Shown here: positions 1 to 40,546 of the stretch, in pieces
How positions within the stretch are numbered: position 1 is the stretch's first letter
Layout of the letters: the number at the start of each line of letters is the position of its first letter
Source: Methylocystis sp.
Lineage (GTDB): Bacteria > Pseudomonadota > Alphaproteobacteria > Rhizobiales > Beijerinckiaceae
DNA length: 40,546 nucleotides
Reading direction: 5' to 3'
Assembly: GCF_021731785.1 (NCBI RefSeq)
Contig: NZ_JAKFWS010000050.1
Coordinates: 1 to 40,546, forward strand
Position numbers and translations under genes: made by a program
Notes under the pieces: model-generated
Seen by the model: only the letters and a program-made list of their open reading frames with translations
Told to the model about the DNA's origin: nothing
The model's database searches: none

Positions 1-177
1 GAACTCAACCCGGTCGAGAACCTCTGGCAGTTCATGCGCGACAACTGGCTCTCCAATCGCGTGTTCAAATCATACGACGACATCGTCGACCATTGCTGCG
101 ACGCCTGGAACAAACTCATCGAACAACCCTGGCGCATCATGTCCATCGGTTTGCGCGACTGGGCGCATCGGTTCTGA
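1..177 (+). mobile_element. IS630-family transposase, 3' end only
   Basis: The frame is open from base 1 and ends at TGA 175-177, giving 58 residues. They start with ELNPVENLW, the C-terminal block around the last acidic residue of the DDE catalytic triad in IS630/Tc1-type transposases, and end with a short tail rich in Trp and Arg. The enzyme cuts and pastes its element, usually into TA dinucleotides. The start lies outside the window, so I cannot say whether the element is intact. The right terminal inverted repeat should fall shortly after the stop, somewhere near 178-200, but its edge cannot be fixed without the left end. This is the only insertion-sequence remnant seen in the window. Confidence 0.85.
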
Positions 178-380
178 TCAGCACAGGTTGGTATAACTAG
201 CGCTTGGTCGCGAGGGCGAAAGGGCTGGAGCGGCGCTGAGAAAGCGCATGGCAGTCGTTCGGCGTTTCGACCGGGACCTCGGCCCTCGGCGAGCGACGAC
301 ACGAAGAAAGGCGAATTGCCGCGCGGCGCGGCTGCTCTAAATGGCATGTCGCTGGGCGGGCTGAATGCGTGAGGCGTCGA

Positions 381-491
381 ATGTCGCCCCAGCGAGATTT
401 TGGTCGGATCGCTGAAACGTTGCTGATCGTCCTGATTTTGGCGACGGTCAACGCCGCCCTTTATGGCGTCATCTACCGGATGCTGCGATAG
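381..491 (+). CDS. Possible 36-residue single-pass membrane protein
   Basis: A short frame starts at ATG 381 and stops at TAG 489-491. The protein begins MSPQRDFGRIAE, followed by one hydrophobic helix (about residues 13-31, LLIVLILATVNAALYGVIY) and a short basic tail RMLR. This is the layout of a small inner-membrane protein with a positive end. There is no strong ribosome-binding site; GAGGCG lies about 5-10 bases upstream. I recognise no family. The case rests on the clean amphipathic/hydrophobic/basic pattern in otherwise empty sequence, so it is a weak call. Confidence 0.35.
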   Translation: MSPQRDFGRIAETLLIVLILATVNAALYGVIYRMLR

Positions 492-575
492 CCAGACACA
501 TCGGCGTCGGCATCGCTTTCGACAGAAAAGTCGCGCTTGTCGCCGCGCACATTTCTCGTTCGTTTATCTAATCCA

Positions 576-612
576 CGGCTCCATCCTCGCGCCGCGGCTC
601 AGGATGGAGCCG
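576..612. repeat. Perfect 12-bp inverted repeat (stem-loop)
   Basis: CGGCTCCATCCT at 576-587 is the exact reverse complement of AGGATGGAGCCG at 601-612, with a 13-base GC-rich loop. No T-run follows on either strand, so it is not a standard Rho-independent terminator. It could be a REP-type element or an RNA structure. Confidence 0.6.
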
Positions 613-751
613 CTGGGAGGATGTTGAAAGTCTGGTTGGTGATGGCCCTGAACGTTGTATCTCTGTCGATCGTCGACGAACGGTAAAACTGGCTGAAGAT
701 CGCCAAGCCTCAGACATTCTAAATGCGAGCGATTATGACGTAACGCGCGCC

Positions 752-847
752 CTATCGGGTATACCAGACGTAGATGATGGAAAAGGCCAAAGCCAGCGCA
801 AAGCCGATCATCATATTGCGCAGAAAGCCGCCGCCGAATTCATCCAT
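752..847 (-). CDS. 31-residue predicted membrane protein
   Basis: The frame runs from ATG 845-847 to the stop at 752-754. The protein starts MDEFGGGFLRN, continues as one hydrophobic helix (about residues 12-28) and ends YVWYTR. A good ribosome-binding site (GGAGAAGCGAG) lies directly upstream of this ATG, which is why I prefer it to the longer 63-codon frame starting at 943, whose N-terminal half is Arg/Cys-rich. It is divergent from the amidase gene. The family is not recognised. Very small single-helix proteins of this kind often bind and regulate larger membrane complexes, but nothing here shows a partner. Confidence 0.5.
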   Translation of the reverse strand: MDEFGGGFLRNMMIGFALALAFSIIYVWYTR

Positions 848-1021
848 CTCGCTTCTCCGATAGTCACGCCGCGTCGCGCACTCTGGCGGAAGCCTACCGA
901 CCGCGCAACAGCGGCGTTCGCGCCTCATTTCGTCTCGCCACAATCTTGAGTATATTGGTGCTTGAGCGCAATTCTATTCCCGCCGCGCCGACGATCTAGC
1001 CGCCTTAGGAAGGATGCCGCG

Positions 1022-2197
1022 ATGAAACTTGATCTCGGCGCGCTCTCCGTCGTTCTCAACCAGAGCACGGAAACTTCCGGCCCGCTGTCCGGCGCGACCT
1101 TCGTCGTCAAGGAGAACATTGACGTCGCAGCGCACGTTTCGACCAACGGCCATCCGAAATGGGCGCAAACGCATGCCGCCGCCGAGCGCAATGCGCCTGT
1201 CGTCGATCGTCTGCTTGGCGCAGGCGCGCACCTCGTCGGTAAGACCAATATGGACGAGATGGCCTATAGTCTGCTCGGCGCCAATCCGCATTACGGCACG
1301 CCGATCAATCCGGCTACGCAAGATCGGCATCCAGGCGGCTCGTCTTCAGGCTCTGCGGTCGCCGTGGCCGCGGGACTCGTGAATTTCGCCATCGGCACCG
1401 ACACCGCCGGCTCCTGCCGCGCGCCGGCCGCCTTTTGCGGAATCTTCGGCTTTCGCGCTTCACACGGCGCTGTGTCGATGGAGGGTATCATTCCGCTTGC
1501 GCCGTCCTTCGACGCCATCGGCTGGTTCGCCCGCGACATCGGCGCCTTGGCGTCGGTCGGCGAAGCATTGTTGCCGGTAGCCGCAAAGGACGAGGACGTC
1601 GGAGAAGCCGTGCTGCTCACCGACGCCTTCTTAGGAGTCGAAATGGATTTCGCCTCGGCGGCGGCGCAGCCGATCGACGCCTTGAAGGCGTTCGGCCCCT
1701 GGCGCGAAGCGACGCTCGGCGAAGATTTCTTCAAGTCGGCGCTCGGGCATTTCCGCAACATGCAGGCGTTCGAGGCCTGGGCCGCAGATGGCGCCTGGAT
1801 CACCGCGAACAGCCCCGCCTTCGGCAAAGGCGTCGAAGAGCGTTTTGCCTTCGCGGCCAAGGTCACCGCCGACCAAAAGGCAGCCGCCCAAGCGTTCCGC
1901 GACAAAGAGCGGCCAAGGATTGACGCGATGCTTGGCGCGCGCGGCGTCGTCGTCATGCCCACGACGCCGTTTCGCGCGCCGCTGCTGACCGAAAGCGAAG
2001 AGGCGCTCGACGCCAAGCGCTATCAGATGATGCGCCTCTTTCTCATCGCCAGCTTTTTCGGGCTGCCGCAGATCAGCATTCCGCTTGCGACGAGCGACGC
2101 GCCGGTTGCGCTTTCCTTCGTCGGCCGGCATGGCGCTGATCGCGCATTGATCGCCTTCGCCCAGCGCTTCTGCGCGCAGATGAAGCAATCGCGCTAA
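1022..2197 (+). CDS. Amidase-signature family hydrolase
   Basis: A 391-residue enzyme of the amidase-signature family, which hydrolyses or transfers carboxamide groups. The Lys/cis-Ser/Ser triad is readable: Lys30 (VVKEN), Ser107 in GGSSSGS and the nucleophile Ser131 in DTAGSCRAP, with the family's usual 24-residue spacing between the serines. The compact size and the stretch GIFGFRASHG resemble the plant AMI1/indole-acetamide hydrolase branch more than the GatA subunit of about 480 residues. There is no GatB or GatC nearby, so a role in tRNA amidation is unlikely. The start is ATG 1022, preceded by AGGAAGG; a longer frame from TTG 962 is Arg-rich and lacks family similarity. The substrate cannot be told from sequence. 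It is followed by a palindromic repeat and faces the phosphatase gene. Confidence 0.9.
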   Translation: MKLDLGALSVVLNQSTETSGPLSGATFVVKENIDVAAHVSTNGHPKWAQTHAAAERNAPVVDRLLGAGAHLVGKTNMDEMAYSLLGANPHYGTPINPATQDRHPGGSSSGSAVAVAAGLVNFAIGTDTAGSCRAPAAFCGIFGFRASHGAVSMEGIIPLAPSFDAIGWFARDIGALASVGEALLPVAAKDEDVGEAVLLTDAFLGVEMDFASAAAQPIDALKAFGPWREATLGEDFFKSALGHFRNMQAFEAWAADGAWITANSPAFGKGVEERFAFAAKVTADQKAAAQAFRDKERPRIDAMLGARGVVVMPTTPFRAPLLTESEEALDAKRYQMMRLFLIASFFGLPQISIPLATSDAPVALSFVGRHGADRALIAFAQRFCAQMKQSR

Positions 2198-2228
2198 ATT
2201 CGGTTTTACGCTCGCGCTTACTATCGGT

Positions 2229-2312
2229 CGTCATTGCGAGGAGCGAAGCGACGAAGCAATCCAGAAGTCGCGGGCGCATTCTGGATTGCTTCGCCTGCGG
2301 CTCGCAATGACG
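2229..2312. repeat. REP-like dispersed palindrome
   Basis: The left arm begins CGTCATTGCGAG and includes GAAGCAATCCAGAA; the right arm begins TTCTGGATTGCTTC and ends CTCGCAATGACG. Together they form a long imperfect hairpin between two convergent genes. The core CATTGCGAG...GAAGCAATCCAG is a widely dispersed alphaproteobacterial intergenic repeat. In this position it probably also acts as a bidirectional transcription or mRNA-decay barrier for the amidase and phosphatase genes. Confidence 0.8.
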
Positions 2313-2332
2313 AATTCGACAAGGGCGCTTGC

Positions 2333-2773
2333 TCAACCGCTCGGCTGCGGCCCGTGGCCCAACAGATTCTTGATCCGCACCGTCAGCCGCTCGCGCACGT
2401 CGCGATAGGCGTCGAGTATGGCTTCACGCGATCCCTGGGCGGCGGTCGCGTCCGGCGTTGGCCAATAGACGACGTCGACGGCCATGGTGCGGGTGAACTC
2501 CAGCGCCTTGTGATGCGCCTCGGGAGACAGCGTCACGATCAGATCGAAGTTGGAATCTTCGAGATCTTCGAACATGTGCGGCTTGTGGGCCGAAATGTCG
2601 ACGCCAATCTCCTCCATCGCCGCGATGGCGAAAGGGTCCGGCGCGCCGCGTTTCAGTCCCGCCGAAGCGAAATAGATTTCGCGGCCGAAATAGTGCCTCG
2701 CGATCGCTTCGGCCATGGGTGATCGAACAGTGTTCAGCGTGCAGGCGAAGAGGATCGACTGGGGTCGCGTCAC
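2333..2773 (-). CDS. Low-molecular-weight protein-tyrosine-phosphatase family protein
   Basis: A 146-residue protein of the low-molecular-weight phosphotyrosine phosphatase / ArsC-like fold. The phosphate-binding loop CX5R is present as C11-TLNTV-R17-SP, directly after the first beta strand. The likely general-acid Asp is in the PTPDAT segment (about residue 110). These enzymes form a cysteinyl-phosphate intermediate; the arsenate-reductase branch needs extra cysteines that are not seen here. The start is GTG 2771-2773, as no better start exists. It is last in the minus-strand hisD cluster, 15 bases after the GNAT gene. A phosphatase of this type follows UPF0262 in many Rhizobiales, so the position supports orthology. 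The physiological substrate is unknown. Confidence 0.85.
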   Translation of the reverse strand: MTRPQSILFACTLNTVRSPMAEAIARHYFGREIYFASAGLKRGAPDPFAIAAMEEIGVDISAHKPHMFEDLEDSNFDLIVTLSPEAHHKALEFTRTMAVDVVYWPTPDATAAQGSREAILDAYRDVRERLTVRIKNLLGHGPQPSG

Positions 2774-2788
2774 GTCGCTAACGCACTT

Positions 2789-4213
2789 TCATCGACGGCT
2801 CGGCGCCGACTGCCGGTCCCGTTCAATAAACGCCGCAAGCTCCTTCGTCTGATCCGTGAACAACTGCAGCTCGTTGATGTCGAGCGGCTCGCTCAGGCGC
2901 TGCATCAACAGCAGGTCCCCTCCTTCAGCGAAGGCCGGGGCCAGGCCGCAAAAGAAAAATCCCAGTGCGCGAGCGGATTCCACGAGAAGCGGCAGGCCTG
3001 GATCGCCGATATGCGCGGAAAGCTGCACGGCGCGACCGCCCAGGCTGTCGACGTCGCTGATCGCTTGAGCGAGTTCGATGGCGACGTTCGATCCAATCGT
3101 CTCGAAGCGAATCCTGCCGTAGCCGCCAGCGTTGACCGCGAAGCTGGTCATTGATCGCGTCTCCGCCGGCGTCTTGCTGTCGCGCCTAGAAACGCCGACG
3201 CCGAGACGATCGTAAGTCGCCGAAATGACGTCCAGATATTCGCGCGGCGCGACGATCTCGCATACGCGCGACGGCTGCAGATAGCGGAACGTCAGCAGAA
3301 AGCTCTGACGCTGACCTGCCGTCGGCACAGGCAGGTCCTTCGAATGCAGCGTCTCGGGCGCCGCGCCGAGCAGAATGGCGGTCGTCGGCATGCCGGCGCG
3401 CTCGTCGTTGCGCTGCGAGAATGTGTGAGTCGTAACGGGTTCGGCGTAGATTCCGACGAGCCCGAGTCGTTGAGCCTCATCGGTCAGCCGCTCGGTCATC
3501 CGCTCCAGAAGATGGCGTCCGCGATACGAGGGCAGCACGACCGCTTCGCCGCGTTCAGCGATCGCTGCGCCGGGCTCGCGCTCCAGCGCCACATGTCCGA
3601 TCACCTCGCCACGCACGTCTCGGCTCACCACCGGGATCAGCTCGCCGCTCTCGACCTTCCGCCAATAGCGATGCGGCGAGAAGACCTCGCGATGAACGTA
3701 ATTGTGTCCGTAGACAACGAGGAAGCAGCGCGCGATCGCCGCCGAGTCGCTCTGCCGAGGGGCGTCGATCTCAACCGCTTCCGTCGGTGCCGCGGCTTCG
3801 GCGACCGGTGCCTCTACGCTCGTCGCCTCGCGAGAGGTCTCGATGCTGCGATGGAGCGCGATCTCCCAGCCGTCGACGCCCCGCTCCCGGTAGGAAACGC
3901 CGGCGTCCGGCCGCAGATGCGCGCCGAGCGACGGAAGGATGGCGGAAAATCGGGAATGGCCGTTAAGCAATATCCGCGCGCGCACTTCGCGTTTGGATGA
4001 CGACAGAAGCACTGAAGCGCGTTCCGGGCCTGTGTTCGACTGGCAGAGAATGCGCCAGATTTCCTCGGCGTCAGCGGCGATCAAGCTCGCAGCCAACGTC
4101 GGAACCCCCTCGACAAGCGACGCCTCGCGCACGAAGGCGCGAAGAAGTTCGCCGCCTTCCGCGTCCATCGACAGCCGCAACTCGGCGAAGCGATCCGAAT
4201 GATTTTTTTCCAT
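2789..4213 (-). CDS. GNAT acetyltransferase with degenerate RsbW/HATPase-like N-terminus
   Basis: A 474-residue protein with at least two parts. Residues about 5-125 have the length and strand/helix order of an anti-sigma kinase (RsbW, HATPase_c_2) domain, but the Asn-containing ATP-binding motif is not recognisable. An Ala/Glu-rich linker follows, and then a GNAT region (about 155-260) with the acetyl-CoA loop-like segment PSYRGRHLLERM and the preceding strand GEAVVLP. The C-terminal 200 residues are a second alpha/beta region that I cannot assign. The start chosen is ATG 4211-4213 (MEKNHSDRF); the frame extends to a TTG at 4237 without added similarity. It lies between UPF0262 and the phosphatase, in the same direction, and is probably co-transcribed. 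The acceptor is unknown. The domain calls are by eye. Confidence 0.6.
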   Translation of the reverse strand: MEKNHSDRFAELRLSMDAEGGELLRAFVREASLVEGVPTLAASLIAADAEEIWRILCQSNTGPERASVLLSSSKREVRARILLNGHSRFSAILPSLGAHLRPDAGVSYRERGVDGWEIALHRSIETSREATSVEAPVAEAAAPTEAVEIDAPRQSDSAAIARCFLVVYGHNYVHREVFSPHRYWRKVESGELIPVVSRDVRGEVIGHVALEREPGAAIAERGEAVVLPSYRGRHLLERMTERLTDEAQRLGLVGIYAEPVTTHTFSQRNDERAGMPTTAILLGAAPETLHSKDLPVPTAGQRQSFLLTFRYLQPSRVCEIVAPREYLDVISATYDRLGVGVSRRDSKTPAETRSMTSFAVNAGGYGRIRFETIGSNVAIELAQAISDVDSLGGRAVQLSAHIGDPGLPLLVESARALGFFFCGLAPAFAEGGDLLLMQRLSEPLDINELQLFTDQTKELAAFIERDRQSAPSRR

Positions 4214-4286
4214 GCGAAGAATTCCAGTGCAACACAATCGAGCGCCGCGACGCGTGACGCTGCAGCATTGGCGCCAAGCGTCGCCT

Positions 4287-4766
4287 TCAACCTTTCCAGT
4301 GCAACGCGGTGATCAGCGTGAAGATGCGGCGCGCCGTGTCCTGATCCGTGTCGATCTTGCCTTTCAGGCGTTCGAGGAGAAGCTGCGCGCCTTCGTTATG
4401 GAGACCGCGGCGGCCCATGTCGATCGCTTCGATCCTGCTCGGCGTCGCATGGCGGATCGCCGCATAATAGTTTTCGCAGATCATGAAATAATCTTTCAGA
4501 ATGCGTCTGAAAGGCGTCAGCGAAAGTATATGGGTGATGAGACAGGCGCCTTCCGCGTCGCAAATTCTAAAAACGAGCTTCGCGTCGGCGAGCGAAATGA
4601 GCAGCGCGTAAGGCCCGCCGTCATGGCCGACCAGCGAGAAGCTGTTTTCCTCGATCAGATCGTAAATCGCGATGGCGCGCTCGTGCTCCTGATCTGCGGA
4701 GCCGCGGCCGATCGAATTTTCGTCGAGGGTGACGGAAATCAGGCGCTTCGACTCGCTTGACTCCAC
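4287..4766 (-). CDS. UPF0262 family protein
   Basis: 159 residues matching the uncharacterised UPF0262 family of alphaproteobacteria, recognised by [11 protein letters not shown] near the start and [17 protein letters not shown] (about residues 27-43). The protein is soluble, without signal peptide or membrane helix. The start is GTG 4764-4766, only 3 bases after the hisD stop, so the two are probably translated from one mRNA. The family is almost always found next to hisD in Rhizobiales, but its role is unknown; co-occurrence with histidine synthesis is the only functional hint. Confidence 0.88.
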
Positions 4767-4769
4767 GCC

Positions 4770-6071
4770 TCACGCCCCAAGCTGATTGAGGCGGATCGAC
4801 ACCGAACGGGCATGCGCCTGCAAGCCTTCGGCCTCGCCGAGCGTCACGGCGGCAGCGCCGATGGCGCGCAGCGAGTCGGCGTCGCATTTCAGGATCGAGG
4901 TGCGCTTGACGAAGTCGAGCACGCTGAGGCCCGATGAGAACCGCGCCGAACGCGCGGTCGGCAGCACATGGTTCGATCCACCGATATAATCGCCGACGGC
5001 CTCGGGCGTGTAGGCGCCGATGAAAATCGCGCCGGCGTTCGACACGCGCGCGGCGAGGTCCTCGGCGTCTTCGCTGATGATTTCGAGATGTTCGGCGGCG
5101 ATGCGGTCGGCGAGCGGAATGGCGTCGGAAAGCGACTTCACCACGATTGTCGCGCCATAGTCGCGCCATGAGGCGCCGGCGATTTCCTTGCGCGACAGCG
5201 TCGAGAGATGCCGCTCCACCGCGGCGACGACCGCGTCGGCAAGCGCCGAATCGTCGGTGATGAGGATCGACTGCGCGGATTCGTCATGCTCCGCCTGCGC
5301 GAGGAGATCAGCGGCGATCCAATCGGGATTGGCGGAGGCGTCGGCGAGAATCAGCACTTCCGACGGCCCGGCGATCATGTCGATGCCGACCTGTCCGAAA
5401 ACCCGGCGCTTGGCCGCCGCCACCCAAGCGTTGCCCGGACCGACGATTTTGGCCACGGGCGCGATCGTCTTCGTGCCATAGGCCAGCGCCGCCACCGCCT
5501 GCGCGCCGCCGACGCGGTAAATCTCGTCAATCCCCGAGCGCTTCGCGGCCGCGAGCACCAGCGGCTCGACATGGCCGCCGGGCGTCGGAACGACCATGAC
5601 GATACGCTTCACGCCGGCGACCTTCGCCGGCACGACATTCATGAGAACCGAAGACGGATAGGCGGCGGTGCCGCCGGGCACATAAAGCCCCACCGAGTCG
5701 AGCGACGTCCAGCGCCAGCCGAGTTCGACGCCAGCGGCGTCGCGAAAGCGTAAGTCCTGCGGCCTCTGCCGCTCGTGAAAGGCGCTGATGCGCTCGAGCG
5801 CAAGATCGAGCGCCGCGAGCTGCTCGGGAGAACATTTGGCTTCCGCCGCGGCGACCTCCTCGCGCGATACGGCGATGCCGGTCTCGTTGAGGTCGATGCG
5901 GTCAAAGCGCTTGGAATAGTCGACAAGCGCCGCGTCGCCCCGGGCGACGACATCCTCGATGATCCCGCGCACGGTGTCGTCGACATCCTGCGACGCCTCG
6001 CGCTTCATGGCGAGCAGCGACGCGAAACGCTGTTCGAAATCGGGCGCCGCGGCGTCCAAACGCAGGGTCAT
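4770..6071 (-). CDS. hisD: Histidinol dehydrogenase
   Basis: A 433-residue HisD, full length. It carries out the last two steps of histidine synthesis, oxidising L-histidinol to histidine with two NAD+ in the cytoplasm. The zinc ligands known from E. coli are in place: Gln259 and His262 (AQAEHDES), Asp361 and His420 (LQAHARS), and the catalytic Glu327-His328 pair (AAEHLE). The Rossmann-like core carries VGLYVPGGTA and GPGNAWV. The start ATG 6069-6071 has a strong ribosome-binding site (GGAGAGG). It is 27 bases downstream of the DUF2948-type gene and 3 bases upstream of UPF0262, forming the usual Rhizobiales cluster. No attenuator-like His codon run is visible upstream. Confidence 0.97.
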   Translation of the reverse strand: MTLRLDAAAPDFEQRFASLLAMKREASQDVDDTVRGIIEDVVARGDAALVDYSKRFDRIDLNETGIAVSREEVAAAEAKCSPEQLAALDLALERISAFHERQRPQDLRFRDAAGVELGWRWTSLDSVGLYVPGGTAAYPSSVLMNVVPAKVAGVKRIVMVVPTPGGHVEPLVLAAAKRSGIDEIYRVGGAQAVAALAYGTKTIAPVAKIVGPGNAWVAAAKRRVFGQVGIDMIAGPSEVLILADASANPDWIAADLLAQAEHDESAQSILITDDSALADAVVAAVERHLSTLSRKEIAGASWRDYGATIVVKSLSDAIPLADRIAAEHLEIISEDAEDLAARVSNAGAIFIGAYTPEAVGDYIGGSNHVLPTARSARFSSGLSVLDFVKRTSILKCDADSLRAIGAAAVTLGEAEGLQAHARSVSIRLNQLGA

Positions 6072-6098
6072 GATCCTCTCCAGCCGGAAGTCCGGCTG

Positions 6099-6587
6099 TC
6101 ATGGCCCTCGGGGAGCGCCCTCGTCAAGTTCGTCGCTGAGATCATGGGCCGGCCGGGCGCCCACCTTCCAGCGCGGGCCCACGTCGCAAAGCTGCGCCTC
6201 GACGCATTCGACGTCGAGCGCGATTGACGCCCCGCCGGCGAAATAGAGCCGAACGACGCCGGAGGGCGGCTCGGCGCCCGGCTCGAAAGTGACTGCCAGC
6301 AGCTCAAGAATGGCGTCCGGCCGGTCGCGCGACACCCCCTGGCAGCGCACGCGCTGCACGCCTTCGAAATGCAGGCCGCAGCGGCAGCGCTCCAGACGCC
6401 CGTCAAGCTCGGCGGCCCAGTCAAAGCGCGATCCGATGAGGGCGAACCGGCGCTTGTCGGGAAGAAAGGCGATGTCGCCGACGCGCACCAGGGCATCCTG
6501 CAGATGCGCCGACAAGAGCGAAAGATCTTCGCTGTCGAGCGCATGCAGGCGCAACGCATGCGCACAAGGCCGGCTGGGCGGTTCCAT
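6099..6587 (-). CDS. DUF2948 family protein
   Basis: 162 residues, the gene that usually sits just upstream of hisD in Rhizobiales. Landmarks are [19 protein letters not shown] near the N-terminus, a strand with [15 protein letters not shown], and a C-terminal segment [20 protein letters not shown] that is typical of the family. No catalytic motif, signal peptide or membrane helix is seen. The start is ATG 6585-6587, preceded by AGGAGGAGAGG, a near-ideal ribosome-binding site; the frame continues another 40 codons upstream as Arg-rich noise. It is the first gene of the hisD transcription unit, so the promoter probably lies in 6588-6850, shared divergently with rlmN. Confidence 0.82.
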
Positions 6588-6851
6588 GTCCTCTCCTCCT
6601 TCGCCCGATATGGCGAAGGACGCGGGTCGACGCAAGGCCACGCAGCGCCGAGTGATCTCACCCTCGCCTTGAGGAGTGAGGAGCCTTGGCGAGGGGCGCA
6701 ATCTCACTCGAGTGACGGGGCCGAGGCGTCTCAGGCCGCCCTCGCCAAAACGCGCCCAAAGGGCGCGGGAGAATTGATGGGCTGCGCGTCAACGGCGGTC
6801 TCTCAAAAATTCTCGCGGAGACATGATATAAGGGCGTTTCCCGAGGAGTTC

Positions 6852-8033
6852 ATGAGTCTGTCCGAAACTTCCGAAGCGCCGGTTCTAACGCTTAAGTCTT
6901 CGCTCGCCGGCCTGACCCGCGCGGAGATCGCCGAAGCGTTGCGCGGGTTCGGCCTGCCCGAGCGCGAAATCCGGATGCGCGTCTCGCAGATCTGGCACTG
7001 GATGTATTTTCGCGGCGCGCGAGATTTTGGCGAGATGCTGAACGTCTCGAAGGCGTTGCGGGCGCAGCTTGCCGACGCCTTCGCACTGCGCCTGCCGGAC
7101 ATCGTCGAGGAGCAGCTCTCGGTCGACGGCACGCGCAAATGGCTGCTGCGGCTCCAGCCGGTCGACGCCTTCGACAAGGGCGCGGAAGTCGAATGCGTCT
7201 ATATCCCGGAGAGCGACCGCGGCACGCTCTGCGTCTCCTCGCAGGTCGGCTGCACGTTAAATTGCAGCTTCTGCCACACGGGCACGCAGCGGCTCGTGCG
7301 CAATCTAACGACCGCCGAGATCGTCGGGCAATTGCTCGTCGCAAGGCAGCGCCTCGGCGATTTTCCCGATCGCGAACGGCCGACCGACGGTCTCGTGCCA
7401 TCTGGCGAGGGCGTGCGCGCGGTCTCCAACATCGTCTTCATGGGCATGGGCGAACCGCTCTATAATCTCGACAATGTCATGGCGGCGGTCGACGTCATGG
7501 CTGACGGCGACGGGCTGGCGGTTTCCAAGCGCCGGATCACCGTCTCGACCTCTGGCGTCGTGCCGCAGATTGAACGTCTGGGCGCCGAATGCGGACCGGC
7601 GCTGGCGATCTCGCTTCACGCGGTGCGCGACGATCTGCGCAACGAACTCGTGCCGCTCAACAAGAAATATCCGATTCATGCGCTGCTGCAGGCCTGCCGC
7701 GATTATCCCGGCGCGTCGAACGCGAGGCGCATCACCTTCGAATATGTGATGTTGAAAGGGGTGAATGATTCGCCCGCCGACGCCAAGGAGCTGGTGCGGC
7801 TCCTTAAAGGCCTGCCGGCCAAGATCAATCTGATCCCGTTCAATCCCTGGCCTGGCGCGCCCTACGAATGTTCGGACTGGGAGACGATCGAGCGCTTTTC
7901 CGACATCGTCTTCAACGCCGGCTACGCGAGCCCGGTGCGCACCCCGCGCGGCCGCGACATCCTTGCCGCCTGCGGGCAGCTGAAAAGCGAGACCGAGAAG
8001 CTTCGGGCGAGCGCGCGGATGGCGGCGGGTTAA
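6852..8033 (+). CDS. rlmN: Dual-specificity 23S rRNA/tRNA adenine-C2 methyltransferase RlmN
   Basis: A 393-residue radical-SAM enzyme that methylates C2 of A2503 in 23S rRNA and A37 in some tRNAs. The iron-sulfur cluster motif CxxxCxxC is C134-TLN-C138-SF-C141. The C-terminal catalytic cysteine is C374 in [19 protein letters not shown] (SAM binding) and [17 protein letters not shown] are classic RlmN signatures. The true start is ATG 6852 with GAGGAG just upstream; the frame stays open for another 161 codons upstream (from 6369), but that part is antisense to the DUF2948-type gene. It is transcribed divergently from the hisD cluster and convergently with dsbB. Confidence 0.97.
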
Positions 8034-8059
8034 GCACCGCCGCATCATGCTCTTTGGCG

Positions 8060-8554
8060 TTAGGGCCGGCGAGCCCAACCGGCGTAACCAGCCAGCGCCG
8101 CCAGCGCCGCTGAAATGGCGACATTCCAATTCGCCAGCGTCAGGCCGAATATCCATAAGTTCGGCTCGTCGCAGCGCACGACCTTCGTCGTTTGAAGCTG
8201 CTTCATGAATTCGGCGACCGACGACGCCGTCGACAGCGGCCCCGAACAGTCGGACGGCCCCGCGAAGACTTTCCACTCGACGCCCGAATGATAGAGGGAA
8301 AGAATGGCGTTGCCGGCGAAGATCAGCGCCATCAGCAGGAAGGCCGCGCGCGCCAGTCGCTCTCTGCCCATCTGGGCGGTAAAAGCGGCGAGCGGCGCGA
8401 GCGCGAAGGCCGCGTAATAGGGAATGCGCTCCTTGTAGCACAGCTCGCAGGGCAGATAGCCGAGCGACTCATAGATCCAGGCGCCGCCGATCGCCGCGAC
8501 GGCCGCGGCGAGAATGAGGAGCGACGCGTTGCGGGACTCCAGCGCGCAGTCCAT
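8060..8554 (-). CDS. dsbB: Disulfide bond formation protein DsbB
   Basis: A 164-residue inner-membrane protein with four hydrophobic helices. The quinone-linked CxxC is C36-EL-C39 (LPCELC), and the second periplasmic pair is C103 (PSDCSGP) and C128 (VVRCDEP), as in DsbB. DsbB reoxidises DsbA and passes electrons to quinone, allowing disulfide formation in exported proteins. I chose ATG 8552-8554; a TTG at 8591-8593 would add 13 residues and overlap the stop of the upstream yqaA-like gene as TTGA, so translational coupling is possible. No dsbA lies in the window. Confidence 0.9.
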   Translation of the reverse strand: MDCALESRNASLLILAAAVAAIGGAWIYESLGYLPCELCYKERIPYYAAFALAPLAAFTAQMGRERLARAAFLLMALIFAGNAILSLYHSGVEWKVFAGPSDCSGPLSTASSVAEFMKQLQTTKVVRCDEPNLWIFGLTLANWNVAISAALAALAGYAGWARRP

Positions 8555-8589
8555 GACGCCGCGCCATCCCAATCGTCCAAACCGCCCGT

Positions 8590-9168
8590 TCAAAACATCT
8601 TCGCCGCAAGCGCGAAGCCGGCGACGACAATCACCGCCAGCGACGCCATGAACAGTCCGAAATGGCTTTCGAGCCTTGAGCGGATCGGATCGCCGAAGCG
8701 GTTGATCGCCGCCGCCAGGATGAAGAACCGCGCGCCGCGCGTAATGAGCGACAGCACGATGAACAGCGGGAAATTATAGGCCATCAGCCCCGAGACGATG
8801 GTGACGAGCTTGTAGGGAATGGGCGTCAAGCCCTTCACCAGAATGAAGATCGCGCCCCATTGGGCGTAAAAGGCGCGCAGCGCCTCCATCTTCTCGCCGT
8901 AGCCATAGAGATTGATCAGCCACTGGCCGATCGTATCGTAGAAGAGCGCGCCGAAGGCGTAGCCGAGCGCTCCGCCCGTAACCGAGGCGAGCGTGCAGAT
9001 TCCCGCGAAATACCAGGCCTTTTTCGGCTCGGCGAGCGTCATCGGGACCAGGATCACGTCGGGCGGCACCGGGAAGAAGGAACTCTCGGCAAAAGCGATC
9101 GCGCCGAGCGCCAAGGGCGCGTGCCGGCTTGCCGCGAGCGACATGGTCCAGTCGTAAAGCTTTTTCAT
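8590..9168 (-). CDS. YqaA/DedA-family (SNARE-associated) membrane protein
   Basis: 192 residues with about five hydrophobic segments. The DedA-type half-repeat is visible as FAESSFFPVPPDV (residues 27-39) and the later KGLTPIPYKLV, carrying the acidic and proline residues conserved in this superfamily. DedA proteins help move lipid carriers such as undecaprenyl phosphate or preserve membrane integrity; the YqaA branch is shorter and less studied. The start ATG 9166-9168 lacks a strong ribosome-binding site. The gene is followed at once by dsbB on the same strand, suggesting a two-gene envelope operon. Confidence 0.85.
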   Translation of the reverse strand: MKKLYDWTMSLAASRHAPLALGAIAFAESSFFPVPPDVILVPMTLAEPKKAWYFAGICTLASVTGGALGYAFGALFYDTIGQWLINLYGYGEKMEALRAFYAQWGAIFILVKGLTPIPYKLVTIVSGLMAYNFPLFIVLSLITRGARFFILAAAINRFGDPIRSRLESHFGLFMASLAVIVVAGFALAAKMF

Positions 9169-9237
9169 CCGTTTCCGAGGTTGGGGAGGCGCGCCCCGCG
9201 CATAGCACGTATCTTATGGAGAAAGAAGTTTCGCGGG

Positions 9238-9265
9238 TTGACGGGCGCCGCGCCGCGGCTAATAT
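9238..9265 (+). promoter_or_regulatory. Sigma70-type promoter for tRNA-Leu
   Basis: TTGACG at 9238-9243 and TAATAT at 9260-9265, separated by 16 bases, form a good housekeeping promoter. The expected transcription start near 9272 is about 30 bases before the mature tRNA 5' end at 9301. Confidence 0.65.
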
Positions 9266-9300
9266 CCGCGCCGCTTCGCTGGCTTCCCTGCCGACGAGAA

Positions 9301-9385
9301 GCCCCTGTGGCGGAATTGGTAGACGCGCTCGACTCAAAATCGAGTGCCGCAAGGCGTGCTGGTTCGACTCCGGCCAGGGGCACCA
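9301..9385 (+). tRNA. tRNA-Leu (anticodon CAA)
   Basis: 85 bases with encoded CCA. The acceptor arms GCCCCTG (9301-9307) and CAGGGGC (9375-9381) pair perfectly. The anticodon stem CTCGA/TCGAG encloses the loop CTCAAAA, so the anticodon is CAA and reads UUG. The long variable arm (TGCCGCAAGGCGT) is as expected for a class II leucine tRNA, and the T arm has the TTCGA loop. No integrase or duplicated 3' end was found nearby. Confidence 0.97.
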
Positions 9386-9542
9386 CCCAAACTCTTTAAA
9401 AAGTCGGGTTTCGGCGGTTGTCGAACATGACGTTCGGATCGAGCGTTCCGCGGACTCAGCCGACCGATCGCCGCCATTCCCGCGACAGGGCCCCGCTCCT
9501 GTCGCGTCGTCGCTTGATCCGCATTCGTCACAGGTGGCAGAA

Positions 9543-11900
9543 TTACGCGGATGGCATGGGCCGACATTTCTTGAAGGTGACGTTCAAGAGCTGTTCGGCC
9601 CTTTTGAACGACTGTTCCTCCTTGGCATTCAGATCAGATTCGACCGTGGCGCAGTCTTTCCCGGTGAGCAGCCGATTGGCAATATGAAATCCCAATGCGC
9701 GATAGACTTCGAACTGTTCCTCGCTGAAGAATTGGTTCAGCGTAGTTTCATGCGGGAAGTCGGGATTGCGCTTTTTGTAATCCGTCACGTAGTCGTTTTC
9801 ATCGCCCGTCAATGAGGCTTTCAGGTAGATCAATACGCCCGCTTCCGCTTCAGCAGCCGTTTCGCCGGGATATTCGATAATCCCGATCGCCGCATGCGGG
9901 CCGGGATTCATCGTTCGCTTCTTTTCCGCGACGATTTCAGCGCTGGTCTCTCTGGTGTGACGTTTGATCTCGCCCCAGGGCAGGCGGATACGAACGCCGA
10001 GGTCGATGCGGGCGAGACGCTGAAGCTGGACGAGCGCGGGAAAGTCCATGCTCCCGTCGGCTTCGCCGTCGACGACGATGATGACCGCGGCGCGCCGGCG
10101 CAGCAATTCGTAGACGCCGAGATTGTCGATGTGGCCGCCGTCGCTGAGGAAAACGTATCTGAAGCTTTCGCGGGTGCGAAAAAAAGCCTCCGCGAGAAAA
10201 TAGCGCGGCCGGGGCCAGGTGAGATGTTTGCCGAATTTGCTCAGCTGCTGCGGGTTCGGGAACCATCGCCCGAGACGCACGTTGAGCAGCGCCAGCGTGA
10301 AGGCGAGCGGCCGCAAGGACGCGATGCCCATATTGGGCGCCGCCGCCGCCCCCGAAATCGCCATGGCGGTGCCGATGTCCCCGGACCAAAAGTCCTTCAG
10401 AGCCGCGGTTTCGACATAGCCGGTGACCTCGCTGCCGACAAAATTGCGGCTCAGCAGGAAGAAGTCTCCATTGCGGCCGCGGCGGTTAGCTATTGGCGAC
10501 CCGGGCACATTGAGGGTGGTGTTGATGAGGTGATAAGGCGTGTAGACGTTTGAAATATCGGTGAGTGGGAAATCATTCGCGGCGATTTTCCTGTTCTTGT
10601 TTATTTCATCCCACTTTTTCGTTGGATCGAGGAGAAAGGCGTCGACCAGCCGATCCCGGTAGAATTGATGCAAGGAGTTCGCGTTGACGTCGATAAAATA
10701 CCAAACGAAAAGGAAAATCGGGAGCGCCGTTCCAAGATAGACGATGACCGGCGGCGTCAGGTGCGCGCGCCAGAAGCCGGGCTCGATCGAATCCCAAGCG
10801 GCCCATTGAGCAAAGCCGAAGAGCGACTGAAGAAATTCGGGAGCGTGCCGATAGTTCAATTCGGAGACTGACGCCGAAATTCCCCAGTATGAAAGCAGAA
10901 TATAGACCACCCATATACCCAACGGGATAAAGAGCGCGACAACATAGATCACGAGCTTGCTCGCGAGTTTGACCGCCTTTTGGGCTAGGCTGTCCTGTTT
11001 CTTGTCGACCGCTGACTTTGCGATGAGATTCATAAAGGGCACGACGATCGGGCTCGCCACCGCCGCAACCATCGAATAATATTTTGATAGTTTGAGAATG
11101 CCGTCGGCGACGGCGCCGCTCGCGCCGCCCTCCCCGAACTGGGCAAGGATAAATATCGGCTGTATTTCGACAATAAGCGCCACCAGAATGAAAGTGACGA
11201 AAACGCCGAAACCTGCAGCGATCGGCCGACGGATGTCTCTCGGCGGCCCATGAGCCGCCAAGGCATATCCGATTAGCAGGACCGCAATGAACAAGGTCAC
11301 GGCGGTCGTAATCGGAAACGGGTTGTCGCCCAGGAGCCCGGCTAATCTGCCGCCAAGGAAGCTTCTGGAATCGAGGTCGCTATAGGTCGGGATAAAGAAG
11401 ATGGTGAGCGCCGCCAGCGCAAGCAGGATCGGGAGAGCAATGAGCGCGCCAGTGAGCAGCCCTCTCAAATAAATCGCCGCGAAAACGGGAACCGATCGCA
11501 GTCCATTGGGCACGAGATAGCGCGAATTATCCCGAATATGCTTGGTGTGGCGCGTTTCGCCGTCATAGCTGTTCGCCGGATCGAACGGAAACTTGCCTTT
11601 GTCTTTTGACATGGCGAGCGTCATCGCCGAGCCGATGTAGCCTCCGCCTGAAACGGTTGAAAGATAATCCAGCCGATTGATCAGTCGGGCGCTGTCGAGA
11701 CCCTGCAGCGCGCCCATACAGAAGGCGGCGCATCTGACGCCGCCGCCGGAAAGCGCCAGGCCGACGAGTTCGTGGTCCGTTGTAGGCTTAACGTCGGCGG
11801 TCGGAATCTCCGGTCGTTCCAATTTCCGCCGGCGCTCATTGATAACTTTAATCTCATTTGCAAAAACGTAGGGAAAATCCCTTGGCGCATCGGCGTTCAT
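9543..11900 (-). CDS. Patatin-like phospholipase with a large transmembrane insertion
   Basis: 785 residues. The patatin/cPLA2-type catalytic parts are split. The glycine-rich oxyanion loop (SGGGVR, 51-56) and nucleophile Ser84 (STVSGGG) are N-terminal, while the dyad Asp587 sits in LSDGGHIDNLGVYELLRRR, about 500 residues later. Between them are several strongly hydrophobic segments, roughly residues 140-375 and near 395-420, predicted as at least six membrane helices. Such enzymes hydrolyse acyl esters of lipids. Ordinary bacterial patatins are soluble and 300-400 residues long, so this is a membrane-bound variant. The start is ATG 11898-11900. Neighbours give no function, although the next genes are also envelope proteins. 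It could act on membrane lipids from within the bilayer; that is inference. Confidence 0.85.
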   Translation of the reverse strand: MNADAPRDFPYVFANEIKVINERRRKLERPEIPTADVKPTTDHELVGLALSGGGVRCAAFCMGALQGLDSARLINRLDYLSTVSGGGYIGSAMTLAMSKDKGKFPFDPANSYDGETRHTKHIRDNSRYLVPNGLRSVPVFAAIYLRGLLTGALIALPILLALAALTIFFIPTYSDLDSRSFLGGRLAGLLGDNPFPITTAVTLFIAVLLIGYALAAHGPPRDIRRPIAAGFGVFVTFILVALIVEIQPIFILAQFGEGGASGAVADGILKLSKYYSMVAAVASPIVVPFMNLIAKSAVDKKQDSLAQKAVKLASKLVIYVVALFIPLGIWVVYILLSYWGISASVSELNYRHAPEFLQSLFGFAQWAAWDSIEPGFWRAHLTPPVIVYLGTALPIFLFVWYFIDVNANSLHQFYRDRLVDAFLLDPTKKWDEINKNRKIAANDFPLTDISNVYTPYHLINTTLNVPGSPIANRRGRNGDFFLLSRNFVGSEVTGYVETAALKDFWSGDIGTAMAISGAAAAPNMGIASLRPLAFTLALLNVRLGRWFPNPQQLSKFGKHLTWPRPRYFLAEAFFRTRESFRYVFLSDGGHIDNLGVYELLRRRAAVIIVVDGEADGSMDFPALVQLQRLARIDLGVRIRLPWGEIKRHTRETSAEIVAEKKRTMNPGPHAAIGIIEYPGETAAEAEAGVLIYLKASLTGDENDYVTDYKKRNPDFPHETTLNQFFSEEQFEVYRALGFHIANRLLTGKDCATVESDLNAKEEQSFKRAEQLLNVTFKKCRPMPSA

Positions 11901-12146
11901 GTGCGTCTCCGAAAATCAGCGAAAACATCGCATTTCATCGCAATTATCAGCAGCCGTCCGCATCGCAGTTGCGACCGCCGTGTTTAGATTTAGATCAAAA
12001 TGCTGCGGCTGGACAAGCTGACGCGTGATATCTTTCTGAATCGCGCGTAGGGTCAAACTTTCCTGCAACGCGGCAGTCGCGTGACAGCTCGGCGCACGGG
12101 CGCGCGCGAAACATCGTGCGGCGTCTCGCCGGGGGGCTCGTCTAAC

Positions 12147-12884
12147 CTACCGCGGGTAGGCGCCGAGCGATCGCGGCGCGCCGGGCGCGTTCGGATATTT
12201 CGACGGCTCGAAAGCGTCGCCGCGCCGGACTTTAGGCCGCCGCAATCCCTCGCCGACCCTGACCGTCGCGGAGACGGTCGTTCGCGGCGCGCTCGATTCG
12301 ACGACGGCGCGCTCGGTTCGATCCGATCGCTCGCCGGTTTGCGCCGGCTTGGCGGCGTCGCGTTGAAGGCCCTCGACCTGACTGGAAAGCGCGCCGATCG
12401 CAGCGCCTGTCTCCGTCTTCATTGCGTCCATGCGCTTGCCAAGACTTTCGACAGCATCGGCGACGGGCGTCGCCGCCTGCATCGAAGATCGCATCGCCTC
12501 CATCTCGGCGCGCAGCGCCCGGATCTCCTCTTCCATCTTCTGCGTGGTGCGCAGAAACGCGGCGCGATCCGCACTTTCCTGCGTCGCCATGGTCCGGAGG
12601 AAGTCGGGCATTGCGGCGAGCGTCGGCCAAGCGGCTTCGGCGATCAACCAGCCGGCGAGACCGACGGCGCCATAGAGCAGCCCGGCCCACAGAAGCCGCG
12701 CGCCGCGGATAACCGCGCCCTTGAACGCCGCGAGCGGCCGTGACGCGACATTCGTCTCGGGAGCATCCGAGATATTCCTCGCCAGCGTCGCGTCCGAACG
12801 GGCTCCACTCAACTCCGGACCGTCGGCCGCGAGAGCTGCGGCCGGGCTGAAGTCGAGGGCGGCTATTCCCGTTTGGTCGGTCAT
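12147..12884 (-). CDS. Membrane-anchored coiled-coil protein, unknown function
   Basis: 245 residues. An N-terminal region of about 55 residues (Ala/Asp-rich, probably disordered) is followed by one hydrophobic helix (about 61-83, LLWAGLLYGAVGLAGWLIAEA). Next comes a predicted coiled coil (about 95-185) with heptad-like Met/Leu/Glu spacing, including QKMEEEIRALRAEMEAM, and a basic, Pro-rich C-terminal tail. It resembles structural or tethering proteins rather than an enzyme. I recognise no family. It starts at ATG 12882-12884 and diverges from the lytic transglycosylase gene, with a 352-base spacer. Confidence 0.7.
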   Translation of the reverse strand: MTDQTGIAALDFSPAAALAADGPELSGARSDATLARNISDAPETNVASRPLAAFKGAVIRGARLLWAGLLYGAVGLAGWLIAEAAWPTLAAMPDFLRTMATQESADRAAFLRTTQKMEEEIRALRAEMEAMRSSMQAATPVADAVESLGKRMDAMKTETGAAIGALSSQVEGLQRDAAKPAQTGERSDRTERAVVESSAPRTTVSATVRVGEGLRRPKVRRGDAFEPSKYPNAPGAPRSLGAYPR

Positions 12885-13236
12885 GGCGCAAGATTGAGAG
12901 AACGCAAGTTTTCGAGCGTCGCGCCGATTGTTTGAAATTGGATTAACATTCTATGCGGACGGCGCCCCGAGGCCGCCAGGAGTTCAAACGCCATGATTGA
13001 AAAAATAGAGTCGTTTCCAAACGAAATCGCGGGTTTTTCGCGAAAATGACCGCCAACATGGAGGCGCTGGTCTTCCCCTCGCGAATTCGAAAGCCATCGT
13101 CTTCCAGCCCCGAGAACGCTTCTTCTCACGTCGCCGCGCAAGCGCGCGCCCGTAAGCCATCGTTTACAATTTGATAACAGGATGCTGTTCCCCTCGTTCG
13201 CCAATCGATATTCGTCGCGATGCGAGGAGCAATCCT
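12885..13236. other. Divergent intergenic region without a supported gene
   Basis: The region lies between the minus-strand coiled-coil gene and the plus-strand lytic transglycosylase gene, so it must hold both promoters. It is less GC-rich than its surroundings in places (for example 12925-13030). A 107-codon minus-strand frame (12881-13204) has no ribosome-binding site or recognisable sequence. No clear -35/-10 pair can be named with confidence. Confidence 0.5.
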
Positions 13237-14205
13237 ATGGACGAGGTAGGCGCGCCAAACGAGACGTCCGCCGAAGCTCTTACGCAAACGAGCGAGCAGA
13301 ACGCAGCGCCATCCGCTTTGGAGCCCGCGATTCAGGTCTCCGCTTGCGAGCCTGCGGCGCTGGTCTCCGTCAGCGACACGTCCGATCCCTCGAGAAAGGT
13401 CGAGATCAGGATCAAGCTCGGATTCGACGACCAGTCGCTGCAAGGCTTTTTGTCATCTCTCAAAAACGGCGATCGATTGCAGCCCCAAACATCAGAATAT
13501 ATCAGCCTGACGGCGCCCTTTAAGGATGAGGGTTTCGCCTCTGCCCGGAAGCGGGCCGGCGACGAACAAGGCTTACGCATTTCTCCGATCGCGCTCATTG
13601 TGATTTTCGCTGTCGGATTTGGGTTGAAGCTGCACTTCCATGACATCCATTTTCCAGTTTTTCCCGATCAGGCCGGCTCGTCGATCAAGGGCTTGGTCGA
13701 CAGGATTGTCATGTCCGAGTCACAGGGAAACCCGGATGCACGAAACAAATTTTCTTCCGCGGCCGGATTGGGACAATTCATCAACGCCACATGGATGGCG
13801 CTGATCAAGAAACACCGGCCCGACCTCGCCGGCGCCATGAGCGACAAGGAGATTCTCGACTTGCGCAAAGACCCCGAGCTGTCCCGAGAAATGACGGCGC
13901 GCTATGTCGAGCAAAACACCTCAATCTTGATGAAGAAGGGTCTGCCGGTCACGCCTGGATCGCTCTATCTGGCGCATTTCGCCGGACCGGGCGGCGCGGC
14001 GGCGATCCTGTCCGCGCCCGAAGAAGTAGACGCGGCGACGGTGATCGCCAGCGTCGATGGACAGCCCGCCAGAACCCGCGAAAAAATCGTCAACGGAAAT
14101 CCATTCTTGAAAGGCTTCACCGTGAAAGACCTCAAGAACTGGGCCCATCTCAAGATGCAGGGGATCAACCTGGAGCCTGCCGCGCCGCCGGCGCTGGAGA
14201 ATTAG
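13237..14205 (+). CDS. Membrane-anchored lytic transglycosylase-like protein
   Basis: 322 residues. Residues 1-114 are Ser/Glu/Ala-rich and probably cytoplasmic, residues 115-133 form one membrane helix (SPIALIVIFAVGFGL), and the rest is an SLT/lysozyme-fold domain. The catalytic Glu161 lies in MSESQGNP, and the family motif AAGLGQF follows at 175-181, then NATWM. Such enzymes cleave the MurNAc-GlcNAc bond of peptidoglycan to 1,6-anhydro ends. The anchored type II topology with a long cytoplasmic N-terminus is unusual, since most are lipoproteins or secreted. The start ATG 13237 has AGGAG 10 bases upstream; an upstream start at 13171 adds only an unrelated stretch. Confidence 0.8.
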   Translation: MDEVGAPNETSAEALTQTSEQNAAPSALEPAIQVSACEPAALVSVSDTSDPSRKVEIRIKLGFDDQSLQGFLSSLKNGDRLQPQTSEYISLTAPFKDEGFASARKRAGDEQGLRISPIALIVIFAVGFGLKLHFHDIHFPVFPDQAGSSIKGLVDRIVMSESQGNPDARNKFSSAAGLGQFINATWMALIKKHRPDLAGAMSDKEILDLRKDPELSREMTARYVEQNTSILMKKGLPVTPGSLYLAHFAGPGGAAAILSAPEEVDAATVIASVDGQPARTREKIVNGNPFLKGFTVKDLKNWAHLKMQGINLEPAAPPALEN

Positions 14206-14328
14206 CCGGGCGATCCGCGAGTGCCGTGCGGGTCGCTTTAGCCTCGCCGCGACGCGCCGCCGCTCTTGATTTCAGCGCCGCTCTGCTTAATTCGCCATTG
14301 CGGCTCGCTCTCGGACGAGGAAAATCCA

Positions 14329-14496
14329 ATGGCTGACGATGAAAACCCCACAGTTCAAAAGAACAAATATCTCTTCGCCGGCGTCGGCGCCGTTCTGGGC
14401 GGCCTGACCGGCGTTGCGATCGGCGGCGCACTCGTCGCGGTCGTGGGCGCCGGGCTTGGCGGACTCCTCGGCTACAATATGCTGAAGCGGCTGTGA
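14329..14496 (+). CDS. Small glycine-zipper membrane protein
   Basis: 55 residues. A charged N-terminus (MADDENPTVQKNK) is followed by a continuous glycine-zipper stretch (about 16-50) with repeated GxxxG spacing (GAVLGGLTGVAIGGAL, GAGLGGLLGY) and the end NMLKRL. Glycine-zipper domains pack as membrane helices and often occur in small envelope or lipoprotein-like proteins. The start is ATG 14329, after GACGAGG. It is convergent with the DUF2165 gene, whose stop lies 5 bases beyond. No function can be given. Confidence 0.65.
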   Translation: MADDENPTVQKNKYLFAGVGAVLGGLTGVAIGGALVAVVGAGLGGLLGYNMLKRL

Positions 14497-14500
14497 CGCG

Positions 14501-14983
14501 TCAGGCGTCGGGCTGACCCAAAAAGAGCAGCGCCAGCGCCGCGGAGCCGATGAAGCGGAACGCGGCCTGCTGCAGATCAGGCCCGACCCGCCACATCTGG
14601 AACCATTCTCCGCCGACGGCCATGAAGCCGAACAGATAAAGGCCGACCGCGAGCGCAATCCCTGCGATCGCGACGCCCTTGGCGGCGTTGAAACGCGTCC
14701 CTTCCGCCTTGCGCGTCAGCAACAGTCGCCACGCCCCCGCGAGGATGAGCGCGGCGGCCGCGAACTCGACCGCGATAATGAAAGCGTAAAGCATTCGATG
14801 GAGCGTTGGATTGGTGACGGCGCGCCACTCCAGCGGGCTTCCGGCCGGCACCTGATCCATCGACATTACACGGCTGACGATCTGGTAATTCGTCTCGTAG
14901 TCGGTCACATTATTGATCGCGACAAGCAGAATCAGGGCGCCGAGCGCCGCGGTCAGCAAGATTTTCGAAAATCTGATCAGCAT
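14501..14983 (-). CDS. DUF2165 family small integral membrane protein
   Basis: 160 residues with four hydrophobic segments: LLTAALGALILLVAINNVTDY near the N-terminus, YAFIIAVEFAAAALILAGAW, GVAIAGIALAVGLYLFGFMAVGG, and the C-terminal FIGSAALALLFLG. The NNVTDYETN and GGEWFQMWR segments are typical of DUF2165. The true start is ATG 14981-14983 (MLIRFSK); the frame is open far upstream across the oppositely oriented GST gene, but that part is antisense noise. The family has no known function. It is convergent with the glycine-zipper gene and divergent from yfcG. Confidence 0.82.
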   Translation of the reverse strand: MLIRFSKILLTAALGALILLVAINNVTDYETNYQIVSRVMSMDQVPAGSPLEWRAVTNPTLHRMLYAFIIAVEFAAAALILAGAWRLLLTRKAEGTRFNAAKGVAIAGIALAVGLYLFGFMAVGGEWFQMWRVGPDLQQAAFRFIGSAALALLFLGQPDA

Positions 14984-15082
14984 GGAGAGCCACTCCCAAC
15001 CGCAGCCTAGCATGACCTGATCGATTGATCTTGGGGCGCGAGGGCTTACAACACAGTCTGGTCTCCCTTCGGACAAGCGTCC

Positions 15083-15787
15083 ATGATCGATCTTCACTAT
15101 TGGCCGACGCCCAACGGCCACAAGATTACGATTTTTCTCGAAGAAACGGGGCTCGCGTATCAGATCAAGCCGGTCGACATCAGTAAGGGGGATCAGTTCA
15201 AAGCTGAGTTTGTCGCGATTTCCGCCAATAGCCGCATGCCGGCCGTCGTCGATCGCGCGCCGGCCGATGGCGGCGCTCCCGTGGCGCTGTTCGAATCTGG
15301 CGCGATCCTGGTCTATCTCGCGGAGAAGACCGGAAGGCTTCTCCCCGCCGACCTTCACGGCCGCGCCCGAACGCTGCAGTGGCTGTTCTGGCAGGTGGGC
15401 GGGCTTGGCCCGATGGCCGGTCAGAACCACCATTTCGCCAAATACGCGCCGGCGAAAATTCCTTATGCGATCGAGCGCTACCGCAACGAGACCGGTCGTC
15501 TCTATGGCGTCATGGACCGCCAGCTCGCCAAAACGCCTTTCCTCGCCGGCGAATATTCCATCGCCGACATCGCCTGCTATCCATGGGTCGTCCCGCATGA
15601 AGACCAGGGCCAGGATCTCCACGACTTCCCGCACCTCAAGCGCTGGTTCGAGTCGATTCGGTCGCGGCCGGCGGTGATCCGCGCCTATGCGGTCGGCGCG
15701 CCTTTTGAGCGGCGGCGTCTCGATTTTACGGCGCTGGAGCGCGAAATACTTTTCGGCCACACGACCGAGCGCGACGACGCAAAATAG
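15083..15787 (+). CDS. yfcG: YfcG-type (Nu-class) glutathione transferase / disulfide reductase
   Basis: 234 residues, closely resembling E. coli YfcG along its whole length: PTPNGHKITIFLEE at the N-terminus, LFESGAILVYLAEKTGRLLP, TLQWLFWQVGGLGPM with GQNHHF, and YSIADIACYPW. YfcG and YghU bind two glutathione molecules and show strong disulfide-bond reductase activity but little classic transferase activity. The N-terminal thioredoxin-like domain (1-85) has Thr/Asn (TPN) rather than Ser or Cys at the active site, as in that class. It is soluble and cytoplasmic. The start ATG 15083 is preceded by CGGACAAG. pyrE follows 44 bases later in the same direction. Confidence 0.9.
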   Translation: MIDLHYWPTPNGHKITIFLEETGLAYQIKPVDISKGDQFKAEFVAISANSRMPAVVDRAPADGGAPVALFESGAILVYLAEKTGRLLPADLHGRARTLQWLFWQVGGLGPMAGQNHHFAKYAPAKIPYAIERYRNETGRLYGVMDRQLAKTPFLAGEYSIADIACYPWVVPHEDQGQDLHDFPHLKRWFESIRSRPAVIRAYAVGAPFERRRLDFTALEREILFGHTTERDDAK

Positions 15788-15831
15788 GCTATGGCTGCGC
15801 GGCCTTTTTCAAACAGGACAAGCCGCATACC

Positions 15832-16515
15832 ATGTCGAATGATCGCCAAATCGCCGCGCAGGAGACCGCCAAGGCGCTGATCGAAGTGCAGGCGGCGCTG
15901 GTCAATGTCGACAAGCCCTTCATCACCACCGCAGGCTGGGCGTCGCCGGTCTATATCGACATGCGCAAGATCATCGCCTTCCCGCGGTTGCGTCGCCGCC
16001 TCGTCGAATTCGCGACGCGGACGATCGAACGCGACATCGGCTATGAATCGCTCGATATCGTCGCGGGCGGCGAGACCGCCGGCATTCCTTTCGCCGCGTG
16101 GATCGCCGACAGCCTGATGCTGCCGATGCAATATGTGCGCAAGAAGCCCAAGGGCTTCGGCCGCAACGCCCGCATCGAAGGCGACGTTGTGGCGGGCGGC
16201 CGCGCCCTGCTCGTCGAGGACCTCGCGACCGACGGCGGCTCGAAGAAGGACTTCGTGCAGGCGCTGCGCGAGTCCGGCCAGCGCTGCGACCATGTTTTCG
16301 TGTTCTTCTTCTACGATATTTTTGCCGGCGCCCGCGAGGAGCTCGCGGCGATGGGCATTACGCTGCACGCGCTGGCGACATGGCGCGACGTGCTTGCTGT
16401 CGCTCGCGCGCACAACTATTTTCCCGACGACGCGCTGAACGAAGTCGAAGCCTTCATCGCCGATCCCGTCGCCTGGTCGGCGGCGCATGGCGGCCTCGCC
16501 AGGGCGAAGGGCTAG
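15832..16515 (+). CDS. pyrE: Orotate phosphoribosyltransferase
   Basis: 227 residues. It joins orotate to PRPP to form OMP in pyrimidine synthesis. The PRPP-binding loop is LLVEDLATDGGS (about 124-135), and IVAGGETAGIPFAAW (about 71-85) supplies the other half of the active site; YVRKKPKGFGR is the flexible catalytic loop region. Length and motifs match the longer alphaproteobacterial PyrE group. The start ATG 15832 is preceded by AGGAC. It probably shares transcription with yfcG, or has its own promoter in the 44-base gap. Confidence 0.93.
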   Translation: MSNDRQIAAQETAKALIEVQAALVNVDKPFITTAGWASPVYIDMRKIIAFPRLRRRLVEFATRTIERDIGYESLDIVAGGETAGIPFAAWIADSLMLPMQYVRKKPKGFGRNARIEGDVVAGGRALLVEDLATDGGSKKDFVQALRESGQRCDHVFVFFFYDIFAGAREELAAMGITLHALATWRDVLAVARAHNYFPDDALNEVEAFIADPVAWSAAHGGLARAKG

Positions 16516-16529
16516 TCGGGCGGGCGTTA

Positions 16530-16823
16530 TTAGCCGCAGCTGATGAATTCGCGATAGACCCAGCCGAGTCGCTTGCCGCCGGCGCTCGTCACATAGGCCC
16601 AGGGCTTGCCGTGATCGTCCTCGCCGTAGCGCTGCACGATAATGGCGTTCCCGTCTTCAATGGCACCGATGACATTCTTGCGCTGATCGTGGATGACGAT
16701 CGAGACGCCCATGACGTCGCTCGCGACGCAACGGTCGCCGGCGAGCGCCGTCGCGCCCCAGGCGATCGCCGCCGCGAGCGCGGCAAGGGTCAGGCCGGCG
16801 AATGGCGCAAGCTTTTGGGTCAT
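16530..16823 (-). CDS. Secreted SH3-like domain protein
   Basis: 97 residues starting MTQKLAPFAGL, with a signal peptide (about 1-28, ending TALAGD) and a small beta-rich domain resembling bacterial SH3 (SH3b) folds: an ASDVMGVSIVIHDQ strand pair, VIGAIEDGNAIIVQRYG and GKPWAYVTSAGGKRLGWVYREFISCG. The two cysteines (CVAS near the start, ISCG at the end) could form a disulfide. The start ATG 16821-16823 has GGGAGGT upstream; longer frames lack a signal peptide. It diverges from the peptidase gene. SH3b domains often bind cell-wall peptides, which fits the neighbour, but no function is proven. Confidence 0.7.
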   Translation of the reverse strand: MTQKLAPFAGLTLAALAAAIAWGATALAGDRCVASDVMGVSIVIHDQRKNVIGAIEDGNAIIVQRYGEDDHGKPWAYVTSAGGKRLGWVYREFISCG

Positions 16824-16904
16824 GAAAGACCTCCCGATTGAATTGAAAGGACCTATAGTCAAGGTTTGGAGGTCGCGGATTGCGCCAGCGCACATGGAGC
16901 CGGC

Positions 16905-17549
16905 ATGCGCAGATTGATGTTCTTGCTTATCGGAGCGCTTTCCGCATCTTACGCCCGCGCCGACGAACCGCCGCCGGGCTTCGCGCGTCTCGCCGACGTG
17001 GCGCCCGACGTCATTCAGGAGATGCGCTATGCTGGCGCCGATAATTTCACCGGCGAGCCCGTGCCCGGCTATCGCGCGCCGCAATGCTGGCTGCGCACCG
17101 AGGCCGCCAAAGCGCTGGCCGCCGCGCAGAAGGACGCGCGGGCGCGCGGCGTTTCGCTCGTCGTCTACGATTGTTATCGCCCGCTGCGCGCCGTTTCGGC
17201 CTTCGTCGATTGGTCACGCAACGCCGACCAGCGGACAAAGGCGGCGCATTATCCGCGCATCGACAAGAGCGCGCTGTTTCCGGAAGGCTATATCGCCGAA
17301 CATTCGACCCATTCGACCGGACTTGCCGTCGATATTGGGGTCAAAGGCTGGAACTTCGGCACGCCTTTCGACTTTTTCGACCCTCGCTCATGGACGAAAG
17401 GCAAAACCTCAAAGACGGCGCGGGCGCATCGCGACGCGCTTGTCGCGCTGATGCGCCGCCACGGCTTTGATAATTATCCGCGCGAATGGTGGCATTTCAC
17501 ATACAAGGGCGCTGACGGCGCGCCGAGTTATGATGCCGAGATCAAGTGA
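16905..17549 (+). CDS. ddpX: D-alanyl-D-alanine dipeptidase (VanX/DdpX, M15D)
   Basis: 214 residues with a signal peptide (MRRLMFLLIGALSASYARA) and an M15D zinc-peptidase domain. The zinc ligands are His136 and Asp143 (STHSTGLAVDI) and His197 in EWWHF, with catalytic Glu194; Arg92 (YDCYRPL) matches the conserved substrate-binding Arg. VanX-type enzymes split D-Ala-D-Ala. The DdpX form is periplasmic and recycles cell-wall dipeptide, unlike cytoplasmic VanX of resistance clusters. No VanA or VanH gene is nearby, so a recycling role is more likely than glycopeptide resistance. The start ATG 16905 has GGAG upstream; a TTG at 16866 would spoil the signal peptide. Confidence 0.9.
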   Translation: MRRLMFLLIGALSASYARADEPPPGFARLADVAPDVIQEMRYAGADNFTGEPVPGYRAPQCWLRTEAAKALAAAQKDARARGVSLVVYDCYRPLRAVSAFVDWSRNADQRTKAAHYPRIDKSALFPEGYIAEHSTHSTGLAVDIGVKGWNFGTPFDFFDPRSWTKGKTSKTARAHRDALVALMRRHGFDNYPREWWHFTYKGADGAPSYDAEIK

Positions 17550-17583
17550 GTCGGTTCGCGCCGCGCGATTGAACTGAAGCCTC

Positions 17584-19686
17584 ATGCGTCCGTCTTTGCT
17601 CGATCCCTTCTTCGGTCGCATCGCCGCGCTGCCTGGCGTCGGACCGAAAACCGCCAAGCTGTTCGACCGGCTGCTCGCCAGGCCGGGAAGCGAAGCGCGC
17701 CTCGTCGATCTACTTTTCTATCTTCCGTCCAACGTCATCGACCGGAGCGCGCGGCCCACGATCGCCGCCGCGCCGCTCGATACGATGGTCGTCTTGAAGG
17801 CGTGCGTCACCGAACATCGCCGGCCGCAGGGCCGCTATTCGAAATCTCCCTATCGCGTGCTCGTTGAAGACGACACCGGCGATGTCGAGCTCGTGTTCTT
17901 TCTGGCCAATCAGGACTGGATCGAGCGCAGCCTGCCGATCGGCGCGACGCGCTGGATATCGGGTCGCATCGAGCTTTACGACGGCCGCCGCCAGATCGTG
18001 CATCCCGACCGCGTCCTTGACGACGCCGGATTTGCAAAACTCCCAGCGTTCGAACCTGTCTATGGACTCACCGAGGGCTTGCAGGCGCGCTATGTCTCAC
18101 GCGCGAGCGAAGAGGCGCTGGCGCGCCTGCCGAGCCTTGCCGAATGGCAGGATGCCAGCGTTCTTTACGCCAACAAGTTTCCGGCATTTGCCGAGGCGCT
18201 GCGCGCGGCGCACCGGCCCGCAGGCGCCGATGCGCTCTCTCCGCAGCACCCGGCGCGTCAGCGTCTTGCGCTCGATGAGCTGCTCGCAAGCCAGCTGGCG
18301 CTGCGGCTCATTCGCGCCAAGATGCGGCGACCAAGAGGTCGCGCGCACAAGGGCGACGGCCGCTTGGCCGGCGCAATCGAATCCGGCTTGCCGTTTCGAC
18401 TGACGCGCGCGCAACAGCGCACGCTCGAAGAGATTCGCGCCGACCTTGCGTCGGACAAACGCATGCTGCGGCTTGTGCAAGGCGACGTCGGGTCCGGCAA
18501 GACGATCGTCGCGGCGCTGGCCATGGCGAGCGTGACGGAGACCGGCCGTCAATGCGCCCTGATGGCGCCGACCGAAATTCTTGCGCGCCAACACTACGAG
18601 CGTCTTGCGCCATTACTCGTAGCTGCAGGATTACGCGTTGCATTGTTGACCGGCCGGGCCAAGCCGAGCGAGCGGACGGCGCTCCACGCCGCAATCAAGG
18701 CTGGAGAGATTGACATCGTCATCGGCACCCATGCCCTGGTGCAAGGCGATCTCGCCTTTTGCGACCTCGGCCTCGCCGTCGTTGACGAGCAGCATCGCTT
18801 CGGCGTCGAGCAGCGGCTGGCGCTGGGCGCCAAGGGCGACGCCGTCGACGTGCTGGTAATGACGGCGACGCCAATTCCGCGCACGCTGGCGCTGACCGCG
18901 TTTGGCGATATGGACTGCTCCGCGCTCGACGAAAAGCCGCCCGGCCGCACGCCGGTCTCGACGCGGGTGCTTCCGGCCGAACGGATCGAAGAGGTGATCG
19001 CCGGGCTGCGGCGCGCCCTAGCGCAGGGCGCGCGCGCCTATTGGGTCTGCCCGCTCGTCGAGGAGAATGAGGAGCTCGACCTCGCAGCGGCGCAGCAACG
19101 CCGCGCCGATCTCGCCAAACTCTTTGGAGCGGCGGTCGGCCTTGTTCATGGACGCATGAAGTCGGCTGAAAAGGACGCCGTGATGGACGGGTTCCAGCGC
19201 GGCGACGTCAAAATTCTGGTCGCGACCACGGTGATCGAAGTCGGCGTCGACGTTGCGGAGGCGACCATCATGGTCATCGAACACGCCGAGCGCTTCGGTC
19301 TTGCGCAACTGCACCAGCTGCGCGGTCGCGTAGGACGCGGCGCGGCGGAATCTTCATGCCTGCTGCTTTACAAAGGTCCGCTGAGCGACGCCGCCAAGGC
19401 GCGCCTGATGATCATAAGGCAGACGGAAGACGGATTTCGAATTGCTGAGGAAGATCTCCGGCTGCGCGGCGAGGGCGAAATTCTCGGCGTGCGGCAGGCT
19501 GGTTTGCCCAGCTTTCGCCTCGCCGATCTCGCCGCCCATGCACGGCTCCTCGCCATCGCGCGCGACGACGCGGAATTGATATTGCGCCGCGATCCAGAAC
19601 TGACGAGTGAGCGAGGCCAGGCGTTGCGCGCCCTGCTCTATCTGTTCGAACGCGACGAGGCCGTCCGCCTGCTGCGCGCCGGCTGA
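17584..19686 (+). CDS. recG: ATP-dependent DNA helicase RecG
   Basis: A 700-residue, full-length branch-migrating helicase that rewinds and regresses stalled replication forks and processes Holliday junctions and R-loops. It has an N-terminal wedge/OB domain (about 1-230, VVLKACVTEHRRP). The Walker A motif (GDVGSGKT) is near residue 300, the box DEQHRFGVEQR, typical of RecG, starts at 401, and motif III is MTATPIPRTLALT. The C-terminal helicase part includes IEVGVDVAEA and the motif VI segment LRGRVGRG. The start is ATG 17584. The genes converge, with 14 bases between its stop and the methyltransferase stop on the other strand. Confidence 0.97.
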   Translation: MRPSLLDPFFGRIAALPGVGPKTAKLFDRLLARPGSEARLVDLLFYLPSNVIDRSARPTIAAAPLDTMVVLKACVTEHRRPQGRYSKSPYRVLVEDDTGDVELVFFLANQDWIERSLPIGATRWISGRIELYDGRRQIVHPDRVLDDAGFAKLPAFEPVYGLTEGLQARYVSRASEEALARLPSLAEWQDASVLYANKFPAFAEALRAAHRPAGADALSPQHPARQRLALDELLASQLALRLIRAKMRRPRGRAHKGDGRLAGAIESGLPFRLTRAQQRTLEEIRADLASDKRMLRLVQGDVGSGKTIVAALAMASVTETGRQCALMAPTEILARQHYERLAPLLVAAGLRVALLTGRAKPSERTALHAAIKAGEIDIVIGTHALVQGDLAFCDLGLAVVDEQHRFGVEQRLALGAKGDAVDVLVMTATPIPRTLALTAFGDMDCSALDEKPPGRTPVSTRVLPAERIEEVIAGLRRALAQGARAYWVCPLVEENEELDLAAAQQRRADLAKLFGAAVGLVHGRMKSAEKDAVMDGFQRGDVKILVATTVIEVGVDVAEATIMVIEHAERFGLAQLHQLRGRVGRGAAESSCLLLYKGPLSDAAKARLMIIRQTEDGFRIAEEDLRLRGEGEILGVRQAGLPSFRLADLAAHARLLAIARDDAELILRRDPELTSERGQALRALLYLFERDEAVRLLRAG

Positions 19687-19700
19687 CGCGATGTCCCACG

Positions 19701-20897
19701 TCAGACGCGACGCGCGATCACGACTCGGTTGCTGTTGACGCCCTTCACATTGTTGGCGACGCCCCAACAGTTGCTAGTTTTGGTGAAGCTCTGCGCATTG
19801 ACCAGCACGCCGAGCCGCTCGAACGGAAGCTCGTCGAGCGCGCGCCAGACCAGTTGCTCCAAAGGAAGCGCGCCGCCCCTCACTTCGCCGACCTCATAAG
19901 CGACGTGGCCGCCGGGCTTCACCACTCGGGCCAGTTCGGTAAAAACCGCACGTGTCATCGCGCTCCAGTCTCGCGGCGCGCGAAGTTGCGAGAGGCTGAT
20001 GCCCCCGGCGTCGATTCCCGCAAACCAGTTGCGCAGCCAATTGTCTCCGCGATAATCGACGACATCCAGAAACGGTGGCGAGGTGACGACGAGATCGACC
20101 GTTGCGTCACCGATGTGCGTCAAGCGCGCCGCGTCGGCCACGGCGAGCTCAGCGTCGCAAGCGAGCGGCGCGCCTTCTGCGAGCAGCGCGCGCGATTTCT
20201 TGAGAATCAGCTCGCCGATGTCGCGCCGCGGCGGCGTTTGCGCGCGACGCGCGTTGATCTTCAGTTGCGCCTTGATCGACACGGCCTGGTTCGGCGGCAT
20301 CGTATAGACCGAAAAGAATCCGGGCGAGTGGCCAGTCAATCGATTGAGCGCCACCATCCGAAGCCAGTCGTCGACGGCGTCAAGGACGCCGTCGTTCTCG
20401 CGCACGAGCAGATAATGGCGCAGCGCGCAAATCTGCCGCAGCGTCTCAAAATGATAGAAGGCGAGAAGATCGTCGCGTTCGATTTCGCCGCGCCCCCACG
20501 GCGCCGCCGCCAGCCGCGCCTCGATCTCGCCAAGCGTTGGAGGACGCAGCCGCGGTCGCGTCAAGAGCAGCGACAGCGGATTGGCGTCGGACCCGATCGG
20601 CTTTCGTCCCATGAACGCCGCTTGCAGAACGCTGGTGCCGCGCCCCATGAATGGATCGCACAGGACATCGCCCGGCTGCGTCAGCCGATCGATGAAGAAC
20701 GCCGGGAGCTGCGGCTTGAAACAGGCGCGATAGCTGATCTCATGGAGCGGATGCGCGCGCCGTTGTCCGGCGGTCCAGAAGGCGTTGACGTAATAGGCAA
20801 CGCCTTCGGCGATGACGACGCTGGTCGGCGCGCCGAACTCCGACCGCCGCAATTCCTGAAAAAATCCCGAGTCCGTGAACTTTAGGGCGGCGCTCAT
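19701..20897 (-). CDS. Solitary DNA (N4-cytosine or N6-adenine) methyltransferase
   Basis: 398 residues. The SAM-binding motif I is DPFMGRGT (81-88), followed by SDANPLS (acidic motif II), and the catalytic motif IV is TSPPF (272-276), of the type used to methylate exocyclic amino groups of cytosine-N4 or adenine-N6. Motif I comes first and about 185 residues lie between it and motif IV, so the probable target-recognition region sits between them, an alpha-like order. No restriction endonuclease gene lies nearby, so this looks like an orphan methylase with a regulatory or protective role. It starts 3 bases after the stop of the XRE/HigA gene, so the two are almost certainly co-transcribed. 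The recognition sequence cannot be predicted. Confidence 0.85.
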   Translation of the reverse strand: MSAALKFTDSGFFQELRRSEFGAPTSVVIAEGVAYYVNAFWTAGQRRAHPLHEISYRACFKPQLPAFFIDRLTQPGDVLCDPFMGRGTSVLQAAFMGRKPIGSDANPLSLLLTRPRLRPPTLGEIEARLAAAPWGRGEIERDDLLAFYHFETLRQICALRHYLLVRENDGVLDAVDDWLRMVALNRLTGHSPGFFSVYTMPPNQAVSIKAQLKINARRAQTPPRRDIGELILKKSRALLAEGAPLACDAELAVADAARLTHIGDATVDLVVTSPPFLDVVDYRGDNWLRNWFAGIDAGGISLSQLRAPRDWSAMTRAVFTELARVVKPGGHVAYEVGEVRGGALPLEQLVWRALDELPFERLGVLVNAQSFTKTSNCWGVANNVKGVNSNRVVIARRV

Positions 20898-20900
20898 GCC

Positions 20901-21185
20901 TCAATCGCGCCGACGATCGGCGAGACTCGGCAACGACTTGATCCTCGCTCCGGCCGCGCGGCGCGCGAGCGAAAGTTCATATTGAGTCTGCAACTCGAGC
21001 CAATCTTCGGGTTCGACCCCAAACCAATGCCCGAGCCGCAACGCCGTATCGGCGGTGACCCCGCGCTGCCCGTTGATGATGGCGGTGACCCGATTGACCG
21101 GCACGTCGATATCTCGCGCCAGGTCCGACGCCGTCAGTCCAAGGTCCTGCAAATGACGGGCGAGAATTTCGCCGGGGTGCGACAT
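20901..21185 (-). CDS. HigA/VapI-type XRE-family regulator
   Basis: 94 residues beginning MSHPGEILARHL, the standard opening of HigA antitoxins. It carries an XRE helix-turn-helix (about 14-58: LGLTASDLARDIDVPVNRVT, then INGQRGVTADTALRLGHWFG) and the VapI tail EPEDWLELQTQYEL. HigA binds DNA as a dimer and neutralises the HigB RNase. No higB is found upstream or downstream, so this is an orphan regulator. The ATG 21183-21185 is chosen for the GGAG 8-11 bases before it and the match to family starts. The frame stays open upstream to 21371, but that part is Arg/Pro-rich. It is directly followed by the methyltransferase, which it may control. Confidence 0.85.
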   Translation of the reverse strand: MSHPGEILARHLQDLGLTASDLARDIDVPVNRVTAIINGQRGVTADTALRLGHWFGVEPEDWLELQTQYELSLARRAAGARIKSLPSLADRRRD

Positions 21186-21222
21186 CCCATTCTCCATCGA
21201 CGCCAGTTTGCGTTTTGCCGAA

Positions 21223-21240
21223 CGCGGGCGAACGCCCGCG
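21223..21240. promoter_or_regulatory. Palindrome upstream of the HigA-type gene, candidate operator
   Basis: CGCGGGCG at 21223-21230 and CGCCCGCG at 21233-21240 are exact reverse complements separated by AA. The site is 38 bases upstream of the chosen higA-type start, where an autoregulatory XRE protein would bind. Its high GC content makes chance occurrence possible. Confidence 0.35.
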
Positions 21241-21402
21241 CGTCGCAGCCGTGGTGGACGGCGCGCATTCGCGGGCGCTCCGCCCCGAACGCCGCTCAAG
21301 AACCGTCTGGTGAGCTCTTCATGGTAGCGGCCCATGCCCCGCCCCCGCCGAATATCGTTTTCGTAAACCATATTATCTGGTCCGCAAACTCGGCTGAGGT
21401 CA

Positions 21403-22527
21403 CTATGCGCTTTCGCCCTCGATCCATTTCGCGCGCGTTTCGGCGATGAAGTCGGCGAGACAACCGGCGGCGATCGCCGCGCGCAGGCCCGACATCAATT
21501 CCTGATAGTAGGCGACATTGGCTTGCGTGAGCAGCATCATCCCAAGAATCTCCCCCGCTTTTACGAGGTGGTGCAGATAGGCGCGCGAATAATCGCGCGC
21601 TGCGGGGCAGGACGACTGCTCGTCGAGCGGCCGCGAGTCATCGGCGTGGCGCGCATTACGCAGCGTCACCCGTCCATGACGGGTATAGGCCAGGCCGTGT
21701 CTACCTGCGCGAGTCGGCATCACACAATCGAACATCTCGACTCCACGCGAAACAGCTTCGACGATGTCGTCAGGCGATCCCACGCCCATAAGATAACGAG
21801 GCTTTGATTCGGGCAAATGCGGGGCGGTGGTCTCGAGCATGTCGAGCATCACGTCCTGAGGTTCGCCGACGGCGAGACCCCCGACGGCGATCCCGTGGAA
21901 ATCCATGCCGGCGAGCGCTTTGGCGCTTTCGATCCGAAACCGCTTCGACTCGCCGCCTTGCACAATGCCGAACACCGCCCTGCCCGCGCGTGCCCGAAAA
22001 GCCTCGCGCGAGCGCTCGGCCCAGCGCAGCGAGAGGCGCATGGCGCGTTCGGCCTCGTCTTCGGAACATGGCAGGCGCACGCATTCGTCAAGCTGCATCT
22101 GAATGTCCGAACCTAGGAGATCCTGAATCTCCATCGAGCGCTCGGGCGAAAGATGATGTCGCGACCCGTCGATATGCGACTGGAAGGTGACGCCGCTTTC
22201 ATCGAGCTTGCGCAGCTTTGCAAGCGACATCACCTGAAAGCCGCCCGAATCGGTGAGGATCGGATAGGGCCAGCGCATGAATTCATGCAGGCCGCCGAGC
22301 CGCGCGATCCGCTCTGCGCCCGGCCGCAGCATCAGATGATAGACATTGCCGAGCAGAATGTCGGCGCCGGCACCGCGCACGTCCTCGGCGAACATCGCCT
22401 TCACCGTCGCCGCCGTGCCGACCGGCATAAACGCCGGCGTGCGGATGGTCCCACGCGGCGTCAGGATTTCGCCTTGCCGCGCCGATCCGTCGGTCGCAAG
22501 AACGGAGAACGAAAAACCCTGCGTCAC
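21403..22527 (-). CDS. tgt: tRNA-guanine transglycosylase lacking canonical zinc ligands
   Basis: 374 residues. Tgt replaces guanine-34 of GUN-anticodon tRNAs with preQ1, the committed step of queuosine modification. The general-base Asp93 (TDSGGFQ) and nucleophile Asp267 ([13 protein letters not shown]) are present, as is LDEC (147-150), which in bacterial enzymes contacts preQ1. The C-terminal zinc site, CxCxxC plus a His 26 residues later in Zymomonas and E. coli, reads S305-S-C307-P-A-A310 with Ala336 at the His position, so only one of four ligands remains. The fold around it ([11 protein letters not shown]) is otherwise intact. It starts at GTG 22525-22527, overlapping the stop of the unknown gene by 4 bases (GTGA). 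Confidence 0.95.
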
Positions 22528-22856
22528 TTGTGGTCCTTTGCGCCGAGCGCGGCAATCTTCACGATGCGGTAAACGCCGCTGTCGCTCTCATTGAACCATA
22601 CGACGAAATCCGATCCGATCTTTATCGTCGCCTCGCGCAGGTCCGTTCGCCAACTCGCGCCTCGCCCAAAGTCGATCCGCCCGTCGCGGCGCAGGATGAA
22701 CGGACGGACGCAGTCGCCGTCGAGCGCGAACGCGCCGAAGAGCTCCCATGTCGAAGCGATGCGCATGTCTTCGATCCGCGCGTCGATGGTCATCGGCGCT
22801 TCTCTTGGATCGTCCCGCCAGAGCGCCAGAATGCGCATGTCGCGAGCGTCGCTCAT
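22524..22856 (-). CDS. Unknown 110-residue protein coupled to queA and tgt
   Basis: 110 residues with no signal peptide, membrane helix or recognised motif. The sequence looks like a compact beta-rich soluble domain: [58 protein letters not shown]. Its ATG overlaps the queA stop (ATGA, 22853-22856) and its stop overlaps the tgt start (GTGA, 22524-22527), so all three are translationally coupled. This placement suggests a role linked to queuosine synthesis or to Tgt itself, but that is inference. The alternating charged and hydrophobic pattern and even composition argue that it is a real gene. Confidence 0.8.
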
Positions 22857-23914
22857 GTCTCAAAGCGCTGCAGCAGACAGGCGTCGCCATAGGAATAAAA
22901 GCGATAGCCGCTTTCGATCGCATGCGCATAGGCGGCCTTCATGCGCTCGAGGCCCACGAATGCGGCGACCAGCATGAACAACGTCGAGCGGGGAAGATGG
23001 AAGTTGGTGAGCAGCATGTCGACGGCGCGGAAACGATATCCCGGCGTGATGAAAATTCCGGTGCGCTTCGCATAAGGCGCAATCCTGCCGGCGTCGTCCG
23101 CCGCGCTTTCCAGCACGCGCAGCGCCGTCGTGCCGACGGCGACGATGCGGCCGCCCTGCGCTCGCGTCTCATTGAGCGCCTGAGCCGTTTGCGCGTCGAG
23201 TCGCGCAAATTCTTCATGCATCTTGTGCAAGTCCGTGTTTTCCGCCTTCACCGGAAGAAACGTGCCCGCGCCGACATGCAGCGTCACGCGATGAAGGCCG
23301 ACGCCGCGCGCTTTGATCGCCGCCAGCAGTTGCGTGGTGAAATGCAGGCCGGCCGTCGGCGCGGCCACCGCTCCCGCTTCGTGCGCAAAAATCGTCTGAT
23401 AATCCGTCTCGTCGCGCGCGTCGGCCGAGCGCCTGCCGGCGATATAGGGCGGCAACGGCATGACGCCCGCCTGCTCGATTGCAACGTCCAGCGCCGGTCC
23501 GACAAGATCGAAAGCAAGCGTAATCTCGCCGTCATCGCCCTTGGCTTCGACGTGCGCGTCAAGCCCGCTGTCATCGTTAGCAAACCGAATGCGATCTGCA
23601 ATTGCGAGTTTCTTCGCCGGGCGCATCAATGCGCGCCAATGTGAGGCGTCAAGCCGTTCGATCAGCGTCGCTTCGACGTTGGCGCTCAATTGGCCGCGCA
23701 GGCGCCGACCGGAAAGTCGCGCGTGAATGACCCGAGAATCGTTGACGACCAGCGCATCTCCCGGTCGCAAATAGTTGGGCAAGTCCCGCACCCGCCGGTC
23801 CTCGAAGCCAGCTTTCGCCGGCACGACCAGCATACGCGCGCTGTCGCGCGGGCTCGCAGGCCGCAACGCGATGCGCTCCGCCGGAAGTTCGAAATCGAAG
23901 AGATCGACGCGCAT
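22853..23914 (-). CDS. queA: S-adenosylmethionine:tRNA ribosyltransferase-isomerase
   Basis: 353 residues, full length. QueA transfers and isomerises the ribosyl part of SAM onto preQ1 at position 34 of tRNA, giving epoxyqueuosine. Family signatures are [17 protein letters not shown] at the N-terminus, [33 protein letters not shown] and the C-terminal [16 protein letters not shown]. The enzyme is soluble and works directly after Tgt, encoded two genes downstream. The start is ATG 23912-23914; the ribosome-binding site is weak. A palindromic repeat lies 17-39 bases upstream of the start, between queA and the cyclophilin gene. Confidence 0.97.
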
Positions 23915-23930
23915 GGAAGCTCATATAAAG

Positions 23931-23953
23931 ATGGCCGGGACAAGCCCGGCCAT
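23931..23953. repeat. Small dispersed palindrome
   Basis: ATGGCCGGG (23931-23939) and CCCGGCCAT (23945-23953) form a perfect 9-bp stem with a 5-base loop. This ATGGCCGGG/CCCGGCCAT hairpin is a common intergenic repeat in alphaproteobacterial genomes. Read on the minus strand it lies between the cyclophilin and queA genes and could attenuate read-through, but no solid T-run follows. Confidence 0.6.
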
Positions 23954-23980
23954 ATCATGCGTCCGCGTAAAGCAGAGACG

Positions 23981-24436
23981 TTATCCCAACGTCGCCCTGA
24001 CGATCTTGTCGGGATCGGGAACGGGCTCGCCGCGCTTGATCTTGTCGACATTCTCCATTCCGGAGATCACCTCGCCCCAGACTGTATATTTATTGTCGAG
24101 GAAGCGGGCGTCATCGAAGCAGATGAAGAACTGCGAATTGGCGCTGTCCGGGCTTTGCGCCCGGGCCATCGAGCAGGTTCCGCGCACATGGGGCGCGCTG
24201 TTGAACTCCGCCTTGAGGTCCGGATATTGCGAGCCGCCTGTGCCGGTGCCGCGGGGGCACCCGGTCTGCGCCATGAAACCGTCGATCACGCGGTGAAAAA
24301 CGATTCCGTCGTAGAATCCTTCCGAGACGAGCTTCTTGATGTGCGTCACATGATTGGGCGCAAGGTCCGGACGGAATTTGATGACGACCGGTCCTTTCGT
24401 CGTCTCGAGCGTCATGGTGTCGGCGGCTTCGGTCAT
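23981..24436 (-). CDS. ppiB: Cytoplasmic peptidyl-prolyl cis-trans isomerase (cyclophilin)
   Basis: 151 residues without signal peptide. The cyclophilin core is complete: DGIVFHRVIDGFMAQ carries the catalytic Arg, GTGTGGSQYPDLKAEF and RGTCSMARAQSPDSANSQFFIC complete the binding pocket, and NKYTVWGEVISGMENVDKI closes the barrel. It speeds proline isomerisation during protein folding. It lies 44 bases downstream of a second, exported cyclophilin with which it shares a 32-base identical stretch around the active-site codons. The pair upstream of queA is a conserved arrangement in Rhizobiales. Confidence 0.93.
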   Translation of the reverse strand: MTEAADTMTLETTKGPVVIKFRPDLAPNHVTHIKKLVSEGFYDGIVFHRVIDGFMAQTGCPRGTGTGGSQYPDLKAEFNSAPHVRGTCSMARAQSPDSANSQFFICFDDARFLDNKYTVWGEVISGMENVDKIKRGEPVPDPDKIVRATLG

Positions 24437-24480
24437 TAGCGCTTCCTTTGATTTCTTTCGGGCGCGACGGCTGTTGAATC

Positions 24481-25032
24481 TCAGCTCTCGTCGCCGGCGA
24501 CGCGCATCTTGATGATCTTGTCGGGATTGTCGACCATGCCGTTATTGGACTGGGAGCCCTTCTTGATCTTATCGACGATGTCCATTCCTGACACGACTTC
24601 CCCAAAGACCGTATATTTGCCGTTGAGCTGCGGCGCGTCGGCATAACAGATGAAAAACTGGGAATTTCCGGAATTGACGTCGCCGCCTTCGCGCGCCATT
24701 CCAACTGTGCCGCGCTTGAACGGCGTATCCGTAAACTCGGCCTTCAGATCCGTATAGCGCGAACCTTGCATTCCGGTGCCGGTTGGATCGCCGGCTTGCG
24801 CCATGAAACCGTCGATCACGCGGTGAAAGACGATCCCGTCGTAGAAATGCTCCTTGGCGAGCTTTTCGATCCGCTCGACATGTTTGGGCGCGAGATCCGG
24901 CCGCAGCTTGATGGTGACGCGACCGTCCTTTGTGTCGAGATACAGGGTGTGATCATCGGCCGCCCTGGCCGGCGCGGCGCTGAGCGCGGCGGCGGCCGCA
25001 GCGGCAAGAAGCAGACGGCGCGTAAGTTTCAT
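24481..25032 (-). CDS. ppiA: Periplasmic peptidyl-prolyl cis-trans isomerase (cyclophilin)
   Basis: 183 residues with a clear signal peptide (MKLTRRLLLAAAAAAAL, cleavage near PARA-AD) followed by a full cyclophilin domain: DGIVFHRVIDGFMAQAGDPTG, GSRYTDLKAEF, RGTVGMAREGGDVNSGNSQFFIC, GKYTVFGEVVSGMDIVDKIKKG. It acts on proteins in the periplasm. The start ATG 25030-25032 has GGGAGG upstream. It is 9 bases downstream of coaD, so they share an mRNA. The symbol follows its exported location rather than a proven orthology to E. coli ppiA. Confidence 0.92.
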   Translation of the reverse strand: MKLTRRLLLAAAAAAALSAAPARAADDHTLYLDTKDGRVTIKLRPDLAPKHVERIEKLAKEHFYDGIVFHRVIDGFMAQAGDPTGTGMQGSRYTDLKAEFTDTPFKRGTVGMAREGGDVNSGNSQFFICYADAPQLNGKYTVFGEVVSGMDIVDKIKKGSQSNNGMVDNPDKIIKMRVAGDES

Positions 25033-25041
25033 GAAGCCTCC

Positions 25042-25566
25042 CTATGTTTTTGCGCGCCTTTTGACGGCGCGTTCGAGCGCAACGACGGAGGCGGCCGGCG
25101 CGAAGGCCGACACGTCGCCGCCAAGCGCCGCGATCTGGCGCACGAAGGTTCCGCTAACGTGGCGTAGCCCCGGCGAAGCCGGCAGGAAAACCGTGCGAAT
25201 ATCGGGCGCGAGCGTCCCGTTCATCCCCGCCATCTGCATTTCATAGTCGAAATCGACGCTGTCGCGCAAACCGCGCAAAATCGCGCAGGCACCATGTTGG
25301 CGCGCGGCCTCGACGACGAGACCCTCAAAGCCCGCGACCTCGAAGGCGCAAGACGCGCCAAGCGCGGCGCAGGCGTCGCGAATGACGGCGACGCGCTCCT
25401 CGAATGACAGCCAGGGCTCCTTGCCGTGGTGCACGCCGATCGCGACGACGATCCTGTCGAAAAGCGCGCCGCCCTGGGCCATCACGTCGAGATGGCCAAA
25501 GGTCAGCGGGTCGAAAGTGCCGGCGTAAAGCGCGGTCCGCGCGGTCGCGGCAGAGGCTGCGGTCAT
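25042..25566 (-). CDS. coaD: Phosphopantetheine adenylyltransferase
   Basis: 174 residues. CoaD transfers AMP from ATP to 4'-phosphopantetheine, the penultimate step of coenzyme A synthesis. The nucleotidyltransferase motif is GTFDPLTFGHLDV (canonical TxGH, here TFGH), and ILRGLRDSVDFDYEMQMAGMN and the second motif VSGTFVRQ (canonical ISSSxVR) follow in the usual order. The start ATG 25564-25566 is taken because the N-terminus then precedes the first strand by the usual few residues; no clear ribosome-binding site is seen. It is the first gene of the coaD/ppi/ppi/queA/tgt run, divergent from the LysM gene. Confidence 0.95.
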   Translation of the reverse strand: MTAASAATARTALYAGTFDPLTFGHLDVMAQGGALFDRIVVAIGVHHGKEPWLSFEERVAVIRDACAALGASCAFEVAGFEGLVVEAARQHGACAILRGLRDSVDFDYEMQMAGMNGTLAPDIRTVFLPASPGLRHVSGTFVRQIAALGGDVSAFAPAASVVALERAVKRRAKT

Positions 25567-25776
25567 GGCAGGGGTATAGGGGATTTTGCGCGGTTTCGCG
25601 AGACGGTGAGCGCCTTCGCCGCCACATCCTGCTCCTCGTCGGCCCCGATATCCCTGACGTCGCGCCCTAGCGCTACTTTTCGCCGACGCCTACACTCGCG
25701 AGTTGCGGGCGGAGCGCTACAATAGATTGGGCGCGTCTGGCGTAGAGGGCCGGACGCTTACGAAGGAGACTCCAGG

Positions 25777-26136
25777 ATGGGACTTTTGGATTTTCTGACC
25801 GGAAAAGGCAAACCGGGGCCTGCCCCAGACGCGCTCAAGAAAACGGCCGAGGCGACCCCTAAAGCCGAAGAGAAGCCCGCGGCCGCAGGGTCGTCCGCGA
25901 CAGAGACCTTCTACGTCGTGAAAGAGGGCGACACGCTTTGGAAGATCGCCGAAGCGCACTATGGGGCCGGCAAGGGCGCCAGATATATGGAGATCTTTGA
26001 GGCCAATCGGCCTTTGCTGACGGACCCGGACAAAATCCAGCCCGGCCAGCGTCTGCGCATCCTCGCCGCCTCGAGCGGCGCATCGGCCGCCGGAGAGTGG
26101 AAACCCCCGAGCGAAATCGCCGGCAAGCAAACCTAG
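25777..26136 (+). CDS. LysM domain protein
   Basis: 119 residues. A short Lys/Pro/Ala-rich N-terminal part (MGLLDFLTGKGKPG..., no signal peptide) is followed by one LysM domain (about 46-97): YVVKEGDTLWKIAEAHYG, then YMEIFEANRPLL and DPDKIQPGQRLRI. LysM binds N-acetylglucosamine polymers or, in the YgaU/Kbp group, potassium. This protein resembles the C-terminal half of YgaU but lacks the BON domain. The start ATG 25777 has GAAGGAGA at an ideal distance. It is monocistronic, between two minus-strand genes. Confidence 0.85.
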   Translation: MGLLDFLTGKGKPGPAPDALKKTAEATPKAEEKPAAAGSSATETFYVVKEGDTLWKIAEAHYGAGKGARYMEIFEANRPLLTDPDKIQPGQRLRILAASSGASAAGEWKPPSEIAGKQT

Positions 26137-26200
26137 CCGCCGGTTTCGCCTCTACAGAGAGACAACGTCAGGCCGAGCGGGTTCGCGCAAGGCCCGCCAA

Positions 26201-26797
26201 TCACGCCTTCGTCGCCTCGAAGGCCGGGATGTCGCGCGCAAATTTCTCAAGCCAGGCGACCAGACACTGATGCTTGCCGCGCCATGCGCCCGCGAAACGC
26301 AAATCAATATAGCCAAGCGCGCAGGCGACGGCGATATGGCCGATGTCGACGTCGCCGGCCGGAGGACCGGCGTCGAGCGCCCCGAGCGCACGGTCAATCT
26401 TGCCCTGTTGAAGCGCGATCGCTTCGTCGTAGCGCAGGCCTTCGGGCCGGCTGAAAGACTCATAGCGGATCAGCAGAGCGGCGTCGTTGATGCCGTCGCC
26501 CAGCGCTTGCAGCCGCAGCGCCGTGAAGCGGGCCGACGGAACGGCCGGAATCATCCGACCGCCGCCGGCGAGATGATCGAGATACTCGGCGATGACCCGG
26601 CTGTCGTAGAGCGCGGAGCCGTCCTCCAAAATCAAAGTCGGGATTTTGCCGAGCGGATTTTGACGACGCAGGCTGTCAGCGGGATCGGCCGCATCGGCGG
26701 CGACGATTTCAATCTTTTCCGCAAGGCCGAGCAGGTCGGCAGCGATTCTGATCTTTCTGGCGTAGGGCGAGGCGGGCGAATAACGCAGGATGAGCAT
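26201..26797 (-). CDS. Glutathione S-transferase family protein
   Basis: 198 residues. The N-terminal thioredoxin-like domain (1-80) has YSPASPYARKIRI, with Ser at the usual activating position, NPLGKIPTLIL with the cis-proline, and the glutathione-binding DSRVIAEYL. The C-terminal all-helical domain (about 90-198) follows. The short length fits a bacterial beta-like or uncharacterised GST group. The substrate is unknown. It is unrelated at close range to the yfcG-type gene at 15083. It lies downstream of rlmJ in the same direction with a 72-base gap. Confidence 0.87.
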   Translation of the reverse strand: MLILRYSPASPYARKIRIAADLLGLAEKIEIVAADAADPADSLRRQNPLGKIPTLILEDGSALYDSRVIAEYLDHLAGGGRMIPAVPSARFTALRLQALGDGINDAALLIRYESFSRPEGLRYDEAIALQQGKIDRALGALDAGPPAGDVDIGHIAVACALGYIDLRFAGAWRGKHQCLVAWLEKFARDIPAFEATKA

Positions 26798-26869
26798 CGG
26801 CCGTTCCTACCATTCGCATTCGCGACCAACAACGCTCGTCCCAGGTTCGGCTCCAAACTGGCAAAGGCT

Positions 26870-27715
26870 TTACTCGCCGACCAGCCATGCAACCTCGTAG
26901 CCGGCGCCCTCGCCCTGAGCCAGCCGCTCCGCGATATACGCCAGCATTGTCTTTGCCTCCAGCTCAAAGACGAAGGGCGGGTTGACGACGACCATCCCGC
27001 ACATGCGCAAACCGGGTCCGTCTCCCCCGACTCCCAAGGAAAGACGGAGGATTCGCCGTATGCCACTCCTTCTCAACCGATCGTAAAATCTACGAACGTC
27101 ATGATCGCTCTTCGAGGGATGCCATAGCGCATAAACGCCGGAGCTCCATTTCGCATAGGCTCGCGTGAAGGCGTCAAAAGCGGCGTCGAACTCGTCCTCG
27201 CGCTCGAACGGCGGATCGATCAGAATGAGACCGCGCCGCTCCTTGGGCGGCGCATAAGCGCCAAGCCCCATATAGCCGTCGATTTGAATCGACCTGATGC
27301 GCGTGTCGCGCGCAAACCGGCGGCGGAGCGCGGCGAAAGCGTCAGGCCTCAACTCGCAGAAAATCGCGCGGTCCTGCGAACGCAGCAATTTCTGTGCGAT
27401 CGCCGGCGAACCAGGATAGTACGCGGGCCTCCCCGCTCCGCCAAGCGGCCCCAGACAATCGAGATAGGGCGCGAGCAGCGCGCGAACCTCGGCGCTCGCA
27501 TCGGAGAGATCCGCGAGACGGCCAACGCCGCCGAGCCACTCGCCGGTGCGTTGCGCTTCATCTGCAAAAAGGTCATAGGCGCCCTCTCCTGCGTGCGTGT
27601 CGATCACGCGAAAGGGCGTTTCCTTGCGCCTCAGGTAAATCAGCAGGCGCACGAGCAGCGCGTGCTTGAAGACGTCGGCGAAATTGCCGGCGTGAAACCC
27701 GTGGCGATAGTTCAT
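26870..27715 (-). CDS. rlmJ: 23S rRNA (adenine-2030-N6)-methyltransferase RlmJ
   Basis: 281 residues. It begins MNYRHGFHAGNFADVFKH, the diagnostic RlmJ N-terminus that binds SAM, with VIDTHAGEGAYDL as motif I (about 37-49). The catalytic motif is D167-P-P-F170 in LILIDPPFERED, used for N6-adenine methylation. The protein modifies A2030 of 23S rRNA without needing a partner. The true start is ATG 27713-27715; the frame continues 13 codons into a palindromic repeat upstream. The long hairpin starts only 8 bases before this ATG, so the transcript leader may be structured. Confidence 0.93.
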   Translation of the reverse strand: MNYRHGFHAGNFADVFKHALLVRLLIYLRRKETPFRVIDTHAGEGAYDLFADEAQRTGEWLGGVGRLADLSDASAEVRALLAPYLDCLGPLGGAGRPAYYPGSPAIAQKLLRSQDRAIFCELRPDAFAALRRRFARDTRIRSIQIDGYMGLGAYAPPKERRGLILIDPPFEREDEFDAAFDAFTRAYAKWSSGVYALWHPSKSDHDVRRFYDRLRRSGIRRILRLSLGVGGDGPGLRMCGMVVVNPPFVFELEAKTMLAYIAERLAQGEGAGYEVAWLVGE

Positions 27716-27722
27716 ATGCGCT

Positions 27723-27836
27723 CGATCACGCTGCGTTTGGGCGGATTCGCCCAAACGCAGATAACGTGATCGATCTCAGAAGTTTAGAGCGCGCTTTATG
27801 CGAAAAACCGGGTTCCACTTTTTCGCGGCGCGCTCT
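27723..27836. repeat. Composite palindromic repeat (two hairpins)
   Basis: The first hairpin has CGATCACG (27723-27730) plus CTGCGTTTGGGCG (27731-27743), loop GATT, CGCCCAAACGCAG (27748-27760) and, after a 4-base ATAA bulge, CGTGATCG (27765-27772). The second has AGAGCGCGC (27786-27794), inner arm GCGAAAAA (27800-27807), then TTTTTCGC (27819-27826) and GCGCGCTCT (27828-27836). The inner motif GCGAAAAACCGG...CCACTTTTTCGC belongs to a repeat found in many Rhizobiales genomes. It fills the gap between the RNase T2 stop and the rlmJ start. Confidence 0.8.
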
Positions 27837-28545
27837 AGAGCGGCGCGGGCGCGCTGATTTCATGAATGTGGCAGCCACGCTGCGCGACTTCCGGACAGGC
27901 GCGAAATTCGCGCAGGTCCTTGGTCAGGCAGACGCGCACGCCGTCCATGATCCCCCGACGGCACGACACCGCCATCATGCCTGGCCGCAACCTCGGATTG
28001 GCTTCGTAAAATGCGCGCTCCACGTCAATCGGCGTAACTGTCTGGTCGCGTCCGGGTTTGACGAAGAGTGGCGGGATGGTCACCGCGGCGTTCGCGCGCG
28101 CCACGTCGGCAAAATAGTCGCTTGGACTTTTGCCGGTGCAGGTTCCGTGTTTTCGCCACTCATAGCGCGCGAGCCGTTCGTCGGGAAATAGCCCTGCCGC
28201 CTTTTCCAGCGCCACGCGCGATGGCGAGCGCGCGCCCGGACATTCGTTCGGAGAGGCTCCCCGCTCGAATTGCGGCCAGAGTCCATGGACGACGAACCCC
28301 AACCCTCTTCCCGGTTCGCATTGGTCGCGCGCGCCTTCGACGCTTTCGCAGAAGCCCGGCGACCAGCTAAGCGCCAGAATGTAAAAGTCGAAGTCGCGGG
28401 CGCCGGCGCTCGTCGTCGACGCGCCGCGATTCCCGCAATCCTCCGCCGCGCAGTCGCCATCCTTTGCGTCTGCGCCAACCAGTCCGGCGGAAGAAGCCGC
28501 CGCGATAAGAAAGGCGATCGCGAAACCAACGAAAACTCTTCTCAT
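27835..28545 (-). CDS. Secreted ribonuclease T2 family protein
   Basis: 236 residues with a signal peptide (MRRVFVGFAIAFLIAAASSAG). Both T2 active-site boxes are present: FVVHGLWPQ with His87 and YEWRKHGTC with Glu129 and His133. Many cysteines suggest disulfides, which fits export and the dsbB gene elsewhere in the window. RNase T2 enzymes cut single-stranded RNA through 2',3'-cyclic phosphates, usually in the periplasm or outside the cell, for nutrient scavenging. The stop codon (27835-27837) overlaps the edge of the palindromic repeat. The upstream secreted-protein gene ends 27 bases before this start, suggesting co-transcription. Confidence 0.92.
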   Translation of the reverse strand: MRRVFVGFAIAFLIAAASSAGLVGADAKDGDCAAEDCGNRGASTTSAGARDFDFYILALSWSPGFCESVEGARDQCEPGRGLGFVVHGLWPQFERGASPNECPGARSPSRVALEKAAGLFPDERLARYEWRKHGTCTGKSPSDYFADVARANAAVTIPPLFVKPGRDQTVTPIDVERAFYEANPRLRPGMMAVSCRRGIMDGVRVCLTKDLREFRACPEVAQRGCHIHEISAPAPL

Positions 28546-28572
28546 ATCAAACGACTCTGCAAATATGGACGC

Positions 28573-29046
28573 CTACGGCCCTGCGGCTCGGCAATTGGGG
28601 CTGAAGGCGTGATTGCGGTCAAGCCCGACGACGCACCATGTTACGCCAGGTCCAGCGCCGATAAAGCCCAAGCCCTCTCCAATATTGTAAACGACCTCGC
28701 GACTGACGCCATCGTTGAAAAGCGCGTGACCGCGACAATAGCGACGGGGAATATAACTTAGTCCGTTGTTGCGGACGCCCATCTCTCCGACGCCTTCAAA
28801 AAAAACGATGGCGAGCGGCGAATTCCAATACCAAGCTTCTCTGGCAGCAAAATCCGAGACAATTCGGGCAAGGATGATCGGATCGGCGCAAACGGGCGCG
28901 AGCCCTGAGTATGGCAAAATCCTGTATTCCGCCGGCGGATTTTCTTCACGCGCGGGCTGGGCGACCGCTGTCGCCGCGCCAAGCGCGAGAAGCGCGCTGG
29001 CGGCGCGCGTCCAAACCTCGCCCAAGCCAGGGTTGCCGCGCCGCAT
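28573..29046 (-). CDS. Conserved exported protein of unknown function
   Basis: 157 residues starting MRRGNPGLGEVW, with a signal peptide ending near AVAQPAR. The mature part has the segments CADPIILARIVSDFAARE, WYWNSPLAIVFFEGV, NGLSYIPRRYCRG and the C-terminal TWCVVGLDRNHAFSPNC, with four cysteines likely paired in disulfides. I recall this pattern in exported proteins across alphaproteobacteria, but know no function. The start ATG 29044-29046 has GAGGAG upstream. It is transcribed just before the RNase T2 gene and diverges from the SGNH gene. Confidence 0.75.
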   Translation of the reverse strand: MRRGNPGLGEVWTRAASALLALGAATAVAQPAREENPPAEYRILPYSGLAPVCADPIILARIVSDFAAREAWYWNSPLAIVFFEGVGEMGVRNNGLSYIPRRYCRGHALFNDGVSREVVYNIGEGLGFIGAGPGVTWCVVGLDRNHAFSPNCRAAGP

Positions 29047-29169
29047 CTCGCTTCTCCTCAGTCCCGCCAATTACTGACGATTGACGCCAAAACCGTGGCG
29101 GACGTCAAGGCTGTCAGCCAGTCAGTCAAGGTTGTGAACCTCGCAATTAACCGAAGGATTGCGACGAGG

Positions 29170-30522
29170 ATGTCAAGGCGTTCAAGACGCGCTATAATGC
29201 CCTCCATGTCTATGAGCGTGCAGTCCCTGCGCCGCGTCATTCCGCTCTTTGTTGGCGCATTGATGACGATTGCGGCGCCCGACGCGTCCTTTGCGCAGGA
29301 CCCCTTTACCGAATTTTTCGGCGGACTCTTTGGCGGCCCGCCGCATAGGTCATCCGGGCATCGCGGCGAGCCGCGGGTCCGGCGGATCATGCCGCACCGA
29401 GAAAATCGCGCGCCGACCTATTGGCACGGCCAGACCGACAATCCGCGCCGCGCGGCGAAACATACCGACGGCGCGACGCCGGACCAGTCGCAGAGCGCCG
29501 CCGTCACCCAGCCCGCGTTCTTCGTCTTGACGATGGGCGATACGCTGGGCCTGCTTCTCGCCGACGGCCTGAAGGAGGGATTTTCAGATCGCCCCGACGT
29601 GGCCATCCTGAGAAAGGGCCGGGAAAGCAGCGGACTTGTGCGCGATGACTTCTTCGATTGGCCGAAGGCGGCGAAGGAGATCGCCGCCGACGCGCAAAAG
29701 ATCGATGTCGCCGTGGTCATGCTCGGCAGCAACGACCGTCAAGCGATTCAGCAAGGTCAAGAATCATATGAGCCGCTGTCGCCCCGCTGGCGAGAAATCT
29801 ACGCGGCGCGCGTCGATGCGGTGATCGCGGCCTTCAAGGAAAAGAACATCCCGGTCATTTGGGTCGGTCTGCCAGTCATGAAAAACGAGCGGCTGTCGGC
29901 CGACATGGCGCAGCTCAACGAAATTTTCAAAGCCCGCGCGGCCCGCGCCGATGTGCCCTACGTCGATCTCTGGGATGCGCTGACCGACGAACACGGGCAA
30001 TACAGCGCGTTCGGGCCTGACATCAACGGCCAGATCGTCAAGCTGCGCTCGGCCGACGGCGTGCATTTCACCGAGGCTGGCGCGCGCAGCGTCGCGCATT
30101 TCGTCGAAGGGGAAATCAAGAAATATTACGACGCCTATCGGCGCCAGCAACAAGCCCCGGTCGCCGGCGCTCCGGCCGCGTCGCCATCGGAGGCGTCGAA
30201 GGCCGCGACTGCGCCCCAGCAACCGGTGGCGTCGGCTCCGGCGAACGGCCAGCCGATCATATTCCGCTCTCCCGTCGGCGGCCCTTCGACGGCCCCGACG
30301 TTGCCTGAGCGGCCAGCGGTCGGCCCCAGTCAACAGCTGACTGGTGGGGGAACGGCGACTGAGCTCGCCAGGAAAACTACCGCCGGCAAAGCGGCTGACG
30401 CGCCCGAGCAGGCGCTCGCTCGACATGTTTTCGTGGAGGGCGGCGACCAAAGTCCGCGCAACAATCGCGCTGACGACTATAGCTGGCGTCCACCAACGAA
30501 CCCCGTTTCTGAGCCGCGCTAA
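29170..30522 (+). CDS. Exported SGNH-fold (DUF459-like) protein with altered nucleophile
   Basis: 450 residues with an Arg-rich N-terminus and signal peptide (cleavage near SFAQ, residue 43). The SGNH core runs about 117-320: block I is MGDTLG (122-127) with Thr125 where the nucleophile Ser of GDS normally lies, block III is GSND (186-189), and block V is DGVHFT with Asp296 and His299. The C-terminal 120 residues are Pro/Ala/Gln-rich and probably disordered. DUF459 proteins lie in cell-envelope contexts and may act on peptidoglycan or polysaccharide acyl groups. With Thr, catalysis may be weak or absent. The start ATG 29170 is one of several possible Met codons up to 29212. It is followed 82 bases later by an L,D-transpeptidase gene. 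Confidence 0.8.
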   Translation: MSRRSRRAIMPSMSMSVQSLRRVIPLFVGALMTIAAPDASFAQDPFTEFFGGLFGGPPHRSSGHRGEPRVRRIMPHRENRAPTYWHGQTDNPRRAAKHTDGATPDQSQSAAVTQPAFFVLTMGDTLGLLLADGLKEGFSDRPDVAILRKGRESSGLVRDDFFDWPKAAKEIAADAQKIDVAVVMLGSNDRQAIQQGQESYEPLSPRWREIYAARVDAVIAAFKEKNIPVIWVGLPVMKNERLSADMAQLNEIFKARAARADVPYVDLWDALTDEHGQYSAFGPDINGQIVKLRSADGVHFTEAGARSVAHFVEGEIKKYYDAYRRQQQAPVAGAPAASPSEASKAATAPQQPVASAPANGQPIIFRSPVGGPSTAPTLPERPAVGPSQQLTGGGTATELARKTTAGKAADAPEQALARHVFVEGGDQSPRNNRADDYSWRPPTNPVSEPR

Positions 30523-30604
30523 CGATTTGTGCGTTCGCGCACGGAACGCTTTTCGGTGGTTCTGCATTGTCTCTGCACAACAGGGAAATTGTGGAGCCCC
30601 CGTT

Positions 30605-31381
30605 ATGTCCCACCGTGAGTTCGCTGCCCGCCGCTTCTTGAAGGTCGCCGCCGTCGCCGCCGTTGCGGGACTTTCGTCGACCGCCGCCCACGCCCAGGAA
30701 CGCTCCTTCATGGCGCTGTTCGGTCAGGCGGACGGCGCGCAGGACGCCGCCGCCTATTATGACGCGCGCGAGCAGCAGGCCGATTACGGCCGAGGTCAGC
30801 AGAACTATGATGGCGGGCAGGACCCGCGGTCATATTACGCCTCCCAGGACCCGCAAGCCTATTCCGGTTCGCAGGACCCGCAGGCCTATTATGGCGGCCA
30901 GGAAGACGCACGGCTTGCTCGCGAATATCCGACCACGACGCGCGAGATCGTGCCGGACCCGACCAATGAGCGTCCGGGCACCATCACCGTCGACACCAAG
31001 AATCGCTATCTCTATTTGTCGCTGCCGAACGGACAGGCCGTGCGCTACGGCGTCGGCGTCGGCCGCGAGGGCTTCACCTGGAAAGGCCGGACGCATATCG
31101 GCCGCAAGGAAGCGTGGCCCGGCTGGACGCCTCCGACGGCAATGTTGAAGCGCCGGCCTGATCTGCCCCGCCACATGTCCGGCGGCGAGGACAATCCGCT
31201 GGGCGCGCGCGCGATGTATCTCTACTCGGGCGGTCGCGACACGATGTTCCGCATCCACGGCTCCAACGAGCCTTGGACGATCGGTCAAGCGGTGTCCTCG
31301 GGCTGCATCCGCATGCTGAACGCCGACGTGACCGATCTGTTCAGCCGCGTAAAGGTAGGCGCTTCGGTCGTCGTGCTGTAG
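30605..31381 (+). CDS. Exported L,D-transpeptidase (YkuD domain)
   Basis: 258 residues. The signal peptide has an RRFLK start resembling a Tat motif but without the residue usually found after RR. A Tyr/Gln/Gly-rich linker (about 50-100) contains three 9-residue QDP repeats. The YkuD domain (about 124-258) has the catalytic site IHGS (His218) and SSGCIRM (Cys234). These enzymes make 3-3 cross-links in peptidoglycan or attach proteins to it. The start ATG 30605 follows the upstream SGNH gene by 82 bases. A strong terminator at 31401-31428 ends the unit. Confidence 0.92.
   Translation: MSHREFAARRFLKVAAVAAVAGLSSTAAHAQERSFMALFGQADGAQDAAAYYDAREQQADYGRGQQNYDGGQDPRSYYASQDPQAYSGSQDPQAYYGGQEDARLAREYPTTTREIVPDPTNERPGTITVDTKNRYLYLSLPNGQAVRYGVGVGREGFTWKGRTHIGRKEAWPGWTPPTAMLKRRPDLPRHMSGGEDNPLGARAMYLYSGGRDTMFRIHGSNEPWTIGQAVSSGCIRMLNADVTDLFSRVKVGASVVVL
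30818..30898 (+). repeat. Tandem 27-bp repeat inside the L,D-transpeptidase gene
   Basis: Three units of 27 bases start at 30818, 30845 and 30872, each beginning CAGGACCCGC, and a partial fourth (CAGGA) begins at 30899. They encode QDPRSYYAS, QDPQAYSGS and QDPQAYYGG. The period is a multiple of three, so copy-number change would keep the frame. Confidence 0.9.
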
Positions 31382-31400
31382 GCGAACCCAACGTCGGGAG

Positions 31401-31428
31401 AAAGGCCCCGTTTCGCGGGGCCTTTTTT
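31401..31428 (+). terminator. Rho-independent terminator
   Basis: AGGCCCCG (31403-31410), loop TTTCG, CGGGGCCT (31416-31423), then a run of T to 31428, with AAA at the 5' side. It ends the L,D-transpeptidase transcript; the A/T flanks on both sides also allow it to work for the oppositely transcribed gltD/small-protein unit. Confidence 0.93.
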
Positions 31429-31435
31429 GCGCGCC

Positions 31436-31645
31436 CTATTCGAGCGAGCAATTGAACACGAAGTTTGTGAGCGCCGAGAAGGTCACTTGGACGAATACCC
31501 AGATGCCGATCAACGACCAAGCGAGCTTGTATTTCTCGCGCCCATGAAGAAATGCGCCAAAAAGCGGCAGGATAAGGAAGAAGAACTGCCAGGGGGTGCT
31601 GACGAATGTGTCGCAATACCAGAGATTCAGTTTCTCGCTAACCAT
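31436..31645 (-). CDS. 69-residue small membrane protein downstream of gltD
   Basis: A short protein (MVSEKLNLWYCD...) with two hydrophobic segments: about 17-33 (STPWQFFFLILPLFGAFL) and about 44-64 (AWSLIGIWVFVQVTFSAL). HGREKYK forms the charged loop between them. Its start ATG 31643-31645 is 5 bases past the gltD stop, and the ribosome-binding site AAGGTGAGAG lies within the last gltD codons. It is therefore coupled to gltD. I recognise no family. Confidence 0.7.
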   Translation of the reverse strand: MVSEKLNLWYCDTFVSTPWQFFFLILPLFGAFLHGREKYKLAWSLIGIWVFVQVTFSALTNFVFNCSLE

Positions 31646-31650
31646 TACTC

Positions 31651-33069
31651 TCACCTTGGCAGATTGGTTTCACCCATGAGGAATTCGTCCACCGAGTGGG
31701 CGCACTGGCGACCTTCGCGAATAGCCCAAACGACGAGCGATTGTCCGCGCCGCATGTCGCCGCAAGCGAAGATTTTCTCGCGAGACGCTTGGTATGCGCG
31801 GGTGTCCGCCGCGACATTGCCACGGGAGTCGAAAACGATTCCGAGCCCTTCTAGCAGGCCTTCGCGCACCGGCGACACAAAACCCATCGCGAGCAGCACG
31901 AGATCGGCCCTGAGCCTGAAGTCGCTCCCCGGCTCCTCCTGCATTTTGCCGTCGACGCGCACGCAGCGCAGCGCCTTCACCGCGCCGTCTTTGCCTTCGA
32001 ATTCGCGCGTCAGCACCGAAAATTCGCGCGCCGAACCCTCGTCATGGGAAGAGGAGGTGCGCAACTTCAACGGCCAGTCGGGCCAGGTCAGCAGCTTGTG
32101 CTCCTTCTCCGGCGGGCGCGGCATGATTTCGAGCTGAGTGACCGAAAGCGCGCCCTGGCGTACTGATGTGCCGATGCAGTCGGAACCGGTGTCGCCGCCG
32201 CCGATGACGATGACATGCTTGCCTGTGGCGAGGATCGGCTCGTTGGTCGAGAGCGGCTCGCCCGAGACTCGACGGTTCTGCTGCGGCAGAAAATCCATCG
32301 CGAAGTGGACGCCGCGCAATTCGCGGCCGGGGATCGACAAGTCGCGCGGCTGTTCGGCGCCCCCGGCGAGGATCACCGCGTCATGGCCGGCGACTAGATC
32401 GTCGGCGGACAGATCGACGCCGACATGAACGCCGCAGCGAAACGTGACGCCTTCCGCCTCCATCTGCTGAACGCGGCGCTCGATGAGATGCTTTTCCATC
32501 TTGAAGTCGGGAATGCCGTATCGCAGCAGCCCGCCGGGCTTTGCATGCTTTTCGTAAACATGCGCGTCATGGCCGGCGCGGGCGAGCTGCTGCGCCGCGG
32601 CGAGACCCGCAGGCCCGGAGCCGACGATTGCGATCTTCTTGCCTGTCTTGCGCTTGGGCGGTTCGGGAATGACCCAGCCCTGCTCAAATCCGCGGTCGAC
32701 GATTGCGCATTCGATGGTCTTGATTGTGACCGGTTGATCCTGGAGATTCAGCGTGCAGGACGCCTCGCAGGGCGCAGGGCAGACGCGGCCGGTGAACTCA
32801 GGGAAGTTGTTCGTCGAATGCAGATTGACCAGCGCGCGCCGCCACTCGCCGTGGTAGACGAGGTCGTTCCAGTCGGGAATCTGATTGTTGACCGGGCATC
32901 CGTTGTGACAAAACGGAATGCCGCAATCCATGCAGCGCGACGCTTGGCTGCGCGTCGTTTCGTCTGACAACGGAATGACGAATTCGCGATAGTGGCGAAT
33001 GCGGTCGGCCGCCGGCTTGTATTTGCGGTCATGCCGGTCGATCTCCAGAAACCCGGTCACCTTACCCAT
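31651..33069 (-). CDS. gltD: Glutamate synthase (NADPH) small subunit
   Basis: 472 residues, the usual length. GltD passes electrons from NADPH through FAD and two 4Fe-4S clusters to GltB, which makes glutamate from glutamine and 2-oxoglutarate. The N-terminal cysteine-rich part ([15 protein letters not shown], then [11 protein letters not shown]) holds the cluster ligands, [13 protein letters not shown] (about 150-162) binds FAD and [13 protein letters not shown] binds NADPH. The start ATG 33067-33069 ([10 protein letters not shown]) is the conserved family start; an open frame of 39 more codons upstream shows no similarity. gltB is 1.7 kb upstream, separated by a diguanylate cyclase gene. 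Confidence 0.96.
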
Positions 33070-33249
33070 CTTCTCGCGCACCTTTCGCGCCTCGACCGCG
33101 GAGGCAACGGCATTTCTCATCGGCGCGGCAGTCTTCTGCCCGAAAGCGAAATCGCTTTCTGGCCTAAGCGCCCTGAGCTGCCGCAATCTTGGATGTTTTC
33201 TAAACGCGTTCGAGGGGTCGCCGTCAAGCCGCGACCGCCGCCGCGCAAA

Positions 33250-34455
33250 CTATTGGGTCCTGGGGCTCATACCGCCAGCTGCGGGAGCAACGCGGCGAAG
33301 CGAATCCTCCCTAACAAGTGTATGCAGCAATTTCACCTGCCGCTGAGCCTTCGCTTCGTAAAGCGCTTCGTCGGCGACCGCGAGAAGAGCCTCGGCGTCC
33401 GACCCATGTTCCGGAACAAGGGCGACGCCGACGCTTACGCCGATCGTCGCGCACACGCCGTCGCCGAGGTCGTAGGACGCCGATATTGCGCTCGTCAGGC
33501 GGTCGCTCAGTTCCGCCGCCTGCTCGCTGGTCAACCCTTTGGCGAGAACGACGAATTCGTCTCCGCCAATCCGCGCAGCTATGTCGGTGGCGCGCAAGGA
33601 ATGGCGGAGGCGCTCCGCAACCAGTTTGAGCAGGCTGTCTCCTGCGGCGTGTCCGTAGGTGTCATTGACCGCCTTGAAGTTGTCGAGATCGAGAAAAAGG
33701 ATCGCGAGATCGCCGCCGAGCGGGGGCGCGCTTTTAAGGCTAGCCTCGACGGCGACGGCAAGTCCGACGCGATTCGACAGGCCGGTGAGCGCGTCGTGCT
33801 CGGCGCGATGTCCGTTCTCCCACTCGCCGCGCATCGTCGCCACCAACATCTTGTTGAGCGTGAAGGCTGCGGCGCTCATTGCAGCGAGATAAAGCGGCAC
33901 TTGCAGCAAGACCACATAAAGCAGTGGCTCGCCCGCGATGATGACCGCCGGCGCAAATGGGCCGAGGCTGAGCAGCATCATCGCGGTCGCAAGACGCGGT
34001 GCGCCGAAGGTCCGGAAGCAGACGCCGCCGACCATCGCCGTCGCCGACGAACAGGCGACTGTGGCGACGACCCAGTCGCCGCTGGTCAGGCTGACAAAGC
34101 CGCCATAGCCGATGCTGGCGCTCCACAACAGGCCTAGCGAGAGATAGAGATCGGTGTGTGTCTCGCGCCGCTCCGAAGCGGCCCGGCGCGCGATCAGCAA
34201 CTGCGCCAGTCGCAATCCACAAATCACGACCTCGAGGATGAGCCAAATGATGAACGGCAGCGAGGGCTGGCGAATAACGACCACGGCCGCCACTGCGATC
34301 GTATTGATGACGCCAGCGGCGAACACAGGAAGAGTTCCGAAGAGACCGCCGATCAACTTCAGCTGGATATCGCCGGGCGCGCCCGGAGTCGGGCTGACAA
34401 GCCAGCGCATCGCCGCCCAGCGCGGCATGCTGTAAACTATTAAGTCGTCTCGCAT
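33250..34455 (-). CDS. Membrane diguanylate cyclase (GGDEF)
   Basis: 401 residues with about six hydrophobic segments in the first 205 residues (a sensor-like membrane module of unknown ligand), then a GGDEF domain from DALTGLSNR (221-229) to about 385. The active-site motif GGDEF is intact (297-301), and the product-inhibition I-site R288-ATD291 lies five residues before it. The protein should therefore make cyclic di-GMP under feedback control. No EAL domain is seen. The start ATG 34453-34455 has AGGAAG just upstream. It lies between gltD and gltB in the same direction, 301 bases after gltB. Confidence 0.9.
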   Translation of the reverse strand: MRDDLIVYSMPRWAAMRWLVSPTPGAPGDIQLKLIGGLFGTLPVFAAGVINTIAVAAVVVIRQPSLPFIIWLILEVVICGLRLAQLLIARRAASERRETHTDLYLSLGLLWSASIGYGGFVSLTSGDWVVATVACSSATAMVGGVCFRTFGAPRLATAMMLLSLGPFAPAVIIAGEPLLYVVLLQVPLYLAAMSAAAFTLNKMLVATMRGEWENGHRAEHDALTGLSNRVGLAVAVEASLKSAPPLGGDLAILFLDLDNFKAVNDTYGHAAGDSLLKLVAERLRHSLRATDIAARIGGDEFVVLAKGLTSEQAAELSDRLTSAISASYDLGDGVCATIGVSVGVALVPEHGSDAEALLAVADEALYEAKAQRQVKLLHTLVREDSLRRVAPAAGGMSPRTQ

Positions 34456-34756
34456 CAGGCTTCCTAGCCGCCGTTAGGGAAAACCGCCGAGTTTAAACGA
34501 ACTTAGCTTAACTCCTGTTTTACAATCCTTGCCGACAAACGCAAGGCGGCGGTCGCGTGCCGTCCTGCCGGTCTCATACGATTTTCGTCTGAGCCGCTCG
34601 CGTCACTCCCGAAACGCGTGCGGCGCGCGACCGGAGACCCAGCGCAAACTCAGCGCTTCTGGATGATCGGCTCTAAATTCCCGGTCAGGCCTTCGGCCTG
34701 CCGGGTATGATGGCACGTCGAACGCATCAACCGCTGTTCGTATTACTGCGCCGAAG
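34456..34756. other. Intergenic region downstream of gltB
   Basis: A 301-base gap between gltB and the GGDEF gene. It holds one stem-loop (34680-34705) but no supported gene. The promoter for the GGDEF gene is expected here, yet no clear -35/-10 pair stands out. Confidence 0.5.
34680..34705 (-). terminator. Stem-loop downstream of gltB, possible terminator
   Basis: CCCGGTCAGGCC and GGCCTGCCGGG pair with one bulged base around a short TTC loop, 52-77 bases beyond the gltB stop. On the minus strand it is followed by GAATTTAGAG, a weak T-run, so it may act as a pause or mRNA-end structure rather than a full terminator. Confidence 0.4.
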
Positions 34757-39451
<4,695 letters not shown>

Positions 39452-39911
39452 CTCGGCGTCTCCTCGACGGGACCGCGCGCCTCTTCGTGCGCCGCTCCCT
39501 CCCGGTCATCGAACCATAAAATTGTCGCAGGCGTGACCGAAATCGTCACTGCCCGAGTCATGCGCTTCGCCGTAAACGCAGGTTCCGCAATGGCGATTGC
39601 GAATCCTCGCGTCCTCGTCGCGCCGTTCCGCGCGAGGCAAGGGACGCGCCACCCCTGCAAGCCCTCTCGTTCCTCGTTGGCGCCGGCGTTCTGTCGAGCG
39701 CCGACCCCTTAGATGAAACAACGGTTTCCAAAGGCGAGCCCCGCTTTAAGGTCAGCATCGCTGACATATTTGCGGGGGTAACTTACTGCCAGATTTGGGC
39801 CGAAGTGACAAGCAATCGCATGAGCTTTGGGCGCCTTCCGCGGTCCAATGCTCGCCGCAATGTTGTCGGAGCCTCTCGGCGCGGTCGAGACGCACGAACA
39901 GGGAAGAATCA
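39452..39911. other. Intergenic region upstream of gltB
   Basis: 460 bases between divergent genes, which must carry the gltB promoter and that of the exported-protein gene. Short frames on both strands (for example minus 39709-40068) are Arg-rich and lack ribosome-binding sites. I looked for a sigma54 TGGCAC-N5-TTGC site and for a riboswitch-like fold and saw neither. Confidence 0.5.
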
Positions 39912-40546
39912 ATGCGGTCATTGGATTGGAAAGTGGGCCTGCCGTTCGCCTTGGCTTTGGCCGCGAGCACGGCGGTTCCGCAGCACGCCTTCGCCCAATT
40001 TTTCTTCCATCCCTTCGCGAATAGCTTCCGCCGCCCAATCCCCGAAGAAGGCCCCCCGGCCTTCGCATCCCGTCGCGCCGTCGCCGCCATCCTCGGGCGC
40101 ACGGGCTATCAATTGGCCGGGCCGCTTGGTCGTCGGGGCGATCAGATCGTCGCGACCGGCGTCAATGGCCATGACGGCGCGATGCGCTTCATAATTGATC
40201 CCTACGAGGGGCGCATCCTGCGCGCGGTTCGGCTCGGACCGCCGCCGATGAATGACCGGGGGCCGCGCTACGGCGGAAATTACGGGCCGCCCGGCGGCGA
40301 TCCTTATGCGCCTCCCGCAGCCGGCGGCCCCGGGCCGGTCGGTCCCGGCCCCGCCGGCCGCGATCTTGGCCATGAGCGCTACCCGGATGCGGAACAAGGG
40401 CGCCTGGCGCCCGGCGCAGGTCCGGAAGGCGGCGCGGCGAACAAATCCGCGCAGCAGCGCGCACGATCGGCTCAAAAAGGCGCCGGGTCCGGCGAGAATG
40501 CGCGCGCGATCACGTCGACGGCGAAACCCACAGCCGCCGCCTCCCC
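39912..40546 (+). CDS. Exported Gly/Pro-rich protein, cut by the window end
   Basis: 211 complete codons, open to the right edge. The protein begins MRSLDWKVGLPFALALAAS with a signal peptide cleaved near HAFAQ (about residue 29). Residues about 50-110 form a small domain (RRAVAAILGRTGYQLAGPLG, GAMRFIIDPYEGRILRAVR) that resembles the PepSY-type repeat often found in alphaproteobacterial envelope proteins. A low-complexity Gly/Pro stretch follows, then an Ala/Lys/Gln-rich tail. The start ATG 39912 has GGGAAG 6 bases upstream. No function can be given; the missing C-terminus may hold more. Confidence 0.75.
   Translation, partial: MRSLDWKVGLPFALALAASTAVPQHAFAQFFFHPFANSFRRPIPEEGPPAFASRRAVAAILGRTGYQLAGPLGRRGDQIVATGVNGHDGAMRFIIDPYEGRILRAVRLGPPPMNDRGPRYGGNYGPPGGDPYAPPAAGGPGPVGPGPAGRDLGHERYPDAEQGRLAPGAGPEGGAANKSAQQRARSAQKGAGSGENARAITSTAKPTAAAS

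Follow-up and report, generated by a model that had tools for sequence, protein, structure and literature searches.

The tgt gene of Methylocystis sp. in all likelihood encodes a working tRNA-guanine transglycosylase (Tgt) of the queuosine pathway, whose structural zinc site, judged by sequence comparison, has been lost as a fixed trait of the lineage. The gene is located on a stretch of 40,546 nucleotides (NCBI RefSeq assembly GCF_021731785.1, contig NZ_JAKFWS010000050.1, positions 1 to 40,546 of the forward strand), which was analysed as a whole and is called the window. Its product belongs to a real, clade-wide form of the known enzyme that lacks the zinc ligands and is very likely active, and the window protein itself would then be active, carry no bound metal and be stable without it. 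The gene and its two catalytic positions, with Zymomonas numbering in brackets, are as follows.

21403..22527, minus strand: tgt, tRNA-guanine(34) transglycosylase, 374 amino acids, GTG start, identified as an open reading frame matching TIGR00430
22249..22251, minus strand: codon 93, catalytic Asp (Asp102), Asp in 258/258 sequences lacking the full ligand set
21727..21729, minus strand: codon 267, catalytic Asp (Asp280), Asp in 258/258 sequences lacking the full ligand set

A match of 461.3 bits to the TIGR00430 equivalog, whose cut-off is 306.75, identifies the product as a full-length bacterial Tgt; PF01702 is matched with 495.7 bits, and the best relatives with a solved structure are those of Zymomonas mobilis Tgt (E ~1e-141). 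Family, length, the catalytic Asp pair and the GGLAVGE pocket are shared with the zinc-type enzymes of Zymomonas and E. coli, which also fall in TIGR00430. The predicted fold is the Tgt barrel with its C-terminal subdomain, and the Zymomonas chain 1q2r_A matches this model over the whole chain (372 residues, 1.2 A). All catalytic and base-binding residues assigned by the Zymomonas alignment (D93, D147, Q190, G217 and D267) are present in the window Tgt, as the first-pass annotation had stated for the two aspartates, and all five are kept in 258/258 Tgts without the full ligand set in an alignment of 384 sequences. When the own genome (a 4.2 Mb draft in 197 contigs) was searched with PF01702, the window tgt was the sole match; hence a second, zinc-type copy, which would mark a Zur-controlled zinc-sparing paralogue, was not detected by this profile in the draft genome.

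Zinc-type Tgts carry the motif CxCxxC...H, which is absent from the window Tgt, where S305, C307, A310 and A336 align without gaps in the region opposite Zymomonas Cys318, Cys320, Cys323 and His349. These four residues and the flanking motif [11 protein letters not shown] (residues 311-321) are those given by the first-pass annotation, and the gap-free alignment confirms them. Written in this order, the canonical ligand set is CCCH and the window reads SCAA. The counts below refer to the 150 sequences read from the window's order.

21613..21615, minus strand: codon 305, Ser replacing zinc ligand Cys318; Ser in 134/150 of the order, Cys in 35/35 outside the class
21607..21609, minus strand: codon 307, Cys, the sole canonical ligand retained (Cys320); Cys in 133/150, otherwise Trp, Asn and others
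21598..21600, minus strand: codon 310, Ala replacing Cys323; Ala 102, Ser 22, Thr 10
21520..21522, minus strand: codon 336, Ala replacing His349; Asn 51, Ala 47, Ile 26, Val 13

The sequences compared were taken from genomes of the window's order, class and phylum and from the best 80 named loci by match to the window, a choice that favours close relatives and may overlap in species with the other genomes sampled. Within the order, a scan of 150 genomes gave a match in 144 and none in 6, with G134 yielding a marginal match of 56 residues with stops; 138 of the 144, own genome included, were read together with 12 further order genomes to give 150. The class outside the order is represented by 119 rows from 117 genomes, about half of those with a match, made up of the best matches and of others hand-picked for spread, and the phylum outside the class by 35 sequences, likewise hand-picked for spread from 126 with a match. 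As these class and phylum rows were chosen among the matches listed rather than drawn at random, their counts are not unbiased frequencies. Dropped before counting were two copies of the window (L001, L002), a fragment (L116), three partial sequences (L289, L311, L312) and three repeat fetches; L284, whose site aligns variably as CNLH or --CH, is non-CCCH either way.

The full CCCH set was found in 0/150 genomes of the window's order, which cover 48 families, and in 0/72 named Hyphomicrobiales among the best 80 named matches, including Rhizobium, Sinorhizobium, Agrobacterium, Mesorhizobium, Brucella, Bartonella, Bradyrhizobium, Methylobacterium and Bosea. Judged by these named matches, the window's order is probably Hyphomicrobiales. 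Among the same best 80, five of five loci without a stated order lack CCCH and three of three Rhodobacterales have it. Elsewhere in the class, 88 of the 119 rows among the matches listed have CCCH and the 31 without it represent 19 families, while outside the class CCCH is present in all 35 sequences read of the 126 with a match among those listed. In the 384-sequence alignment, 258 thus lack the full set and 126 possess it. As far as these alignments reach, the loss is beyond chance, since 150/150 of the order depart from CCCH and 35/35 outside the class keep it, and the neighbouring columns are no less conserved. An alignment with other members of the order had been proposed as a check; the suggested trait of some Rhizobiales turns out to be wider, covering all 150 order genomes and further families outside, with scattered losses in others. 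Some alphaproteobacterial genomes also hold a strongly divergent Tgt (L290-L310, 39-46% identity), in which CCCH is kept in 18/21 loci and lacking in L291, L298 and L309. In one order genome, a full Tgt is accompanied by L116 (G061:C17:79000-79800), a pair of short and divergent stretches that resemble Tgt, one of which contains an in-frame stop.

Where Zymomonas and E. coli Tgt have the ligands Cys-Cys-Cys-His, the form without a zinc site has either Ser, Ala or Asn, which are small or polar, or the hydrophobic Val, Ile or Leu, and in the order these columns vary by 0.78, 0.82, 1.60 and 2.23 bits at 305, 307, 310 and 336, respectively. Cys307 is kept in 226 of the 258 sequences without the full set; it is replaced in 17/150 order sequences, Trp and Val included, and none of the four ligands is retained in 14/150. 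Among the best 80 named loci, residue 307 is Trp in Bradyrhizobium, His in Rhodopseudomonas and Pseudolabrys, and Ser in Methylocapsa. Since some lineages have Trp, Ser, Asn, His, Val or another residue in its place, Cys307 is, by its sequence distribution, no necessary remnant and has no special role. His336 is retained in 32 of the 258, and 28 of these 32 have Ser310. Zinc-type Tgt is taken as ancestral because every outside-class sequence read has CCCH. Together with the CCSH, SCSH and SCSN forms that are seen as living intermediates, the Ser310/His336 forms suggest a stepwise path, whose direction would lead from CCCH through CCSH or SCSH and SCSN or SCAN to SCAA, SCAV or SCAI. By the genetic code, most of these steps would be single base changes (Cys to Ser, His to Asn, Ser to Ala). 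The first-pass annotation had regarded the loss of three ligands as one joint event and as an adaptation; a real, conserved form without the ligand set is borne out, whereas the existence of intermediates speaks against jointness, and a selective advantage receives no support from the results here.

The subdomain that holds the zinc site in other Tgts keeps both its sequence and its predicted fold.

21493..21657, minus strand: former zinc subdomain, residues 291-345

Mean pairwise identity over residues 291-345 is 0.688 in the order vs 0.647 in 61 zinc-type alphaproteobacterial sequences, and over residues 299-323 it is 0.725 vs 0.648. These 61 are part of the 88 with CCCH, with divergent and later-fetched rows omitted (18 of the omitted rows have His277), and since they were selected for CCCH the invariance of their ligand columns is true by construction, so that the 35 outside-class sequences serve as the unselected reference. 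Block means of pLDDT for residues 291-350 are 96-98 with a mixed alignment and 95-98 when the alignment consists of 34 sequences that are all without the full CCCH set, values that bear weakly on stability because zinc-type Tgt structures have probably been learned by AlphaFold, which does not model metals. An altered dimer interface had also been suggested but receives no support: the dimer hot spot is largely preserved in the 258 sequences without CCCH, with Tyr317 and His320 in 258/258, Phe83 in 230 and Tyr313 in 235. The ex-zinc subdomain would hold its fold and the dimer contacts by ordinary packing.

No substitute ligand set is visible, as a search of the alignment for other Cys/His sets gave none, in keeping with the earlier view that the ligands are lost. 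When the order was compared with the 61 zinc-type alphaproteobacterial sequences, no new Cys/His cluster was found, and a single His was the only newly fixed Cys or His.

21697..21699, minus strand: codon 277, His, a marker of the lineage that never varies in the order; 150/150 of the order, 0/61 zinc-type alphaproteobacterial sequences

Over all 384 rows, His277 is present in 243/258 without CCCH and in 19/126 with CCCH. It was rejected as a replacement ligand, as Thr or Asn takes its place in 15/258 CCCH-less sequences, including the loss in family f163, and as zinc-type Tgts can possess it; a linked-change test of His277 against zinc loss had no more than 2 independent pairs to draw on among the starred branches. 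His277 may affect tRNA contact. The Tgt could bind some metal elsewhere.

The setting of the gene is that of queuosine synthesis, in which Tgt would exchange guanine 34 of GUN tRNAs for preQ1 and QueA and QueG would then complete queuosine.

22853..23914, minus strand: queA, next queuosine step, upstream of tgt; above cut-off for both NF001140 (457.2 bits) and TIGR00113 (363.8 bits)

On the same strand, queA lies upstream of tgt in 109 of the 121 order or Hyphomicrobiales loci whose flank spans 1.3 kb or more (the named ones being among the best 80); elsewhere in the class this holds for 13/32 zinc-type and 14/19 other loci, and for 3/8 remaining loci. The own genome further has matches over cut-off to QueG (447.2 bits), QueF (148.9 bits) and QueC (199.5 bits), and a QueD-like protein that scores 84.2 bits, below the cut-off of 89.25. 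Four Cys are kept at the C-terminal end of QueC, and the QueD-like protein has retained its His and HxH residues, which we take to be zinc ligands; since both proteins retain metal-type residues, Tgt looks like the one member of this genome's pathway to be affected by the loss.

Published genetics on other species of genera found in this set, Sinorhizobium and Bartonella, shows that Tgt is functional in the order. As passages of PMC3568095 report, tgt (SMc01206; queA is SMc01207) is required in Sinorhizobium meliloti for the que phenotypes seen with HeLa cells and in symbiosis, its loss is not bypassed by preQ1 in the HeLa-cell assay, and a queA mutant has little or no symbiotic defect. The Tgt of the congener S. 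kostiense, among the best 80 named matches, reads SCAN. Bartonella henselae bTGT, from the window's order and with GGLAVGE at the same residue numbers 216-222, acts on preQ1 in E. coli, where it restores queuosine in a queDF tgt mutant supplied with preQ1 at concentrations as low as 10 nM, a complementation that is partial, and it differs from the window Tgt in serving salvage and not a de novo pathway, according to parts of PMC11570991, in whose main text the word zinc is absent. All five Bartonella loci read are SCAN, the sequence of B. henselae not being among them. The reading of an active window Tgt is limited in that the published function concerns other species of the same genera and in that the B. 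henselae complementation is partial.

Error in sequencing or assembly of the window has a negligible probability: the own genome is a draft, yet it is refuted by independent genomes, as a genome of the same genus reads SCTA at the four zinc positions and all 150 order genomes read lack CCCH, in agreement with the initial judgement on this point. It is also highly improbable that the gene is undergoing decay or has acquired another function under relaxed selection on a dispensable enzyme. Such decay would account for the variation of all four ligand columns in the order, which is largest at 336, but outside these columns the protein equals its zinc-type relatives in conservation, the gene is matched in 144/150 order genomes, queA is upstream in most loci and tgt mutants show phenotypes in Sinorhizobium, as parts of PMC3568095 describe. 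Slightly more room, though still little, is left for a metal bound at a rebuilt site formed by Cys307 and, for example, His277, His319 or His320. The frequent retention of Cys307 and the invariance of His277 in the order, together with its absence from the 61 zinc-type sequences, would fit such a site; however, Cys307 gives way to residues such as Trp and Val in the order, His277 is missing from some CCCH-less sequences, f163 included, and present in some zinc-type ones, His320 occurs in both groups as part of the dimer hot spot, and His319 is common to both groups.

How often the site was lost was approached with a quick PMSF tree of 144 rows, from which the ligand columns and position 277 were omitted. 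In this tree, 60 rows without CCCH form one group (SH-aLRT 98) composed of 51 that belong to the order or to named relatives and 9 from other parts of the class, while the long-branched f4 rows of the order fall outside this group, as do other CCCH-less rows, several among zinc-type rows. Parsimony counts 9 changes, of which the starred branches force 2. For AU tests, 12 of the 144 rows, mostly long branches (f4, f59, f134 and f95 among them), were removed and the rest thinned to 73. A single clade of all CCCH-less rows, and with it a single origin of all losses, was weakly rejected (p 0.034); it was not rejected without f163 (p 0.32), and without f163 and f76 the constrained tree was as good or better (p 0.60). 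A single loss with later spread of the zinc-free gene by horizontal transfer, in place of repeated loss, is unlikely but the most credible of the alternatives: it would suit the two forced changes, the unrejected grouping of all rows but f163, and source genomes G338 and G348 that are listed with 10% and 8% contamination (L041 from G338 is identical to L039 in the kept columns, and L038 and L160 both come from G348). Against it stand the weak rejection of the single clade and the position of f163 among zinc-type rows without the lineage marker His277. Repeated loss is thus preferred, with one large loss and probably at least one more, the site having disappeared in a large alphaproteobacterial clade and probably again elsewhere, by way of intermediates with Ser and His.

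Archaeal TGT belongs to the same superfamily and keeps the zinc site, and ligand mutagenesis has reportedly been carried out on E. coli Tgt. The field view for E. coli, as stated in parts of PMC9508795, is that zinc is required for TGT activity, and passages of PMC6165067 regard the zinc domain as a hallmark of TGTs and also describe the site as kept in eukaryotic QTRT1/QTRT2 of the same superfamily. No report of Tgt without zinc ligands was found in searches of the open-access PMC literature. A related case is offered by Alphaproteobacteria, in which C- genes have taken the place of the C+ genes for nearly all ribosomal proteins that bind zinc, as parts of PMC3087516 state. Like Tgt, C- proteins such as S4 have lost a structural zinc site and kept their function; unlike Tgt, which is single copy in the one genome searched, both forms occur in some genomes and transfer has been invoked, again by parts of PMC3087516. 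The two losses may be linked. A broader proposal, held tentatively and at slightly less than an even chance, is that the whole order and several neighbouring families would make queuosine with a naturally zinc-free TGT, able to form dimers and to catalyse in the absence of metal, its site lost at least twice by the same Ser310/His336 route in the same zinc economy as that of zinc-free ribosomal proteins. If so, zinc in TGT would be a dispensable structural glue and the statement that TGT requires zinc would be valid for some clades only. A natural ligand-less form spread across rhizobia, methylotrophs and Bartonella would permit a direct test of the role of zinc in dimer stability and catalysis, with CCSH, SCSH and SCSN as living intermediates for the dismantling of a structural zinc site, and a zinc-binding annotation copied to every Tgt would be wrong for such forms.

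Between queA and tgt there is an open reading frame of 110 amino acids (22524-22856, minus strand) that overlaps each by 4 bases; it has no NCBIfam or Pfam match, and among the fetched loci its only homologue (69%) is in the same-genus genome L261. On the other side of tgt, 20901-21371 (minus strand) encodes a HigA-family antitoxin-like helix-turn-helix protein (TIGR02607, 82.6 bits), and the gene next to it, 19701-20897, matches the DNA-methylase family PF01555.
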